Origin: Tuwongella immobilis
Lineage (GTDB): Bacteria > Planctomycetota > Planctomycetia > Gemmatales > Gemmataceae
Assembly: GCF_901538355.1 (NCBI RefSeq)
Contig: NZ_LR593887.1
Location: 2,518,920 to 2,582,919, forward strand
Reading direction: 5' to 3'
Length of the DNA: 64,000 nucleotides
Shown here: one piece after another, positions 1-64,000 of the stretch
Position numbering within the stretch: position 1 is the stretch's first letter
How the letters are laid out: the number at the start of each line of letters is the position of its first letter
The notes under the pieces: generated by a model
The model's database searches: none
Told to the model about the DNA's origin: nothing
The model's input: the letters and a program-made list of their open reading frames with translations, nothing else
Translations under genes and position numbers: made by a program

Positions 1-1794
1 GATTCCTCGGCGGCGGATCGGCAATTCCAGGCATTGTTGAACGCGCAAGACCCCTTCCGAGAGAAATTGGCGAATTTGATTGCTCAGCAATCGAAGGTCG
101 GGCAACGTCTCGACGCGGTCGCCCAAAAATACGAGCCCTTGCAGTCGAAAATCCAGCAAATGCAGATGGCGGATGCCCTGAAAAATGACAAAGCGCCGCC
201 GCAGGCCAAAGCGGAACCCACGAAGCAGCCTTTGACCCCGGAACAGATGCAAAAATTGTCCCCGGATGAACAAAAACAATTGGGGCAATTGCGTCAGGAA
301 CTCGCCGAGATTGCCGCGGAAGAGGCCAAGAATGAGGCCACTTCCAAAGAGTTGGCGAATGATTTGGCCAATCTTGCGAATCAGGCCCAAAAAACGCCGT
401 TGCTGGCGAAGGACCTGGCGGATGCGTTCGCCGATGCGCAGCAGCAATTTCAACAGCAGGCGGTGAGTCCCATTGGCGATCTCGTGCAGCAGCTCCGCAA
501 GGGAGCCAATCCGCAAGATGCGCCGGCGGATTCTCGCAAGTTGGATCAGCAATCGGATCGCATTCAGGCCAATTTGGAGTCGATGAAGCGTCAAATGGAT
601 GCGCTGGCAAACGCCCAGAAAAATTCGAAGAATGATCTCAACTCCGCGCTCCAGGCGTTCAAAAATGCCAAAGACCGCGAGCAAGCCAAGATGACCGCCA
701 ACGAATTGCAGGAACTCAAGGATTTCCTGAAGGGATTGCGGGAACAGTTGAAGCAATCGGAAAATTTGCAGGGGCAATTGGCGGATCAAACGAACGAAGC
801 CCCGAAGGAATCGCTGCCGAAGCTCGAAGGGGAGCAAGATCGATTGGAAGCGCAGACCGATCCGCAGTTGAATCAGGCCAAACAACTGCTCGACAAGAAT
901 CGGCTGGAACGCATCAAGCGGAATCTGAATCTGCCGGATGAGCCGTACGCGCGGGAGGGGCAAGAACGCATGGTTCCGCCCACCGAGGACGATACGCCTG
1001 AGGAGAAATCCAAGGACGCCAACGGCAAGAAACCCGCGAACGATCCCAATGCTCAGAAGCCGGCAAATGACCCCAATGCGGAAAAACCAGAAGATGAGGA
1101 TGCGACGCTGCAACCGGCGTTGAGTGGCGAGCGGCTGAAGCAGGATCCGCGATTTGCGAAGAAGCAGCGCCCCACGCCGAAGAAGCCGAACGATCCCAAC
1201 GCCAAAGCCGATCCCGAGGCCCAGCGTGCGGATCTGCAAGATCGCCAGGCGGAAAATCAGCAGGCGTTGCAGAATGCGCAACAGGCATTGCAGTCGGATG
1301 AAAATGCGGTGGACAATCTGCTGAATCAGTTGGAAGCGGCCACGCAAAAGGCGCAAGCCAATGCCCAAAAATCGCAACAGGCCAATGGGCAACCGATGCC
1401 GGGCGAACCGATGTCGGGCGAATCTGGTGATTCGGAATTGTCCCAGGCGATGGAAGAATTGAAGGATCTGCTCAATTCGCGAAAGTTGGCGGATGCCAAG
1501 CAGATGGCTCAACGGGCGAAACAACCCGGACAAGGCCAGCAAGCGAATCAGTCGCCGACACCGCCGCCCCCGGGACAGGCTCCGGTGGGCAATCTTCAGG
1601 GGAATCGGCCAGGCGAAATCACGGAAGCCGATCTCAGCAAGATCGACCTGCAAACGCGGGCGATTCTGCTGCAACTGCCACCGGTGGTCCGCGAAGAATT
1701 ATTGCAAGGCATGAAAGAACAGGGGCCGGAGGGATACCGTCGCTTCGTGGCGGATTATTTCAAACGGCTCAGCGATGCCCAACCGAAGCCGTGA
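1..1794 (+). CDS. Coiled-coil Gln/Ala-rich protein, 5' end outside window
   Basis: The reading frame is open from base 1, so the true start lies upstream; an in-frame TTG at 34 is not a convincing start. About 597 residues are visible. They are rich in Gln, Ala, Lys and Asp, with long heptad-like stretches that predict extended coiled coil. A disordered Pro/Asn/Asp-rich linker in the middle (about bases 1010-1230) carries repeats of the type PANDPNA. The last 50 residues contain a motif LPPxVREELLQ followed by GYRRFVADYF. A very similar motif ends the large coiled-coil membrane protein at 15076-18447, so this is probably a paralogue whose N-terminal membrane part is missing from the window. 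The VWA gene follows after 96 bp. Function unknown; a structural role in an envelope complex is inferred from context. Confidence 0.75.
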   Translation, partial: DSSAADRQFQALLNAQDPFREKLANLIAQQSKVGQRLDAVAQKYEPLQSKIQQMQMADALKNDKAPPQAKAEPTKQPLTPEQMQKLSPDEQKQLGQLRQELAEIAAEEAKNEATSKELANDLANLANQAQKTPLLAKDLADAFADAQQQFQQQAVSPIGDLVQQLRKGANPQDAPADSRKLDQQSDRIQANLESMKRQMDALANAQKNSKNDLNSALQAFKNAKDREQAKMTANELQELKDFLKGLREQLKQSENLQGQLADQTNEAPKESLPKLEGEQDRLEAQTDPQLNQAKQLLDKNRLERIKRNLNLPDEPYAREGQERMVPPTEDDTPEEKSKDANGKKPANDPNAQKPANDPNAEKPEDEDATLQPALSGERLKQDPRFAKKQRPTPKKPNDPNAKADPEAQRADLQDRQAENQQALQNAQQALQSDENAVDNLLNQLEAATQKAQANAQKSQQANGQPMPGEPMSGESGDSELSQAMEELKDLLNSRKLADAKQMAQRAKQPGQGQQANQSPTPPPPGQAPVGNLQGNRPGEITEADLSKIDLQTRAILLQLPPVVREELLQGMKEQGPEGYRRFVADYFKRLSDAQPKP

Positions 1795-1809
1795 TCGGCG
1801 GGTGATTCC

Positions 1810-1837
1810 GCGGGCCAGGCGTGGAAGCGTGGCCCGC
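1810..1837. repeat. 8-bp inverted repeat between first two genes
   Basis: GCGGGCCA at 1810-1817 is perfectly complementary to TGGCCCGC at 1830-1837, with a 12-base loop. No T tract follows on either strand, so it is not a classical intrinsic terminator. It lies in the only sizeable gap (96 bp) near the start of the cluster and could be an attenuator or an mRNA-stability hairpin. Confidence 0.4.
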
Positions 1838-1890
1838 ATCGTGGCGGCATGGGACAGCGATTGCAATTGGATCGGAAACGGTAGGCGAGC

Positions 1891-4293
1891 ATGCTCGATC
1901 AACTTCTGCGAATCATCGGCCTCGATGATGGCTTCATCGAGAATCTCAGCGATGTCACCTTTGCGGTGCAATCGCCGGTGATTCTCGCCGTGGGGTTGAT
2001 CGCGCTGGTGCCGGTGGCGATCTGGATTTACATCCGTCAGCGGGCCAACTTGCCCAGTGCGCCGTTGCCGCTGCGGATCACGCTGACTGCGACGCGAGTA
2101 TTCGTTCTGGCGTTGCTGATTGTGATGCTCGCGGGGCCGTATGCCCGTTTGCAATTGAAGAATGAGCGCAAACCGATTGTGGCCATGCTGTTCGATGCCT
2201 CGCAATCGATGGATTTGGAATCGGGGCCGTTCCCAGAGAGCGATGCGCGGAAGTTGGCGACCGCCGCCGGGTATCGTGCCAACGACGGGCCGATCGATTC
2301 CGAACTTCGCCGCGAATTCGATCGCAAAACCCGCCGAAAATTGGCCGAAACCGTGGTCACTGCCCAGCAGTCGGCCCTCCTGGAACCGCTGCGAAAATCC
2401 TATGAATTGCAGGCGTTCCGATTCGGTCGCGAACCCTCGCCGTTGGCGTTGGATTGGGCCAAACCGGAATTCGCGGAATGGAACGGCGCGGGCGATCGTG
2501 GGAGTTACTTGGGCACCGCGATTGGCCATGTGCTGAATGAGGCCGCGGGCCGACCCATCGCCGGGATTCTGCTGTTTAGCGATGGCGAAAATACCGGCGG
2601 CCGCTCGCCGTTGGAAGCCGCTCGCGCAGCCGGACTGAACAAAACGCCGATTTTTACCATCCCCACCGGCACCACCAATCGGCTCAAAGATATTGCAATT
2701 GTGGATGTTTCTACGTCGGGCCAGTTGACGATTGGCGACACGGGCAAAGTGGGCGTCACGCTGGAATCGCAGGGGTATGATAAGAAACTCGTCAAAGTCT
2801 TGCTCAAAGACGGTGATGGCAAAGTCTTGGATACCAAGGAGTTGAATCTCCTCGGCCGCGAGCAGCAGCAGATCGAATTGATGTTCAAGCCAACCGAAGC
2901 GGGAACACGGTATTTGACGGTGGAAGTACCGCCGCTGGTGGATGAAGATCTGAAATCGAATAACGCCGATGTGACCATGGTCCGCGTGACCGATGAGAAG
3001 CTGCGGATTTTGTACATCGAAGGTCTGCCGCGGTGGGATTATCGCTTTTTGAAAAACGCGATGATTCGGGACACGGGGCTTGCGGGGCGGGTGAATCCGG
3101 GGCCAGATCTGCTGTTGGAGGCGGAATGGCGGCGGCTTCCGGAGGCGAATCGCAACAATTTACCAATTTTGCCAAAAAATCTCGACGAAATTAGCCAGTA
3201 TCACACGATTGTGCTAGGGGATGCTTCCGCGAATGTGCTGACACCCGAACTCTGCGGGTTGATCGATCAGGCCGTTCGGGAGAAGGGGGTTGGGCTGATC
3301 GTGCAAGGGGGGCCGTTGGCGATGCCGCATCAAGCGAATGCGGTGTTGCAAGGATTGCTCCCCGTGCAGCTCGCCAGTGGGACTCGTGGGTTATTCGCCA
3401 ATGCCGCGCGGCAATTCCGAATCGAACTCTCGCCGGATGGCGCGATCCACGAAACCATGCGGCTGCATGATGACATTGGCCGCAACCAGAATACCTGGAA
3501 TGGGATGCTTCCATATCAATGGGCGGTGGCGGCGGTGCGGTTGCAGCCGGGGGCAACGGCACTGGCGGTGACGCCGCAGGTCGAAAACAATTACGGCAAG
3601 ATGCCGCTGATCGCATTTCACACCGTGGGGCAAGGTCGGGTGATGCTGGTCGGTACGGATTCGACTTGGCTGTGGCGGAAGAATGTCGCGGATCGATTCT
3701 TCTACAAGTTTTGGGGCCAATCGCTACGGTTCGTGGCGCGACGGGATCCGAAATTGGCATCGGTGAGCCGCATCGAGGTCAACCCGCTGAAGGCACAACC
3801 CAACGAGGAAGCTCGCATCGAAGTGATGGCGGTTCGTGCGGATGGGACCGTGTTGACCGATGCGAATGTCAATGTGCAAATCTTCGGGCCAAACTTGCAG
3901 ACGAGCGTCGTGCTGGCCGCCGATGCGAATGTCAAAGGACGCTACACGGGCACCTTCACGCCACCACGCGAGGGGGACTATCGGCTGACGTATTTGCCGG
4001 TAGGCAGCGTCGAAAAGCCTGTAGAATCTCGCATGAAAGTCATGCCCGCTCCGGAGGAATATCGTTATCCGAATGTCAATCGTTTGGCGCTGTCGCAGAT
4101 TGCGGGGGAATCGGGTGGGAAATTGGTGGAGCTGCCGGACTTGGCGACCATTCCCGGCTTTTTGAAGGGCGAAATCCGCACCACGCAACTGAAGCGGGAA
4201 AAAACGATTTGGGATAACTGGCTGTTTCTGAGCGTGTTGGTGGTGGTCTATTCTCTCGATGTCGGTCTGCGACGATTGGCAGGTCTTTCATGA
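1891..4293 (+). CDS. Membrane-anchored VWA / glutamine-amidotransferase-like protein
   Basis: 800 aa. Two hydrophobic segments near residues 30-48 and 63-82 are followed by a von Willebrand A-like domain starting at about residue 95. Its MIDAS motif is D102-A-S104-Q-S106 (DxSxS). A beta-sandwich-like middle region follows. Then comes a segment starting LRILYIEGLPRWDYRFL that resembles the GATase-like domain of planctomycete VWA proteins, but no catalytic Cys triad is evident. A final transmembrane helix lies at about 778-797. The same architecture is found in 12822-15044, with matching motifs (RI-YLEG-LRW, VILGD, WGQSLRF). The family is related to BatA/VWA proteins, which hold partner proteins through a metal site. 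The stop overlaps the next start as ATGA. The start is the first ATG in frame. Confidence 0.8.
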   Translation: MLDQLLRIIGLDDGFIENLSDVTFAVQSPVILAVGLIALVPVAIWIYIRQRANLPSAPLPLRITLTATRVFVLALLIVMLAGPYARLQLKNERKPIVAMLFDASQSMDLESGPFPESDARKLATAAGYRANDGPIDSELRREFDRKTRRKLAETVVTAQQSALLEPLRKSYELQAFRFGREPSPLALDWAKPEFAEWNGAGDRGSYLGTAIGHVLNEAAGRPIAGILLFSDGENTGGRSPLEAARAAGLNKTPIFTIPTGTTNRLKDIAIVDVSTSGQLTIGDTGKVGVTLESQGYDKKLVKVLLKDGDGKVLDTKELNLLGREQQQIELMFKPTEAGTRYLTVEVPPLVDEDLKSNNADVTMVRVTDEKLRILYIEGLPRWDYRFLKNAMIRDTGLAGRVNPGPDLLLEAEWRRLPEANRNNLPILPKNLDEISQYHTIVLGDASANVLTPELCGLIDQAVREKGVGLIVQGGPLAMPHQANAVLQGLLPVQLASGTRGLFANAARQFRIELSPDGAIHETMRLHDDIGRNQNTWNGMLPYQWAVAAVRLQPGATALAVTPQVENNYGKMPLIAFHTVGQGRVMLVGTDSTWLWRKNVADRFFYKFWGQSLRFVARRDPKLASVSRIEVNPLKAQPNEEARIEVMAVRADGTVLTDANVNVQIFGPNLQTSVVLAADANVKGRYTGTFTPPREGDYRLTYLPVGSVEKPVESRMKVMPAPEEYRYPNVNRLALSQIAGESGGKLVELPDLATIPGFLKGEIRTTQLKREKTIWDNWLFLSVLVVVYSLDVGLRRLAGLS

Positions 4294-5369
4294 TGCGACA
4301 CGTGATGATTCGCCGGGCCGGATTGGGCACCCTCGCCGCGTTGGGCATCGGCTGGGGAATCACCCGATGGGAGCCGGCGGTGGCCCAGCCGGTGAATCCG
4401 CCGCTGAACGCGCCAGTGGATGCGGTGCCGCTGACCGAATTGAAAATCGTCGATCAGGTGAACGCGGCGATTGACAAAGGATTGGAATACATCGCCAGCA
4501 AGCAGAAGAACGACGGCAGTTGGCATAACAACCATGCTGTCAACGGTTTAGCACTGCTGTCGTTCATGGGTCGGGGCAACGTGCCGGGCCGCGGGCGCTA
4601 TCCCGATGTGCTGGAGAAGGGGAAGAAATTCCTGCTCAACACGGCCAATCCGCAGACGGGCTACTTGTCATTCTCGACGATGTACGAGCATGGCTTGGCG
4701 ACTTTGGCATTGGCGGAAATGTACGGCATGGACCCCGATCCGGACCTGGAATTGAAGGTGCGGAAGGCCGTCGAGCTGATCGAGAAAACGCAGTCGCCGC
4801 GCGGCGGTTGGCGCTATTCGCCCTCGCCGGATAATCAGGATTTGAGCGTGACGGTGATGCAGATCGTCGCGCTACGGGCGGCCAGCAATGCCTCGATTCC
4901 GGTGAGCGAAAAGGTCATCAACAAGGCCGTCGATTATGTGCGGTCGTGTGCGCATCCCAACGGCGGATTTGGCTACGAAGGTCCGGGCCAAGGTCCGCAG
5001 ACCAGTGCTGCCGGGGTGCTGTCGCTGCAACTGCTCGGAAAATTCGATGACAAAAATTTGGCACCGACGATCGAATACCTCAACACCTTCCCCGTGAGTT
5101 GGAATGCGGCCGGGTGCCAATACTTCTATTACTTCCACTATTACGCCATTCAGGCCCAATATCAGACGGGTGGCAAACATTGGAACGAATGGCATCCGAA
5201 GGTTCGGGAACTCTTTCTGACGCATCAAAATCCGGACGGGAGTTGGGATCTGCCGCCGGGCACCGCCGAAAATGAGGGCGTTGTCGGTCCCAACAAAATC
5301 TATTGGACCGCGATGGCCTGCCTGGTGCTGGACATTTATCTGCACTTTCTGCCCGCGTATCAGCGGTAA
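4290..5369 (+). CDS. Secreted prenyltransferase/squalene-cyclase-like alpha-toroid protein
   Basis: 359 aa. The N-terminus (RRAGLGTLAALGIGWGITRW) is a signal peptide with Tat-like arginines, so the protein is probably exported. The body has repeated toroid motifs: DGSWHNNHAVNGLALLSF, RGGWRYSP, NGGFGYEGPGQGPQTSAAGVLSLQL and DGSWDLPPGT. These are the QW/GGF-type repeats of the squalene-hopene cyclase and prenyltransferase fold. The cyclase DxDD acid motif is not seen, so cyclase chemistry is unlikely. Such proteins are common in planctomycetes and are annotated only as prenyltransferase/squalene oxidase repeat proteins. It overlaps the previous VWA gene by 4 bp (ATGA), which suggests translational coupling. 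Confidence 0.8.
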   Translation: MMRHVMIRRAGLGTLAALGIGWGITRWEPAVAQPVNPPLNAPVDAVPLTELKIVDQVNAAIDKGLEYIASKQKNDGSWHNNHAVNGLALLSFMGRGNVPGRGRYPDVLEKGKKFLLNTANPQTGYLSFSTMYEHGLATLALAEMYGMDPDPDLELKVRKAVELIEKTQSPRGGWRYSPSPDNQDLSVTVMQIVALRAASNASIPVSEKVINKAVDYVRSCAHPNGGFGYEGPGQGPQTSAAGVLSLQLLGKFDDKNLAPTIEYLNTFPVSWNAAGCQYFYYFHYYAIQAQYQTGGKHWNEWHPKVRELFLTHQNPDGSWDLPPGTAENEGVVGPNKIYWTAMACLVLDIYLHFLPAYQR

Positions 5370-5389
5370 TCGAGTCAAGCGAGGGGATC

Positions 5390-6226
5390 ATGAACCAGAG
5401 CCGACATCGACGGATCGCGTGCTTCGGACTCGTGCTGGCGATGGTCGCGGCGCTGCGGTTGCCCGTTTGGGGAGAGCAGCCCGGTGCCACTGCGGATCCC
5501 GCCAAGACCGAAATGGGCGAGATTGTCGGCATGTTGGCCGAACCCAATCGGGTCAAGCAGATTTTTGCCATCGATCGCAGCCAAATTGATCGCAATTTAG
5601 AGAAGGCGGCGCGCATCATAATCGAACAGGGCACCATGCAGCCGGATGGCCGCTTCCGAATCCCGGTGGCGGTGGGCAAACGGGTGGATGTGGTGATCGA
5701 TCTGCGCGATGGGGGGCGAATCGAAGGCGTTCATTTGGGAGTGCGACGTTCGGATTTCGTCGAAGCCGATCCGCCGTTGACCAAATCCGAAGCGGAAAAA
5801 GTTCGCAAAGTCGCGCTAAAATTGAACGTCTTCGAGAACGAAATCGACATTCTTTCGCTCACCGGAAATGCGCAATACGCGGTTGCACTGTTGAACAAAC
5901 GACGCACCACGCCGTTTTACAATTCGCAACCCGGTGAGATCATTTGGCGGCTGGAAGTGTGGCGATTCGAGAAGCCCGAGGATGCGGAATATTGGCTCAA
6001 AGACCCGGAAGAACTGTTCGTGATTCACTACCGGGAACGATTGCCCGCGACGGAATACGCTCGCAAACGCATTCTGTTGGATGCGAAATTGGGCGGACTG
6101 CAACTAACACCGTCGCAGAAATCGATCGATGTGGGCACAATCGCGATCCCGGAATTGAAGCCCGGAATTCAGTTGCGAAATGCCCCGGCGGGGCCAGTCG
6201 AAAAGTCGGAATTTGATCCGCAGTAG
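5390..6226 (+). CDS. Secreted protein of unknown function
   Basis: 278 aa from ATG 5390, chosen because GAGGGG precedes it and because the residues that follow form a signal peptide (RRIACFGLVLAMVAALRLPVWG). An upstream in-frame start would overlap the previous gene. The mature part is mixed alpha/beta, with a region rich in basic and acidic residues; it mentions no family I recognise. Trp-containing segments such as EIIWRLEVWRFEKPEDAEYW may form a small folded domain. It sits 20 bp after the alpha-toroid gene and 43 bp before the DUF4159 gene, so it is very likely co-transcribed. Export to the periplasm is inferred from the signal peptide only. Confidence 0.7.
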   Translation: MNQSRHRRIACFGLVLAMVAALRLPVWGEQPGATADPAKTEMGEIVGMLAEPNRVKQIFAIDRSQIDRNLEKAARIIIEQGTMQPDGRFRIPVAVGKRVDVVIDLRDGGRIEGVHLGVRRSDFVEADPPLTKSEAEKVRKVALKLNVFENEIDILSLTGNAQYAVALLNKRRTTPFYNSQPGEIIWRLEVWRFEKPEDAEYWLKDPEELFVIHYRERLPATEYARKRILLDAKLGGLQLTPSQKSIDVGTIAIPELKPGIQLRNAPAGPVEKSEFDPQ

Positions 6227-6269
6227 CATCACGGTTTCGAGGAACGCTGGGAATGCAGGGAGTTCTGCG

Positions 6270-7787
6270 ATGACGCCTTGGAATCGTCGAAAATTTCTGG
6301 TGACCGGTACCGGAGCCGCCCTGACGCATTGGGTTGCGGATGCGACTCCAGGCGCCGCACAAGCGCAGCCGGCGGAGCGCAAACTCGGCACCTGTGGGCC
6401 ACCGCCGCGAAAGAATCCCGAACGGCAAGCGGCCGCGGAAGCCTTTCCCCCGCTTCCACTTCCGGCAGTTCCGTTGCGTCGCAGCGAGCCAAAAGCCGAA
6501 CCCGCGCCGCCACTCATGGCCGCCAAGCTGGAGTATGGCACGACCCAGGATTGGAATACCGATCCGGGCGATCTCGACTATTTGATGCGGCAAGTGCGTT
6601 CCGCGTTGGGATTGTGGTACGGCTGGAAAAATCTGAATATCAACGAATTGGTCGCACTGTATCAGACCGACAAGCGGCTGAAGATCCCCGCGTTGTACAT
6701 CAGCGGTCACGAGGCATTCCAGTTCACGCCACCCCAGCGCGATGCATTGCGGCAATATCTGCTGGATGGCGGCACGCTGTTCGGCGATGCCTGCTGCGGT
6801 CGCCCCGAGTTTGCCCAATCGTTCCAGACCGAAGTGCGGGCGATGTTCCCCGATCGCGGCTTGGATCCGCTCGAGTTGGATCATCCGTTGTTTCGGGCGT
6901 TTTACAAGTATTCCACGGTGAATTACATCGATTATCGCAATGGGGCGAAGGCGGAGTATGCCGGTCCGCCGCAGATGCTGGGGATGAATCTCGGCTGTCG
7001 CACGGCGATTGTCTTCACGCCGGCGGATATTTCGTGCGGCTGGGACGACCATACGCATCCCAGCGGGTTTCGCATGTTTCCCGGCGATGCCATGCGGCTG
7101 GGAATCAACCTGATTAGCTATGTGGCGGCGATGCGGAATTTGGCGGAAACGCAGGCATTTACCCGACAAATTCGGGCGAATCCGCAATCGCCACGCTCGC
7201 AATTCGTGCTCGCCCAACTCAAGCATCAAGGCGATTGGAACCCCGACCCCAACAGTACCTATCAGTGGTTGCGGCAGTTGGCCGGTGAAACGGCGTTGGC
7301 TGTGAGCTTCGATTTGAAGTATGTCGAACCGACCGAAGCGAAAATTGCACCGTATCCGTTTTTGTATTTGACCGGTTTCCGCGATCCAAAATTCTCCGCC
7401 GATGAACTGGCGGCGTTGCGGCGGCATTTGCAAGCCGGCGGCATGCTGTTCATCAATAACTGCTCGGGCTACAACGCCTTCGATCGGGCCATCCGCGAGA
7501 TGGTGCGCGGATTATTCCCGGATCAGAAAATGGCCACGCTCCCGGCCGATCATGAGCTATTTCGTGCGTTCGCACCGCTCAACGAAGCCCGCGATCGGCA
7601 AAGCGGTCAACCCCGTCCCGTGGAATTGGAAGCGATCAGCATTCGCAAACGGGCCGTGTTGATTTACTCCAAGAACGACATGATTACGCATCTGAAGCAG
7701 TTGAGCGATCCGTTCGGAAATGGTTATGACAGCGAGACTTGCAAGCAGTTGGCATTAAACCTGGTGGCGTACGCGCTTCAACACTGA
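6270..7787 (+). CDS. Tat-exported protein with two DUF4159 domains
   Basis: 505 aa from ATG 6270. Twin-arginine signal RRKFLVTGTGAALTHWV at residues 5-21. Two copies of a GATase-like DUF4159 domain follow, at about residues 85-290 and 310-500. Each has the pattern YISGHE/YLTGFRD, then an LRQYLLDGGTLFGDACCG or LRRHLQAGGMLFINNCSG block, then an MFPD/LFPD...DHPLFRAF or DHELFRAF block. The first copy conserves the CCG and DHPLF motifs better than the second. DUF4159 proteins are commonly found next to MoxR and VWA genes; their biochemical role is unknown. The gene lies 52 bp before the MoxR ATPase. The tandem duplication suggests that the two copies have diverged into different roles. Confidence 0.8.
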   Translation: MTPWNRRKFLVTGTGAALTHWVADATPGAAQAQPAERKLGTCGPPPRKNPERQAAAEAFPPLPLPAVPLRRSEPKAEPAPPLMAAKLEYGTTQDWNTDPGDLDYLMRQVRSALGLWYGWKNLNINELVALYQTDKRLKIPALYISGHEAFQFTPPQRDALRQYLLDGGTLFGDACCGRPEFAQSFQTEVRAMFPDRGLDPLELDHPLFRAFYKYSTVNYIDYRNGAKAEYAGPPQMLGMNLGCRTAIVFTPADISCGWDDHTHPSGFRMFPGDAMRLGINLISYVAAMRNLAETQAFTRQIRANPQSPRSQFVLAQLKHQGDWNPDPNSTYQWLRQLAGETALAVSFDLKYVEPTEAKIAPYPFLYLTGFRDPKFSADELAALRRHLQAGGMLFINNCSGYNAFDRAIREMVRGLFPDQKMATLPADHELFRAFAPLNEARDRQSGQPRPVELEAISIRKRAVLIYSKNDMITHLKQLSDPFGNGYDSETCKQLALNLVAYALQH

Positions 7788-7839
7788 TTCAACATTCGTT
7801 GCCGATTCGATTGCCGCACGAACAACAAAGGAACACGCC

Positions 7840-8907
7840 ATGACCACCAGTGCCAAGCCGAATCCGTTGATGGCGGGGCCGCTTTCCACGGCTGCCCCCA
7901 GTGCCAACGACCTCGACGCGATCAAGCGACTCGGCGAGGCCCGCACACGCTTGAAGTCGGAAATTGCGAAAGTGATTATCGGCCAAGAGCATATCGTCGA
8001 TGACCTGCTGACCGCGCTGTTTTCGCGTGGGCACTGCCTGATGATCGGCGTGCCGGGACTGGCGAAAACGCTCATGGTTCGCACGATCGCGCAAGCGATT
8101 GATCTCGGCTTCAATCGAATCCAGTTTACCCCGGATTTAATGCCGTCCGACATTACCGGCACCGACATCATCGAAGAAGATAAAGTCAACGGCGGCCGGA
8201 CGTTCCGATTCGTGCAGGGGCCCGTGTTTGCGAATATCCTGCTCGCGGACGAAATCAACCGCACCCCGCCGAAAACCCAAGCCGCCCTTCTGCAGGCCAT
8301 GCAAGAAGGGCAAGTGACGGTCAGCGGTCGCACCTACGACCTACCTCGCCCGTTCTTCGTGTTGGCGACGCAAAATCCGATTGAGCAAGAAGGCACCTAC
8401 CCATTGCCCGAAGCACAATTGGATCGATTTATGTTTGATATTCGCATTCGCTATCCCAAGCCGGAAGAGGAATTGGCGATTGCCAAGGCAACGACCTCCG
8501 ATCATGCCGTCGAGGTGTCGAAAATTCTCAACGGTAGCGAAATTCAACAGCTTCAGCAAATCGTGCGACGGCTCCCGATTAGCGACCATGTCGGCATGTA
8601 CGCCGTGAATTTGGCACGATCAACGCGCCCCGATGACGAGATTGCGCCCGCGTTCACGAAGAACTATGTGAGCTGGGGCGCTGGCACTCGGGCCGTGCAG
8701 TATTTGGTTCTGGGTGCGAAAGCTCGTGCGGCGATTTCGGGTGACTATCATGTCACGGTGGACCACGTCAAAGCCGTGGCTCCGCTGGTGTTGCGGCATC
8801 GGGTCATGACGAACTTCCAAGCGGAAGCCGAGGGAATTTCCCCGGATAAAATCGTCACGATGCTGCTGGAGCAGGTCACCCCGCCGAAAGCGGATGACTA
8901 TCGTTGA
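7840..8907 (+). CDS. moxR: MoxR-family AAA+ ATPase
   Basis: 355 aa. Walker A GVPGLAKT at residues 70-77, Walker B ILLADEIN at about 133-140, followed by [21 protein letters not shown], the MoxR signature that follows Walker B. Sensor and arginine-finger region around [26 protein letters not shown]. MoxR ATPases act as chaperones that insert cofactors into, or mature, partner proteins and usually sit beside DUF58 and VWA (BatA-like) genes. Here the DUF58 and BatA-like genes are the second and third genes downstream. The ATP-hydrolysing subunit should be cytoplasmic. Length is typical for the family (about 320-360 aa). Confidence 0.95.
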
Positions 8908-8930
8908 CACTCCCGTGATGGGTGGTTGCC

Positions 8931-9602
8931 ATGCAGGTTTTCCTGGGAATTGTGCTGGTCGGTGGATTTTTCTATTGGGCGTATTGGTACAGCAAGAAAC
9001 TCGAACGCGAACGGTTGGAGGCGTTTCAGCAGTTTGCCGAGCAGTTGAAATTCGATTATCTCGGCGATGCCCCGGACGCCCCGGGAGATACCGACGATGC
9101 CGCACTCTATCTGTACACACACGGGAAGAATCAAAAGACCACGCATTTGATTCAAGGGCGAACTGAGACGTTGACGGTGTCGATGTTCGATTACAAGTAC
9201 ATCACCGGTGCGGGCAAAAATAAGCAAGCCTATCAGCAGACTGTGGTTGCGTTTGAATGGCATGAGCCGATTTTCCCGCGGATGGGCATGCGGCCGTATA
9301 CCTTCACTCGCAAGGTGGGGGCTTCCGTCTTCGGCGGAAATCGCACGATTTTCGAGTCGTTCCCCGCGTTCCAGAAACACTACTGGGTCGATGGCAACGA
9401 CCCGGACTATCTGCAACAGTGGCTGACGCTATCGATGATGGAATACTTTGTGGATCGACCCGGCTGGTGCGTCGAAATGGATGGCCAAGTCGTGCTGATT
9501 TATCAGGAAATGATCACCCAAGAGGCGAAAAATTTTCAATCGTTCTTTGACCAATGCTTTGCCATGTTTTCCATGTTCAAACAACGAGCGATTCCTGAAT
9601 AA
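8931..9602 (+). CDS. Small membrane-anchored protein of unknown function
   Basis: 223 aa from ATG 8931; a GTG at 8922 is an alternative. A single N-terminal membrane segment (VFLGIVLVGGFFYWAYWY, residues 3-20) is followed by a charged helix (SKKLERERLEAFQQFAEQ) and a soluble domain. The soluble domain contains FDYKYITGAGKNKQ followed by QQTVVAFEW, a recurrent pattern in uncharacterised bacterial membrane-proximal domains. The C-terminal part shows VDRPGWCVEMDGQVVLIYQE. No catalytic motif is recognised. It lies between the MoxR gene (23 bp) and the DUF58 gene (19 bp), so it is probably an accessory subunit of that module. Confidence 0.7.
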   Translation: MQVFLGIVLVGGFFYWAYWYSKKLERERLEAFQQFAEQLKFDYLGDAPDAPGDTDDAALYLYTHGKNQKTTHLIQGRTETLTVSMFDYKYITGAGKNKQAYQQTVVAFEWHEPIFPRMGMRPYTFTRKVGASVFGGNRTIFESFPAFQKHYWVDGNDPDYLQQWLTLSMMEYFVDRPGWCVEMDGQVVLIYQEMITQEAKNFQSFFDQCFAMFSMFKQRAIPE

Positions 9603-9621
9603 CCCTGGATGATGTGCAGTT

Positions 9622-10527
9622 ATGGCCAACCCGACGTATCGCTACCTGGATCCTGTTGCACTGGGGCAACTCAAAAACCTGGCGTTGGCCGCGCGGCGCG
9701 TGGTGGAAGGATTCTATGCGGGGCAGCATCGCAGTCCCGCCAAGGGCTATTCCATCGAGTTTGCCGAGCATCGCGAATACACGCCCGGTGTCGATCCGCG
9801 CCACCTCGATTGGCGTGTCTACGGGCGACGGGACAAGCTCTACGTCAAGCAGTACGAAGAAGAAACCAGCCTGCGCTGTTATCTGATTGTGGATAAATCT
9901 GCGTCGATGGGATATCGCGGCAGCGCTGCCCGACTCTCGAAGTTGGAATACGCATCCTTTTTAGCCGCAACGCTTTCCGTGCTCATGGCCCAACAGCATG
10001 ATGCCGTTGGATTGGTGACCGTGGATGACCGCATCCGCACCCGGTTGCCAGCGCGACAAGGAACGGCTCATCTGCAGACCATCATGAAGACGCTCGAGGC
10101 CAACTCCCCGGGTGAATCCACGAGTTTGAGCAAACACCTGCACGAATTGGCCGAGACGCTCCAGAAACGGGCGTTGATGGTCATTTTGTCGGATCTGTTC
10201 GATGATCCCAAGGAACTGGTCGCCGCGTTTCAGCATCTTCGGCACAATCGCAACGAAGTGATTGTCCTGCAAACGCTCGATCCCGATGAAGTGCATTTCC
10301 CGTTCGATGACATTACCCGCATCGAAGATATGGAAACCGGGCGCGATGTGGTCAGTGATCCGCAGGCGTTTCGCAAGGCCTATCTGGAGGCGCTGCAAAC
10401 GCATTTGCAGACGATTCAAGCCGGTTGCACGCGTGCCCAGATTGATTTGGCGTTGGCCCAGACCGATGAACCTTTCGAGCGGTTTCTGGGGAATTTTCTG
10501 GTGAAACGACAATCCTACCACGGATAA
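9622..10527 (+). CDS. DUF58 domain protein with MIDAS site
   Basis: 301 aa. The DUF58 hallmark EYTPGVDPRHLDWRVYGRRD lies at residues 52-71, followed by LYVKQYEEET. A VWA-like metal site D91-K-S93-A-S95 sits in LIVDKSASMGYRG. Conserved patterns such as LVTVDDRIRTRLPARQG and LSDLFDDPKELVAAFQHLRHNRNEVIVL are typical. No membrane segment is apparent. DUF58 proteins are standard partners of MoxR ATPases. The next gene starts only 3 bp after the stop. Start chosen at ATG 9622, 19 bp after the preceding stop. Confidence 0.92.
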   Translation: MANPTYRYLDPVALGQLKNLALAARRVVEGFYAGQHRSPAKGYSIEFAEHREYTPGVDPRHLDWRVYGRRDKLYVKQYEEETSLRCYLIVDKSASMGYRGSAARLSKLEYASFLAATLSVLMAQQHDAVGLVTVDDRIRTRLPARQGTAHLQTIMKTLEANSPGESTSLSKHLHELAETLQKRALMVILSDLFDDPKELVAAFQHLRHNRNEVIVLQTLDPDEVHFPFDDITRIEDMETGRDVVSDPQAFRKAYLEALQTHLQTIQAGCTRAQIDLALAQTDEPFERFLGNFLVKRQSYHG

Positions 10528-10530
10528 GCC

Positions 10531-12825
10531 ATGAGTTTCCTGGGCATCACCTTCCTCAGTCCGATGTTTCTGGCGGGGCTTCTCTCGGCGGCAATTCCGC
10601 TGGTGATCCACCTCAGCCGCTCGCGCCGCACCAAGACCCTGCGATTTTCCACGACGCGCTTTTTCAATGATCAATTTCTGCGTTCGTATCGCATGAGTCG
10701 TTTGAAAGAAATTTGGCTGTTGCTCTGTCGCATGGCGTTATTCGCACTGCTGGCGATGGCGTTGGCCCGGCCATTGGTGCTGCCGCAAGGTTCGCCAACC
10801 CTTCTGGGCGGATCGCGGGCTGTGGTGCTGGTCGTGGATACTTCCGCCAGTATGGGCGCACGCGACGGCGAACAGACACTGCTCGACCGCGCGAAACGGG
10901 CGAGCCGGGAGATTCTCGAAACCCTCCGCGAAGGCGATGTCGCCAACGTCATCGAATCCGTTCGCCGCGATGCTGGCCCACTTGTGCAGTTCCCCGAAAT
11001 GACACCACAATTGGGCGACTTGCGACAATCGATCGATCAACTTGAGGTGCGCGACTTGGGCACCGATCTTCGCGCCGCTCTGGAACGTGCCGAACTGTTG
11101 TTGCGTGGCTCACCTGCAACTAGCAAGGAAATTTATCTGCTCAGCGATTTCCAAGATGCGGGATGGGACAATTCCGAAGCCGAAGGGCAGTCCGCCGGCT
11201 CCGATTGTTCGGTGACCTGGGTGCGAATCCAGCCCCAACAGCCGGAAAATCTGTCGATAACCGCCGTTCAGTATGGCTCCGCTCGTCCGATGATCGGTGT
11301 CCCGTTCGAAATCAAGCCCTTTGTCGTCTTTCAAGGCAGTCGCACTCAGGCGACCGTGCGATTGATCGTCGATGGCAAACCCGTCGCCGAGCGCACCCTG
11401 GAACGCACCTCGACTACCGCTTGGGCCACGCCGCGGTTCCATGTCAGTTTCGCAACCGCTGGTTGGCATTCGGGTTACGTCGAAGTCGATGATCCGCAAC
11501 TCCCGCAAGATAACCGCCGCTATTTTGCCTTGGAAGTGCTCGACTCGGTGAAGTTGCTCGCCGTCAACGGGGCACCATCCAGCATCGCCGAGCAAGATGA
11601 GTTGTTCTTTCTGAAGGCTGCATTGCGAGCGACCGATCGAGAATCGGGCCGGAGTTCCTTCGAGATCGCCACCGTTTCGACGGGCGAATTCATCGGCAAA
11701 GATTTGGCAGCCCTGCGTGAATTTCCGTTGATCGTATTGGCGAACGTGGAAGCGTTGCCGGTGCCAATTGTCGAGAAACTCGAGCAATATGTCGATTCGG
11801 GTGGCCGGTTGCTGGTCATTCTCGGCGATCGGGTGATTCCGGGGGCATATGCCGAAGCGCTGGCGGCACCGGGGCGGCTACATGGTGGCTTACTGCCCGG
11901 AAAGTTGACGCGGCTGGTTGGTGATCCGCGTGGCTCGGAGAATTTCGCCAGCATTGGCGATGTCAACGCCGATGTCGTTGCGGTGGCAGCGTTTGCGGAT
12001 CCGAAGTTTGGGAATCTGAACACGGTTCGGTTGAAGGCGTACTGGCAATTCGATTCGGGCGATTGGCCGATCTGGATGAAGTCGAGCAATGGCGATCCGC
12101 TGCTGGTCGAAAAGCCGTTTGGCCAAGGTGCGGTGCTGCTCTGTGCGTTTCCCGTGGATCGCGATTGGAGCAATTTCCCGGTGCGGCCCGCGTTTTTACC
12201 GTGGACGCACCGAATCGTCGGCTACCTGGCGCAGGATTCTCGCGGTGGGCAATCGTTTGCGCAATCCGGGGAGACGCTCATCGTGCCGACTTCGCTGCCG
12301 GGGACCGCGCCGATGATCGGCAAAGCGCCGAATCCGGACGGGCAGCCGGGCACGACCCCGATTTATCCCGAACCGGCGATCGATGATTCGCAGCGTCTCG
12401 AGATTCGCAATATCGAACCGATTGGCGTCTATTCCTTCGCCCGTGCGGATGCACCGGATCGGCCGATTTTGGTGGCGGTGAATCTGGAAAGCTACGAATC
12501 GGAACTGAATTATCTCGACCGATGGTTTGCCGAGCAATCGCCGGAAGTCGAACCCCGCCAAGCGGTTGAGTCGGGACTGCGGAAGCTGCTGCCGAGTTAC
12601 CCGGCGGAAATGGTCCGCTACGTGGCCGACGCCGAATCAGTCGCCGAGGCGGCATCCACGGCCCGGCGAGGTGTGAAATTGTGGGATTTGGTGTTGATGG
12701 TGGTGCTGGCATTGGCGTTACTCGAGCCATTTGTCGCCAACTGGATTAGCGCCAAACATTACGGCAAACCGACCGAATTGGCGGAAGCCCGACCCGTCCG
12801 CGGAAGCCAGGGAGCCGCATCATGA
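10531..12825 (+). CDS. BatA-like N-terminal membrane protein with VWA domain
   Basis: 764 aa. The BatA N-terminal signature FLSPMFLAGLLSAAIPLVIHLSRSRR (in part, residues 8-33) gives a first membrane helix and RR-rich loop. A second helix is at about 61-80. The MIDAS sequence D103-T-S-A-S107 starts the VWA domain. A long beta-rich middle region and a GATase-like segment (RLLVILGDRV) follow. A C-terminal transmembrane helix lies at about 722-742. The protein thus resembles BatA/BatB-type proteins but is larger. It overlaps the following VWA gene by 4 bp. Localisation is in the membrane with most of the mass in the periplasm, by inference from the topology. Confidence 0.88.
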   Translation: MSFLGITFLSPMFLAGLLSAAIPLVIHLSRSRRTKTLRFSTTRFFNDQFLRSYRMSRLKEIWLLLCRMALFALLAMALARPLVLPQGSPTLLGGSRAVVLVVDTSASMGARDGEQTLLDRAKRASREILETLREGDVANVIESVRRDAGPLVQFPEMTPQLGDLRQSIDQLEVRDLGTDLRAALERAELLLRGSPATSKEIYLLSDFQDAGWDNSEAEGQSAGSDCSVTWVRIQPQQPENLSITAVQYGSARPMIGVPFEIKPFVVFQGSRTQATVRLIVDGKPVAERTLERTSTTAWATPRFHVSFATAGWHSGYVEVDDPQLPQDNRRYFALEVLDSVKLLAVNGAPSSIAEQDELFFLKAALRATDRESGRSSFEIATVSTGEFIGKDLAALREFPLIVLANVEALPVPIVEKLEQYVDSGGRLLVILGDRVIPGAYAEALAAPGRLHGGLLPGKLTRLVGDPRGSENFASIGDVNADVVAVAAFADPKFGNLNTVRLKAYWQFDSGDWPIWMKSSNGDPLLVEKPFGQGAVLLCAFPVDRDWSNFPVRPAFLPWTHRIVGYLAQDSRGGQSFAQSGETLIVPTSLPGTAPMIGKAPNPDGQPGTTPIYPEPAIDDSQRLEIRNIEPIGVYSFARADAPDRPILVAVNLESYESELNYLDRWFAEQSPEVEPRQAVESGLRKLLPSYPAEMVRYVADAESVAEAASTARRGVKLWDLVLMVVLALALLEPFVANWISAKHYGKPTELAEARPVRGSQGAAS

Positions 12826-15044
12826 TCGTCGCATCATTCACCTTGGATTCGTTCGTTTCCCCGTGGCCGTGGCTGCTGGCAATCGTGGCCATTGCGGCGA
12901 TTCTCGTGGCGACCTATGCGGGCATCGTCCGCCGTTCGGGGCGTCGGATCGGCTGGATGCTGTTGGGGTTGCGCTCGTTTGGCATTCTGTTGCTACTACT
13001 CGCATTGGCCAAACCGACTTGGACCACCACCCGCGAAGTGGTCGAGCCGGGCCGACTGGCGGTGATCGTCGATGACTCGCAATCGATGTCGCTGACCGAT
13101 ACCGGTACCACCAGCCGATTCGAGCAAGCGACGACAGCGGCGCAATCGTTGCAAACCCTTGCTGAGCAGAAGTTTGGCTCGAAGTTGATGCTCGATTGGT
13201 ACGACATTCAGGGCCGCAAAATCGACGGGGCATTGCCGACGGAAGCCAAGGCCGAGCGGACCGACCTGGGGCGTGCGGTGCGGGAAGTGGCCAGCAAAGC
13301 CCGCTCGCAACCGCTGGCGGGAATCGCCCTGATTTCCGACGGCATGGATACGGTCGGTCGCAGTGATTTTCAGGATCTCGGCAATCTGCCGGTGCCGGTG
13401 TATGCGATGTTGTTTCCGCTCCAGACCGATTCTGGCACGTTGGATCTGGCGATGCGGAAACTCCCGGTCCCGCCGCGAGCGCTGGTGAATAACGAAATCC
13501 CGATTCAGGTGCCGCTCTTGAAAGTCGGTGGCTCGGCGGTGACGGCAACCGTGTCGCTGCATCGTGGAACGGAAGTCGTGGCCACGCAAGAAGTTGCGAT
13601 GCCAGCCGGGAATGCGGATCAACTCGTGACCATTCGTTGGACACCGACTCAGCCTGGCACGTTTCGGCTGACGGCGCGGGTGGCCGCGAATCAGCCCGAA
13701 CCCGTGCTGACGAATAACGCCGAAGCGGTGGATGTGCAGGTGGACGGCGAGCCGATTCGGATTGTCTACCTGGAAGGCGGGCTGCGGTGGGAATCGCGCT
13801 ATTTGCTGGATCATCTGCGGAATGACCCGGATATTCGCCTGGAGACGCTCTTGCGGGTGGTCAATCCGGAGCGTGCCGCGACGAAACTGCCGGAAACGCT
13901 CACACCCGAACGATTGGCTCAGACAGATATCGTGATTTTGGGGGATGTCGAGGCGAAATTTCTTTCCGATGCGGAGCAATCCGCGCTGTTAGCATGGTTG
14001 GATGGGAAGAATCACGCGCTGCTGACCTTGGGCGGGTATCGAAGTTTCGGTGCGGAAGGCTGGGCCACGTCGAAGTTGGCCGGGGTGATGCCGGTGAATC
14101 TGCCGCGAAGTGAGCCGTTTCAGCGTGAAGGTCGATTCTCACTGACGCTGACCGACGATGGGCGGCGGCACCCGGCGTTTGCGTTGAGCGATGACCGCAC
14201 CGCGGATGCCGAAACCTGGACGCAACAGGGCGAACTCGAAGGAATTTCGCTGGTTGGAACCGCCAAGCCTGGCGCGACGGTGCTGGCGGTGCATCCGGGA
14301 TTGAGCGTGGAAAATGCACCGGCGGTGGTGGCGGCGTGGCAGCCCATCGGCGCGGGCAGCAAGAGTGTGCTGTTCACCGGCGATACGACCTGGCGATGGA
14401 GCCGATTGCCGCGGCTGATTGGTCGCAACGATACGCTGTACTCCCGATTTTGGAGCCAAATGCTGCGCTGGATGGCCGGTCGAGATGGGGACGATACTCG
14501 GCCGTTGTTGCGCGTGGCGACCGATCGTGTCGGCTACGAGCCGGGCAAGCCGGTGGCGGTGACCGTCTCGCGGATGCCACGATCGGGAAATGATCTTTCG
14601 GATAGTCAGGTTGCGGTCGAAATCCGATCACCCGATGGCAAACCGATGCCGCTCACCGTGCAGAATTCATCCGCGAATCCAGACGAATTCACCGCGCAAT
14701 TTACGCCGACGAATGGCGGCCGCTTTCAAGTTGGGGCCACGCTGACGGCGGCGGGCAAACTCCTGGCGAATGCCGATACTGAGATTCTCGTGCAATCGTC
14801 CGCTTTGGAGTTGGCCGATCCGCGAACGAACCCTGCGAATCTGGAAGCGATTGCTCGGTTGACGCGCGGTAAGGCGGTGCCCATCAGCGATCCGGCCGCG
14901 TTGGTCAACGAATTGGCACCGCGAGAACGTCGCACCATGCAGGTGTCTCGTGCCGAATTTTGGAATTCGCCGGTGTTGTTTCTCGGGTTTTTGGTGGCGG
15001 TCACGGTCGAGTGGCTGATTCGGCGTCGCAATCACATGGTTTGA
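12822..15044 (+). CDS. Second membrane-anchored VWA / GATase-like protein
   Basis: 740 aa. Two N-terminal helices (residues about 15-35 and 45-64). The MIDAS D84-D-S86-Q-S88 begins the VWA domain. A beta-sandwich-like section, then RIVYLEGGLRWESRYLLDHL, VILGDVEAKFL and LLTLGGYRSFG, mark a GATase-like fold. A C-terminal helix (FLGFLVAVTVEWLI) ends the protein. Motif order and spacing match the 800-aa protein at 1891-4293, so the two are paralogues in the same cluster. It overlaps the BatA-like gene by 4 bp, and the coiled-coil gene starts 31 bp after its stop. Role unknown; probable membrane partner of the MoxR/DUF58 module. Confidence 0.82.
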   Translation: MIVASFTLDSFVSPWPWLLAIVAIAAILVATYAGIVRRSGRRIGWMLLGLRSFGILLLLLALAKPTWTTTREVVEPGRLAVIVDDSQSMSLTDTGTTSRFEQATTAAQSLQTLAEQKFGSKLMLDWYDIQGRKIDGALPTEAKAERTDLGRAVREVASKARSQPLAGIALISDGMDTVGRSDFQDLGNLPVPVYAMLFPLQTDSGTLDLAMRKLPVPPRALVNNEIPIQVPLLKVGGSAVTATVSLHRGTEVVATQEVAMPAGNADQLVTIRWTPTQPGTFRLTARVAANQPEPVLTNNAEAVDVQVDGEPIRIVYLEGGLRWESRYLLDHLRNDPDIRLETLLRVVNPERAATKLPETLTPERLAQTDIVILGDVEAKFLSDAEQSALLAWLDGKNHALLTLGGYRSFGAEGWATSKLAGVMPVNLPRSEPFQREGRFSLTLTDDGRRHPAFALSDDRTADAETWTQQGELEGISLVGTAKPGATVLAVHPGLSVENAPAVVAAWQPIGAGSKSVLFTGDTTWRWSRLPRLIGRNDTLYSRFWSQMLRWMAGRDGDDTRPLLRVATDRVGYEPGKPVAVTVSRMPRSGNDLSDSQVAVEIRSPDGKPMPLTVQNSSANPDEFTAQFTPTNGGRFQVGATLTAAGKLLANADTEILVQSSALELADPRTNPANLEAIARLTRGKAVPISDPAALVNELAPRERRTMQVSRAEFWNSPVLFLGFLVAVTVEWLIRRRNHMV

Positions 15045-15075
15045 TGCGTTCACGCAGGTTTCGAGGGGGCAAGAC

Positions 15076-18000
15076 ATGGGTTCCACAGTTGCCTATGCAC
15101 AACTCATGGCCGCACTCACGGAGTTGCGACGCGCTTGGAAACGTCGCCAACTGCTGATTGGTGCGCTGCAAACGCTGACGATTGCCGCGGGGCTGCTGCT
15201 CATTGGTACGCTCATCGATACCTTGTTTCGCGTGAGCGATGTCGGCCGCGTCGTGATCTTTTTAGGAATGCTGTTGGGCTGCGTGGGGGCGTTGCTCAAT
15301 GGGGTGGTCCGGCCGCTGATGGAGGATCGCCGCGACGATTTCTTTGCGATGCTGATCGAAGAAAAACATCCCGAATTGCGAAATCGGCTCATCAACGCGC
15401 TCCAACTGGGGCGTGCGAACGAGCCGGGGCAATCGGAGGTGCTGGTTGATCGGATCGTCCATGATGCCGCCCAAGCGACCAGCGAAATCGAGGTGCGTTC
15501 GTCACTGGAATGGGACACATTCCGACGGGTGATGATGCGGCTGGGTGTGGTGGTGGCGATGGTGACGGTGGCGAGCGTTCTGATTGGGCCACGATGGCTG
15601 ACCGCGATGCAGCGGCTGCTGCTGCCCTGGCAGGAATTGCCGCCGTTCACGGCGACGCGGATTCTGGATGCGGATGTGCAGCCGGGCGATACGCGAGTGC
15701 CCGAAAATGATCCGGTGATGATCCGTGTGCAGGTGCAGGGGGAGATTCCTGCGGAGGCGGAATTGATCCGCGAAGCAGCTGATGGCACGCTGCAACGGGT
15801 TCCCATGCAAGTGGATGCGGAGAATCCTGCGCGATTTCGGGCGGCACTGACCGGGGGCGATCAGTCGTACCGCTATCGCATTGTCGCCGGGGATGGGCAA
15901 TCGCGCTGGTTCGAGGTGACGGTGATTCGTCGCCCGCAGATTGTTGCGCTGCATCTGACCGAGCGATTGCCGGATTATGCCGGAGCGACCGAGACCGTGA
16001 AGCGGAATATCACGGGAGAGATTGCAGCGATTCCCGGCACGCGAATCACCTTGGAAATGGAGTCGAGCAAGCCGTTGAAGTCCGCCCAAATGCGGCTTCG
16101 CGGGGAGCTGCCGCCGATTGCCATGACCTCGGCGGGGGATGCCAAGCGCTGGTCGGCGTCGTTCGTGATCTGGGCATCGGACGCGACGGGAAATCCGATT
16201 GGGAATGGGGGGGATGCGCTGCCTGTGGTGGTCGCGCCCACCGATTATCAGATTCGCATTCTGGATACCGATGGCATTGCCAACTACACGGAATCGACCA
16301 CCGAGCGACCGACGGCGATGGAGCCGTTGTGGCGACCGATTCAGCGGCTGCGCGATGGATTGCCGACGGTGACGCTGGTGATGCCCGGCGACGCTGGGGC
16401 GTGGGTGGCGGCCCGCGATCAACGGCTGATGCCCGGCCAGAATCCGACGTTGGCAATCGAAGCACGCGATGATCGTGGATTGGATTCGGTCGCGGTGATG
16501 GGGCAAATCGCCGATCGATCGCCGCAAGTGCTGATGCAGCAACCGATTGCGGCGGGTATTGCGGAGAGCGGGCGCGTGCCGATTCCGTTGGACTTGGCGA
16601 AACTCGGGGCCAAGCCTGGCGAGCGCGTGCTGCTTTGGGGCGTTGCCACGGATCGCAATTCGATCACCGGGCCGGGGCGAAGCGAATCTCGCAAGATTGC
16701 CCTGACCATCGTGGCGACGGATCAACTCAGCGAACGATTGAAAGTGTCGCTGGGGAACTTCATCGTGATTCTTGAAGAATTGATTCGGTTGCAGTCGGAA
16801 AATCGCACGCAAACGCAGTTGGCGCGGCCAGCGGATGAGCTGGCGGAGGCCAAGCCAGGCAAGCTGTTTGCGCCGCTGATTCGGCGGGAGATGGAAATTC
16901 GGCGAATGACCAACACACTCGCCCGCACCATGGAGCAAGACGCGCTGCGGATTCCGTCGCTGATTGTCGAGTTGGATGGGCTGCATCGCGGGCCGATGGC
17001 GGAAGTGCAGAAGCTGTTGGAACAAGCGGCGGATAGCCAGGCGATGAAGGCGATCGAATTCAAAGAGGCGAGTTTGCCGATTCAAGATCGGATTCTCGAA
17101 TCGCTCAAGGGGATGCTGGCCCGCTTGCAGAAGAACGAAGAGGCCCGCAAAACGCTCACGCGATTGAGCAAAGAAGACAAAGCGGCGCATCAGAAATTGA
17201 CCGAGCAGATGACGGAAATCATCAAAAATCTCAATACGCATGTGCAGGATGCAACCGAATTGGCCAGCGGCTTTGAGCGACTGCCGAAAAAGCAAGTCGA
17301 TGAACTCAAAGAAGAAAAACTAAAGGCCATGAACGAGCTGGAAGAATTCACCCGGCGCACGAAAAAATGGACCGAAGGATCGGTCAACGAAATGACCAAA
17401 CTGGGCAACGGCTTTGTGGACGATTTCGGCATGCGGAAAGATGTCAACCGCATCTACGAAGAGATTGAAGCGAAAGCCCGTGGCAAAGCGGAAAAGCTGG
17501 AAGTGGCCGCGGAGGATCTCGGCGTCGGGCTGGCGACGAAAATGAAGGAAGATTTGGAGATGTGGCTGCCCGACGCGGCGGATAGCGTCAAATGGGTGCA
17601 AGAAGAACCGATTCAACAGAAGCCGCTGAATGTTCCGGAGATGCCGTTGCCGGATAAATTGCAAGATTTGATCGGCGATTTGCTCCAAAAGGCGGATGAA
17701 TTCGATGAAGAGGCGGACGATGTCACCTCCGCGTGGATGGATAACCTGGATCAGGCGGGTTGGGGGGTGAGTGATGGGCCGATTTCGTCGTTCTCCGCGA
17801 AGGGGAAAACCGGGAACGACCAGCCGAATAATCACGAAGTGAGCGGTCGTTCTGGCGATGGCCGACGTGGGAAGTCGTCGGGGCAGATGGTCGGCGACAC
17901 GGCCCGAGCGCTGCCCGGTCGAAAGACCCCGGCGCGGGTTGGCAATGAACGCTACGAACCGGGGCAACTCAAGCAGGAAGGGCAACAAGATCCCGGTGGC

Positions 18001-18447
18001 GCGACCGGTGGTGGCAAGAAAGCCGGGGCCGGTCGGCAAGGTCTGCAGGGGGGCACACCGCCGGACATCACCAAAGACTTGGGCCGACTCAACGCCAAAC
18101 AAGCTGGTATGCGGGAAAAGATGGAAAATGTCGCCCGCAAGCTCGAAGAACAGGGCTATTCCAGCGTGCGGATTCGCGAAGCGATGGAGCTGATGAAGGC
18201 GATGGATCAGGATTTGCGCGATCGCCGATACGATGATGCGGCCCGAAAACGCCAGGATATGCTGCAATCGCTTCGCTCGGCAGCGGTACAGGCCGACCCG
18301 ACTCGGCGCAGTCTGAGCAATAATCGCAATTTGCCCCCGGAATTGCGAGATGAGATTCTGCAATCCAGCGAAGATGGCTACCCGGCGGGATACGAAGAGT
18401 TGATGCGGAATTACTTCCAATCGCTGTCCAATTCCCCATCGAAATGA
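15076..18447 (+). CDS. Large membrane protein with coiled-coil C-terminal half (DUF4175-like)
   Basis: 1123 aa. Two hydrophobic helices at about residues 25-50 and 56-78, and a third at about 152-171, anchor the N-terminus. Beta-rich domains follow to about residue 520 and resemble the DUF4175-type layout, although I assign that family only tentatively. From about 560 to 860 the chain is mostly charged helix and predicted coiled coil. A Gly/Lys/Gln-rich disordered linker (about 900-1010) precedes a C-terminal helical domain ending LPPELRDEILQ...GYEELMRNYFQ. That ending matches the protein at 1-1794. The stop overlaps the next start (ATGA). Probably a structural component of the envelope cluster. 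Confidence 0.78.
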   Translation: MGSTVAYAQLMAALTELRRAWKRRQLLIGALQTLTIAAGLLLIGTLIDTLFRVSDVGRVVIFLGMLLGCVGALLNGVVRPLMEDRRDDFFAMLIEEKHPELRNRLINALQLGRANEPGQSEVLVDRIVHDAAQATSEIEVRSSLEWDTFRRVMMRLGVVVAMVTVASVLIGPRWLTAMQRLLLPWQELPPFTATRILDADVQPGDTRVPENDPVMIRVQVQGEIPAEAELIREAADGTLQRVPMQVDAENPARFRAALTGGDQSYRYRIVAGDGQSRWFEVTVIRRPQIVALHLTERLPDYAGATETVKRNITGEIAAIPGTRITLEMESSKPLKSAQMRLRGELPPIAMTSAGDAKRWSASFVIWASDATGNPIGNGGDALPVVVAPTDYQIRILDTDGIANYTESTTERPTAMEPLWRPIQRLRDGLPTVTLVMPGDAGAWVAARDQRLMPGQNPTLAIEARDDRGLDSVAVMGQIADRSPQVLMQQPIAAGIAESGRVPIPLDLAKLGAKPGERVLLWGVATDRNSITGPGRSESRKIALTIVATDQLSERLKVSLGNFIVILEELIRLQSENRTQTQLARPADELAEAKPGKLFAPLIRREMEIRRMTNTLARTMEQDALRIPSLIVELDGLHRGPMAEVQKLLEQAADSQAMKAIEFKEASLPIQDRILESLKGMLARLQKNEEARKTLTRLSKEDKAAHQKLTEQMTEIIKNLNTHVQDATELASGFERLPKKQVDELKEEKLKAMNELEEFTRRTKKWTEGSVNEMTKLGNGFVDDFGMRKDVNRIYEEIEAKARGKAEKLEVAAEDLGVGLATKMKEDLEMWLPDAADSVKWVQEEPIQQKPLNVPEMPLPDKLQDLIGDLLQKADEFDEEADDVTSAWMDNLDQAGWGVSDGPISSFSAKGKTGNDQPNNHEVSGRSGDGRRGKSSGQMVGDTARALPGRKTPARVGNERYEPGQLKQEGQQDPGGATGGGKKAGAGRQGLQGGTPPDITKDLGRLNAKQAGMREKMENVARKLEEQGYSSVRIREAMELMKAMDQDLRDRRYDDAARKRQDMLQSLRSAAVQADPTRRSLSNNRNLPPELRDEILQSSEDGYPAGYEELMRNYFQSLSNSPSK

Positions 18448-20639
18448 GGCGATTCATGAATCGATGGAAATTGTCGCTGCTTTGTCTGGGAATGATCGGA
18501 TTGGGATCAACGGAACTGTCGGCGGCGGATGGCTGGCATTTGCCGGGCTGGACGGCACGGGCGGAAGTGCGGATTGCTGCCGATCCGATGAACGCGGATG
18601 TCGATACCGTCGGCGTGACGCTGTTTGGCATGGGCCGGGGGAGAGCGGATGGTGCGGATTTTCGCGTCGTCGATTCGGCGGGCAAGCCGTTGCCGTTTCA
18701 ACTGGCGTTTCACGATGCCGCGCGATATTCGATTCTGCTATTCCAAGCCCGGAAAACAGCGGGAAATTGCTTCGTCTATTTCGGGAATTCGTCGGCCACG
18801 AAGCCGCCGGAAATGGTGCTGGTGAATCCCAAGCCGGGCAGCGGCGCACCGACCGGCGGGTGGATTCCCAAAGCGGGGTTGGTGTTGACCACCTGGGAGC
18901 GGCCACGGGCGAAATCGCTGGCCCTGGAAACCAATCCCGAGACGGTCGGCGAGCTGGTCAATCTGCTGGCTGGCAGCCCGCGTGCGCATGGTGCCAAGCT
19001 GACAAACAACATTGCCGATGGCTACAATCCGTTCGGCGCATCCGATTACTACATCAGCAGTTATCGCGGTTGGCTCCGCATTCCAGCGGATGGCGAGTAC
19101 CGCTTCTGCACGGCGTCGAACGAGGCATCGTTTTCGTTTCTGAACGGGAAGGATCTCGTGCATTGGCCGGGCCGACATACGGTCGAGCGAGGTCTGCGCG
19201 GCGAGAAAAACGCGAAGGTGTCGCTGACGGCCGGGCTGCACTTTGTGGAATACTATCAGGAAGAAACGACACTGGATCAGATGGCGTTTCTTGGCTGGCG
19301 GAAGTCTGGCGATGAGGGGCCATTTGAGCCGATTCCAGATGCGCAGTGGGTGCAACCGCATCCCGGCGAGGTGGTCGACTATCGCTCCCCGAATGGGCCG
19401 CTGCTCGCGTTTCAGCCGGTGATTCGGGATTCCCTTTGGCCGATGCAGCGTTCCGAGGGGCAATATACCCGTGTGGAATGCGCGTTGGTGCCGGGCGTGA
19501 CGGTGCCGGAATCGCAAACACGAAGCTGGGATTTCGGCGATGGGCAATCGGCGACGGGCCGAACGGCGGAGCACGTCTACCTGACATTGGGGAACGCGAC
19601 GATCACGCTTCGTGCTGCGGGGCAAGAAGTCCGTTATCCGCTGGATGTCTTTGAAATCGAGCATGTCACCTCGCAATTTCGAGAAGGCACCCCAAAGGCG
19701 TATGCCGCTCTGGTGCGAAGCTACGCGGCGGATCGTCTGAGCGAGGCCGCGTTGCGGGAGCTGGCCCATCTGTACTTGGAAGCCGAAGATCCGAAGTTGG
19801 CTGCGACGACGGGGACGCTCTGGATTCAGCGGTTTCCGAACGCGGCGGCGCTGGATTTGGCCCGCATGCGTCGCTTGGTGGCGGATGCGACCTTGCAGTC
19901 GGGCGATGGGAATCTGGATGCCACGATTGCGAATTACCAGGCGGCGCTCGTACCGGAGTTGCCTGCCGCGGAACGGCTGGAGTTGCTGGCCCGATTGGTG
20001 CGATTGGTCGGCCAAGAACGTCAGCAGCCGCAAAAAGGGATTGCATTACTGGCGGGAATCGAGCAGATCGCCCGAAGCAATCGACTCGACGACACTGGCC
20101 GCCGACGGTTGCAACAAGCGTTGATCGCCGTGGGGGATCTGCACTGGGAACAGAAACAACTCGCCGAGGCGATGGTGCTGTATCGTCGGGCGGAATCGAT
20201 GCGAGGGTCGCCGATTCCGCCGCAGGTTCGAGCAGCGAGGCTAGGGGCGTATCCGAATTCGCTGCGAGAATATGCCGAATCTGGAAATACCGGGGCGGCG
20301 TTGGATCTGGTCGATCAGTGGGAAGAGATGTTCCCGACCGATAAACCTTCGGGGCAAAGCACGTTCTGGCGCGGTAAATTGCTGCTGCAACGGGGACAGC
20401 TCAACGAGGCGATCCGACGCTTGAATCGGGCGGTGATCGCCGGAGAAGGGGCCGCGTTCGAAACGGAAGCGCGATGGCTCTTGGGATTGGCACGCGAGCA
20501 ACTCGGGCAGGGCGATCAGGCACGCCGCGAATGGGCGGCATTGGTGCGGCTGGGAATCGTCGATGAATTCGTCGAAAAAGCTCAAGCCAAACTGCAACCT
20601 ACCCCCGCAAACCCGCGATCGAAACCGGAGGCACCATGA
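18444..20639 (+). CDS. Secreted DUF2341/PA14-like, PKD-like, TPR-like protein
   Basis: 731 aa. The signal peptide is LSLLCLGMIGLGSTELSAA at about residues 9-27; ATG 18456 is an alternative start. The N-terminal part (about 35-125) resembles DUF2341, with FRVVDSAGKPLPFQL and FVYFGN. Next is a PA14-like region (about 190-290) containing YISSYRGWLRIPADGEYRF. A PKD-like block (about 355-405) has the sequence SWDFGDGQSATGRTAEHVY. The rest is helical repeat with TPR character, for example RGKLLLQRGQLNEAIRRLNRA. PA14 and PKD modules usually mediate surface binding. The gene overlaps its neighbours by 4 bp on both sides. No enzymatic motif is seen. Confidence 0.75.
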   Translation: MRRFMNRWKLSLLCLGMIGLGSTELSAADGWHLPGWTARAEVRIAADPMNADVDTVGVTLFGMGRGRADGADFRVVDSAGKPLPFQLAFHDAARYSILLFQARKTAGNCFVYFGNSSATKPPEMVLVNPKPGSGAPTGGWIPKAGLVLTTWERPRAKSLALETNPETVGELVNLLAGSPRAHGAKLTNNIADGYNPFGASDYYISSYRGWLRIPADGEYRFCTASNEASFSFLNGKDLVHWPGRHTVERGLRGEKNAKVSLTAGLHFVEYYQEETTLDQMAFLGWRKSGDEGPFEPIPDAQWVQPHPGEVVDYRSPNGPLLAFQPVIRDSLWPMQRSEGQYTRVECALVPGVTVPESQTRSWDFGDGQSATGRTAEHVYLTLGNATITLRAAGQEVRYPLDVFEIEHVTSQFREGTPKAYAALVRSYAADRLSEAALRELAHLYLEAEDPKLAATTGTLWIQRFPNAAALDLARMRRLVADATLQSGDGNLDATIANYQAALVPELPAAERLELLARLVRLVGQERQQPQKGIALLAGIEQIARSNRLDDTGRRRLQQALIAVGDLHWEQKQLAEAMVLYRRAESMRGSPIPPQVRAARLGAYPNSLREYAESGNTGAALDLVDQWEEMFPTDKPSGQSTFWRGKLLLQRGQLNEAIRRLNRAVIAGEGAAFETEARWLLGLAREQLGQGDQARREWAALVRLGIVDEFVEKAQAKLQPTPANPRSKPEAP

Positions 20640-21478
20640 CATTCGGGATGAGGATTCGCTTGGGATTTCTGGCCGGATTCCTGACGCTGTTGGGAGCTGT
20701 TTCGGGGATGTTGGCCTTCTGGCCGGGGCAGCCGCTGAACGCTCAATCGCAACCGCCGGATTTATCGAAGGCGGGGCCGAATGTGGTGAAAAACGGCGAC
20801 TTTGAGACCGGCGAAATCACGCCCACGGGTTGGCAATCGATCGATGGCTTGTGCGTGCATTGGGCGACCGATTCCGACCCGAAACGGGGCAAAGTTATCC
20901 GCTTTGATACCGATGTCACCCAGGCCCAAGCCTACGAATGGTGGGCGAAGTTGGCCAAGGGTGCCAAGCCGGGCGACGCCCCCAAAAAACTCCCCACGAT
21001 TGAGCCGAAATACGACACGATCGCCGGGTTGGATGGGGCGTGGTTTTGGAGCGATTATTTCCCCATCGAGAAGGGGCAAGCCTATTGGCTCACCATCGAT
21101 GTCAAGGGGCCAGCGATTCTCGTCTGGTTGGTGGGATACAACGAAAAAGGCAGCGAAGCATTCGGTGCGGATGCCAATGCCTTTCAGGAATATCTCAAGA
21201 CGAAGACGCTCCAGAAACCGCTGGATCGCAAGCGGAATTTCGATCCGTTCATCAACACGTATTCGTTTCGCGGTCGGATGGATGCGGGCGGTGCCAACGA
21301 ATGGCGGACCTATTCGCGCAAGGGCAAGCTGTTTCGCCCGACGGGAAGCGCGACGCCGAATGTCAAATGGGGGCGGATTCTGATTTATCCGTACTGGCCA
21401 CCCGGCGAATATTTCGTCGATAACGTGCGACTGCTGCCGGTGCCCGATCCGGATGCGCGGCCCGATGATGAGCCGTGA
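20636..21478 (+). CDS. Secreted carbohydrate-binding-like protein
   Basis: 280 aa. The N-terminal hydrophobic segment (LGFLAGFLTLLGAVSGMLAFW) is a signal peptide or anchor; ATG 20648 is another possible start. The mature part begins VVKNGDFETGEITPTGWQS, the typical opening of galactose-binding-like beta-sandwich modules. It contains further aromatic-rich strands, including WFWSDYFPIEKGQAYWL and WGRILIYPYWPPGEYFVDNVRL; this last motif closes such modules in many secreted proteins. No catalytic domain is attached. It is the last gene of the 21-kb cluster and overlaps the preceding gene by 4 bp. A convergent transporter gene begins 21 bp further on. Confidence 0.7.
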   Translation: MTFGMRIRLGFLAGFLTLLGAVSGMLAFWPGQPLNAQSQPPDLSKAGPNVVKNGDFETGEITPTGWQSIDGLCVHWATDSDPKRGKVIRFDTDVTQAQAYEWWAKLAKGAKPGDAPKKLPTIEPKYDTIAGLDGAWFWSDYFPIEKGQAYWLTIDVKGPAILVWLVGYNEKGSEAFGADANAFQEYLKTKTLQKPLDRKRNFDPFINTYSFRGRMDAGGANEWRTYSRKGKLFRPTGSATPNVKWGRILIYPYWPPGEYFVDNVRLLPVPDPDARPDDEP

Positions 21479-21499
21479 TTCGAATCGGTTCGCAATCGA

Positions 21500-22501
21500 T
21501 CATGCCGGGATTTGCGGGCGATTTGCCCAGCGACCGGCCAGCACACCGCAGACAATCAATTGAATCGGGTGATACAGCATGATTGGCAATAAAATTTGGC
21601 CCATTTCCGCGTGTGTGCCAAAGATTAATGCCGCCATGGGGACACCCGATGCCAAGGTCTTTTTCGAGCCGCAAAACACGGCTGCAATTCGATCCTCCCG
21701 ATCAAATCCGCAGATCCGACAGGCCACCGACGTGAGAGTGAGCGCGCCGACCAGAAGGATCACCGTACCGATGACGGTCAGCACCATCGGTTCCCATCCC
21801 TGCTCGCTCCAGATGTCCCGCTGAAACGATTCGCAGAATGATGTGTAGACCAGCAGAAGAATCGTACCGCGATCGATTTTGGAGGTCAGCCACTTGTTGC
21901 GGGCGGCCCAGGCTCCCCACACTGGGCGAAGCAGTTGACCGATGGTCAGTGGCAAAACCAGCCAGATTGTCAGATCGAGAACCACCGGCCCCAGCGGCAA
22001 CGTGGCCTGGCCGTGCGGTGTTTGTACCGTCAGCCAAAGCGGAGTGAGAATCACGCCCAGCAAGGCGGAAATCGTCGCGTTAAAGACCGCCACGGAGACA
22101 TTTCCGCGAGCAGCGGCGGTTAGCGCGACCGATGAGGAAACCGTGGACGGCAATGCACCCAGATAGAAGAATCCCAGCGATAGCCCGGCGGGTAATCGCT
22201 CGCCGACCAGGGCAATCCAGCCCATCGCCATCAGCGGGAACGCCAAAAATGTGCAGGACTGGATGAGGAGATGCAATGGCCAGCGGAGAGTGCCGGCTTT
22301 GAGTGCCGCGAACGGCAGGCCCAAACCGTGCAGAAAGAACACCAGCGCAACTCCGCCTTTGGTGAGGATTTCCGGCTGCATCCACCCGCCGCTTGCCCCC
22401 GGTCCGGGAAATCGCCACGCCAACAGCACCGCCGTCAGCATGCCCACCAGAAACCAATCGATATGCCGATTCAGCCAATTCTGCCCATCTTTCCCAGCCA
22501 T
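21500..22501 (-). CDS. SBF-like bile acid:sodium symporter family transporter
   Basis: 333 aa with about ten predicted transmembrane helices, beginning HIDWFLVGMLTAVLLAW. It belongs to the SBF-like group (YfeH-type), not to the animal ASBT group. Diagnostic segments are FFLHGLGLPFAALKAG, GALPSTVSSSVALTAAARGNVSVAVFNA and GSKKTLASGVPMAALIFG. The two cross-over motifs with SS/VA and GSKKTLASG surround the sodium and substrate site in this family. The substrate is unknown; organic anions are likely. It is convergent with the envelope cluster and is followed on the same strand, 102 bp upstream, by an unrelated secreted-protein gene. Start ATG at 22501 is the first in frame. Confidence 0.9.
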   Translation of the reverse strand: MAGKDGQNWLNRHIDWFLVGMLTAVLLAWRFPGPGASGGWMQPEILTKGGVALVFFLHGLGLPFAALKAGTLRWPLHLLIQSCTFLAFPLMAMGWIALVGERLPAGLSLGFFYLGALPSTVSSSVALTAAARGNVSVAVFNATISALLGVILTPLWLTVQTPHGQATLPLGPVVLDLTIWLVLPLTIGQLLRPVWGAWAARNKWLTSKIDRGTILLLVYTSFCESFQRDIWSEQGWEPMVLTVIGTVILLVGALTLTSVACRICGFDREDRIAAVFCGSKKTLASGVPMAALIFGTHAEMGQILLPIMLYHPIQLIVCGVLAGRWANRPQIPA

Positions 22502-22603
22502 CGAGATTCCACCGATTGGAGCATGCGTTGGGGCGAACGATTCTCTTCACGATTGTACCCAGCATCGCCGACAGGAAGAACCCTTGCAGCGGATGCCGAG
22601 CGA

Positions 22604-23923
22604 TCATTTTTCGGATGCCGGGAGTGGGCGAGAGTCGGCGAGGAATCGCAAGATGGCGGCCATGGCACCTGGCGAGAGCGGATAGCGTCCGGCACGCATG
22701 CCCTCGGCGGTGGTGCGTTCCAATTGCTGCCAGACAAGCGGAATTTGGCAATCGCCCAGAGCGGTTCGTTGGTCGGGGGATAATTGGTGGATTTGCCACA
22801 GCGCTTCGACCGTCGATTCGGCGTTGAGGATTCCACGTTGGAAATCGGGATTCCGGGCCAATAGCGCCCGTTGCATGCATTCCCGCACCGTGTTCGTATC
22901 GGGATCATTCGCGGGCATCACTCGAAGCAACGCCGCCAATCCACGAATCATGATGTAATGATATGCGGGCCGCGCATTGTGGGCATCGGCCCAACGACCG
23001 CGATGTTTCCCCGCCCGCAGTTGTCCCGGAATCACGCCCAATAATGCCTTGGATTTCGCCGATTCCAGATACTTTCGGTCGTTGGTGACGCGAAACGCTT
23101 CCGCCAGCAGATAGACACTGAAACTGTTGTAATTCCAATTCGTGACGATTCGGCGGGAAATCGCCCAATCGGCTGCTTGAATCGCAGATTGTCGATATTC
23201 GGCATTTCCCGTCGCTTCGGCCAGATGGAACATGGCGACCCCCGCCAGCCCGTTATCGAACTGCAAGCCGCCATCGTCCAAATCATCGATTACCCAGCCC
23301 TGATGGATCAGTTCGTCGAGCTTGCCGTCCGCTTCGGCCTTGCGAAGGAATTGCTCGGCCACCTCAAACGGCCGCCCCTTCTGATTTCGTGCGGCCGGGA
23401 AGGGATAGCAGCCACGCCCGCCTTGTTTTTGGGCCCACTTGAGGAAATCGCCAATGTCGCGGGCCTCCTTCAACAGCTCGGCATCGTGCACCGGATTCAG
23501 CCCGCGAGCGAGCAGACAGCCGTCCAAAATCGTCGCCAACTCCCGTGGCAGATGCGGAGTCCTCGTCGGTTCCAGGCCGATCTTCCACCAGCGGGCCTGT
23601 GGAATTCGCTGACGATAGCGATCGAACCCGCGGCGGATTTCCTCTGTGGTCAGCGGCTTGGTGTCGGCATTCACCGGCTTCAACGTGTCGGGCGCTTCGG
23701 GAATGCCGGCATCGTCACCCAGCGACGTCGCGGCCTTGGTCGAAATCCGGGTGATGGCCTCCCGATCCGCAACCCGCATGGCATCATCGAGTTCCGATTT
23801 CAACCGACGCAGTTGTTGCTTCGTCGCGGCATCTGGCTCGGCCATTAGATTGGCGAGGATGCCGACCCCGATCACGCCGATCAACACGAGCCGGGCAATT
23901 CGAATATCAAATCGACGAATCAT
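22604..23923 (-). CDS. Secreted helical (alpha/alpha-toroid-like) protein
   Basis: 439 aa from the ATG at 23923, chosen because a signal peptide starts there (RIARLVLIGVIGVGILANL) and because the start overlaps the stop of the upstream TrpF-like gene (ATGA). The mature region is helical, with motifs such as LQFDNGLAGVAMFHLAEATGN, NYNSFSVYLLAEAF and AYHYIMIRGLAALLRVMP. These look like an alpha/alpha-barrel of the glycoside hydrolase or terpenoid-cyclase type. No catalytic residue pattern can be named. Exported protein of unknown function, placed in a short operon with the TrpF-like protein and a glycosyltransferase. Confidence 0.68.
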   Translation of the reverse strand: MIRRFDIRIARLVLIGVIGVGILANLMAEPDAATKQQLRRLKSELDDAMRVADREAITRISTKAATSLGDDAGIPEAPDTLKPVNADTKPLTTEEIRRGFDRYRQRIPQARWWKIGLEPTRTPHLPRELATILDGCLLARGLNPVHDAELLKEARDIGDFLKWAQKQGGRGCYPFPAARNQKGRPFEVAEQFLRKAEADGKLDELIHQGWVIDDLDDGGLQFDNGLAGVAMFHLAEATGNAEYRQSAIQAADWAISRRIVTNWNYNSFSVYLLAEAFRVTNDRKYLESAKSKALLGVIPGQLRAGKHRGRWADAHNARPAYHYIMIRGLAALLRVMPANDPDTNTVRECMQRALLARNPDFQRGILNAESTVEALWQIHQLSPDQRTALGDCQIPLVWQQLERTTAEGMRAGRYPLSPGAMAAILRFLADSRPLPASEK

Positions 23924-24612
23924 GATGGGTTTCCGTAGGTTCCTGGGAACGATGTCGCCAATCCGCGAATGGTGAGCATGAATTGCTGAAGTTTTTCGGC
24001 GTCGAGTAGGCCATCGGTTCGCACGCCGGTGCAGAGATCGAGTCCGAACGGGCCAACGGTTTCGACGGCATCGCGGAGATTCTCGGGCCGCAATCCGCCT
24101 GCCAAAAACAAGGGAATTTGCAGCGATTCTCGAATCTTGCGACTGATTCGCCAATCGTGTCGGCGACTGGTCCCGCCGAGCTGTTTCACGGGTAATCGGG
24201 GATCGCCGGAATCGAGCAGAATGGCGTGGGCTCCCGCTTGCTCGGCTTCGCGGGCTTCCACGATCGCTTCATCGCCCACGACATGCACGACCTGCACCAG
24301 TGCGATGCCGGGCAGTGCCGACCGCAAGTCGCTGAGTGTGCCACGCTCCAATCGATCGCACAATTGCAGCGTATTGACCTGGGTACGTTGCTGTTGCGCG
24401 ATGATGGCATCCACATCGGTCGCGCTGGTGAGCAGAAACGACGCCACTCCGGGCGGCACGATGGTGGCAATTTCCGCGATTGTCGCCTCGTCGATGACGC
24501 CAGGTCCGCTCGGCATGGCCGACACCAACCCCAATGCCGATGCCCCCGCCGCAATCGCTATCCGAGCTTCACGCACGCTTGAAATGCAGCAAATTTTGAC
24601 TCGCGGAATCAT
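23920..24612 (-). CDS. Divergent phosphoribosylanthranilate isomerase (TrpF-like)
   Basis: 230 aa, TIM-barrel length right for TrpF. The N-terminal KICCIS keeps the catalytic Cys position of the KICGIT motif. The Asp-containing strand AILLDSGDPR and the following GGTSRRHDW match the GGTGKTFDW region. Differences from typical TrpF are seen in two phosphate and substrate regions. The VFxxxSPR segment is replaced by LVSAMPSGPG. The usual DVSSGVE is LDLCTGVRTDG. TrpF isomerises phosphoribosylanthranilate in tryptophan synthesis. Here its neighbours are a glycosyltransferase (overlap of 4 bp at its start) and a secreted protein, not trp genes; trpC lies separately at 60590. It may be a true TrpF or a paralogue with another substrate. 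Confidence 0.75.
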   Translation of the reverse strand: MIPRVKICCISSVREARIAIAAGASALGLVSAMPSGPGVIDEATIAEIATIVPPGVASFLLTSATDVDAIIAQQQRTQVNTLQLCDRLERGTLSDLRSALPGIALVQVVHVVGDEAIVEAREAEQAGAHAILLDSGDPRLPVKQLGGTSRRHDWRISRKIRESLQIPLFLAGGLRPENLRDAVETVGPFGLDLCTGVRTDGLLDAEKLQQFMLTIRGLATSFPGTYGNPS

Positions 24613-25886
24613 CCGCTTTCTCCTGATGATTGGGGCCGGAATCCTGCACGTCGGAGCGATTCAATCACGGGGGCGATTCCGTTCTCGCGTTGCATCCGTT
24701 GGCCAAGCGATTCGGCCCGATGCCGTCGTTCCGACCACGACAACAGAGCCCGCACCGCTCGAGTGAGGTTCGCCACCGTCACGCGGCGAATCGGAATTGG
24801 CGGCTCCGCCACACCCAGTTGCTGCATCCGCTTCCCCCAGAATGGTTGATCCGCAAAGAATGGACAGATCAACATCGGTTTACCCGATCGGGCGGCGGCA
24901 TGCGTTGTGCCTGCCCCACCATGATGCACAATCGCCGCACACTGCGGAAACAGCCAATCATGCGGAGCCGCGTCGATTCCGAGAATCTGCGGATGATCGT
25001 TAGGAGGCTGCAACCCACCCCAACCGCTGGCGATAATCGCCCGAATTCCAAGCGATTCAATGGTGTCGATGATCGTTCGCGTGAGCGGTTCGGAATGCTC
25101 GGCGACCATGCTGCCAAACCCGAAATAGACCGGGGGATCCCCCGTCGCGAGAAAGTTGGTCAGCGATTCGGGCGGATTCCAACTCGGATTGGCGGGGAGT
25201 TCCCAACTGCCGGTAATCGCAATCTCGTCGCCCCAATCGCTGGCACGCGGAATCAATTCGGGGCTGAATGCGTACCAAATCGGAATCGGTGTCCCGTCCG
25301 CCAGCCGATTCGCGTCCCAATTCCGAGTCGCTGGTAGGCCCAGAGTCTCCGTTCGCCATGTTTGGATGCGCTTGCGAAACGGCATCGATGCCAGCGACAG
25401 AATGCGGTAACTTTGCCGATTCAACCAGCGACCCAGCGAGGGAATTGGCAGTAGCGGAAACGGATAATCGCCGGTGGGTGTGAGGATCGGCAGGAAAAAG
25501 CCAATCCAGATGGGAATGCCGCGCTTTTCCGCAAGGTGTGGCCCGGCGAGCACTTTCGGATGGACGATCAACGCCGTGGCATCGTCGGTGGCCTGCCAAC
25601 AGTCGTCGAGCAACTCCTGAGCCATCGGTTCGACCGTCTCGCGGAGTTGACGTTGGGCGGCCCATGGATTTTTCGACAGGGCGGATTTCCCAGATTCCGA
25701 TTGCAAGAGCCGGAGATAATCCGCTCGCATTGGCACAAAATCGATGCCGCGCGTGGTGGCTTGCTCGGCAAAATGGGCCGCGCTTGCGAGTTTGACGGGG
25801 AAACCAGCCGCTTTGAGGCCGCATGCCAACGCCAAGAACGGTTGAAAATCGCCTTGTGAACCGATGCTTAGCAGTGTAATCGGCAT
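24609..25886 (-). CDS. UGT-type glycosyltransferase (GT1 family)
   Basis: 425 aa from ATG 25886; a TTG at 25907 would add seven residues. The N-terminal motif TLLSIGSQGDFQPFLALACGL is the GT1 acceptor-domain opening, and the C-terminal donor motif HHGGAGTTHAAARSGKPML, followed by PFFADQPFWGKRM, is the UDP-sugar binding signature with the conserved HHGGAGTT and the acidic D/Q pair. It is therefore a GT-B fold, nucleotide-sugar-dependent transferase acting on a lipid or small-molecule acceptor such as a sterol or glycolipid. The stop codon overlaps the next start (TrpF-like) by 4 bp, so the three genes form one operon. Acceptor unknown. Confidence 0.9.
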   Translation of the reverse strand: MPITLLSIGSQGDFQPFLALACGLKAAGFPVKLASAAHFAEQATTRGIDFVPMRADYLRLLQSESGKSALSKNPWAAQRQLRETVEPMAQELLDDCWQATDDATALIVHPKVLAGPHLAEKRGIPIWIGFFLPILTPTGDYPFPLLPIPSLGRWLNRQSYRILSLASMPFRKRIQTWRTETLGLPATRNWDANRLADGTPIPIWYAFSPELIPRASDWGDEIAITGSWELPANPSWNPPESLTNFLATGDPPVYFGFGSMVAEHSEPLTRTIIDTIESLGIRAIIASGWGGLQPPNDHPQILGIDAAPHDWLFPQCAAIVHHGGAGTTHAAARSGKPMLICPFFADQPFWGKRMQQLGVAEPPIPIRRVTVANLTRAVRALLSWSERRHRAESLGQRMQRENGIAPVIESLRRAGFRPQSSGESG

Positions 25887-26068
25887 GGGGATTTTCGGTT
25901 GGGACAATCATCAATTTGGGGCGATCAGCATCGCTCGCCACGCAGCGGCCATCTGCCTGCGAACCCGACCCATTCCGCGATGACTCCATCCCGTGATTGG
26001 ATCACTTGGTTCGATTGTATGCGAATCCCTCATCCCGAGAGTCCGTTCCGTGTCTGGAGAGTCCCGCC

Positions 26069-26578
26069 ATGTTCCGCATCCGCGATGCCGCCGCCGTGGA
26101 GTTGGAGTTGGTCCGCGAATTGTTACGGGAATATGCCCAATCACTGAATTTCTCGCTCTGCTTTCAGAATTTCGAGCAGGAATTGGCGGAGTTGCCGGGC
26201 GAATATGCCCCACCATCGGGCGGATTATGGCTGGCATGGGCAGATGGCCAGCCGATCGGCTGCGTGGCGTTGCGGCGATTCGATGACACCGATGCCGAAC
26301 TCAAGCGATTGTACGTGCGGCCCATCGCTCGTGGCCGGGGGTGCGGCGAACAGTTGTTGCAGCATGCGTTGCGGGCTGCGCAATTGCGGGGATACGCGCA
26401 GATTCGTCTGGATACCACGCCGACGATGCAAGCTGCGATTGCACTCTATCGGCGATTGGGCTTCCGAGAAATCCCCGCCTATGGATTGAATCCGATACCT
26501 GGAGCGCTATATCTGGCGAAAAATCTGAGCGATCGGGAAAATGCCGATTCATCACCGACTTGTGCCGACTTCTCGTGA
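26069..26578 (+). CDS. GNAT family N-acetyltransferase
   Basis: 169 aa from ATG 26069, preceded by GGAGA. The GNAT acetyl-CoA motif A lies in LYVRPIARGRGCGEQLLQHAL (RGRGCG, the Q/RxxGxG/A loop). The following IRLDTTPTMQAAIALYRRLGF is the motif B region with the conserved ALYRRLGF. Size and order are typical. It transfers acetyl from acetyl-CoA to an amino group of an unknown substrate. The last 27 bases overlap the convergent esterase gene on the other strand, so neither gene can have a terminator between them. Divergent from the glycosyltransferase operon (about 180 bp apart). Confidence 0.88.
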   Translation: MFRIRDAAAVELELVRELLREYAQSLNFSLCFQNFEQELAELPGEYAPPSGGLWLAWADGQPIGCVALRRFDDTDAELKRLYVRPIARGRGCGEQLLQHALRAAQLRGYAQIRLDTTPTMQAAIALYRRLGFREIPAYGLNPIPGALYLAKNLSDRENADSSPTCADFS

Positions 26579-27457
26579 GGGGTTGTCCGCAATCATCCGC
26601 AGTTGCTGCTTGAGAAATTCCATCCCCGCGACGATCGACAGCACGCGGCTGGTTTCGCTCCAACTGGCGACATCGTGGTTGCCATTCGGAATCGGGAAGA
26701 GTTGCTGCTTGACACCGAGTCGCTTCAGTTCGGCATGCAAAAGTTCGGCTTGTTCGAATGGGACAATATCGTCGGCTTTGCCATGAATCGTGAAGACCGG
26801 CGGCATCTTCGCGGTAAGTTGGGCAAGCGGCGAGGCATCGCGGTAGATTGCGGCCGTGCGGTCGGTGGTCCCCAGTAAGTCGGACAATAAATCGGCAGAA
26901 TCGCGCTGAATCGCTTGCTTTAATGCGCGATCGCCATTGGGAGTCGCGCGAAATCGGGCGAGATCGGTCGGACCCGCGAAATTGAGCACCGCTCGCACGG
27001 TGATTCCCTTGGGCGGATTCGCAGCGACCAACAGCGCGAGATGCCCACCCGCCGATCCACCCAACACGGCCATCTGCTGCGGAGAGATTCGCAACGTTGC
27101 TGCCGAGTCTCGCAGATGCTCCATTGCGGATCGCACATCGTCGAGCGGTGCCGGGAATCGATGCTTGGGCGCGAATCGATACTGGACCGATGCGGAGGCG
27201 ATGCCCATTTTGGCGAAATTGAGTTGCAAATCGCGGTATTCCTTGCGACTACCGAACTGCCAACCGCCGCCATGAATGCAAATCACAACCGGAAACGGGC
27301 CGTCTCCCGATGGCCGGACAAAGTCCAATCGTAGTTCCGTTCCGCTGGGTGAGGCATAGACGAGATCGGGGAGTTCGACGGGATCGGCTGCTGTGAGGGT
27401 GCCCACAAGTTGCAGGACTAACCCGCACGAAAGGAAGCTGGAAAACAAAAGACGCAT
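26552..27457 (-). CDS. Secreted alpha/beta-hydrolase esterase
   Basis: 301 aa from ATG 27457, chosen because a perfect AGGAGG lies 6 to 11 bp upstream and a signal peptide follows (RLLFSSFLSCGLVLQLVGTLTAA). The oxyanion-hole motif is VVICIHGGGW (HGGGW), the nucleophile elbow is GGSAGG, and the acid and base are in HGKADDIVPF and GNHDVASW. This is the BD-FAE/carboxylesterase subtype that acts on feruloyl, acetyl or similar esters on polysaccharides. The stop is inside the GNAT gene of the opposite strand. A tRNA gene lies 100 bp upstream on the same strand. Confidence 0.88.
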   Translation of the reverse strand: MRLLFSSFLSCGLVLQLVGTLTAADPVELPDLVYASPSGTELRLDFVRPSGDGPFPVVICIHGGGWQFGSRKEYRDLQLNFAKMGIASASVQYRFAPKHRFPAPLDDVRSAMEHLRDSAATLRISPQQMAVLGGSAGGHLALLVAANPPKGITVRAVLNFAGPTDLARFRATPNGDRALKQAIQRDSADLLSDLLGTTDRTAAIYRDASPLAQLTAKMPPVFTIHGKADDIVPFEQAELLHAELKRLGVKQQLFPIPNGNHDVASWSETSRVLSIVAGMEFLKQQLRMIADNPSREVGTSR

Positions 27458-27556
27458 TCGGAAACCTCCTGGGAAATGGAAGGAGATACTGCCGAATGGT
27501 GGGGATGGTTTCGCAAATCTGTGGGAAGCGATGGTTCGGGTGAGATGCGTGTGGAG

Positions 27557-27628
27557 TGGGGCGTCAGGGGATCGAACCCTGTTCCAACCCGTTATGAGCA
27601 GGCTGCTCGACCATTGAGCTTCCGCCCC
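27557..27628 (-). tRNA. tRNA with CAU anticodon (Met or lysidine-type Ile)
   Basis: On the minus strand the sequence folds as a tRNA of 72 nt. Acceptor GGGGCGG pairs with ACGCCCC, with one G-A mismatch at the base of the stem. D-stem GCTC/GAGC, anticodon stem GCCTG/CGGGT with loop CTCATAA, giving anticodon CAT. T stem CAGGG/CCCTG with TTCGATC loop. CCA is not encoded. The anticodon stem lacks the three consecutive G-C pairs of an initiator, and G1-C72 is paired, so this is elongator Met or a tRNA-Ile2 whose C34 becomes lysidine. The two cannot be separated by eye. Confidence 0.9.
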
Positions 27629-27680
27629 AAGGTGCACTCACCCTCAACAACCGTATGGTATCGTCCTGGAATCGGTTTGA

Positions 27681-28448
27681 CTACTCCTGTTGCGGATTTT
27701 CTGGTGCATAGACCGACCGACCGCCATCGACTGGCAGAAGCACGCCGGTGATGAAGTCATTTTCGATGAGCGCAAGTGCCGCCATGGCCACATGTTGAGG
27801 CGTTCCTTCTCGCTTCACCAACGTGGCGTTGATGGCCTCGTTGCGCTCCGCTTCCGGCAGATCCGGCGGCAACATCACTGGCCCCGGAAGAATCGCGTTC
27901 ACCCGAACTCGAGGATTGCGGGTGCCCAGTTCCACCGCCATTGTCCGAGTCAGCGTCGAGACGCCGCCCTTCGACGGAAAGTATGCCGCATAGCCGAGAT
28001 ACGGCCGAATCTCCGCCCAATCGCCGATATTGATGATGCACCCACCCGTTGGTTGTTGCACCATCCGGAGGCCGATTTTTTGACACATCAGGAACGTGCC
28101 TAACGTGTTGGTATCAAAGTGTTTCCGCACATCATCGGCGGTGACTTCTTCCAACGGTTTGCGTTCCCAAATGGCGGCGGCGTTGACCAGCACGTCAATC
28201 TGAGGAGCCCAATTCGTCGCTTGTTCGACCATTCGGGTCACTTGCGATTCATCCGCGAGATCGGCCTGAACGGTGAGAACCCGACTGCCGCGACTTTCGA
28301 GATGCGCGGCGGTTTCAATCGCCTCACGTTCCGATGATCGGTAGTGAATGATGAGATCGTATCCCTGCGCGGCCAACTGATCGGCGATGTGCCAACCCAC
28401 GCGCCGCTTCCCGCTGCCTGTCACCCATGCTACCGGTCGTTTGCTCAT
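27681..28448 (-). CDS. Pteridine reductase-like SDR oxidoreductase
   Basis: 255 aa from the ATG at 28448, with GAGGG 6 bp upstream; ATG 28451 is an alternative. The cofactor motif TGSGKRRVG resembles the TGxxxRxG of PTR1/FolM reductases. The catalytic residues appear to be Asp in NIGDWAEIRPY, Tyr in AAYFPSK 13 residues later, and Lys 4 residues after that. That D-(x12)-Y-(x3)-K spacing equals the D181-Y194-K198 set of pteridine reductase and differs from the usual Ser-Tyr-Lys of SDRs. VNAAAIWE is the NAG-like motif. It is likely an NADPH-dependent reductase of a pteridine, by residue analogy. It lies 59 bp after the PPC-domain gene. Confidence 0.82.
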   Translation of the reverse strand: MSKRPVAWVTGSGKRRVGWHIADQLAAQGYDLIIHYRSSEREAIETAAHLESRGSRVLTVQADLADESQVTRMVEQATNWAPQIDVLVNAAAIWERKPLEEVTADDVRKHFDTNTLGTFLMCQKIGLRMVQQPTGGCIINIGDWAEIRPYLGYAAYFPSKGGVSTLTRTMAVELGTRNPRVRVNAILPGPVMLPPDLPEAERNEAINATLVKREGTPQHVAMAALALIENDFITGVLLPVDGGRSVYAPENPQQE

Positions 28449-28507
28449 CATCAACCCTCGGGGAGTATTCGCTACCCATTGATAGTCACCCCCCGCCGAT
28501 TGGCCAC

Positions 28508-30628
28508 TTACTTGCTGGGCGGAACCGAAATGGTCGTTGGGATCACTGCCGATGTAAACAGTGTCATTGCAACGGGTTGCTTCGGATCTTTGCGATAGGG
28601 AACTTGCGATTGCGCCTTGTAACTGACGGTGAATTCTCCCGACACGTTCTTGGGAATCTCGAACGAAAGATCGACGCTGGTTTGATTTTCGGGGATTTCG
28701 ACATTCGGCAGGGAGAAATTCCCACCTGTTTCGATGGGCTGCAGCGTGATCTTGCCGGTGTAGCCCGGCCAAAATCGCTTGACCTCGACTTTGAGCGTCA
28801 GCTTCTGTCCCGCTTGGGCGGTGATGGTCGGCTGTGTGAACGCCGCGCGAAAGGGAGCTTGTTCTCGAATCGCCAGCATGAGGTCACGAGTCGGGCGGCT
28901 CGAGGATTCGTTGCCGATGCGGGTGTAGGCTCGCACCTCGCGGCGGATGGTCTGACCGTCTTTGGTGCCGGTCGCCAGAAACCGAATCGGCCCCGTCCAG
29001 TTCGCGTCGGCGGATTCATCGGCCCATAGGACGATCGTGCTGCGGACATTGCCGACGAGCGTGGTTGCTTTGGCATGCACTCCAGGCGGCAAGCTGATCG
29101 GCGTAACCGTCACCGGGAATTGCATTTGCGGCTCCATATGCACCACCAGATCCAGCGTCGTCGCTCCACCCCGGTGCAGAATCGTGCTCCCGGATTGACC
29201 ATTGGCTTGATGAATGGCGATGGGGTAGAAGTCGACCGTTGGCTTGCGAAGGGTCAACACATACTGAGCCCGTTCGTTGCCACGACGATAGCGGTCTTGC
29301 ACGAGGATGCGAACTTTCTGGTTCGCTTGTACCTCGAAGTTCCCGACCGGATCGCGCAGAAATCCATCGAACGAATTGACGCGATGGCCGTAGTCATCGA
29401 ACTCGGCCATCCGGTTGCCTTTGTCGTCGAATACGGTCACCACCGGATCGACTCGCCCGGCCAATCGTTCGCAGTAGACTTGTGCAACGATCTGTGTCTT
29501 TTCGGTAGCCGTCAGTTCGTACCAGTCGGCATCCTGGGCGGTTTCAAATCGCCCGGCAATTGCGGCAGGCAGCGTAACCTTCTGCGCTTGTTCGGGTTGC
29601 GCATTCGGCTCCTGCTCGAGCGTCACCGTATGATCGACTAGCAAAATGGGCTGAGCGCGTGCGGAAATTGTGTCCCAAGTCGGGCAGTAATGGAAGCCAC
29701 GCACCGTCGCCGTCGTCGCGGTCAGATTCGGTGAGTGATCGATTGCCGGGGTGAGCTGCGGGAAGCGGCCTGTCTCGACGACCTCCGCGGGGATGGTCAG
29801 CGTCTCGGTGCGTTCTTCCAATCCAGGACCGTTCCCGGTCGATGGTAGTGATTTCGACCCAGCCCCGAGATTTCGTCCCAACACCCGAACGGATGTGGGT
29901 TTCCCCACTTGCATCACACTGGGGAATACCGTCTCGAATTGCGGACGATCGCTGATGATGAGGCGATACGGTTCGCCGCCGCGATAGGTGAGATCGGCCA
30001 CCGCGACCCAGAATTCGCCATCGTCGGGGAGAATCGCATCGATCATCGGATCGCGGCCATAGGTGTCGCCCGCCGTCGCCAAAATGCGACCATCACGACT
30101 CATCAGCCGCAAGTTGGCATCCAAGCCGGATTCGAGCCGCGCTGCGTGGCAATCCACCACAATGCGTTGCCCCTTCTTGCCGGGAAATCGATAGAAATCC
30201 TCTTGGTTGCCGTTGGTGGCACCCGCAATTGCGGCGTTCATCGGAACAAGTTGCGCTGACTCGAATTCCTGATTCTTTCCCGATTTGAGGATATCGGTCA
30301 GCCCGTGACTGACGGCGAACGATCGCGGGTTCGACACACCAAATCGATTGCTGACGCGAAGATCGTAAACCGCTGCTGGAACAGTTGTTGCGATCTTCAG
30401 ATGCACTTTTTTGTCGTCAATTTTTTCGACGGTAATCCCCGGATGATCGGTCCACACGCGGTCGATCGGCACCAGATCGGGGCCGGTGACTTCGACAATC
30501 ACGGTACTGCCGATGTTTCCGCCAATCGGCTGAATGCGATCGAGTCGGGGCATGGTCAACTCGGCCCGCGCGGTGGTGGCGAAGCCGACGACCAGCAACC
30601 ATGCCAAAATTCGAGTGCGAACGATCAT
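28508..30628 (-). CDS. Secreted protein with IPT-like and two PPC-like domains
   Basis: 706 aa from ATG 30628 with AGGAG 8 bp upstream; signal peptide RILAWLLVVGFATTARA. An IPT/TIG-like domain (about 25-115) is followed by a pre-peptidase C-terminal-like domain with NGNQEDFYRFPGKKGQRIVVDC (in part, about 145-240) and a second one with DADWYELTATEKTQIVAQVY (about 365-475). Beta-rich domains follow. This composition matches the secreted protein that accompanies DUF1501 and DUF1549/DUF1553 genes in planctomycetes. It is the third gene of that cassette, 23 bp after the DUF1501 gene. Probably binds a polysaccharide or protein partner in the periplasm or at the surface; no catalytic motif. Confidence 0.75.
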   Translation of the reverse strand: MIVRTRILAWLLVVGFATTARAELTMPRLDRIQPIGGNIGSTVIVEVTGPDLVPIDRVWTDHPGITVEKIDDKKVHLKIATTVPAAVYDLRVSNRFGVSNPRSFAVSHGLTDILKSGKNQEFESAQLVPMNAAIAGATNGNQEDFYRFPGKKGQRIVVDCHAARLESGLDANLRLMSRDGRILATAGDTYGRDPMIDAILPDDGEFWVAVADLTYRGGEPYRLIISDRPQFETVFPSVMQVGKPTSVRVLGRNLGAGSKSLPSTGNGPGLEERTETLTIPAEVVETGRFPQLTPAIDHSPNLTATTATVRGFHYCPTWDTISARAQPILLVDHTVTLEQEPNAQPEQAQKVTLPAAIAGRFETAQDADWYELTATEKTQIVAQVYCERLAGRVDPVVTVFDDKGNRMAEFDDYGHRVNSFDGFLRDPVGNFEVQANQKVRILVQDRYRRGNERAQYVLTLRKPTVDFYPIAIHQANGQSGSTILHRGGATTLDLVVHMEPQMQFPVTVTPISLPPGVHAKATTLVGNVRSTIVLWADESADANWTGPIRFLATGTKDGQTIRREVRAYTRIGNESSSRPTRDLMLAIREQAPFRAAFTQPTITAQAGQKLTLKVEVKRFWPGYTGKITLQPIETGGNFSLPNVEIPENQTSVDLSFEIPKNVSGEFTVSYKAQSQVPYRKDPKQPVAMTLFTSAVIPTTISVPPSK

Positions 30629-30651
30629 TCCGAGGACTCCTGTATGGGGGT

Positions 30652-31989
30652 TCAACCGATCAATTCGGGGATCGGTTCGCCCTCGGGAAGGATGGCGAGC
30701 GGTCGCTGGGCCGGATCGTAAAAGGCATGGTGATGGTCGATGCCCAGCACGCGATACATGGTGGAAAGCACGCAGCCCGGAGTGTAGGGTTTCGTGATGG
30801 GGTATTCGGCCAGGCTGTTGGTGTCACCAATGGCTTGGCCCATCTTCAGCCCGCCGCCGGCGAACAGGACCGACATGGCACCCGGCCAGTGATCTCGCCC
30901 AGCGGAGCCGTTGATTTTGGGCGTGCGACCAAATTCGCCCATCGCCATGACCAGCACATCGTCTTGCAGGCCGCGATCGGCCAAATCTTCCACCAGCGCC
31001 GCCACGCCGCGATCAAAGGCGGGGAGCAAATTGTTCTTCAATTCCTTGAAGTTGTCGCCGTGCGTGTCCCAGCCGCCGCCGGCCTGAATGGTGACATAGG
31101 TGACCCCCGCTTCGACCAAGCGACGCGCCAGCAACAGACATTGGCCCAACGAGTTCCGACCGTATCGGTCCCGCAGTGCCACGGGTTCTTTGTGAACATC
31201 AAAGGCTTTCTGGGCCTTGGGACTGGTGACCATCTCCATCGCTTCGCGGTAGAAGGTGTCCAGCCCCTGCATATCGCCACGGAGGTCGAGATCGCGTCGG
31301 ATTCCGTCCAGGTCGGTAAGTAACTCGCGTCGGCGCTCCAACCGTTGCGAATTGACCCGACCGGGCATCCGCAAGTTGCGCACCTGGAAGCCACCATTCT
31401 GAGGATCGTCATCGGGAAAGAACGGATTGTACGAAGCGCCCAGATACGCCGCTTTGCCCAGATTCAACAGTCGGGGCAGGGTGACATAAGCGGGCAATCC
31501 GGGTTCATTCGGCCCCTTCATCTTCGCAACTACCGATCCACACGCGGGATAGATGTTGTCGTTGACTTCGATCGTAGGCTGATACCCGGTGAGCATCCAC
31601 TGCGAACCCATGCCATGACCGGCGTTCGTGTGATATGCCGATCGGACGATCGCCATTTTGTCCATGACCCGCGCTTGCAGCGGCAGATGCTCGGAAATCT
31701 GAATGCCGGGCACATTCGTGGCAATCGGTTTGAATTCGCCACGCACTTCCGCCGGGGCATTCGGCTTCAAATCGTACATATCCAGATGCGATGGGCCGCC
31801 CGCCTGCCAAATCTGAATGACGGCCTTGCGATTGGGCGAGAACGGACTGCCGGACTCCGCCGCACGAGCCCGTGCCCGCAGCAGATCGACCAGCGAGAAT
31901 CCGCCCAGACCGAGCGTGCCGATTTTCAAAAACTGCCGACGATTCCATCGATCGCCGGAACGCGGGCTGCCACCATGACAATCCAACAT
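30652..31989 (-). CDS. DUF1501 Tat-exported protein
   Basis: 445 aa from ATG 31989, with AGGAG 7 bp upstream. The Tat signal is RRQFLKIGTLGLGGFSLVDLL. Typical DUF1501 motifs are QIWQAGGPSHLDMYDLKP, SAYHTNAGHGMGSQ, and a C-terminal block with FGRTPKINGSAGRDHWPG. DUF1501 shares the alkaline-phosphatase/sulfatase fold, and the HxxxxGHD-type residues suggest metal binding, although activity has not been assigned. It sits between the DUF1549/DUF1553 gene (28 bp) and the PPC-domain gene (23 bp). The cassette of three is widespread in planctomycetes and often expanded. Confidence 0.92.
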   Translation of the reverse strand: MLDCHGGSPRSGDRWNRRQFLKIGTLGLGGFSLVDLLRARARAAESGSPFSPNRKAVIQIWQAGGPSHLDMYDLKPNAPAEVRGEFKPIATNVPGIQISEHLPLQARVMDKMAIVRSAYHTNAGHGMGSQWMLTGYQPTIEVNDNIYPACGSVVAKMKGPNEPGLPAYVTLPRLLNLGKAAYLGASYNPFFPDDDPQNGGFQVRNLRMPGRVNSQRLERRRELLTDLDGIRRDLDLRGDMQGLDTFYREAMEMVTSPKAQKAFDVHKEPVALRDRYGRNSLGQCLLLARRLVEAGVTYVTIQAGGGWDTHGDNFKELKNNLLPAFDRGVAALVEDLADRGLQDDVLVMAMGEFGRTPKINGSAGRDHWPGAMSVLFAGGGLKMGQAIGDTNSLAEYPITKPYTPGCVLSTMYRVLGIDHHHAFYDPAQRPLAILPEGEPIPELIG

Positions 31990-32017
31990 GGGAGTTCTCC
32001 TGCTGAAAGTCTGACGA

Positions 32018-34447
32018 TCAATGGTTGAACATGAATTCTTTGGAGTTGACCAACGTCCAGAGCACATCGGCAAAGGCAGCGGCCGGATCGGGGGATTGTC
32101 CCACGAATCGCTCAATGCGTTGCCGTTCGCGGTCGGTCGGAAGTCGGCTCACCGATTGCAGATACAGCTCGTCGATGATTTCCCGAACGGGCTTCTTCGC
32201 TTTCAGTGCTTTGGCGATGCGGCCCTGATCGGAATGGAGTTTATTCTCCATGTCTTCGGAATTCGCTAGCAGCAGCACCTGAGCGAGCGTGGCCCCAGTC
32301 GAACGTTCGCAATCGCAGGTGGTCACACGTCGGGGACGATCGAACGTATCCAAGAAATACGAACCGAAATTCTCATGCGGGAGATCGACCGCGCGAGCAT
32401 TCAGACTCATATTATTGAATCGCTCCTTGACACCGGTCGCGGAGTTCACCGAATCGAGGAAGACCTCGGCAATCATGCGTCGGGCATAGAATCGTGCGAA
32501 ATTCTGACGATCCTTTCGGTTGGCGTCGATCGGGTCGGATGACAACTGATAAACTCGGCTGTTGAGCATTAGTCGGATCATTGCTTTGACATCGCATTTG
32601 CTGCGAACGAATTCCGTCGCCAGGAAATCGAGCAGCTCCGGATTCGATGGCGGGTTGGTTTCCCGCAAATCGTCGACTTCATGCACCAAGCCGCGGCCGA
32701 AGAAGTGGCCCCAATAGCGATTGACCAACGCTTTGGCGAAGAAGGGATTATCCGGCTTCGCCATCCAATCGACCAAGGCATGCCGGGGATCATCCGCAGG
32801 CCCGAATTTCGGCTCAATCCCATCCAGGAAGCGGGGTTCGGGCGTTTTGCCGGTCAGCGGATTCAGCTCGCCAGTGGTGACATTCGCGGCGGTGAAATAC
32901 GGCGGCGGCTCGCCGAAACTCTTGCGACCCAGTCGGGTGAAGAACCCAGCCAAACCGTAGTATTCGGCTTGGCCCCAGCGTTCGTAGGGGTGGTGGTGAC
33001 ATTTCGCGCACTGAAGTCGAACGCCAAGAAAGACTTGCGCCACATCGGCGGTGGTTTGATGGAGCTGATCGTCCCGATTCTGCCAGAACCAATTGATGGC
33101 CGGTGCATCCTGCCATTCTCCGGAGGCGGCGACGAGACCGCGAACGAATTGGTCATACGGCACGTTCCGAGCGATCTGATCCTTCAGCCAATTGTGGAAG
33201 GCATACGAGGCACGTTCCGAACCCGCGAGATTCGAATTCCGCAGAATGCTGCCCCAGCGCATGGCAAAGAACGCGGCGTAATCCGGCGATTCGAGCAGCC
33301 GATCAATCGCCAACGCTCGTTTGTTCGGTTGGGTGTCTGCTAGAAACTGGGTAACTTCTTCTGCATGCGGCAACCGACCGGCAAGATCCAGCGTCACGCG
33401 GCGCAGAAACGTCGCATCATCGCATGGGGGCGAGGGTTGCAGCCCGAGTTTCATCCACTTTTTCGCGGCGAGTTCATCGATCCGATTGACCGGTTGCCAA
33501 TTCGGGAGCGATTGCAGCGGCTCGCCATGCGGCACCATCGCGCGGCAAACCGCCACATACCCCATATACCGAGCCATGATCGCCGCTTCGCCCGACTGAG
33601 CGCGAGCTTGAATCAAGCCTTCTTTATCCACACTGGCAACCACATCCAGATTGCTCTGATATTCGGCTTGTCGCGTGACATCTCGAGTGGTGCCATCGGA
33701 ATAATCGGCCAGCACCGCAAGTTGTTGCTGCTGTTGATCTTGCAGCACGCGATCTTCGGGGATGACTCGAATGCGCGTCACCACGGCGGCATCGGGAGCG
33801 GCAGCCGGAGCACCAGCGGCGATCCACTGCAGGAGTCGGCGATATTCATCCGTCTGTTCTTGAAGGCGTTTGCCACCCCCGTGCGGGACTTTCGCCGTCG
33901 CTTTCACGATGAGTAAACTCGACTCCGGCGAGGCGGGAAAAATCCGTCGTCCTCGTGCCTCTTTGGTAATCGCGGCGTGATCGAATTCGGCGTCGAATCC
34001 AAACAGCGAAAGTCGGAACCCGTTCTGGCCACTGGCTTTACCGTGACAACCGCCCGCGTTGCAGCCCGTCTTGCTGAGAATCGGCACGATTTCCGTTTTG
34101 AAATCGATCGCACGCGAACTGCCAACGCCAGACACCGTCACGCGGACCACTTTTGTTTCGCCCGCAGCGGTCACGCGAATGTCGGTGGTTCCATCGGCGT
34201 GCGGCGTGATATAGCCGGTGGCGTCGATGGTGGCGATTGCGGGGGATTGCGATTGATATTGGGCCTGTCGGGTGAGGTCGGATTGGCCGCCGAATACCAG
34301 AAGTTGACGGCCATCGAAGGCGTCGCGCAACTGCACGGATGCGGGCTCGACGCGGAATTCAGCGCGGCTGGCGGGGGTGATTAGCAGGAGTAGACACCCG
34401 GCAAGCACCCAGCGACTGCGGAGGAATGGAGGTTGCGATACGTGCAT
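32018..34447 (-). CDS. DUF1549/DUF1553 protein with Ig-like N-terminus and CX4CH motif
   Basis: 809 aa from ATG 34447; ATG 34453 is an alternative. A signal peptide (RSRWVLAGCLLLLITPASRA) is followed by an Ig-like BIG2-type domain (SPAIATIDATGYITPHADGTTDIRVT in part). A segment C-N-A-G-G-C-H-G (about residue 145) has a heme-c-like CX4CH spacing that recurs in this family. DUF1549 follows with the DxxFLRRVTLDLAGRLP pattern, then DUF1553 with ALVNRYWGHFFGRGLVHEVDD (in part). These proteins are called planctomycete cytochrome-like proteins; electron transfer and saccharide cleavage have both been proposed in the literature. First gene of the cassette, with the DUF1501 gene 28 bp after it. Confidence 0.9.
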   Translation of the reverse strand: MHVSQPPFLRSRWVLAGCLLLLITPASRAEFRVEPASVQLRDAFDGRQLLVFGGQSDLTRQAQYQSQSPAIATIDATGYITPHADGTTDIRVTAAGETKVVRVTVSGVGSSRAIDFKTEIVPILSKTGCNAGGCHGKASGQNGFRLSLFGFDAEFDHAAITKEARGRRIFPASPESSLLIVKATAKVPHGGGKRLQEQTDEYRRLLQWIAAGAPAAAPDAAVVTRIRVIPEDRVLQDQQQQQLAVLADYSDGTTRDVTRQAEYQSNLDVVASVDKEGLIQARAQSGEAAIMARYMGYVAVCRAMVPHGEPLQSLPNWQPVNRIDELAAKKWMKLGLQPSPPCDDATFLRRVTLDLAGRLPHAEEVTQFLADTQPNKRALAIDRLLESPDYAAFFAMRWGSILRNSNLAGSERASYAFHNWLKDQIARNVPYDQFVRGLVAASGEWQDAPAINWFWQNRDDQLHQTTADVAQVFLGVRLQCAKCHHHPYERWGQAEYYGLAGFFTRLGRKSFGEPPPYFTAANVTTGELNPLTGKTPEPRFLDGIEPKFGPADDPRHALVDWMAKPDNPFFAKALVNRYWGHFFGRGLVHEVDDLRETNPPSNPELLDFLATEFVRSKCDVKAMIRLMLNSRVYQLSSDPIDANRKDRQNFARFYARRMIAEVFLDSVNSATGVKERFNNMSLNARAVDLPHENFGSYFLDTFDRPRRVTTCDCERSTGATLAQVLLLANSEDMENKLHSDQGRIAKALKAKKPVREIIDELYLQSVSRLPTDRERQRIERFVGQSPDPAAAFADVLWTLVNSKEFMFNH

Positions 34448-34739
34448 CAGCATCCACCGTGGAAGGTGTGGGAGAGAACCAATCACGCACCGGTGGCAGG
34501 GGCGGTGATCCAATCAAGGGCAATAGATAGGCAGCAGTTGAAGTGTAGTCGATCATCTGTCTGCGAGTCAATGAAATCCTCAAAGTCTTTTTCCGGAACT
34601 GTGAACCCTTCGCGGCTGGATCGACTCCAACGATTAGCGTCCTATTCGATTGCAGGAATCCGCTTCTGCCACGAATCGAAAGTCGCTACATTGTGAAGGT
34701 GCGTCCGGTTGGGACGCAATTCCCTCTCCCGAGGTTTCG
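34448..34739. other. Divergent intergenic region
   Basis: About 290 bp between the DUF1549/DUF1553 gene (minus) and the DMT exporter (plus). It holds one small inverted repeat, GCGTCC at 34701-34706 and GGACGC at 34712-34717, in the leader of the exporter, and GAGG at 34731 as its ribosome binding site. No promoter can be placed with confidence, and there is no further gene. Confidence 0.4.
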
Positions 34740-35801
34740 ATGAGCCGCTCCTCTCCGGATGTCGATGGATATGCCGATGAACCCACGTCCAATCTCCTGG
34801 CCACGCCCAAACTGCTGACAATCGTGCTGGCATTTTTGGCGGTCTATTTGACCTGGAGTTCGACCTATTTGGCCATGCTTTGGGCGACGGAATCGATGCC
34901 CGTATTCCTGATGGCCGGTTCGCGGTTTGTCATCGCCGGAGGGCTGATGTATCTGCTGGTGCGGCTGCAAGGTCACGCGGCACCAACGTGGCGACAAATG
35001 CGGCTCATTGCGATCAGCGGCTTTCTGCTCATGCTCATTGGCAATGCCGGCGTCGTCTGGGCCGAGGCGAATCACCTGCCCACCAGCCTCGCCTCGCTGC
35101 TTGTGGCACTCACCCCCATGGCGACGGCAGCGATCGATTGGCTGATCTTCCGCGCGGAGCGACCCCGCGGACTGGTTTTGTTGGGGCTGATTCTTGGTAT
35201 GGTCGGCATGGCGGTGCTGTTGGCCCCGTCGCTGATGGAGTTGGTCACCGGTGCCGAGACGGAAATTCCGATCTGGGGCGTGATCTCCGTGATTGTGGCC
35301 GTGGTCGCGTGGTCACTCGGCGCGCTGATGGCCCGATACGCGCAGCAGCCCGCTTCGACGTGGGTGACCGCCTCCATGCAAATGCTCATCGGTGGCATGC
35401 AATTACTGGTGGTCAGCGTGTTGCTGGGCGAAACGGCCCAGTGGAATCCGATCGAAACGTCGCTGCGTGGGTGGCTCTCCTTTGGCTATCTGATTGTGTT
35501 CGGTTCCTGGGTCGGGTATTCTGCGTTCACGTGGTTGATGAAGCATGTCAATCCCACGCTGGTGGCGACCTACGGATTCGTGAATCCCGTCTTGGCGGTG
35601 ATGATCGGCTGGTTCGTACTCGGCGAACAACTGAGTACGACCGCATTGGGTGGCGGCGGTATTATTCTGATGTCTGTTTTGTTGATTCTGATCGGACACG
35701 CTCGCAAAACCCAACGCGCGGCTCGGACTCGCGCTCGACTGGCGATTCCATCGCGACTGTCGGCAATATCGGCGCTGGCCGCTGGAGAGAAATCGTCATG
35801 A
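34740..35801 (+). CDS. EamA/DMT-family exporter
   Basis: 353 aa from ATG 34740, with GAGG 5 bp upstream. Ten hydrophobic helices form two EamA repeats. The first repeat begins IVLAFLAVYLTWSSTYLAMLW and the second SVIVAVVAWSLGALMARYA. The final GWFVLGEQLSTTALGGGGIIL is the classic DMT end. The closest named group is YedA-type drug/metabolite exporters. The acidic N-terminus (about 30 residues) and a basic C-terminus are expected cytosolic. The stop overlaps the PhzF gene start (ATGA), so the two are probably an operon; a metabolite handled by the PhzF enzyme might be exported, but that is inference. Confidence 0.9.
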   Translation: MSRSSPDVDGYADEPTSNLLATPKLLTIVLAFLAVYLTWSSTYLAMLWATESMPVFLMAGSRFVIAGGLMYLLVRLQGHAAPTWRQMRLIAISGFLLMLIGNAGVVWAEANHLPTSLASLLVALTPMATAAIDWLIFRAERPRGLVLLGLILGMVGMAVLLAPSLMELVTGAETEIPIWGVISVIVAVVAWSLGALMARYAQQPASTWVTASMQMLIGGMQLLVVSVLLGETAQWNPIETSLRGWLSFGYLIVFGSWVGYSAFTWLMKHVNPTLVATYGFVNPVLAVMIGWFVLGEQLSTTALGGGGIILMSVLLILIGHARKTQRAARTRARLAIPSRLSAISALAAGEKSS

Positions 35802-36607
35802 ATCCAGTCCCATTGTGGATTGTGGATGCGTTTGCCAGTCGGCCATTTTCCGGAAATCCCGCGGCGGTTTGCATTTTGCCGCGGGCCATGTCCGATTCGG
35901 CCTATCAAGCGGTGGCCCAGGAGATGAACCTCTCGGAAACCGCATTCCTGGAACGCTTCGGCGATGATTGGGCACTCCGCTGGTTTACCCCGACTGTCGA
36001 AGTGGACTTATGCGGGCACGCTACTTTAGCGGCGGCCCATACGTTGTGGGAGATGCAACTCTCGACACAGGAACAACTTCGGTTTCATACCCGAAGCGGG
36101 ATTCTGACCGCAGCGCGGCATCCCAACGGGCAGATTGCCTTGAATTTTCCGGCCTTGCGGGTGCTGCCAACCGAGCGGATTCCGCAATTGAGCGAGGGAC
36201 TTGGCGTCGAGCCAATTTTCGTCGGCGATTCCGGGATGGATGTGTTCGCCGAACTGCCAGACGAAGCCACCGTGCGGGCGATTCAACCCGAGTTTTCGAT
36301 CCTCGAACAAATTCCGACGCGCGGAATCATCATCACCGCGCGGGCGAATGCGGGAAGCCGATACGATTTCGTCTCGCGCTTCTTCGCACCGGGCGCGGGA
36401 GTGGACGAAGACCCCGTGACGGGATCGGCCCACTGCTCACTGGCCACGTTTTGGGGGACACGCTTGGGCCGCCACGAGTTGCATGCGTATCAAGCATCCC
36501 AGCGCGGCGGCGAGCTCGATTTGCATTGGAAGGGCGATCGCGTGGAACTTCGTGGTTCCGCCGCGACCGTCCTGCAAGGCAGCATTTACTTACCAGGCGC
36601 GGGATAA
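35798..36607 (+). CDS. PhzF family isomerase/epimerase
   Basis: 269 aa from the ATG at 35798, which overlaps the exporter stop. The N-terminal motif VDAFASRPFSGNPAAVC and the catalytic Glu in NLSETAFL (E47) are characteristic of PhzF. DLCGHATLAAAH is the anion-binding loop. Close to the C-terminus, DEDPVTGSAHCSL is the second half-site motif. The family includes trans-2,3-dihydro-3-hydroxyanthranilate isomerase (phenazine synthesis) and many enzymes of unknown substrate. No other phenazine genes are nearby, so the substrate is open. The 3' end overlaps a convergent gene by 18 bp. Confidence 0.92.
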   Translation: MNPVPLWIVDAFASRPFSGNPAAVCILPRAMSDSAYQAVAQEMNLSETAFLERFGDDWALRWFTPTVEVDLCGHATLAAAHTLWEMQLSTQEQLRFHTRSGILTAARHPNGQIALNFPALRVLPTERIPQLSEGLGVEPIFVGDSGMDVFAELPDEATVRAIQPEFSILEQIPTRGIIITARANAGSRYDFVSRFFAPGAGVDEDPVTGSAHCSLATFWGTRLGRHELHAYQASQRGGELDLHWKGDRVELRGSAATVLQGSIYLPGAG

Positions 36608-37849
36608 CCACCGCATCCCACCGCGAAGGGGATGCCCCAATCCGCAGAGTTGATCGAATCGATAGAATTGGATCACTTCTAAGGTGAGTTTGGCTGTCAG
36701 CGGGTCGTCGAATTCCAGCAACGCCCTCTGACCGTTCATCAGCATCGTTTTGCCTTGGAATTCCTTCAGTTGCAATTCATCGCGGCGGAATCGTGTTGAG
36801 CGACTGCCCAGCGGCGCAGTCTGCGGCGGGCGATCATTGTTCAAGAAAAAGACAATCGGGCTGCGACCGATGCGGATGATGTCCGTCGCGCGGAAATCCC
36901 GCAGGGTTTGCAAGGCTTGCCGGGCGTCGCGCTCGCTGGCCCCGAAATTGGCCAACACCTGCCCGTTGCACACCAGTTGATATTCGATGCCATCTCGCAC
37001 CACATCCAACCGATGCGATTGAATGGGGATGCGCTCGCCAACATACCCAATTCCAGGCAGGATAAAGCTTTGCGATTGCAACATGCCGTTGGCAATGTCG
37101 GCCCGCACTGGCTGAATGCCATTCGGTTCATTGGCCCGTGCAGGGGGATCGATCCGCGTGCGATCTCGACTCAGCATCATCCGAATCGGCGTCGGTGAGC
37201 CGATGTAAACCACCTCGTTGAAGCCGTATTTCTGGCAGACTTGCATCGTGAGTCGAGCATCGGTTTCGTGCGGGCCGAAGCTCATCAGAATCTGTTTCCG
37301 ATCTCGAACAATCCAGGCGCCGTTCATCGATTCGACTCGAAGCGAGTTGGTTTCGAATGGGCGAGCGATGCGGCGACCGGTGCCCGCCGGCGCGGCTTGT
37401 CCGGAGCTGAGCCAGTAATCCAAGATGGTCTGCGTGGTGCCGATGCGGCCTCGCGTCGTGACTCCACCATCACGCAGATATTGGAGCAATTCGCGGGCTT
37501 CAAGCTGAAAAGTCCCCAGGTCGTCCAGCACAGTTTCACCGGCGACAACCTTCCAGCGTCGATCCGACCAATCGAGTCGCAGGGTTGTTGGATCGAAGGA
37601 GATTAGCGATTCTTGCACGACCGGAACCAACGGTGCAGCCTGGAGTTGCGGCAGCAATCCTGGGGTGCGATTCGCGGGGGAGGTTGCGTTGTTCGCAAAC
37701 GGGTTGATGAGGCCGGGTGGTGAGTTTGAGGTTGTCGGGAAGGTGGGTTGCAGCGACTGGAACGCTCCCACAGGTTGAATTGGATTTTGCGGTGGGAGGG
37801 GATCGGCGAGTAGGGTGGTCCCGATGGTGAAGATAAGACTGGTCAGCAT
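36590..37849 (-). CDS. Secreted protein with four degenerate repeats, downstream of a riboswitch
   Basis: 419 aa. Signal peptide LTSLIFTIGTTLLADP. A Pro/Asn/Gln-rich linker (about 20-75) precedes four repeats of about 60-80 residues. Their shared pattern is L-x-V-x(4-6)-W/Y-x-L/V, then FG (or DLG, FDD), x-x-E/L-x-x-A-R-x-x-L-Q-x(4)-F/Y, and IG or LG followed by P. Examples are VLANFGASERDARQALQTLR and ILMSFGPHETDARLTMQVCQ. No family is recognised. SD is GGAGGG 6 bp before ATG. The GEMM-I aptamer ends about 190 bp upstream of the ATG, so expression is probably set by cyclic-di-GMP. The 3' end overlaps the PhzF gene by 18 bp. Confidence 0.8.
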   Translation of the reverse strand: MLTSLIFTIGTTLLADPLPPQNPIQPVGAFQSLQPTFPTTSNSPPGLINPFANNATSPANRTPGLLPQLQAAPLVPVVQESLISFDPTTLRLDWSDRRWKVVAGETVLDDLGTFQLEARELLQYLRDGGVTTRGRIGTTQTILDYWLSSGQAAPAGTGRRIARPFETNSLRVESMNGAWIVRDRKQILMSFGPHETDARLTMQVCQKYGFNEVVYIGSPTPIRMMLSRDRTRIDPPARANEPNGIQPVRADIANGMLQSQSFILPGIGYVGERIPIQSHRLDVVRDGIEYQLVCNGQVLANFGASERDARQALQTLRDFRATDIIRIGRSPIVFFLNNDRPPQTAPLGSRSTRFRRDELQLKEFQGKTMLMNGQRALLEFDDPLTAKLTLEVIQFYRFDQLCGLGHPLRGGMRWLSRAW

Positions 37850-38039
37850 GATCTGCCCTCCGAGTGATCGAACCGATCTATTCGGAACAATCGGAAAGGG
37901 CTTGAGCTGAAATCCAGGAAAAGTTCAAAAAAGCAGAGGCAAGCCTGGAATAACCGTGACAAGCACGGCGGATGGTCTCGACAGGATAAGAGCGGCTGAG
38001 GCACACTCTCCCCGGGGACAGACGGGCACATCGCTGTCC

Positions 38040-38140
38040 AGCCCTTCGGCAGCCTGGCGACCATCGGTCCAATTTGAGGGGTAGGACGATTGATGGCCCA
38101 TAGCTTTGCGCCCTCGCCTCACGGCGAGTTTACCATTATC
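38040..38140 (-). promoter_or_regulatory. Cyclic-di-GMP-I (GEMM) riboswitch aptamer
   Basis: Read on the minus strand. GGTAAAC (38128-38134) is followed by the hairpin CTCGCC-GTGA-GGCGAG with a GNRA tetraloop, then GGCGCAAAGCT, matching the conserved GACGCAAAGCC of the Vc2 aptamer. Next is GGGCCATC, which pairs with GATGGTC (7 bp) across a variable stem. The 3' motif GGTCGCCAGGCTGCCGA corresponds to GGTAGGTAGCGGGGTTACCGA in Vc2. The order hairpin with tetraloop, GCAAAGC, second stem and CCG end fits the GEMM-I architecture in every element. Class I GEMM aptamers bind cyclic-di-GMP, and some bind cGAMP; the identity of the base that decides this was not resolved here. It lies about 190 nt upstream of the repeat-protein gene. 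Confidence 0.85.
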
Positions 38141-38186
38141 GAGGATGAAAGGCGTTTTGAGACGATCCCCATCCAGGCTTGCCTCC

Positions 38187-38215
38187 CGAATGCCGTACCA
38201 AAACTACGGCATTCG
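38187..38215. repeat. 11-bp perfect inverted repeat (hairpin)
   Basis: CGAATGCCGTA at 38187-38197 is complementary to TACGGCATTCG at 38205-38215, with a 7-base loop (CCAAAAC). It is downstream of greA on the minus strand and upstream of the riboswitch. No T tract follows on either strand, so it could be a processing site, a terminator that needs other factors, or a protein-binding site. Confidence 0.55.
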
Positions 38216-38500
38216 TTCGCTGTAGACACCTTAGGATAGGTTTCGAGGGGAAGCAAGTTAAATTGAACGAAATGGTCGACTTTTTTGCAGAGGGTAATTT
38301 TCTTGCCTGAGATGAATCGGGATCGGAACCCGTCTCCGGGATGGGCGAATCCCATGCGAAAGCGGGGAAGCAATGCTCCACCGGCTCCGCATGGGAGTCA
38401 ATTGGGGATGATTCGATTCGAAAAAGAGGATTCGGTTCCAGAGAGTCGGCACGCGGGGTCTTCGATGAGTGGACCGATCGCGAGGCGAGGGGAATCGAGA

Positions 38501-38980
38501 TCAATCGAACGAGATTTCCAGAATTTTGAAGCGAAGCGTGCCGCGCGGGACGGTGATTTCGACCTGATCGCCGACTTTACGACCCAGCAATCCCTGTCCG
38601 ATTGGACTATTGACGAGGATTTTATTGTTCGAGGCATCTTCCATGCCATCGCTAACCAGTTGGAATTCTTCTTCTTCGTGTTCGTCGAGATCGCGCACTT
38701 TCACCGTGCAGCCGAAGACGACCACGTCTTTGGGCAGTGTGTCTTGATCGACAATATAGGCACGGTTCAGGCGATCCCGCAGGGAGTTGATCTTGGCTTG
38801 CAACATCCCTTGATCTTCTCGGGCTGCATGATATTCGGCATTTTCGCTGAGATCCCCGAGGTCGCGCGCCGCAGCGACACGCCGAGTAATCTCGATCATC
38901 TCAGGCCCAGCCAGACGATCGACCTCGGCCTTCAGCTTGTCATACCCTTCTCGGGTCATGGGGATGCGATCGTCGCTCAT
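38501..38980 (-). CDS. greA: Transcription elongation factor GreA
   Basis: 159 aa from ATG 38980, preceded by GGAG at 9 bp. The N-terminal coiled-coil domain includes MTREGYDKLKAEVDRL and the central ARDLGDLSENAEYHAAREDQ motif, which carries the acidic tip residues DLSEN that reach into the RNA polymerase secondary channel. The C-terminal FKBP-like domain ends VPRGTLRFKILEISFD. GreA rescues backtracked polymerase by stimulating transcript cleavage. Length is typical (about 158 aa). It follows the M42 peptidase on the same strand, with 146 bp between them. Confidence 0.97.
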   Translation of the reverse strand: MSDDRIPMTREGYDKLKAEVDRLAGPEMIEITRRVAAARDLGDLSENAEYHAAREDQGMLQAKINSLRDRLNRAYIVDQDTLPKDVVVFGCTVKVRDLDEHEEEEFQLVSDGMEDASNNKILVNSPIGQGLLGRKVGDQVEITVPRGTLRFKILEISFD

Positions 38981-39126
38981 AGCCGCTCGCTCCTGCAAAC
39001 GATAATCGTAACGGTTTACCAAGGAACAAAAACTCATCATGGCCGCCTATCGGGAGATTGTAAAGGGTTCTTCCCGAAACGCGGCTCAAAAAATCGATCG
39101 AAGCAGTTACCCGATCTGACTTTCGG

Positions 39127-40197
39127 TCAGGGGGTCCAGTCCATTTCTGGAGTGACCGCCAGGGCAAATTCGGCCAGCAATTTGGCCGCGTTCACCAGGT
39201 CATCCAGGTGGACAACTTCCACGGGGCTGTGCATGTACCGGTTCGGAATTCCGATCAACGCCGTTGCAACCCCATCTCGGCTAATTTGCATCGCGTTGGC
39301 ATCGGTTCCGGTGGCACGCGGCACTCCCCGAATCTGCACCGGAATTTTATGCGTTTGGGCCACACTCTCCAACAGGTCAAACACACGCGGGTTGATATTG
39401 GCACCGCGGAAGATCACCGGCCCGGCTCCCAATCGGGTATCCCCGACCTGTTTCTTATCGTTGCCGGGGGTGTCGGTTGCATGGCAAACATCGACGGCAA
39501 TCCCGACCGTTGGGGCAACGGAATGGGTGCTGGTGATCGCACCGCGCAGGCCGATTTCTTCCTGAACCGTCGACACACTATACACGCTGGCTTGGATATT
39601 TCGTTGGCTAATCAACCGCAGCGCTTCCATCACCACCCATAATCCCACTTTATCGTCCATGGCGGGGGAAGCGGCAAGTCCGTTGCGAAGCGTCCGATAT
39701 TGCAATTGATAGGTCACCGGATCGCCCAGGCGAACGATCGATTCGGCATCCGCGCGATCTTTGGCACCGATATCCACCCAGACATCGGTAAATTGCGGAA
39801 CTTTGTTCCGCTCCTCGTTCGTCAACAAATGCGGAGGCCGACGGGACAAGACACCTGGGACCGGACCCGATTTCGTCCAAACGGTAAAATATTGTCCCAA
39901 CAGAATTTGCATATCAAACCCGCCAATGGGTTGGATATACAAGTAACCGTCATTGTCGATATGTTCGACCATGAGCGCGATCTGGTCGCAATGTCCCGCG
40001 TACATGATTTTCATGGGGGACGGCTGATTCGGAGCCGGATGGCGGGCCGCGATCACATTCCCGTGCCAATCGGTGCGGACTTCGTGGGCAAACTCACCAA
40101 CCCAGGCACGCACAACGTCTTGAATAGGCCGCTCGAATCCTGATGGACTGGGGGTATCCAGCAGTTGGCGAAAAAAGGCTTGCGACCGTTCATCCAT
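39127..40197 (-). CDS. M42 family metallopeptidase
   Basis: 356 aa. The M42 fold with the characteristic dinuclear metal ligands: His in AGHCDQIA (about residue 69), Asp in MDDKVGLW, Glu pair in VQEEIGLRG, Asp in VDVCHATD, and His in YMHSPVEV. This group contains glutamyl/deblocking aminopeptidases and tetrahedral TET-type complexes. A GAAGGA lies 9 bp before ATG 40197. The protein is cytosolic (no signal peptide) and probably degrades short peptides. Divergent from the secreted protein gene at 40369; greA lies downstream. Confidence 0.93.
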   Translation of the reverse strand: MDERSQAFFRQLLDTPSPSGFERPIQDVVRAWVGEFAHEVRTDWHGNVIAARHPAPNQPSPMKIMYAGHCDQIALMVEHIDNDGYLYIQPIGGFDMQILLGQYFTVWTKSGPVPGVLSRRPPHLLTNEERNKVPQFTDVWVDIGAKDRADAESIVRLGDPVTYQLQYRTLRNGLAASPAMDDKVGLWVVMEALRLISQRNIQASVYSVSTVQEEIGLRGAITSTHSVAPTVGIAVDVCHATDTPGNDKKQVGDTRLGAGPVIFRGANINPRVFDLLESVAQTHKIPVQIRGVPRATGTDANAMQISRDGVATALIGIPNRYMHSPVEVVHLDDLVNAAKLLAEFALAVTPEMDWTP

Positions 40198-40368
40198 GGA
40201 ACTGAATCCTTCTCAGGCGATTCCCTGACGGGAGGAATCACCAACCGGCTCTCGTTCGGTTGGCATAATTTGGTTAATATGAAAGCGCGTGGCGATTCTG
40301 ACAAGATGAAACTGCTGAGAACCAACGATTCGTATCAGCGTCCCGACCACTTCTTGCGAAGGAAAGCG

Positions 40369-41250
40369 ATGAACCGGACTCACGGCTGGCTATTCTGTGC
40401 GATGTTGTTGCTGGCACCCAATCTGTGTCGTGCAGGAAGTTTTGATGATTATCACAATTTTATCCTGATCAACGCGATTGAAGACGGGAAATTCCAGGAA
40501 ATCGCCGAGCTGACCCCGAAGATGCTGTTGGAATCCAACAATGTTTTGGGTGACGCGCCGGGGACGTTTCTGGTGGTCATCACCAATCAAGGACGCCGGG
40601 CGAAGATGCTCGTGCAAAATGCCCGCGTGAAAATCGACGACGAAAAGCAAGCGCCGCTGCTGCTGGTCACGCAATTTCTGACCTTCAAAGAAGGAACCGA
40701 ACGGGCAGCCCAATCCAAGGGGCAAAATCTCCACGTTCACGCCGGATTGCGGCTGCATTTGGATTTCGGCCAAGTGGTTCCCGCGACGGTGGGCGGCGAC
40801 CTGGAAGTGATTCCAGATCCGAAACGGCCGTTGCAATTTACGGTGAAACCCGTCGGTCGTGCCAAAATGTACCTGGTCACGCAACCGTTGCCGAATCTCG
40901 CACCAGCCAAGAGCGGCAAATTAGTCGTAGGGGAGACATTTGAAACGCGATATTTCAATGGAAAATATAAATTGTTAGACGATGGCCGTCGCTCGGGGGA
41001 ACTCACACTCCAAGTCGATGCGCAGGGCAACGTCACCGGACACTTGTTCTCGGATCTCGATGGCGAAAAGTACGAGTTAACGGGGAAAACCGGCTCACCC
41101 AAACATGCGATTCAGTTCACCGTGAAACTGCCACGAACCGAGCAAACCTTTACGGGGCATCTGTTTACGGGGAATGGAAAGTATCTGGCAGGAACGTCCC
41201 AAATGCAGGGACGCCCCGCCGCGTTTCTGGCAGAACGAATTGAAGATTGA
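40369..41250 (+). CDS. Secreted protein of unknown function
   Basis: 293 aa from ATG 40369, preceded by GAAGGAAAG. Signal peptide HGWLFCAMLLLAPNLCRA. A first domain (about 25-190) has FILINAIEDGKFQEIAELTPKM and a Lys/Gln-rich middle; a second domain (about 205-290) has a beta pattern with ELTLQVDAQGNVTGHLFSDLDG and TFTGHLFTGNGKYLAGTS, that is, two GHLF repeats. That second part looks like a small beta-barrel or lipocalin-like sheet. No named family recognised. The stop abuts the stop of the convergent methyltransferase (TGATTA). Exported to the periplasm or surface by inference. Confidence 0.72.
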   Translation: MNRTHGWLFCAMLLLAPNLCRAGSFDDYHNFILINAIEDGKFQEIAELTPKMLLESNNVLGDAPGTFLVVITNQGRRAKMLVQNARVKIDDEKQAPLLLVTQFLTFKEGTERAAQSKGQNLHVHAGLRLHLDFGQVVPATVGGDLEVIPDPKRPLQFTVKPVGRAKMYLVTQPLPNLAPAKSGKLVVGETFETRYFNGKYKLLDDGRRSGELTLQVDAQGNVTGHLFSDLDGEKYELTGKTGSPKHAIQFTVKLPRTEQTFTGHLFTGNGKYLAGTSQMQGRPAAFLAERIED

Positions 41251-42045
41251 TTATTTGTTTTCCGGCGGATTCGGTTTCTTCGGATCGTCCATCGGCTTGT
41301 TCGCACCCGCCTTCTCGAAGATCACGAGATGTTGCCAGGGCAGCTTGCCGATGGTCTGCTTATGCTTCATTTCGGGAAACAGGCTCATTTCCCGAATGAC
41401 TTGCCGTTCGCTCATTTTGTGGACTAATTTGATCGGCACACGCGGATCTTCCAGCCGAAATTCCACAAATGCGATGCGACCGCCGGGCTTCAACGCCTTC
41501 ACCATCGCCGCTGTCATTTCATACGGCTCGGCAAATTCGTGATAGACATCGACTAACAGAATTAAATCTTGGCTGTTGTCCGGCAGTTTTGGATTGTTTT
41601 CCGTCCCCAACACCAACTCGATATTATCCAAACGGCTTTCTTTGGCCCGCTTGCGGATAATCGCCAGCATTTCCGGCTGAATCTCCACGGCATAGACCTT
41701 TCCTTTCGGACCGACAAATTTGGCCATCCGAAAGGTGTGATACCCCGAGCCTGCCCCAATATCCGCCACCGAATCGCCTGGGCGAATCTTCAGCAACTCA
41801 TGCAGCACCGTTGGATTTTCTTCATCTTCGCGTTCGGGCCGATCCAGCCAATCGGCACCTTGGTGGCCCATCACTTGGGCAATTTCGCGGCCCATGTAAA
41901 ATTTCCCGATCCCGTTGGGATCATGGAATTTGCGGAATTCATACTTCGCTTCCGCAGGTCGAGTCTCAGCGGGCTTCTCCGGTTCCGCAGCGAATCCCGA
42001 GGAGCCGACAACGCAGAAAATCAGCGGCATGGTCCAACGCAACAT
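41251..42045 (-). CDS. Exported SAM-dependent methyltransferase-like protein
   Basis: 264 aa from ATG 42045, with GGAGGAGAG upstream. The N-terminus is a signal peptide (RWTMPLIFCVVGSSGFAA), which is unusual for a methyltransferase. The Rossmann motif I is VADIGAGSGYHTFRMAKFVG, with VYAVEIQPEMLAII, DLILLVDVYHEF and PGGRIAFVEFRLEDP at motifs II-IV. This places it in class I. Targets are unknown; in planctomycetes such exported methyltransferase-like proteins are common. SAM availability outside the cytosol would be an issue, so the signal may mean a membrane anchor or the call may be wrong about location. Its stop abuts the previous gene's stop on the opposite strand. Confidence 0.78.
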   Translation of the reverse strand: MLRWTMPLIFCVVGSSGFAAEPEKPAETRPAEAKYEFRKFHDPNGIGKFYMGREIAQVMGHQGADWLDRPEREDEENPTVLHELLKIRPGDSVADIGAGSGYHTFRMAKFVGPKGKVYAVEIQPEMLAIIRKRAKESRLDNIELVLGTENNPKLPDNSQDLILLVDVYHEFAEPYEMTAAMVKALKPGGRIAFVEFRLEDPRVPIKLVHKMSERQVIREMSLFPEMKHKQTIGKLPWQHLVIFEKAGANKPMDDPKKPNPPENK

Positions 42046-42242
42046 GAACTCTCCTCCAACGAACGCCGCATGGGCATCAACAACACTCAAATATGGTATC
42101 CCGCAATCCCCGACCCCGCGACAAGAAACAACGCCGCATCGCCAGGAATCCCCAATCGTGTGGTGCGAGAAGCCAAATCGAACTGAAATCATGCGGTGAG
42201 TGGCACAGTTTGGCGGCGTGCGAATGGATGGTGGTGAAACGC

Positions 42243-42282
42243 CAAGAAGCCTTCCGATCGTGGGATCGAAAGGCTTCTTGGA
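42243..42282 (-). terminator. Strong hairpin after tRNA-Pro copy 1
   Basis: CCAAGAAGCCTT (42243-42254) pairs with AAGGCTTCTTGG (42271-42282), and CGATC/GATCG extends the stem, with a 4-base loop. The tRNA transcript (minus strand) ends 10 bp upstream. The T run after the hairpin is short, so this could be a terminator or a processing structure. Confidence 0.55.
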
Positions 42283-42292
42283 GGTGTGATGT

Positions 42293-42367
42293 CGGGCCAA
42301 GAGGATTTGAACCTCCGACCTTTCGGTCCCGAACCGAACGCTCTAGCCAAGCTGAGCTATGGCCCGA
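42293..42367 (-). tRNA. tRNA-Pro(CGG), copy 1
   Basis: 75-nt cloverleaf on the minus strand. Acceptor CGGGCCA/TGGCCCG, D-stem GCTC/GAGC, anticodon stem TTCGG/CCGAA with loop TTCGGGA, so the anticodon is CGG (reads CCG). T stem GGAGG/CCTCT with loop TTCAAAT, allowing one weak pair. Discriminator A; CCA not encoded. The sequence is identical to copy 2 at 42494. Confidence 0.93.
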
Positions 42368-42397
42368 ACTTCAACGTGCCATTCTGCGAGACAGAAT

Positions 42398-42439
42398 CAC
42401 CCCTGAGCAAACCCAGTAATTGGGAGACTCAGGGGTGAG
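42398..42439 (-). terminator. Hairpin between the two tRNA-Pro genes
   Basis: TCACCCCTGAG (42398-42408) is perfectly complementary to CTCAGGGGTGA (42429-42439), 11 bp, with an inner CCCA/TGGG pairing. It lies between tRNA-Pro copy 2 and copy 1 on the minus strand. No obvious T tract, so a terminator or processing element. Confidence 0.5.
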
Positions 42440-42460
42440 TCGAATCGCCATCAAGCGGGA

Positions 42461-42491
42461 TGTAAAGTGAAATGGCGAACCACTTTACGTC
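42461..42491 (-). terminator. Hairpin directly after tRNA-Pro copy 2
   Basis: GTAAAGTG (42463-42470) pairs with CACTTTAC (42482-42489), and the outer A-T and T-G pairs extend the stem. It starts 3 bp after the 3' end of the tRNA gene on the minus strand. The loop is 11 bases. No T tract. Confidence 0.45.
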
Positions 42492-42493
42492 AA

Positions 42494-42568
42494 TCGGGCC
42501 AAGAGGATTTGAACCTCCGACCTTTCGGTCCCGAACCGAACGCTCTAGCCAAGCTGAGCTATGGCCCG
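42494..42568 (-). tRNA. tRNA-Pro(CGG), copy 2
   Basis: 75-nt cloverleaf, identical over its full length to the tRNA-Pro(CGG) at 42293-42367. The two copies are separated by 126 bp and share no flanking sequence beyond the tRNA. Such a duplication is recent or kept by gene conversion. It may raise capacity to read CCG codons. Confidence 0.93.
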
Positions 42569-42650
42569 TTTGATAGGTGTATCTTATCGGCTGCCCGAAA
42601 GTTGTCAATCGGGGTTTTTCCGCCGTGGGGATTCCAAGAAGGTACGCCGA

Positions 42651-43949
42651 TTAATCGTGTCGCAACGCCTCGATCGGGTCGAGTTTCGCGGCTCGTTGGG
42701 CGGGATACAGACCGAATAAGACACCCACACCAATCGAGACGATCACCGAGATAAAGATCGATGGCACATGGACTTTCGCCTGGAGTGGCACCTCGAACAG
42801 CGCGAGCGACAACCAGGGGACGATGTACGTCATCGACAATCCGACGACGACACCGGCGAGACCTCCGACGCTCGTTTGGACGACAGCTTCCACCAAAAAT
42901 TGCGTGGTAATATCGCGCCGTTTCGCTCCCAATGCCCGACGGATGCCGATTTCTCGCGTTCGCTCGGTCACCGTGGCGAGCATGATATTCATGATGCCAA
43001 TGCCACCAACCACCAGCGAAATACTGGCGATGAGTACCAGAAGCCGGGTAAAGCGATTCTTCGTCCGCTCGGCTTCTTCCAGTCGATCCAGCGGGACGGT
43101 GATGAGCCAATCTTTCTTGAGGTGCGATCGTTCCAAATAGCTTTTGATCTGTTCGCCGGCAGAGCGGACTTGGTCGAGATCGCCCACGGTGATGGTGATC
43201 TGCGAGAGTTCCACTTGTTCCGCGCTTCGGGAGCCAGCGGATCGCTGCATGATGCGGTCGCCGATCCACGCGCGGCAGGTCTTCAACGGGATGTAAACAT
43301 CGTCGTTGAAATCTTCCGCCGCTTGCGAACCGCCCGAACCACCCGTGGGCATCCGATTCTTCAGCACGCCAATGACTTGATAATTGTTGCGGCCAATGTT
43401 GATTTGTTGGCCAATGGGGTCTTCGAACGGGAATAATGCATCGGCGGTTCCTGATCCAAGCACCGCGTAATTTTGCAAATTCTCGTTATCATCTTCCGAG
43501 AGAAACCGCCCGGCAATCAATTCCAGTTGATTCACTTCGGCATATTTTTCGGTCGTCCCCACGACGCGCCCGTTGTGCCGTCGCTCGTAATGGCGAATCT
43601 CCTGATTGAACACGCGCATGGGCACCATGCGTTGCAGCGTATCGCCCAAGTAACTGCGGAGCGCTTCTTCGTCTTCGTAGGTCAGGCCGTATTTGGCGAT
43701 CCACGAGACGGATTGCCCCATCGCGTTGTCCGCTGGTTTGACACTGCGGACAATGATATTCGTCGCCCCTTGTCGGCGAATATCTTCCAATGCGTCTTGC
43801 ATGCTCCCTTCGCCGAACGCCATCAGGGCGATCACCGCCGAGGTGCCGATGACGATCCCCAAAACGGAGAGTGCCGCTCGAAGTTTGTGAAGCCACAAAC
43901 TCCGAATCGCCAGCATAAAACTCCGTTGGATTTGATCCATATTCAGCAT
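42651..43949 (-). CDS. MacB/FtsX-type ABC transporter permease
   Basis: 432 aa. An N-terminal membrane helix (LHKLRAALSVLGIVIGTSAVIALMAF in part, about residues 20-44) is followed by a large periplasmic MacB_PCD domain (about 50-270) and three C-terminal helices in the FtsX domain (about 300-425), including GGIGIMNIMLATVTERTREIGIRRALG, which is the coupling-helix region. This matches MacB or LolC/E-type permeases without fused ATPase. Cytosolic ATPase subunit is encoded by the gene upstream (25 bp). ATG 43940 is an alternative start. Last gene of the tripartite efflux operon. Confidence 0.93.
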   Translation of the reverse strand: MLNMDQIQRSFMLAIRSLWLHKLRAALSVLGIVIGTSAVIALMAFGEGSMQDALEDIRRQGATNIIVRSVKPADNAMGQSVSWIAKYGLTYEDEEALRSYLGDTLQRMVPMRVFNQEIRHYERRHNGRVVGTTEKYAEVNQLELIAGRFLSEDDNENLQNYAVLGSGTADALFPFEDPIGQQINIGRNNYQVIGVLKNRMPTGGSGGSQAAEDFNDDVYIPLKTCRAWIGDRIMQRSAGSRSAEQVELSQITITVGDLDQVRSAGEQIKSYLERSHLKKDWLITVPLDRLEEAERTKNRFTRLLVLIASISLVVGGIGIMNIMLATVTERTREIGIRRALGAKRRDITTQFLVEAVVQTSVGGLAGVVVGLSMTYIVPWLSLALFEVPLQAKVHVPSIFISVIVSIGVGVLFGLYPAQRAAKLDPIEALRHD

Positions 43950-43974
43950 GATGGAATCTCAGCGTGCGGGAGAG

Positions 43975-44706
43975 TTAAACGGCCAAATCCGCGGCTTTAT
44001 ATTGGGATAATCCCTTGGGGTGGGCATTGCGTTCATCGGTTTCGATGCGCCCATCTCGCAGTCGGATCACCCGCTTGGCCCACTCGGCAATATCATTTTC
44101 GTGAGTCACCATAATGATGGTTTTGCCGATGCGGTTTAATTCGGTGAGCATTTGCATGATTTCGACACTGGTGCGCGTGTCGAGGTTCCCGGTTGGTTCA
44201 TCGGCGAGGATTACCTGCGGATCATTCACCAGCGCCCGCGCAATGGCAACCCGCTGCTGTTGCCCACCGGAAAGCTGCATGGGACGGTGATCGAGGCGTT
44301 GCCCCAGCCCCACCATTTGAGCAAGTTTCACGCAGCGATCGGTCGTCGCTTCTGAAAGTTTGGTACCCTGATAGATTAACGGCAGTTCGATATTCTCTAC
44401 CACGGTATATTGCGGCAGCAGATTATACGACTGGAAGATAAACCCGAGATATCGGGAGCGGACATCCGACAGCCGATCATCATCCATCTCGGAGACGTTG
44501 ACATCTCCGAGAAAATAATTGCCGCTCGTGGGGCGATCCAAACAGCCCAAAATGTTCAACAGGGTCGACTTCCCGGAACCAGATGGGCCCATCAAAGCGA
44601 TAAAATCGCCTTCCTCGAATGTGAGGTTGAGCCCTTTGAGAACCGTGAGGGTTGTACCCAACTGATAACATTTCACCAGATCTTCGACACGAGCCACTGC
44701 CGGCAT
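43975..44706 (-). CDS. ABC transporter ATP-binding protein, LolD/MacB-like
   Basis: 243 aa. Walker A GPSGSGKS at residues 40-47, signature [15 protein letters not shown] at about 145-159, Walker [11 protein letters not shown] at about 165-174, H-loop VTHENDIA. It therefore is the ATPase of a MacB/LolD-type exporter, in which the ATPase pairs with a 4-TM permease, here encoded 25 bp downstream. The neighbouring HlyD-like adaptor and TolC-like lipoprotein complete a tripartite pump. Start ATG at 44706 is the first in frame, 20 bp after the HlyD-like gene. Confidence 0.95.
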
Positions 44707-44726
44707 GGTTGTCCGCTCCGTGAGAC

Positions 44727-46874
44727 TTATTCGGCTTTGCCCGGTCCGCGATTTTTGCCGGCTGCTCCCGATGCGCCGTCGGCTGGTCCGCCGCTTCCGG
44801 GGGCACCGCCGGGGCCGCGCGGTCCCTTGCCGTCTTTGCCGCCCTTCGGACCGCCTTCGCCACCGCGTCCCATGCCGGACTTGCTCATGGCGGGGGCTTC
44901 TTGATCGCGGGTTCGGGTGCCGTCGCTGACCAGAACGCTCGGGTTCAGAATCACCTGATCGCCTTCGTTCAGCCCGCTGCGAATTTCCACTTGGGTGGCG
45001 TTGCTCAGGCCAATTTCGATGGTGCGTTCTTCGGGGCCATTGGGTGTCATCACGAAGCAGCGTCGCGTGTTGCCCATTTCGACACCGCCCACGACGGCCA
45101 CGGTCGGCAGCAGCAACACGTTCACGAGTGGATCTTCGATTTTGATGACCACTTCGGCACTCATTCCCGGCTTCAAACCGGGCAGCGACTCATCGATTTC
45201 AATGAGCGTTTGAAACATCTTGACTTCGGGCGTCATGAAATCTTGCGTGGCAACGGTCGCCACCGATTTCACATGCGCTTTGAGTGCGCGGTTGGGGAAC
45301 GCCTCAATCTTGACCGTGGCCGGTTGACCATCCGCCACTTTCAACAAATCTTGTGCCCGAAATTGCTCGCGCAGAACAAGCATGACCGTTTCTGAAGACG
45401 GGATGCTGGGGACCGTCATTGCCGGAATCAGCGGATTCATGAACGCTTGTTGGAGTTGGGTCAGACCTTCCGAGAAGCCCGTGGGCCGCCACACTTCGCC
45501 ACGCAGGTTCATCACCATCGATTCATGCACACGCATGTTGACGAGCATGTGATTCAGATCGGGAATCCGAATCATCTTTTGTCCTTCGCGGACAAATTCA
45601 CCTTGGGCGATGATCGATTGTTGATTCCCGCCGCCGAACCGCACCTGTTCGGGCACATAGTAGACCACCATGCCCGCTTGCGGAGAGTACAACGTGCATT
45701 CGGCGATTTGGGCATCGATTTCCTGAATCTTGGTCAATTCTTGTTCGAAGATCGATTTCTTGGTGATGCGATCGCTGTCGGCTTTCGCTTCTTTGGCTTT
45801 GGCTTGCGCTATGGTGCGTTCCAAGGCGCGTTTGGCTTCGATGAGTTTGTTCTTGAGTTCGGTTTCCATGCGGCGCTTGGTGAAGACTTGCAGCACTTCC
45901 GATTCCATCTGCAATTTCTTCAGCGTTTCCCGCGAGCTTTCCAATCGGGAACGCTCCGCATTCGCTTGGCTGGGGGTCAGATATCCCTTCTTGACCATCC
46001 GTTCGGACCAGGCAGCACGCTCCAGCAGCATCTCGACATCCGATTCTGCGAGACGGAGTCGGCCGCTGACATCGTCCAGCAATTGGCGATACTCGCCTTT
46101 GGCGGGAACGCGCTTTTCCAGATCCAACGTCAGGAGTTCCTCGATCGACATTTTTTCGACGGAGTCGCGAGGCAACCCGGTGTACTTTTCCAGATCCAAC
46201 GCGGCGAGACTGATCGTGACGCGTGCTGTTTCGATATCCGAAAAGTTCTGGTTGACGACGATGCGATATTCTTCAACGGCTTGGGTGTATGCGGCTTGGG
46301 CGGTGTCGAGCGTGATTTGCTGAGCGCGGCGTTCATCTTCCAGTGCCGATGAATCCAGCTCCATCACCTTCTGACCGGCTTTGACTTCGGTGCCATCATC
46401 AATCACCCATTTGATGGTGGAAGCACCGCTGCCTCCGCGAGCGCCGGCTTTGACGCGGCAAACGATGTCGCGATTGCTGGAGGATTCCAGCGCACCCCGC
46501 TGTACGATGGACACTTGGAGAGTACCGCGTTCCAGCGTGTGCAGGATGAGCTTTTTCGGATCGGTGCTGGCATCGAGCAGGAACGTTTTTGCGGCAAATC
46601 CACCGCCTGCCAGGATCAGCATCCCGGCGGCGATGGTCAGCCAGCGGCGGCGGCGGTTACGACCCGCTTGGGACGCGGGGGGTTGCGATGACGCCGTAGG
46701 GCGAGCCGACGTTGACGGGCCGGAGCCCGTTGGCAGGGGCGGAATCGAAGCGAGGTTGATTCCCGGCATCATCGACGCGGGGCTGGTTGGCTCCATCGGC
46801 GATTGGGCCGGAGAGGACTCCGGGTGGGAGGGGTGCGGGGCCGTTGGGGGCACATTCGCAGGAGAGTTGTTCAT
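44727..46874 (-). CDS. HlyD-like efflux periplasmic adaptor protein
   Basis: 715 aa from ATG 46874, chosen because GAGGAG lies 9 bp upstream. A Pro/Ser-rich cytosolic tail (about residues 1-70) precedes an RRRRWLTIAAGMLILAGGGF anchor. Next come a biotinyl-lipoyl-like beta-domain, a long coiled-coil hairpin (about 150-370) and a barrel-sandwich and beta-barrel half. The C-terminus is disordered and rich in Gly, Lys and Pro (KGGKDGKGPRGPGGAPGSGG). This is the membrane-fusion protein of a MacAB/TolC-type system. The first 218 bp overlap the upstream TolC-like gene in another frame. Probably exports peptides, lipids or antibiotics; substrate unknown. Confidence 0.9.
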   Translation of the reverse strand: MNNSPANVPPTAPHPSHPESSPAQSPMEPTSPASMMPGINLASIPPLPTGSGPSTSARPTASSQPPASQAGRNRRRRWLTIAAGMLILAGGGFAAKTFLLDASTDPKKLILHTLERGTLQVSIVQRGALESSSNRDIVCRVKAGARGGSGASTIKWVIDDGTEVKAGQKVMELDSSALEDERRAQQITLDTAQAAYTQAVEEYRIVVNQNFSDIETARVTISLAALDLEKYTGLPRDSVEKMSIEELLTLDLEKRVPAKGEYRQLLDDVSGRLRLAESDVEMLLERAAWSERMVKKGYLTPSQANAERSRLESSRETLKKLQMESEVLQVFTKRRMETELKNKLIEAKRALERTIAQAKAKEAKADSDRITKKSIFEQELTKIQEIDAQIAECTLYSPQAGMVVYYVPEQVRFGGGNQQSIIAQGEFVREGQKMIRIPDLNHMLVNMRVHESMVMNLRGEVWRPTGFSEGLTQLQQAFMNPLIPAMTVPSIPSSETVMLVLREQFRAQDLLKVADGQPATVKIEAFPNRALKAHVKSVATVATQDFMTPEVKMFQTLIEIDESLPGLKPGMSAEVVIKIEDPLVNVLLLPTVAVVGGVEMGNTRRCFVMTPNGPEERTIEIGLSNATQVEIRSGLNEGDQVILNPSVLVSDGTRTRDQEAPAMSKSGMGRGGEGGPKGGKDGKGPRGPGGAPGSGGPADGASGAAGKNRGPGKAE

Positions 46875-49593
46875 CGATCCACGCTCCTCGGGCATCCAGG
46901 GGCAGCAGTTCCAGATCGCGGTAGAGCTGCAATCGGACTACCTGGTAATTGATCCAAACGGTGTACAAGGCATTCTGGGCTTGTGGCAGCGATCGTTGGG
47001 CATTGAGCAACTGTTGCGTTAATGCGGCGGCGTTGCCCGCTCCGCTTCCCCCGCCCACACCAGTGCTACCCGGTAGGGGCGGTGCATTGAACACATCCAG
47101 CGAGTTTTCCACCTGGGAATACGCAAGTTCCAAGGCGCGTTGCTGAATTTGGTAATTCTCGGCGGCCACTCGAAGTTCCCGAAGTTCGGCTCGAACGGCA
47201 TTCAGAATGAAATCCTCCACGGCTTGCAAATTGCGACGTTGTCGTTGGAATGCAATCAAACCAATTCGATAGTTGTTCCGTTCCAGACGACGAACCAGGG
47301 GCAATTCACCGGACAAAATGAGCTGGTGGGTGGTGCGAGATCCCCCCAGGTCGAGCGGTTGGTTGGCATTCGCGGGTGTCGACGTTTCTGTATGATACCG
47401 CACATCCAGCACACCCATCAAGGCATTCGCACGAACTCGAATCAATCGCCAGGCATCGACCAACTGCGCCCGGGTGTTCATCAGGTCAAGCCGGTTGGTC
47501 AAGGCGGCTTGTGCCACCGCAGTTTGGGCGGTATCCAGATCCGCCTTCAGAAGATCAACACCGGAAACGCACAGCGGTGGCAACTTGGGCCATGCCTTGC
47601 GAATCTGCGACAGCCGTTCCGATCGCGCATCGCCAATGACGCGAATGATATCCGTTTGAACTTCCCGGAACAGACCAGCTCGAATCCGCGCTTGACGGTC
47701 TGGATTTTCCTTCAGCCAGGGGCGCTCTTGAAATCGTCGCAGCGATTGTTCCAATGACACATAGGCGAGATCGCGCTGGGTATTCGCAATTCCGGTTGTC
47801 AATTCGATCGGAATCGGTCGCTTTTGAATTTCCAGGTCCGTCTTCTGATCTAATAGACGACGGAGTTCGGCATTCCCATCAGTGAGAAATTTTTTCAGCT
47901 CATCCGGGGTCGAATTTTGATATCGGCCCAACAGCTCGGCAAACTGCTGACGAACGCTCGTGTCTTTGGTCAGCGGTGTCTCGGCCACCAATCGGAGTAG
48001 GGCATTGCGCAGTTCGGTGCCGTCTTCAATCTTGGAAAACGCGGCGACACTGGCGCGGGTTTCTTCGGCCTCGGCAAGCACCCGTTCGAGCCGTTCAATC
48101 TGATTCCGAATCGGCCGGATGGCGGTGTCATCCAACTCTAACGGTAAATCCGTTGGTACACCCAATTGTAGCTTGAAGAGATCCATTCCGTCCTGCAGAT
48201 TTCGCCGGGCGGTCAATAATGTCGATTCGGAACGCAGTAATTCTTGCTCAATCTGACCAACCTGCAATTCCGAAACATCACCACCTTCTTTGAAGGCTTC
48301 GAACAAATCCTGGAATCGGCCCAATGCTTTTCGGTTGGCTTCTTCATTTCGCGCAATCGCAGCACGCAACAGCACTTGCAGATATCCTAACCCCTGTGCG
48401 GTCAACGTCGGGCCGACCCCGCGCAGTGCCAAACCCGCGTAGCTGAACGGCGAATTGAACACATCGCCACCCGCGGCCACATACACGGCATGAATTTTTC
48501 GGAATCGCGCGAACGATCGCATGGCGTACAGCAGGTTGCGTTCCGCCTGGGTCAAGGGCTCCAGGGTGACGGCGAATCCACCGCCAGCGAGTAACGGCTG
48601 CGCCAATTCCAGCGACAGATTGGAGACGCTGACATCGGGTTTGCCGCCGCCCAATTCGATGACCAGTCGGTTGGCCATGCGTACCAGTAATTGTGCCCCG
48701 GTGGGGAACAATCGGTTCAGGCCGCTTTCGGTATCGGCAGTCCAACGATTGCCTGCGCCTTGGGTCGTCTCGCGTCCGGTTGCTTCGCGGACGGTGTTGC
48801 CGCGCGAGAAGAATTGGGCCGCGAATCCGAATCGCTCCAACGACACGGGCAGGGCGGCAAGGTACAAATCTTCGCGTCGGTCTTGGAATTCTCGACTATT
48901 GAATAATGCCAAGAATAAGGCTTGATCCAACTTCAAGCGATACGTTGGCTTATTGCTCGAAAGTGCTTTCTCGACGCTGGGTCGAACGGCGGCATCGTTG
49001 GTTTCCGGGTTGCTGGCGGGTGCCTGGAACGCCGCTTGTTGAATCCCGGAAGGAATCGCGGAAATCTGATCCCCCACCGCGCCGCCGTTGGGCTGTGGGG
49101 AGTTGGGCAGCATGGGGCCATTTGGCAGCATGGGGCCATTTGGCATCGCCGGATCATTCGGCTGGGCGGGCGAGGCGGGATCACCACCGGCCAACGGCGG
49201 TTCGACATCTTCCTGCCGATTCATGGCGTCCCAGGCGACGATCATCTGAAGATAGCCATCGCCTTCGATCAACCCCATCCCTGCTTTGCGCGGACCTTGC
49301 GGATTCGGGGAGAGCAGCCGCGCGGCCGCATCATCCGGCGGCATGGGCGGATGGTCCGGGTCGGTGGGGTCGGCGTAGCGGGCTTTCGGGTCGGGATAGA
49401 CGTTCCAATTTTGGACTTTCCATGCCGGCGAAACATCTTTCTCCCGAATCAGGTTGGCAACATCTTTGTCGGATGCTTCGCGGAAGAATCGCCGGGTACA
49501 CCCCACTGCCATGGCGAGCACTACCAGTGCCAGGGGCACCCAACGGCAGCGCGTGATCCATCGTTGCAGCGGGCTCATGGATCGCAATGGCAT
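46657..49593 (-). CDS. TolC-like outer-membrane efflux lipoprotein
   Basis: 978 aa, about twice the usual TolC length. A signal peptide with lipobox (LALVVLAMAVGC, Cys at residue 32) predicts a lipid-anchored protein. An N-terminal extension and a Pro/Asn-rich linker (about 140-190) precede the TolC region, which has the two helical-hairpin repeats. The C-terminal repeat ends NYQVVRLQLYRDLELLPLD, the typical OEP end. The last 70 residues are a Pro/Asn-rich tail, CECAPNGPAPLPPGVLSGP onwards. SD GGAGG sits 9 bp before ATG 49593. First gene of the efflux operon; its last 218 bp also encode the start of the adaptor. Confidence 0.88.
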   Translation of the reverse strand: MPLRSMSPLQRWITRCRWVPLALVVLAMAVGCTRRFFREASDKDVANLIREKDVSPAWKVQNWNVYPDPKARYADPTDPDHPPMPPDDAAARLLSPNPQGPRKAGMGLIEGDGYLQMIVAWDAMNRQEDVEPPLAGGDPASPAQPNDPAMPNGPMLPNGPMLPNSPQPNGGAVGDQISAIPSGIQQAAFQAPASNPETNDAAVRPSVEKALSSNKPTYRLKLDQALFLALFNSREFQDRREDLYLAALPVSLERFGFAAQFFSRGNTVREATGRETTQGAGNRWTADTESGLNRLFPTGAQLLVRMANRLVIELGGGKPDVSVSNLSLELAQPLLAGGGFAVTLEPLTQAERNLLYAMRSFARFRKIHAVYVAAGGDVFNSPFSYAGLALRGVGPTLTAQGLGYLQVLLRAAIARNEEANRKALGRFQDLFEAFKEGGDVSELQVGQIEQELLRSESTLLTARRNLQDGMDLFKLQLGVPTDLPLELDDTAIRPIRNQIERLERVLAEAEETRASVAAFSKIEDGTELRNALLRLVAETPLTKDTSVRQQFAELLGRYQNSTPDELKKFLTDGNAELRRLLDQKTDLEIQKRPIPIELTTGIANTQRDLAYVSLEQSLRRFQERPWLKENPDRQARIRAGLFREVQTDIIRVIGDARSERLSQIRKAWPKLPPLCVSGVDLLKADLDTAQTAVAQAALTNRLDLMNTRAQLVDAWRLIRVRANALMGVLDVRYHTETSTPANANQPLDLGGSRTTHQLILSGELPLVRRLERNNYRIGLIAFQRQRRNLQAVEDFILNAVRAELRELRVAAENYQIQQRALELAYSQVENSLDVFNAPPLPGSTGVGGGSGAGNAAALTQQLLNAQRSLPQAQNALYTVWINYQVVRLQLYRDLELLPLDARGAWIDEQLSCECAPNGPAPLPPGVLSGPIADGANQPRVDDAGNQPRFDSAPANGLRPVNVGSPYGVIATPRVPSGS

Positions 49594-50319
49594 GGTGAAT
49601 GACCTCCCAAATCAGAAACGATCGGCAAAAAGGGCAGCAGAATCGGTATCGGCCGCAGGGTTTACCGCGCTTCAGTTCCTTTTTTTCCGATTTTGCTTCC
49701 GATTCCGGTAAGAACTGCCGGGAATTCTCTGGACAGGGTCGGAAAAAGTGGTTATTGCCCGCCCCACGAAACACGACTTGCAGCGCGAGCAACGCAAGAG
49801 GGGACTGAGAAAACCCGGAAACGAGCTTCTCAGCAACGCGTGGATCAGTGGAAACAGGGGGCGGCCGAATTCGCTAATCCGAATGACCGATGCAATCGGG
49901 ATTCGGGATGCGAAGAATTGCGAACTTCCAGTGAGGTTCGCGATTCGCTCGGTCGATATCAGGACGCAGGACGCCCCACTTGAGTGGGCGTCACGGGGGT
50001 TCGGTTGGTCGATCGCCGCATCGATTTCATGCTGGTGGGTTACTCCACAGAAGTCGATTCAAAGGAATGATCAGGGGACAATTGCTGAAGGTCGAAGGGC
50101 TCTGGGGGAAACGGAGCACATTGGCACTTGGCAGTTGGATCAGACCGCGAATCGCAGGAACCTTGCCAGCACGGATGATTCCGGGGGCATCGGATCGCAG
50201 CACGATCTTCAGGAAACTGACGGTTGTGCCGATCACCAAGTTGGGGAAAACTTGGTGAATTGCGATCGATGGGAATCGACGTGATGCGACCGACTTGCCA
50301 ATCATCAGGGAGGTTCCCG
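49594..50319. other. 725-bp divergent intergenic region
   Basis: Between the efflux operon (minus) and the sigma-factor gene (plus). Open frames occur on both strands, but none has a convincing start, codon pattern or family. The one structured element is the hairpin at 50233-50258 in the sigma-factor leader. Nothing else is supported in 49594-50230. Confidence 0.5.
50233..50258. promoter_or_regulatory. 10-bp inverted repeat in sigma-factor leader
   Basis: TCACCAAGTT (50233-50242) is complementary to AACTTGGTGA (50249-50258), with a GGGGAA loop, 61 bp before the sigma-factor ATG. No T tract follows. It could be an mRNA leader hairpin or an operator. The strand of action is not determined by sequence. 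Confidence 0.45.
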
Positions 50320-51114
50320 ATGGTCATGCAAGCGGAAGTGGATGTGTCGCAAATGTGGCAGACCTATCAACAGGTTCGTACCACGGATGAGGCGCAGACC
50401 ACTGAACTGCGGAATTTGCTCGTCGAACGGTATCTACCGTTGGTCAAGTACAATGCGGAACGGATCTGGGCACGGCTTCCCGACGGTGTGGAACTCGACG
50501 ATCTCATCAGCGCCGGCGTGTTCGGGCTGATGGATGCCATCGATGCCTTCGATTTGTCGCGCGGTGTCAAGTTCGAAACGTACTGTGTGCCTCGAATTCG
50601 GGGTGCCATGCTCGATGAACTGCGCACCATGGACTGGGTGCCTCGATTGGTTCGATCGAAGGCCAGCCAGTTCGAACAAGCACGCAAATCGCTGGAAATC
50701 GACCTCGGTCGTCCACCGCGTCCGGAAGAATTGGCCGCCAAACTCGGCGTGCCTTTGGAACAACTCGATGAAGTGGTGGGACAAGCCACGGCAGTCGGGT
50801 TGGTCAGCCTGAACAAAAAATGGTACGAAACCGATTCGTACAAGGATGTCCGAGAAATCGACATCATCGAAGATAAGAAGGCCGAAGATCCAACGCACCG
50901 CCTGCAAAATGGCGATCTGATGCGCTTGGTGACCCGCGGGCTGAATCGCAATGAACGCCTCATTATCATTCTGTATTATTACGAAGATATGACGATGAAG
51001 GAAATCGGCGCGACTCTGGACCTGAGCGAATCGCGCGTCTCGCAAATGCACTCCAGCATTGTGGCCCGTTTGCAATCGCAACTGGGCAAACGCCGTCCGG
51101 AATTCAGCAATTAA
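50320..51114 (+). CDS. FliA/WhiG-type RNA polymerase sigma factor
   Basis: 264 aa from ATG 50320, with GGGAGG 6 bp upstream; ATG 50326 is an alternative. Region 2 has DDLISAGVFGLMDAIDAFDLSRGVKFETYCVPRIRGAMLDELRTMDWVPR (in part), the classic FliA/WhiG -10 recognition segment. Region 3 (about 120-190) is followed by region 4 with LNRNERLIIILYYYEDMTMKEIGATLDLSESRVSQMHSSI. Such sigma factors drive flagellar, sporulation or stress genes. No flagellar gene lies in the window, and no anti-sigma gene is adjacent. A strong terminator hairpin follows at 51143-51187. Confidence 0.94.
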   Translation: MVMQAEVDVSQMWQTYQQVRTTDEAQTTELRNLLVERYLPLVKYNAERIWARLPDGVELDDLISAGVFGLMDAIDAFDLSRGVKFETYCVPRIRGAMLDELRTMDWVPRLVRSKASQFEQARKSLEIDLGRPPRPEELAAKLGVPLEQLDEVVGQATAVGLVSLNKKWYETDSYKDVREIDIIEDKKAEDPTHRLQNGDLMRLVTRGLNRNERLIIILYYYEDMTMKEIGATLDLSESRVSQMHSSIVARLQSQLGKRRPEFSN

Positions 51115-51142
51115 TTCGCACTGATCTATTCGATCCACGCCG

Positions 51143-51187
51143 CCCCACATTCTGGGAATCCCCAGAGTGTGGGGTGTGGTCGTTTTT
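51143..51187 (+). terminator. Rho-independent terminator after sigma-factor gene
   Basis: CCCCACA-T-TCTGGG (51143-51156) pairs with CCCAGA-G-TGTGGGG (51161-51174): 7 bp, one T-G wobble and 6 bp, with loop AATC. TTTTT follows 8 bp later at 51183-51187. Ends the sigma-factor transcript 29 bp after the stop codon. Confidence 0.8.
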
Positions 51188-51239
51188 GGCATCATCACAC
51201 GACCGAAGCAAATGCCGGGCGGGATTCTCGATTTCCGCG

Positions 51240-51275
51240 CTGTCCGCAGGCGGTTCCCCTCTATAATGCGGGGAA
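51240..51275 (+). promoter_or_regulatory. Candidate promoter for the receiver-rlmI operon
   Basis: A perfect TATAAT at 51262-51267 lies 39 bp before the response-regulator ATG. The -35 position (about 51239-51244, GCTGTC) matches TTGACA poorly. The TATAAT is embedded in a small CCCC...GGGG dyad (51257-51273). Start point would fall near 51274. Confidence 0.35.
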
Positions 51276-51305
51276 TGAATCCTGGAATGGAGGCACGCCG
51301 CGGCC

Positions 51306-51743
51306 ATGTCAAACGAAGCGAAAATTCTGATTGCGGACGATCACCCACATGGGGTGGAACTCCTGGAAGCCTATCTCGCGGCAGCCGATTATGAAGTCAA
51401 AACCGCCAGCAATGGCGAAGAGACGCTCAAAATCGTCGAATCGTGGAAGCCGGATCTGATCTTGTTGGACATCATGATGCCGCGGATGTCTGGCTTCGAA
51501 GTCTGCAAGACACTCCGCGCCAACGAAGCGACTCGCGATATTGCCGTGATTATGGTGACTGCGCTGGATCAACCCAGCGATGTCGAGCGGGCCGTTGAAG
51601 CCGGTTGCGATGACTTCATTACCAAACCGATCAACCAACAAGAGATGCTCAAGCGCGTCGCGGCCATGCTCAAAGCCCGCACGCAACGCGAACCGGATCG
51701 CACGCTGAGCTACCTGGAATCCATGCAGCAAGAGCCATCGTGA
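51306..51743 (+). CDS. CheY-like single-domain response regulator
   Basis: 145 aa. A receiver domain only: acidic pocket D11-D12, phospho-acceptor D55 in LILLDIMMPRMSGFEV, T85 in VMVTALDQP and K107 in FITKPINQQEM. All key residues are present, so it should be phosphorylated by a histidine kinase not encoded here. No output domain, so it acts by protein contact. Preceded by GGAGG 15 bp before ATG 51306. The stop overlaps the rlmI start as GTGA, an unusual coupling between a regulator and an rRNA methyltransferase. Confidence 0.93.
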   Translation: MSNEAKILIADDHPHGVELLEAYLAAADYEVKTASNGEETLKIVESWKPDLILLDIMMPRMSGFEVCKTLRANEATRDIAVIMVTALDQPSDVERAVEAGCDDFITKPINQQEMLKRVAAMLKARTQREPDRTLSYLESMQQEPS

Positions 51744-52942
51744 ATCCCCCATCATCCCGCCCGCGTGTGCTGCTAAAGCCTCGCAAAGCTCAACCATTCT
51801 ACAATCGCCATCCCTGGGTGTTCTCCAGTGCGATCGAACGCACCGAAGGGGAACCGCAGGATGGCGATCTGGTCGATTTGATTTCACACGGCGATCATTT
51901 CGTGGCCCGTGGATTGTACAATTCGCAATCCAAGTTGATGGTGCGATTGTATTCTTGGGACAGTGCCCGGGAAATCGATGCCGCATTCTGGCAGGAACGC
52001 ATCGAACGGGCCTACCAACTGCGGCGCGATCTGCTCGGATTGGTCGGCCCCGAAAGTGGGTATCGGCTCATTTCCAGCGAAGCTGACGGGATGTCCGGGC
52101 TAACGGTGGATGTGTACGCGGGCTTTGCCGTGGTGCAACTCACCTCGTTGGGAATGGCCAAACGAAAAGACGAGATTCTCGGTGCGCTGCAAGCCGTGAT
52201 TCAACCTCGCGGGATCTATCTGCGAACCGAAAAAGGCATCGGTACCCTCGAAGGGATCGCCCTGCAAGATGGTCCCATCTCGGGCGAGATTCCTCCGCCG
52301 GATCTGACGATTCTGGAACATGGTTTGCGCTTGCGGGTGAATCTGGCCGAGGGGCAAAAGACCGGATACTACCTGGACCAACGGGATAATCGGCAAGCGG
52401 TGGCGAAGTATGCCGCGGGCAAGCGCGTGATTGATGCGTTCTGCTATTCCGGCGGGTTTGGGCTGCACGCGGCCCGCGCCGGGGCGGCTTCGGTCTACGC
52501 GATTGATGGTTCGGAAGGGGCGTTGCAATTGGCCCGGTTGAATGCCGAGGCCAACGGTCTTCGTGGCATCGAATTTACGAAGGCTGATGTGTTCGTCGAG
52601 TTGGAACGCATGTTACAGCGGGGCGAGAAGGCGGATATCGTGGTTTTGGATCCGCCGAAATTTGCCCGAGCCCGCAACGCCGTCAACGAGGCATTAAAAG
52701 GATATCGTCGGTTACAAAGTCTGGGCTTGCAATTGCTTGTGCCAGGCGGCATTCTCGTGATGTGTTGCTGTTCCGGATTGGTGGAACCGATTGCGTTGGA
52801 CGAAGTCCTGACCCAGGTCGCCAATGGCGAACGCCGTGAGTTGCAAATCTTGGAACGCCGATTCGCGGCCCCGGATCATCCGGTGAGCCTGACTTGTCCG
52901 GAGTCGGAGTATCTGAAATGCCTCATCGCACGGGTTTGGTAA
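51740..52942 (+). CDS. rlmI: 23S rRNA cytosine methyltransferase, RlmI-like
   Basis: 400 aa from GTG 51740 (overlap with previous stop). An N-terminal PUA domain (about 1-85, RPRVLLKPRKAQPFYNRHPWVF) is followed by a class I SAM domain with FCYSGGFGLHAARAGA (motif I) and VVLDPPKFARAR (motif IV, DPPKF). A CCCSG segment near residue 340 carries Cys residues at the position of the nucleophile in m5C methyltransferases. RlmI methylates C1962 of 23S rRNA in Escherichia coli. Length is right (about 396 aa). Cytoplasmic. Confidence 0.92.
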   Translation: MNPPSSRPRVLLKPRKAQPFYNRHPWVFSSAIERTEGEPQDGDLVDLISHGDHFVARGLYNSQSKLMVRLYSWDSAREIDAAFWQERIERAYQLRRDLLGLVGPESGYRLISSEADGMSGLTVDVYAGFAVVQLTSLGMAKRKDEILGALQAVIQPRGIYLRTEKGIGTLEGIALQDGPISGEIPPPDLTILEHGLRLRVNLAEGQKTGYYLDQRDNRQAVAKYAAGKRVIDAFCYSGGFGLHAARAGAASVYAIDGSEGALQLARLNAEANGLRGIEFTKADVFVELERMLQRGEKADIVVLDPPKFARARNAVNEALKGYRRLQSLGLQLLVPGGILVMCCCSGLVEPIALDEVLTQVANGERRELQILERRFAAPDHPVSLTCPESEYLKCLIARVW

Positions 52943-53047
52943 AAATCCCGTGAAACCGGGGAAGGCCGAATCGGGTATCAGTAATGCGAGGATTGCGCCG
53001 CGTCTGAAGCGTATCACCTCATCCGTTCTCTCAAGGGAAACCTGGTT

Positions 53048-54049
53048 ATGCCGCGAATGTATGCTGTGCGTCGGATGGTGCTGGGTCTGACGCTCGTGCT
53101 GGGGCTGGCTCTGCCGGTTCGTGCCGCCGACTTCGAAGCCTTGTTGCCGGAATCGGTTGACTCTGTTGTGCATCTGAAGATTAGCGAATTGATGAATTCG
53201 CCGCTGGCCAAAAAGTATGTGGTTCCCATGCTCAAGGACGGCTTGGAAAACAACGCCCAAGCCAACGCCGCCTTCCAAGGGATGGGCTTGGATCCGCTGA
53301 AGGATTTCGATTCGATCACGATCGGTTCGATCTCCGGGGAATCGCCCGAAGATTTGGATCTGGTGATCCTGCTGCGTGGCACGTTCGATGTCAACAAGCT
53401 GAATGTGGCGATGAAGGCCGCTTCCGCCGCCGAAAGCGAAAAGATCGCCATGGTCAAGGACGGCAAGCTGTCGTTCTACAAGCTGACCATGGAAACCGGC
53501 ACGCCGATCAGCGAAATGTACATGAACATCGCCGATGGCAAGACCATCGTGATGACCAGCAAGAAAGAACGCATCGCCAGCACGCAAGCCAAGCTCGGCG
53601 GCACCAGCAAGCTGAACAAGGAAGTGGCCACCCTGCTGAAGAACGCCGGCGATAGCACGCTGACGATTGTTGGCCTGAACAAGAGCAAGAACTCGCCGCT
53701 GCCCATCCCCAATCCGCAAGCCGCGCAATTGCTCGAAAAGATCGATTCGCTCACCATGGGCATTGGCATGACCGAAACCGTTTCGCTGAGCTTCGGCATC
53801 GGCTTCTCGGAAGAAGACGAAGCCAAGAGCATTGGCGAAATGCTCGGCGTCTACGTCCCGCAAGTCAAGCAATTCGCCGGAATCTTCGCCCTGCAAAAGC
53901 CGGCGCTGAAGGCTCCGCTGGATAGCCTGGCCGATTCGATCAAGTACAGCGTCAAGGGCAAGAACGTCTCGCTGTCGCTGAAGACCTCGGCCGCCAACAT
54001 CGAAACCATCGTCCGAGAAATGGCCAAGCAAGGCCGTAACGACGACTAA
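53048..54049 (+). CDS. Secreted, probably abundant protein of unknown function
   Basis: 333 aa. Signal peptide RRMVLGLTLVLGLALPVRAADF. The mature part has repeated beta-strand and helix patterns (ALLPESVDSVVHLKISELMNS, IMVKDGKLSFYKL) that resemble DUF3352-type periplasmic proteins, although I assign this only tentatively. Codon use is strongly biased: Lys is almost always AAG, Leu CTG or TTG, Gly GGC, Ile ATC. Neighbouring genes show a far more mixed pattern. Such a bias usually marks a highly expressed gene. A terminator hairpin with T run follows at 54081-54130. Preceded by AAGGGAAA. Confidence 0.75.
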   Translation: MPRMYAVRRMVLGLTLVLGLALPVRAADFEALLPESVDSVVHLKISELMNSPLAKKYVVPMLKDGLENNAQANAAFQGMGLDPLKDFDSITIGSISGESPEDLDLVILLRGTFDVNKLNVAMKAASAAESEKIAMVKDGKLSFYKLTMETGTPISEMYMNIADGKTIVMTSKKERIASTQAKLGGTSKLNKEVATLLKNAGDSTLTIVGLNKSKNSPLPIPNPQAAQLLEKIDSLTMGIGMTETVSLSFGIGFSEEDEAKSIGEMLGVYVPQVKQFAGIFALQKPALKAPLDSLADSIKYSVKGKNVSLSLKTSAANIETIVREMAKQGRNDD

Positions 54050-54080
54050 TCGGCACCGATTCGCTTCGGGACCGCTTTTC

Positions 54081-54130
54081 AGCCACGAATTGCTCGGACA
54101 ATGGTTCGGGTGATTCGTGGCTCACTTTTT
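54081..54130 (+). terminator. Rho-independent terminator after secreted-protein gene
   Basis: AGCCACGAAT (54081-54090) is perfectly complementary to ATTCGTGGCT (54113-54122), with a 22-base loop, and a TTTTT run starts 4 bp later (54126-54130). It lies 32 bp after the stop codon of the gene at 53048-54049. Confidence 0.72.
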
Positions 54131-54221
54131 CGCCTTTCTCCTGCCTCGTTCACTACTTTTCGCCACGAGCCGACTAAAATAACTCCGCATTGCTCTCGCG
54201 CATTGAGGAGATTGGGTTCGC

Positions 54222-55442
54222 ATGAATGACGTGGAATTAACCGTTGGCCGGTCTCGGTGGACTGTCTCCATTCCCCCCGAGAAGCGGGTTCCGCTGCACC
54301 CGGAAGGGACCGGCAACCCCATCGCCCCGGTACGGCTGTTGTTGCAACAAGCGTTGCAGCAGCCCATTCGCTTCGAGCCACTCCGACGCATCCTCACGCC
54401 TGATGATTCGATCGTCATTGTGTTCGATGAGCGATTGCCCCAATGCGTGACCTTACTTCAAGGGGTGGTCGAAGAGTTACAGTCCGCAGGAATCGCCCCC
54501 GGACAAATCACCGTCTTGACCGCTCCAGGAGCGCAACAGGCGTGGTTGGATGATCTTCCGGAATCGTTGCGCGAGATTCGGCGACTGGTGCATGCTCCCG
54601 AAGATCGCCAGCAGCTCGCCTATCTCGCATCCACCCAGGCCGGACGGCGACTCTATTGGAATTCCGCGTTGGTCGAAGCGGATCAGATTCTCGTGCTGAC
54701 CAGCCACCGCCCCGATTTGGTTGCGGGGGAACTGAGCGGAACTACCGCACTTTGGCCGCGATTCAGCGATCAGGCGACCATTGATGAATGGGCCGCGCGT
54801 TGGGAACGCAAATCTCGCAACGATTATGCCCACGATCTCCAAGAAGAAGCACTGGAAGCGGCATCGCTCTTGGGGATTCCATTCATGATCGAAGTCATCG
54901 AATCATCGCAAGATTCGATTGATTCGATTCTCGCGGGATTATCCGAGATTACGCCCGATGTGCGCTCGCAACATTTGCAGCGCTGGGGGAATACGATCCA
55001 TCAGCGGGCATCGCTGGTGATTGCGACAATCTCCGGTGATCCGCGTCGTCACGATTTCGATGACATTTGTCGTGCCCTTCGCGCGGCCCGAAAAGCCGTT
55101 GATCCGGGGGGATGGTTGCTGTTGCTCACGGAAATCCATCCGAATTTTCCCGAATCGATGCAAGCGCTTCGCCATGCCGATGATCCGGCTGATGCGATTC
55201 GCCCGCTGTCCAAACGCAAAGGATTGGATCGAGTTCCCGCGCTCGATTGGGCATTGGCGGCGAATCGGGCCAGGTTGGCGCTGGCCGTCGATCTTGATCC
55301 CGAGACACTCGAAGATTTGGCTGCACTGCATGTTGCCGATGTTCGCTCGGTTCAGCGATTGATTGATTCATGCGATTCGGTGCTGGTCCTGCCCGACGCT
55401 CATCAGATCCGCTTACGACTTTCGGATGCTCCCACCACCTGA
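54222..55442 (+). CDS. LarA-like (DUF2088 fold) protein lacking nickel-pincer residues
   Basis: 406 aa. The N-terminal LTPDDSIVIVFDERLPQCVTLL matches the lactate racemase LarA start pattern (VVxxDxTRP). LVLTSHRPDLVAGELSGTT corresponds to the LarA block ITEGFIEPHFFAGFSGGRK. In LarA this block carries the His and Lys that bind the nickel-pincer cofactor; here the positions read Asp and Thr. The ATGxH segment reads TAPGA, so the third His is absent too. This suggests a LarA-fold protein without LarA catalysis. The gene is followed at 11 bp by a YgfZ-like gene, so a link to folate or Fe-S metabolism is possible. GAGGAG is 11 bp before ATG. Confidence 0.7.
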   Translation: MNDVELTVGRSRWTVSIPPEKRVPLHPEGTGNPIAPVRLLLQQALQQPIRFEPLRRILTPDDSIVIVFDERLPQCVTLLQGVVEELQSAGIAPGQITVLTAPGAQQAWLDDLPESLREIRRLVHAPEDRQQLAYLASTQAGRRLYWNSALVEADQILVLTSHRPDLVAGELSGTTALWPRFSDQATIDEWAARWERKSRNDYAHDLQEEALEAASLLGIPFMIEVIESSQDSIDSILAGLSEITPDVRSQHLQRWGNTIHQRASLVIATISGDPRRHDFDDICRALRAARKAVDPGGWLLLLTEIHPNFPESMQALRHADDPADAIRPLSKRKGLDRVPALDWALAANRARLALAVDLDPETLEDLAALHVADVRSVQRLIDSCDSVLVLPDAHQIRLRLSDAPTT

Positions 55443-55453
55443 AGGAATCCAAC

Positions 55454-56554
55454 ATGACCGCACGCACTCCGATTGCAGCGTGGGCTCAAGCTCACGGCGC
55501 AACCTTTGGCCAATTCGCGGGTTGGGAAATGCCCGCGCATTACGGGGATCTTGCCGGCGAATATCGGGCGACACTCGATTCGGCGGCATTGTTCGATTAC
55601 TCGTATGCTGGTAAACTCGAATTGTCGGGTCCGGATGCGCCATCGTTTCTGGGGAATCTCTCCACCAACGACATCGCCAGTCTGCCACTCGGCGGCGGAT
55701 GCGAGACCTATTTCTGCGATCATCGTGCGAAAGTGCAGCATGCCGGGTGGGTCTATCGGGTTCTGCTCGATGGCATGCGAAATGGGTTTTGGTTGGATAC
55801 GACGCCGGGCCGCGATGAATTATTGATTCGACATCTGGATCGCTATCTGATCTCTGAAGCGGTCGAGATGGTCAATCGCACGACGCAGTTTGCCCAGTTT
55901 CACTTGGCCGGTCCGCGAGCGAAAGCGATACTCGCCGAAGCGATCGGTTCCGACCTGCCGGAACTCGACGAATTCCTGCACATGGAACGCACCATTGGCG
56001 CGAATGCGGTTGTGAGTCTGCGGCGGCACGATCCACTGGGGGTGCCCGGATATGATTTAGTCTGTACGAATGAGCGAGCGGAAGCGGTCGTTCGCATGCT
56101 CGTCGATTCGCTGGGTGCCCAGCCTGCCGGGTTGGAAACCTACGAAACCCTCCGAATCGAGGCCGGAACGCCAATTTACGGAATCGACATCGACGAGAAT
56201 CGCTTTGTGATGGAAGTCGCAAATGCGTTGCGGGCCGTGAGTTATCGCAAAGGGTGCTACCTGGGCCAGGAGCCAATCGTGATGGCGCGGGATCGCGCGG
56301 GCTTCGTTAATCGCTCGTTTTTGGGAATGACGGTCTCCCGCGAAGAGCCGCTGCCAGCAGGCACGAAGGTGATGCGCGAAAACACCGAGGTGGGAATCAT
56401 CACCTCGTCGATCCGCGCTCCCGGGCGATCGAACGCAGTGGCAATTGGCTACCTGCGCCGAGGTCATCAAGACATTGGCACGATCTTGGAAGCAGACGTC
56501 AATGGCGTGCGGGTTCCGGTGACCGTCGCGGGCTTTCCGGTGAATCGGAGCTGA
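55454..56554 (+). CDS. ygfZ: YgfZ/GcvT-like folate-binding Fe-S assembly protein
   Basis: 366 aa from ATG 55454 (GAAGGA upstream). Aminomethyltransferase fold with the YgfZ signature KGCYLGQEP near residue 265, which contains the Cys essential for YgfZ function. N-terminal residues TFGQFAGWEMPAHYGDLAGEYRA resemble GcvT. YgfZ helps build or repair [4Fe-4S] clusters with folate as cofactor. No other glycine-cleavage gene is nearby, which supports YgfZ over a true T-protein. The stop directly abuts the stop of the convergent gene (TGATTA). Confidence 0.88.
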   Translation: MTARTPIAAWAQAHGATFGQFAGWEMPAHYGDLAGEYRATLDSAALFDYSYAGKLELSGPDAPSFLGNLSTNDIASLPLGGGCETYFCDHRAKVQHAGWVYRVLLDGMRNGFWLDTTPGRDELLIRHLDRYLISEAVEMVNRTTQFAQFHLAGPRAKAILAEAIGSDLPELDEFLHMERTIGANAVVSLRRHDPLGVPGYDLVCTNERAEAVVRMLVDSLGAQPAGLETYETLRIEAGTPIYGIDIDENRFVMEVANALRAVSYRKGCYLGQEPIVMARDRAGFVNRSFLGMTVSREEPLPAGTKVMRENTEVGIITSSIRAPGRSNAVAIGYLRRGHQDIGTILEADVNGVRVPVTVAGFPVNRS

Positions 56555-57319
56555 TTAGGCATTGGAGTGGGCGGCTTCCATTGGCGGATGACTGGGCGGC
56601 GGGCCGGTCATCCACGCATCCCATTCTTCGGGATGTTCGGACACGACCGCGATGGCCCGTTGAACGTCGGGATCGCGGAGAATTTGTGTCGTTAACAATT
56701 CGCCATGATGCCGATTTTCGATCGCGGTACAGAGTCGAGCGGCCCACATTGCGCGTGAGAATTCCTGAGCCGCGAGCAATTCCGGGACGGCATCCGCAAA
56801 GGTCGCCGTTCCGTAAATCGATTCGGGATCGGGAGGCGGCGTCAATTGTGTGGTCGTCCACGTCGCCGGATCGCTGCTTCCGAGTGCGTGTTGGCCCAAC
56901 ACCCAGCGAATTTGCGCATGTCGCCGATTGCCGCGCAGGACGAACTTTCGGAATCCTAAAATGATTGATTGTATTGTCAGAAGAATTATGAACTGTCCGA
57001 TCGCGTCTTTTCGGGGAATGTTGTTGGCCACTGCAGCGATTCCACCAATGGTGAACAACCATAAAATCCCGAGCAGCCAGCGATTCAGGAATGCTGCCAA
57101 GACGAATCGCCACGACCAGCGCAGCGGAATCTCCTGAGCGTCATTGGGTTCGCCCAGAATTGATGTTGCGGTGTTGCTGGTGTGGACAATGCGGATGGGA
57201 ATCAACGGAAGTAGCATGACCGTCACGGCAACCACGCTATCGCGATCGTAACGCCCTTGGCTCCACGAGACATTTCCGCGTTTGCCGCATTTGCCGATAC
57301 CAATTCCGTGGAAGAACAT
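56555..57319 (-). CDS. Two-TM membrane protein of unknown function
   Basis: 254 aa from ATG 57319; an ATG at 57346 is an alternative. Begins MFFHGIGIGKCGKRGNVSW, a Cys-containing juxtamembrane region. Two membrane helices (about residues 72-95, FVLAAFLNRWLLGILWLFTIGG; and 108-128, IGQFIILLTIQSIILGF) are followed by a cytosolic helical domain with ATFADAVPELLAAQEFSRAMWAARLC. No catalytic motif is seen. The stop abuts the YgfZ stop on the other strand. Function unknown. Confidence 0.65.
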   Translation of the reverse strand: MFFHGIGIGKCGKRGNVSWSQGRYDRDSVVAVTVMLLPLIPIRIVHTSNTATSILGEPNDAQEIPLRWSWRFVLAAFLNRWLLGILWLFTIGGIAAVANNIPRKDAIGQFIILLTIQSIILGFRKFVLRGNRRHAQIRWVLGQHALGSSDPATWTTTQLTPPPDPESIYGTATFADAVPELLAAQEFSRAMWAARLCTAIENRHHGELLTTQILRDPDVQRAIAVVSEHPEEWDAWMTGPPPSHPPMEAAHSNA

Positions 57320-57712
57320 GCCCGAAACTCCCGATTCACCGGTCATCCTGTCGCAATTGTAGAATATCGGTTCAACAGATGCGAACGAATCGTGGGAAAA
57401 ATTCCGGGAACAAACTCGCTGGATTCAACCTGCAAATCGCGTCAGCGGAATGCAGCAAAATCCCACAGCCGTGCTGTATCGAAACCGAACAATTGGCGAG
57501 TCGGAATCCTGACCTCCGCAGTCAAGTCAGTGAAAATAAAAAAATCGCTTGGCATAACTCTCGATGAATTCACAACTTAGATGAATCGGTCAGAAATCTT
57601 CGTCCAACTGATTCGGATTGGCATTGAGACTGCATATCTTTCTCAGCGTCGAAACGGAAGCGAGTCCCGAATCGACAAGACTGAATTTCACACCCCAACT
57701 ACGCCTTCCTAC

Positions 57713-57766
57713 AGGGCACGAGAAGGGTCTGGATTGCGAGTCCCAGACCCAAATTTCTCGTGCCCT
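57713..57766. repeat. Long imperfect inverted repeat upstream of dnaJ
   Basis: Left arm AGGGCACGAGAAGGGTCTGG (57713-57732) pairs with the right arm in 57743-57766 (CCAGACCC, a four-base bulge AAAT, then TTCTCGTGCCCT). About 20 pairs; loop ATTGCGAGTC. No T tract follows, so it is not an obvious terminator. Confidence 0.7.
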
Positions 57767-57824
57767 CATCTCTTATCTCATTCTTTGACTAAAGATTTTT
57801 CAATGGTTGGTGCCTATCATCCGG

Positions 57825-57844
57825 ATGCACAGGATCCTGTGCAT
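57825..57844. promoter_or_regulatory. Perfect 20-bp palindrome, candidate operator
   Basis: ATGCACAGGATCCTGTGCAT is a perfect 20-bp palindrome, 107 bp before the dnaJ ATG. The expected chance occurrence of a given-length perfect palindrome of 20 bp in 64 kb is below 0.1. It could be a binding site of a dimeric regulator. Confidence 0.55.
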
Positions 57845-57951
57845 GCGAATCGGTTTGGGGCTATGCTGGTGAGAATTCGTGAGCTAAAATAATGTCACGG
57901 GAATGGAACAACAGTGGATTGGATCGTGACGGCCTTTGAGCCGAGGTAGCC

Positions 57952-58863
57952 ATGCCGCGCGATTGGTACGATGTGTTGAGCGTTCCGAGGAATGCCAGTT
58001 CCGAGGAAATTACAAAAGCGTATCGAAAATTGGCCCGAAAATATCATCCCGATCGCAACCCGGGAGATAAGCAGGCCGAGGCTTCCTTCAAAGAAGTCCA
58101 AAATGCTTACGATGTTTTAAGCGATAGCACCAAGCGTGCCGAATACGATCAATATGGCCATTCCGGGGCACCCAAATTCGGCCCAGGCGGTCCCGGGGGC
58201 GGATTCGGCGGATTCCCCGGTCAGGGGCAACAAGTTGACCCACGCATGGCCGAAGAGTTGTTCGGGCAAATCTTCGGTGGCGGCGGTGGCTCGTTCGAGG
58301 ATCTGCTCGGCGGCGGTGGAGCGGGACGGCGTCGCGGTCGGCGAGCGGCCCCGCAAGATGTCGAAGTGGAAACCGAAGTCCCGTTTATGGTTGCGGCGAA
58401 TGGAGGCACGGTAAACCTGGCTGTGAGTGATCGAGAAATTTCGGTCAAAATTCCGGCAGGATTCCCCAGCGGCAAGAAGCTTCGCGTCGCGGGAATGGCC
58501 CCAGGCGGTGGGGATATTCACGTTCGTGTGACGGTTGCGGATCACCCGTACTTCCGTCGTGAAGGCAACGATATCATCGTCGAAGTGCCGATTAGCACCA
58601 CCGAAGCAATGCTTGGATGCAAAGTTGAAGCACCGTTAATCGATGGGAAGACGGTTGTGGCCAAGGTGCCGCCCGGAACGTCGAGCGGTGCCCGGTTGCG
58701 AGTGCGGGGCAAAGGAATCAACGGCGGCGATCAGTATTTGCAATTCAAAATCGTGGCCACGGCACCGGCGAACGATCGGGCCAAGGAATTGCTCGAAGAA
58801 TTGCAAACCATTCAAGGGCAAGATGTTCGGGCCGCGATGCCTTGGACCAACGCCGCAGGATAA
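57952..58863 (+). CDS. CbpA-type DnaJ co-chaperone (no zinc finger)
   Basis: 303 aa. J domain at residues 1-70 with the HPD motif at 32-34 (YHPDRNPGD). A Gly/Phe-rich linker (about 75-110) follows, then a C-terminal substrate-binding half with [20 protein letters not shown]. The Cys-rich zinc finger of DnaJ (CxxCxGxG repeats) is absent, so this is a type II J protein like CbpA. It stimulates DnaK ATPase. Next gene is rnpA 7 bp downstream. Length suits CbpA (about 306 aa). Confidence 0.93.
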
Positions 58864-58870
58864 GTCTTCC

Positions 58871-59260
58871 ATGTCGTCCGAATCGGAACCGCGACCGCCT
58901 GCCACATTTCGCCCGTGGGAGCATCTGAAATCGCCGAAACAATTTGAGGCGATCTACGCGGCCAAGCGTTCGGCGAGCGATGGTGTGCTGATCGTCTATG
59001 CCGCGCGGAACGATCTGCCGCATTTGCGGATCGGGTTATCGGTTTCGCGCCGCGTCGGCAATGCGGTCAAACGGAATCGGATCAAACGGCTATTCCGCGA
59101 GGCATTCCGTTTGAGTAAATCCGAGTTGCCGCCGGGATTGGATCTGATTCTCATCCCCCGTGCGGGCAAGACGTTGGAGCTGGAGCAGATCCGCGCATCG
59201 CTGGTGAAATTGGTATCGCAATTGCGTCGTCGCGTGTTGCGAAGCGAGACCCCATCATGA
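58871..59260 (+). CDS. rnpA: Ribonuclease P protein component
   Basis: 129 aa from ATG 58871. The motif [28 protein letters not shown] is the RnpA RNA-binding signature (RNR). Basic protein that binds the RNase P RNA, which cuts the 5' leader of tRNAs. In most bacteria rnpA lies between rpmH and yidD/yidC. Here the upstream neighbour is a DnaJ-like gene and no rpmH is seen. The stop overlaps the yidD start (ATGA). Confidence 0.94.
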
Positions 59261-59487
59261 AACGGCTGCTCGTCTGGGGGCTGACTCGGATTCTGATTGG
59301 ACTAGTGCGGTTTTATCAATATTGCATTCGTCCCATCCTTCCGCCGATGTGTCGGTTCATGCCGAGCTGTTCGGAATATATGATTCTGGCGATCCAGAAA
59401 TATGGCCCGATCATCGGCACTTGGAAGGGCTGTCGGCGATTGTGTCGATGCCATCCGTGGCATCCGGGTGGGTTTGATCCGCCGTAA
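59257..59487 (+). CDS. yidD: Membrane protein insertion efficiency factor YidD
   Basis: 76 aa. [35 protein letters not shown] contains (in parts) the YidD pattern RFxPSCSxY with its conserved Cys residues; [14 protein letters not shown] closes the motif. YidD helps YidC and Sec insert membrane proteins. yidC itself is not seen nearby. It overlaps rnpA by 4 bp. The convergent CPBP-protease gene ends 15 bp downstream. Confidence 0.95.
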
Positions 59488-59502
59488 GTCCCAATCGGGC
59501 AA

Positions 59503-60498
59503 TTACTTCAGGATGAGGATTTGCACGATGGAGACGCTGTTGAACATCGCGTGAATGAGGATCGGCGGCAGCAGCGATCCGCTGGCGAGCGTGACCCGCC
59601 CCAGAACCATCGCCAACACGAACAACGGAATCGGCGAAGGCCATACGCTGGCATGGAGCGCGGCAAACAACGCCGAGCTGGCCCAGATCGCGGCCGTCTG
59701 GACGTCGTGTCGTCGGCGGATGCGCAGATACCACGGCATGAGCAGGATCAGAAACGCCGACGATCCAAAGCGGTTGATGATTTCCGGGAGCGTTTCCGGA
59801 ATGGATGCGCCGAGCACCGGCAGAAAAATGGCCGAGGCATAGACCACATCACAGCCCGCCTCATTTTGTGCGATCGAACGAAGAATCGCTCCGCGAAAGG
59901 CGAGTTCCTCCACGATTGGTGCCACAATCGCCGCTTGAATGATGATTAACGCCAGCATTCCCGGCGAAGCATTTTCGGCCATCGTGGAAAGGTCATGTTC
60001 GTCTGGTTTCATTTGAATCAACCCACCCAACAGCACCGGCACCCCAAATGCAGCAATCACCATCGGGGTACACCACCGCCAGGTTCGCATTCCAGTGAGA
60101 ATGTCGTGAGCGATACCGGAACCGAAGAGTCCAAAGGCGTGTCGTGATTCGGGATTCCGCCAACGGAACAGCACGCTGAAGAACATCAGTTGGAATGGAA
60201 AGGCGAGTGACGCGGTAATGAGCGAAATTTGGTTGGACTCCGCGTCGGAACGTGGCACACCGTCCGGAAGTTCGGGCAAATCCAGAAGTTGACGGGCTGG
60301 TTGAGACGCCAGGAGCGTGATGAAGAGATAGCCGATGAACATGAGGATGATTTCGATTCCCCCCCAGGTTGGTGGTACATTCGGACGAGCAATGGGTTGA
60401 GCTTGTCGGGAGAGCCACCAGACGATTGGTGCGGTGCTGGCCACGAGAATCAGCCAGCCTGCCATCAGTTGGCCAAGACCCCAGACGAGTTCCATCAT
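59503..60498 (-). CDS. CPBP-family intramembrane metalloprotease
   Basis: 331 aa from ATG 60498; ATG 60495 is an alternative. Multi-pass membrane protein. The abortive-infection/CAAX motif 1 reads VEELAFRGAIL (EExxxR), motif 2 FAALHASVW (FxxxH), and motif 3 HAMFNS (HxxxN). These carry the glutamate and histidines of the active site. Members cleave prenylated or other membrane proteins; some protect against bacteriocins. Substrate unknown. Divergent from trpC, with 91 bp between the starts. Confidence 0.9.
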   Translation of the reverse strand: MMELVWGLGQLMAGWLILVASTAPIVWWLSRQAQPIARPNVPPTWGGIEIILMFIGYLFITLLASQPARQLLDLPELPDGVPRSDAESNQISLITASLAFPFQLMFFSVLFRWRNPESRHAFGLFGSGIAHDILTGMRTWRWCTPMVIAAFGVPVLLGGLIQMKPDEHDLSTMAENASPGMLALIIIQAAIVAPIVEELAFRGAILRSIAQNEAGCDVVYASAIFLPVLGASIPETLPEIINRFGSSAFLILLMPWYLRIRRRHDVQTAAIWASSALFAALHASVWPSPIPLFVLAMVLGRVTLASGSLLPPILIHAMFNSVSIVQILILK

Positions 60499-60589
60499 CG
60501 CTACGTATCCCCTGGGAAAACGGTTTCGAGCCGGTATGCTGAGAAGGATACCGTTTTTCGAGCGGTTTGTCCTTGCGGAGCTGACGCCG

Positions 60590-61453
60590 ATGCCAACGAT
60601 TTTAGACGAGATTATCACGCAGAAACATCGTGAGATTGAGACGGCCAAGCGGACCATCTCCGAACAAGCGTTGGAAGCGCGAATCGAGAATCCCCGCAAC
60701 GAACTGCCGGAACTCCGCGATTTCACGGGTCAATTGCGAAATGCGGTCGGAATCGGCGTCATTGCCGAAGTGAAAAAGGCTTCGCCCTCCGCCGGGTTGA
60801 TTCGAGCCGACTTTCATCCCCAACAGATTGCCCAAATTTATACCCAATTCGGGGCCAATTGCATTAGTGTGTTGACGGATGAACATTTCTTTCAGGGGAA
60901 TCTCGCCTATTTGCAACAGATTCGAGAAGTGGTTTCAACCCCGTTGTTGCGAAAAGATTTTATCGTCGATCGCTACCAATTGTTGGAAGCGCGAGTCTTC
61001 GGGGCCGATGCGGTGTTATTAATCGCAGAGTGTCTGCCCGGTGATACGTTGGCGATGTTATATCGCCAAGCGCGGCAGTTGGGCCTGCATGTGTTAGTCG
61101 AACTGCACGATGCCCATGAGGTCAATCGGGTGGTGGATACCGGGGCGGAGTTGATTGGCGTGAACAATCGGGATCTCCGCACCTTTGAAACGCGGTTGGA
61201 ACACACCCTGACACTCGCGGAACAGATCCCAGCGGATCGGCTCTTGATTAGCGAAAGTGGCATTCGTACCAGCGCCGATGTGATGCGGCTCAAGGCCGGC
61301 GGATCGCGCGGGATTCTCGTGGGTGAGTCGTTGATGCGGGCAGCGGATATTGGCCAGGCGTTGCAGCAACTCATTGGCCCGATTCGATTTCCGACGAATG
61401 ACGCAGCGGGAAGGGCGGATGGCGATTCCGGTTCGGGGACGGGGATTTCGTGA
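60590..61453 (+). CDS. trpC: Indole-3-glycerol-phosphate synthase
   Basis: 287 aa from ATG 60590, with GGAG 9 bp upstream. TIM barrel with the catalytic lysine in VIAEVKKASPSAG, a second lysine in LLRKDFIVD, glutamate in LVELHD and the phosphate-binding SESGI and GGSRGILVGESL loops. It converts CdRP to indole-3-glycerol phosphate in tryptophan synthesis. No other trp gene lies nearby. The TrpF-like gene is 36 kb away. Confidence 0.95.
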   Translation: MPTILDEIITQKHREIETAKRTISEQALEARIENPRNELPELRDFTGQLRNAVGIGVIAEVKKASPSAGLIRADFHPQQIAQIYTQFGANCISVLTDEHFFQGNLAYLQQIREVVSTPLLRKDFIVDRYQLLEARVFGADAVLLIAECLPGDTLAMLYRQARQLGLHVLVELHDAHEVNRVVDTGAELIGVNNRDLRTFETRLEHTLTLAEQIPADRLLISESGIRTSADVMRLKAGGSRGILVGESLMRAADIGQALQQLIGPIRFPTNDAAGRADGDSGSGTGIS

Positions 61454-61635
61454 ATTCGACGGTCCGTGACGCCGTCAAAAGAGGGGCACCGAATCGAAGC
61501 CGACGCCGCGATTTTGGTCGATTTTGATTTTTCAGAATTGGAGAGTGGCACCGTCGAATCGCTTATGTTACGGTGAACTCAGATGTGGGTTTGGCCTGTG
61601 ATAATCGACTGCTCTCCACTCGAAGGCGATTCCTC

Positions 61636-62388
61636 ATGCACGTGAGATGGTTGACATTTCTAACGGGTTTGGTTGCGCTGGTTTGCATTCCTTCGTTGAG
61701 TTTTGCGGAAAAGCCCATGACCGGATTTTTGAATCGGGAATTTAAGAATTCGGACGGCACGATTTCCAAGTATGTGATTTTCGTCCCTCACGATTATTCG
61801 CCGGAAAAACCGGTTCCGACCATCCTATTTTTGCATGGCTCGGGTGAGACGGGGACTGACGGTCTGAAACAGACGACCGTTGGACTGCCGAATGCGATTC
61901 GCAAACAAGAAAAGACGTTCCCATTTCTCACGATTATGCCGCAAGCATCGCCGGTTTCCCCGGTGCGTGATCGTTGGTTTGCCGGGCAACCCAACGGGGA
62001 TCGCGCCATGGCGATTCTGAAGGAAGTCGAACAAGAATTTAAGGTCGATTCCAAGCGGATTTATCTGACTGGATTATCGATGGGCGGCTTTGGCACCTGG
62101 AATTTAGCCGCCGCGTATCCCAAACGATTTGCCGCGATTGTCCCCGTGTGTGGCGGGGGCGATCCGAAATCTGCGGAAAAAATCAAAGAGATTCCCTGCT
62201 GGTGTTTTCACGGAGATGAAGATAAAGCCGTGAATGTCAAACTCTCACGCGAGATGATTCAAGCGTTGAAAGCGGCAGGAGCGAACCCGAAATATACCGA
62301 ATATCCCGGCGTTGGACACAATAGCTGGGATGCGGCATATGGAACCGCCGAATTGTATCCCTGGTTGCTGAGCCATCAATCGCCGTGA
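61636..62388 (+). CDS. Secreted LpqC/dienelactone-hydrolase-like esterase
   Basis: 250 aa from ATG 61636; signal peptide RWLTFLTGLVALVCIPSLSFA. Alpha/beta-hydrolase fold with oxyanion-hole motif LHGSGE, nucleophile GLSMGG, acid in HGDEDKAV and His in GVGHNSWD. The family includes poly(3-hydroxybutyrate) depolymerase and feruloyl esterase-like LpqC enzymes. It hydrolyses an ester in the periplasm or outside the cell. The oxidoreductase gene starts 39 bp after the stop. Confidence 0.88.
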   Translation: MHVRWLTFLTGLVALVCIPSLSFAEKPMTGFLNREFKNSDGTISKYVIFVPHDYSPEKPVPTILFLHGSGETGTDGLKQTTVGLPNAIRKQEKTFPFLTIMPQASPVSPVRDRWFAGQPNGDRAMAILKEVEQEFKVDSKRIYLTGLSMGGFGTWNLAAAYPKRFAAIVPVCGGGDPKSAEKIKEIPCWCFHGDEDKAVNVKLSREMIQALKAAGANPKYTEYPGVGHNSWDAAYGTAELYPWLLSHQSP

Positions 62389-62427
62389 TTGGTTCATCAT
62401 CCGTTTGCTCTTCTGGAGATCCTCAGG

Positions 62428-63954
62428 ATGGCCGATCAAACTGATCGTCGAGAATTTATCAAGACCAGCGCAGTGCTGGGCGCAGCTGCGACGATGTCCG
62501 CCGCCAGCTATGATCGCGTCTACGGGGCCAACGAAACGATTCGCGTTGGTTTCCTCGGCGTAGGTGGCCGCTGCCAGCAGCACATTGATGTGGTGCTGGA
62601 AATGCGCGACCAAAAGAAGGGCGTTGCCCCGATCGCGGTTTGCGATGTGTGGGACGGCGACCCCGAACTGGGTAGCCGCAAAGGTCGTGGGTTGTATCCT
62701 TCGGCCAAGCGTTGCGGCCTGGATATCAACGATAAGAAGCACGTCTCGAAGGATTACCGCGTCATTCTCGATCAGAAAGACGTGGACCTGGTGGCGATCG
62801 CGACCCCGGACCACTGGCACGCCAAAATGGCGATCGACGCCATGGAAGCCGGCAAGGACGTGTATTGCGAAAAGCCGATGACCCGCACCATTGGCGAAGC
62901 CCAATTGGTGGTCGATGCCGCGGTCAAGAACAACCGCGTCATGACGGTCGGCGTGCAATCCATGGCCGATCCCACGTGGCTGGAAGCGTACAACTACATC
63001 CGGTCGGGCAAGCTCGGCCATGTGATGCAAGGCCAAACCAGTTACTTCCGCAACTATATCGGCGGCCAATGGCGCTACTACCCGCTCAAGCGGGACATGA
63101 ATCCCAAGACCATCGATTGGGATATGTTCTTGGGCCATAAGTTCGAGCTGGGCGGCGAAAAGCTCGGACCCACCCCCGAAGAAATGCCGTTTGACCGTGC
63201 CGTGTGGGCGCAATGGCGTTGCTATTGGCCGTTCGGCGGTGGCATGTTCACCGACCTGTTCGTGCACCAAACCACCCACCTGATCTCGGCGATGGGCGTT
63301 CGTTATCCCGCTCGGGTCACCGGGGGCGGCGGGATCTACCTGGAATACGATGGCCGCGATGTGCCGGACGTGGCAACCGTGGTGGCCGATTACAACGAAG
63401 GCTGCCAAGTCATCATCTCCGCCACCATGTGCAACGACACCCAATTGGGCGAAGTGATTCGCGGTCGATTGGGCACCATCAAGTTCATGGGTGGTGGCGA
63501 TTATGTGAAGGGTTTCGAGGTCTTCGGCCAAGAAATCAGCGGTGGCCCGGCCAAGCCGAAGACTGGCTTCGGCAGCCCGATCTTCACCTACAACAATCCC
63601 AAGGCTGGCAACGCGACCTACGCGCTGTGGGCCGATTTCCTGGAACACGTCCGCACCCGCGATCGTCAAACGCTCAGCACGCCGGAACTGGGGGCTGCCG
63701 CCTTCACGACCGTCGCCATGGGTTCGCAAAGCTATCGCACGGGCAAAGTGCTGTTCTGGGACAGCTCGAAGCGCAAGGCCGTCGAAGCCGATGCGAGCTG
63801 GGCTGCCAAGCTCGAAGCCCGCTCGAAGAAGCGCGACAAGCCCAGCCAAATCATCGGCTGGCAAGGTGGCGATAGCGGCAGCGTGGTGATCCCACCCGAC
63901 TATCAAAAGCTCGAAGGCCCGTGGGTCGACGGTAAAGATCCCGCTGGTGCGTGA
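62428..63954 (+). CDS. Tat-exported Gfo/Idh/MocA-family oxidoreductase
   Basis: 508 aa from ATG 62428, with GGAG 9 bp upstream. Tat signal RREFIKTSAVLGAAATMSAA. The Rossmann motif is VGFLGVGGRCQQH. The EKPMT motif of Gfo/Idh proteins is present (CEKPMTRTIGEA), and a later KXXXH-type region contains GMFTDLFVHQTTHL. Codon use is strongly biased to AAG, GGC, CTG and ATC, like the gene at 53048. Such exported oxidoreductases, numerous in planctomycetes, act on sugars or polyols with NAD(P); substrate unknown. Confidence 0.92.
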   Translation: MADQTDRREFIKTSAVLGAAATMSAASYDRVYGANETIRVGFLGVGGRCQQHIDVVLEMRDQKKGVAPIAVCDVWDGDPELGSRKGRGLYPSAKRCGLDINDKKHVSKDYRVILDQKDVDLVAIATPDHWHAKMAIDAMEAGKDVYCEKPMTRTIGEAQLVVDAAVKNNRVMTVGVQSMADPTWLEAYNYIRSGKLGHVMQGQTSYFRNYIGGQWRYYPLKRDMNPKTIDWDMFLGHKFELGGEKLGPTPEEMPFDRAVWAQWRCYWPFGGGMFTDLFVHQTTHLISAMGVRYPARVTGGGGIYLEYDGRDVPDVATVVADYNEGCQVIISATMCNDTQLGEVIRGRLGTIKFMGGGDYVKGFEVFGQEISGGPAKPKTGFGSPIFTYNNPKAGNATYALWADFLEHVRTRDRQTLSTPELGAAAFTTVAMGSQSYRTGKVLFWDSSKRKAVEADASWAAKLEARSKKRDKPSQIIGWQGGDSGSVVIPPDYQKLEGPWVDGKDPAGA

Positions 63955-64000
63955 TCGACAGATTGTGAATCGTGAGATACACTCAGGGAGTGGGGATCGT

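Follow-up and report, generated by a model that had tools for sequence, protein, structure and literature searches.

Long overlaps between bacterial genes are often dismissed as errors of annotation or assembly. Long unidirectional overlaps in phase 1 are known in bacteria, and this is the usual phase of the long ones; in the parts of the surveys that we draw on here, such overlaps are treated statistically and are mostly ascribed to the loss of a start or a stop codon (PMC2542354, PMC3887535, PMC2174442). Closer overlaps are described for termination-reinitiation pairs, in which ATGA or TGATG is shared and the Shine-Dalgarno (SD) motif lies inside the upstream gene (PMC6728339, in part). In the rnpA-rpmH pair of Thermus (Feltens 2003, as related in part of PMC9841429), a single SD serves two AUGs, and one of the genes lies nested within the other.

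We analyzed a stretch of 64,000 nucleotides (the window) in which a tolC-like gene and a hlyD/macA-like gene overlap by 218 nt. As in the surveyed long overlaps, the two genes are on the same strand and the downstream gene is shifted by one. Unlike those overlaps, as far as the cited parts of the surveys describe them, the start signal of the downstream gene falls within a conserved protein motif and is preserved from one family to the next. The tolC/hlyD junction shares with the termination-reinitiation pairs of the cited part an SD in the upstream gene and a likely coupling of the two genes. However, the distance from the hlyD start to the end of tolC is 35–422 nt over 77 junctions (218 nt in the window), which means that a ribosome terminating on tolC is not positioned at the hlyD start; in none of the 77 does the start coincide with the tolC stop or come within a few nt of it. 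The Thermus pair, as described in that part of the source, also has two bacterial proteins in overlapping frames of one strand, whereas here a C-terminal and an N-terminal tail overlap without nesting. What is known, then, is long same-strand overlaps in this phase, and what is unusual here is the depth of conservation and the start signal within a conserved protein motif. Judging from titles and the openings of abstracts, we recognized no published account of this overlap among the matches listed.

Our preferred reading, which we hold with good confidence, is that the junction belongs to a MacAB-TolC-like operon of four genes. In this reading, hlyD starts within tolC, the disordered tails of the two proteins are overprinted, and the two genes are probably coupled.

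The genes and their overlap

The contig that holds the window is the whole genome (6.69 Mb). The out-of-frame overlap, counted from the hlyD ATG (46874) through the last base of the tolC stop codon (46657), is exactly 218 nt (Table 1), as the first-pass annotation had it. The frames are shifted by one, so that base 1 of a TolC codon is base 3 of a HlyD codon (ss13, or “phase 1”). This places the junction in the class of long same-strand overlaps (different frames, at least 6 nt). Among 27 window genes, picked from the list of open reading frames, there were five other same-strand overlaps, and all of these were 4 nt.

Table 1. Features of the tolC-hlyD junction, in window coordinates.
Feature	Position	Strand	Details
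tolC-like outer-membrane efflux protein gene	46657..49593	(-)	978 aa; codons 907-978 within the overlap
hlyD/macA-like periplasmic adaptor gene	44727..46874	(-)	715 aa from the conserved ATG
hlyD-like ORF, longer version	44727-46895	(-)	from the first ATG; 46874 is the second ATG of the ORF
Overlap, 218 nt	46657..46874	(-)	HlyD residues 1-72 and TolC residues 907-978
tolC codons for DARGAWIDE	46870..46896	(-)	residues 900-908; conserved motif that would conceal the hlyD start signals
Shine-Dalgarno-like GAGGAG	46884..46889	(-)	9 nt before the hlyD ATG
Conserved hlyD ATG	46872..46874	(-)	AT from the end of the Asp907 codon (bases 2-3), G from base 1 of Glu908
Other in-frame ATG	46893..46895	(-)	21 nt upstream; in some relatives only; judged not to be the main start
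Predicted HlyD membrane helix	46572..46652	(-)	residues 75-101; starts 4 nt past the tolC stop codon
ABC transporter ATPase gene, third in the likely operon	43975..44706	(-)	Pfam ABC_tran 2.2e-32
MacB-like permease gene, fourth and last in the likely operon	42651..43949	(-)	Pfam MacB_PCD 2e-36, FtsX 1.4e-22

With the gene layout of MacAB-TolC from E. coli as the contrast, the arrangement in the window differs in that the ATPase and the permease are separate genes and in that tolC precedes and overlaps the adaptor gene. HlyD also differs, by a predicted disordered N-tail of about 73 residues. The likeness to the E. coli system (PDB 5nik, 9qgy) lies in the adaptor fold, the MacB-like permease and ATPase, and the TolC-fold partner.

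All 16 aligned TolC members match Pfam OEP at E <= 1 (best 8.4e-11), and the window TolC alone matches at E = 0.0014, which is under the curated cut-off. The AlphaFold2 model of this TolC resembles E. coli TolC and OprM (best Foldseek E = 1.7e-10); this fold search did better than a sequence search of solved structures, which gave chance-level matches only. HlyD matches Pfam HlyD_D23 and HlyD_3, and the first match to its model is MacA of MacAB-TolC (Foldseek E = 7.5e-21). The operon thus has a TolC-fold protein, a MacA-type adaptor, and a MacB-type ATPase and permease (in two genes). We call it MacAB-TolC-“like” because the NCBIfam equivalog cut-offs for MacA (HlyD scored 42 of the 342 bits) and for MacB (966 bits, missed by both the ATPase and the permease) were not reached.

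The low complexity that had been noted for both overlapping tails was borne out, and both tails are also predicted to be disordered: all of TolC residues 898–978 and nearly all of HlyD residues 1–73 have pLDDT under 50. Because of this predicted disorder, the shared DNA would code for two tails that are able to tolerate the overlap. (TolC also has a low-complexity part near its N terminus, with short PNGPM/LPNGPM repeats at residues 150–171, window positions 49081–49146 on the minus strand.)

Conservation of the overlap and evidence for constraint on the two frames

We searched 59 genomes of relatives (the window's own genome included), 95 from the family, and 297 from the class (the last with two different queries), and we analyzed the genomes with a match among the matches listed. 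Stop-to-stop open reading frames were scored with profiles and de-duplicated, which gave 96 junctions in 95 genomes among the matches listed. Of these 96, our order-level set (the window's order, families f1 and f2) accounts for 83, each from a different genome, spread over 36 genera and with the window included; its named matches are mostly Gemmataceae/Gemmatales. Several counts use one genome per genus (n = 35 genera). Five order-level loci are without a pair (L030 and L083, at contig ends, and L080, L092, and L093). We left out a split-ORF row for L073 and another for L120, as well as L069 and L072, which are outside the order, and L164 and L166 of f4, for which no hlyD was found in the stretch examined.

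All 83 order-level junctions with adjacent genes, among the matches listed, overlap in one phase (length of 2 modulo 3). Measured from the ATG that was found by pattern (77 junctions), the overlaps range from 35 to 422 nt, with a median of 116. The same phase is seen, among the matches listed, in 31/31 junctions of f3 (95–182 nt from the start) and in 30/30 junctions of f4 (32 loci; open overlaps of 98–590 nt). Relatives with non-overlapping genes, which the first-pass annotation would have taken as refuting its reading, were found outside the order, where a long overlap in this phase is lacking from 4/4 junctions of f5–f7 among the matches listed: for L063 a 4-nt overlap is possible, and L064, L065, and L068 are gapped. 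(L065, of f7, is a weak outgroup because the C terminus of its TolC is odd and may be frameshifted.) Inside the order there was one such member, G095, with a gap of about 0.7 kb; this locus was not added to the junction counts.

We compared the closest pair of genomes in each of 13 genera of the order. At TolC third positions, divergence was 0.156 in the overlap versus 0.247 before it (lower in 10 of 13 genera, Wilcoxon p = 0.016), and at HlyD third positions it was 0.124 in the overlap versus 0.293 behind it (lower in 11 of 13 genera, p = 0.0009). A simple count in the style of OLGenie, over 23 disjoint close pairs from the same 13 genera, gave rates in the overlap of 0.151 for dNN, 0.266 for dSN, and 0.275 for dNS. 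For TolC, dNN/dSN was 0.57 (bootstrap interval 0.44–0.72), as compared to 1.19 (1.06–1.36) in the same pseudo-frame behind the overlap; because the ratio is so far under this control, it is clear that the TolC frame is constrained within the overlap. For HlyD, dNN/dNS was 0.55 (0.41–0.71) versus 0.74 (0.68–0.82) before the overlap, and the intervals slightly overlap, so this ratio is suggestive. Constraint on the HlyD frame is further supported by its being open in 35/35 genera, when 24.3 would be expected if the TolC protein alone were kept (probability product 10^-8.2). Overall, the HlyD frame is probably constrained as well, and the evidence for coding constraint is clear for TolC and moderate for HlyD.

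One of the 13 closest pairs, G062 and G063 (L048 and L051), is not a clean comparison because HlyD is far more diverged than TolC. They differ at 26/901 aligned sites in TolC, at 0/107 in the overlap, and at 14–34% of sites in the HlyD core, depending on codon position, as if there were a recombination boundary near the gene junction.

The strongest alternative is that HlyD alone is functional in the overlap and that the TolC tail is a neutral run-on to the next chance stop. We found no support for selection on the length of the TolC tail: across the 35 genera, the lengths are as expected by chance given HlyD (sum of log10 p = -17.88; Fisher p = 0.15). The length and the sequence of the tail vary widely, and in several f4 genomes the open TolC frame crosses the HlyD membrane helix (as read by eye). 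The low dNN/dSN of TolC relative to the control speaks against a neutral tail, as does the slower change of HlyD third-position sites within the overlap. Furthermore, a motif of the ERLPxP type, [ED][RQ][LI]PxP, is present in the TolC tail at 36/80 junctions and in 13/35 genus representatives, versus 0.44 expected if HlyD alone were kept, although this motif was chosen after inspecting the data. The motif is absent from the TolC tail of the window. Given these results, we view a neutral tail as unlikely, and we prefer the reading in which both frames are under constraint. In a separate observation, the open TolC frame of L011 (G004) extends 422 nt past the hlyD start, across the region of the HlyD membrane helix.

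The probable hlyD start within a tolC motif

In 80 of the 83 order-level junctions, the hlyD ATG is at one fixed position of a TolC motif, (L/I)DxRGxWxD(D/E); 77 of the 80 were found by pattern and three by eye (L003, L008, and L039). The first two letters of this ATG close an Asp (or Asn/Tyr) codon of tolC, and its G opens the codon that follows. The three exceptions have ACG instead, and two of them (L081 and L082) have a GTG one codon earlier, while L058 has neither. In 16 aligned sequences, D900, G903, and W905 are invariant, and R902 and D907 are nearly so.

GGA and GAT are heavily favored in the codons for this motif. The Gly of the motif is GGA in 49/80 junctions, as compared to 10.2 expected from the rest of the same tolC genes, and the Asp is GAT in 70/73 versus 29.0 expected. 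With one genome per genus, GGA is found in 30/35 (5.5 expected) and GAT in 31/31 (13.9 expected). At 15 to 10 nt upstream of the ATG, the SD block is GAGGAG in 21/35 genera; GGAG is found within the block in 28/35 genera and is absent in 7/35. In the window, the region of the SD block reads CCCGAGGAGCGTGGATCGATG. For comparison, 13/27 of the picked window genes have an SD-like tetramer within about 20 nt, versus 9% of random 20-mers. In f3, a GGGAGG is concealed in the codons for (Y/F)DEWEA in 31/31 junctions, at the same aligned codons as the SD of the order. The f3 start is GTG (23 cases) or ATG (8 cases) and is one codon earlier than the Gemmatales start (from an ungapped alignment of the motif, read by eye).

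Three tolC genes without an adjacent hlyD provide a small natural control. G095 and G099 keep RGVW but have the codons CGG GGT ... GAG GAG and CGC GGC ... GAC GAG, respectively; in both, the site has neither an SD block nor an ATG. (For G099, there is no hlyD in the 0.4 kb of contig behind tolC.) In G035, whose tolC is not followed by this hlyD, GAT GAA (and so the ATG) is kept, but the preceding codons are CGC GGG. By their codons, two of the three would fit the idea of a hidden start, and one would fit it partly.

Alternatively, the true HlyD start could be a later Met (46772, 46769, or about 46622), which would leave a real but shorter overlap or none. These Met codons are present in frame in the window, and the starts within the overlap would leave 239, 218, 197 (GTG), 140, 116, or 113 nt. 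It had been claimed that the closest possible start, at about 46772, still left about 115 bp of overlap. This was nearly right, and the difference is trivial: the nearest start within the overlap is at about 46769. The claim overlooked in-frame Met85 (about 46622), which would avoid the overlap and would cut the predicted helix at residues 75–101. The ATG at 46874 is the one that is conserved in 80/83 junctions, with the SD at a fixed spacing, and both the codon bias and the openness of the HlyD frame favor it. We rejected the later starts, which are not the conserved start, as improbable. The early HlyD start should be retained when annotating such planctomycete genomes.

Another alternative is that a programmed ribosomal frameshift produces a TolC-HlyD fusion, since there is an SD-like block within the coding region and the +1 frame is open. 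We rejected this as very improbable because hlyD has its own SD and its own ATG at the right spacing; HlyD also has its own membrane helix, and the hlyD frame is open upstream of the ATG for a median of 30 nt and at most 111 nt (77 junctions). Finally, the first-pass annotation had raised an assembly error, that is, a frameshift that creates an artificial overlap, and although many of the relatives are draft genomes, this is hardly credible and is ruled out by conservation: 82 other genomes of the order have the same junction in the same phase, as do all of the f3 and f4 junctions, and the start falls in the same codons in 80/83. Comparison with these relatives confirms that the 218-nt overlap is real.

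A probable hidden start that may couple the pump genes

Under our preferred reading, the order in the operon would be tolC, hlyD/macA, the ATPase gene, and the gene for the MacB-like permease, and we infer that the four genes are on one transcript. The tolC codons for RGxWxD(D/E) would also contain the ribosome-binding site and ATG of hlyD. Some ribosomes would traverse this site in the course of translating tolC, and others would initiate hlyD there, in the +1 frame, before the tolC stop. Given how far the hlyD start precedes the tolC stop, reinitiation after termination there is unlikely, and most simply hlyD would be translated by internal initiation at an exposed SD. Synthesis of the adaptor would thereby be tied to that of the outer-membrane channel. 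The shared stretch would code for the N-tail of HlyD, on the cytoplasmic side, together with the C-tail of TolC. This modifies the overprinting that had been suggested originally: HlyD would be read through from a nearly fixed start, while the tolC stop is variable and would drift to the next chance stop in its frame, leaving a tail that is under purifying selection and that, in some genera, carries the ERLPxP-type motif. The translation of both tails, the coupling, the stoichiometry, and any function of the tails are likewise inferred.

If passing ribosomes couple the two genes, then pairing of the SD with downstream RNA might be relevant. For the order, this pairing was 0.567 versus 0.481 in codon shuffles (Wilcoxon p = 0.007; p = 0.32 if combined per genus). 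For f3, it was 0.752 versus 0.567, but the members are closely related. The slight excess is a small effect that would fit coupling by passing ribosomes. Folding energy at the start was not unusual in four of the five stretches tested. The case for a conserved RNA structure at the hlyD start is weak at best.

A broader and doubtful possibility, which we offer tentatively, is that RGVWIDE and the DEWEA of f3 are one concealed ribosome-binding site, kept at a nearly fixed place in f1–f3 despite the change in amino acids; that overprinting has repeatedly made disordered TolC tails, some of which were recruited via ERLPxP; and that nucleotides common to both genes thereby link two partner proteins of one pump.

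The junction, whose start is fixed and whose SD codons are hidden over 35 genera, with constraint on both frames measured in 13 of them and with natural cases of separated genes, would be a clean test system for how a gene carries the start signal of its neighbor and for the emergence of new disordered tails from DNA that two genes share.

Two other loci are worth describing. In a tree of HlyD, the non-overlapping genes of f5 and f6 join f3, and the hlyD of G001 (L109) joins f4; the tree would fit one origin of the overlap as well as several. G001 is a genome of the same family, and its hlyD might have been transferred or might belong to an old paralogous operon. At L080 (in G035), hlyD has no recognized tolC before it, and the tolC of G035 is about 3 kb away on the opposite strand; upstream of the likely start, the frame of this hlyD retains EEYGSM, as in relatives with the hidden SD and start.
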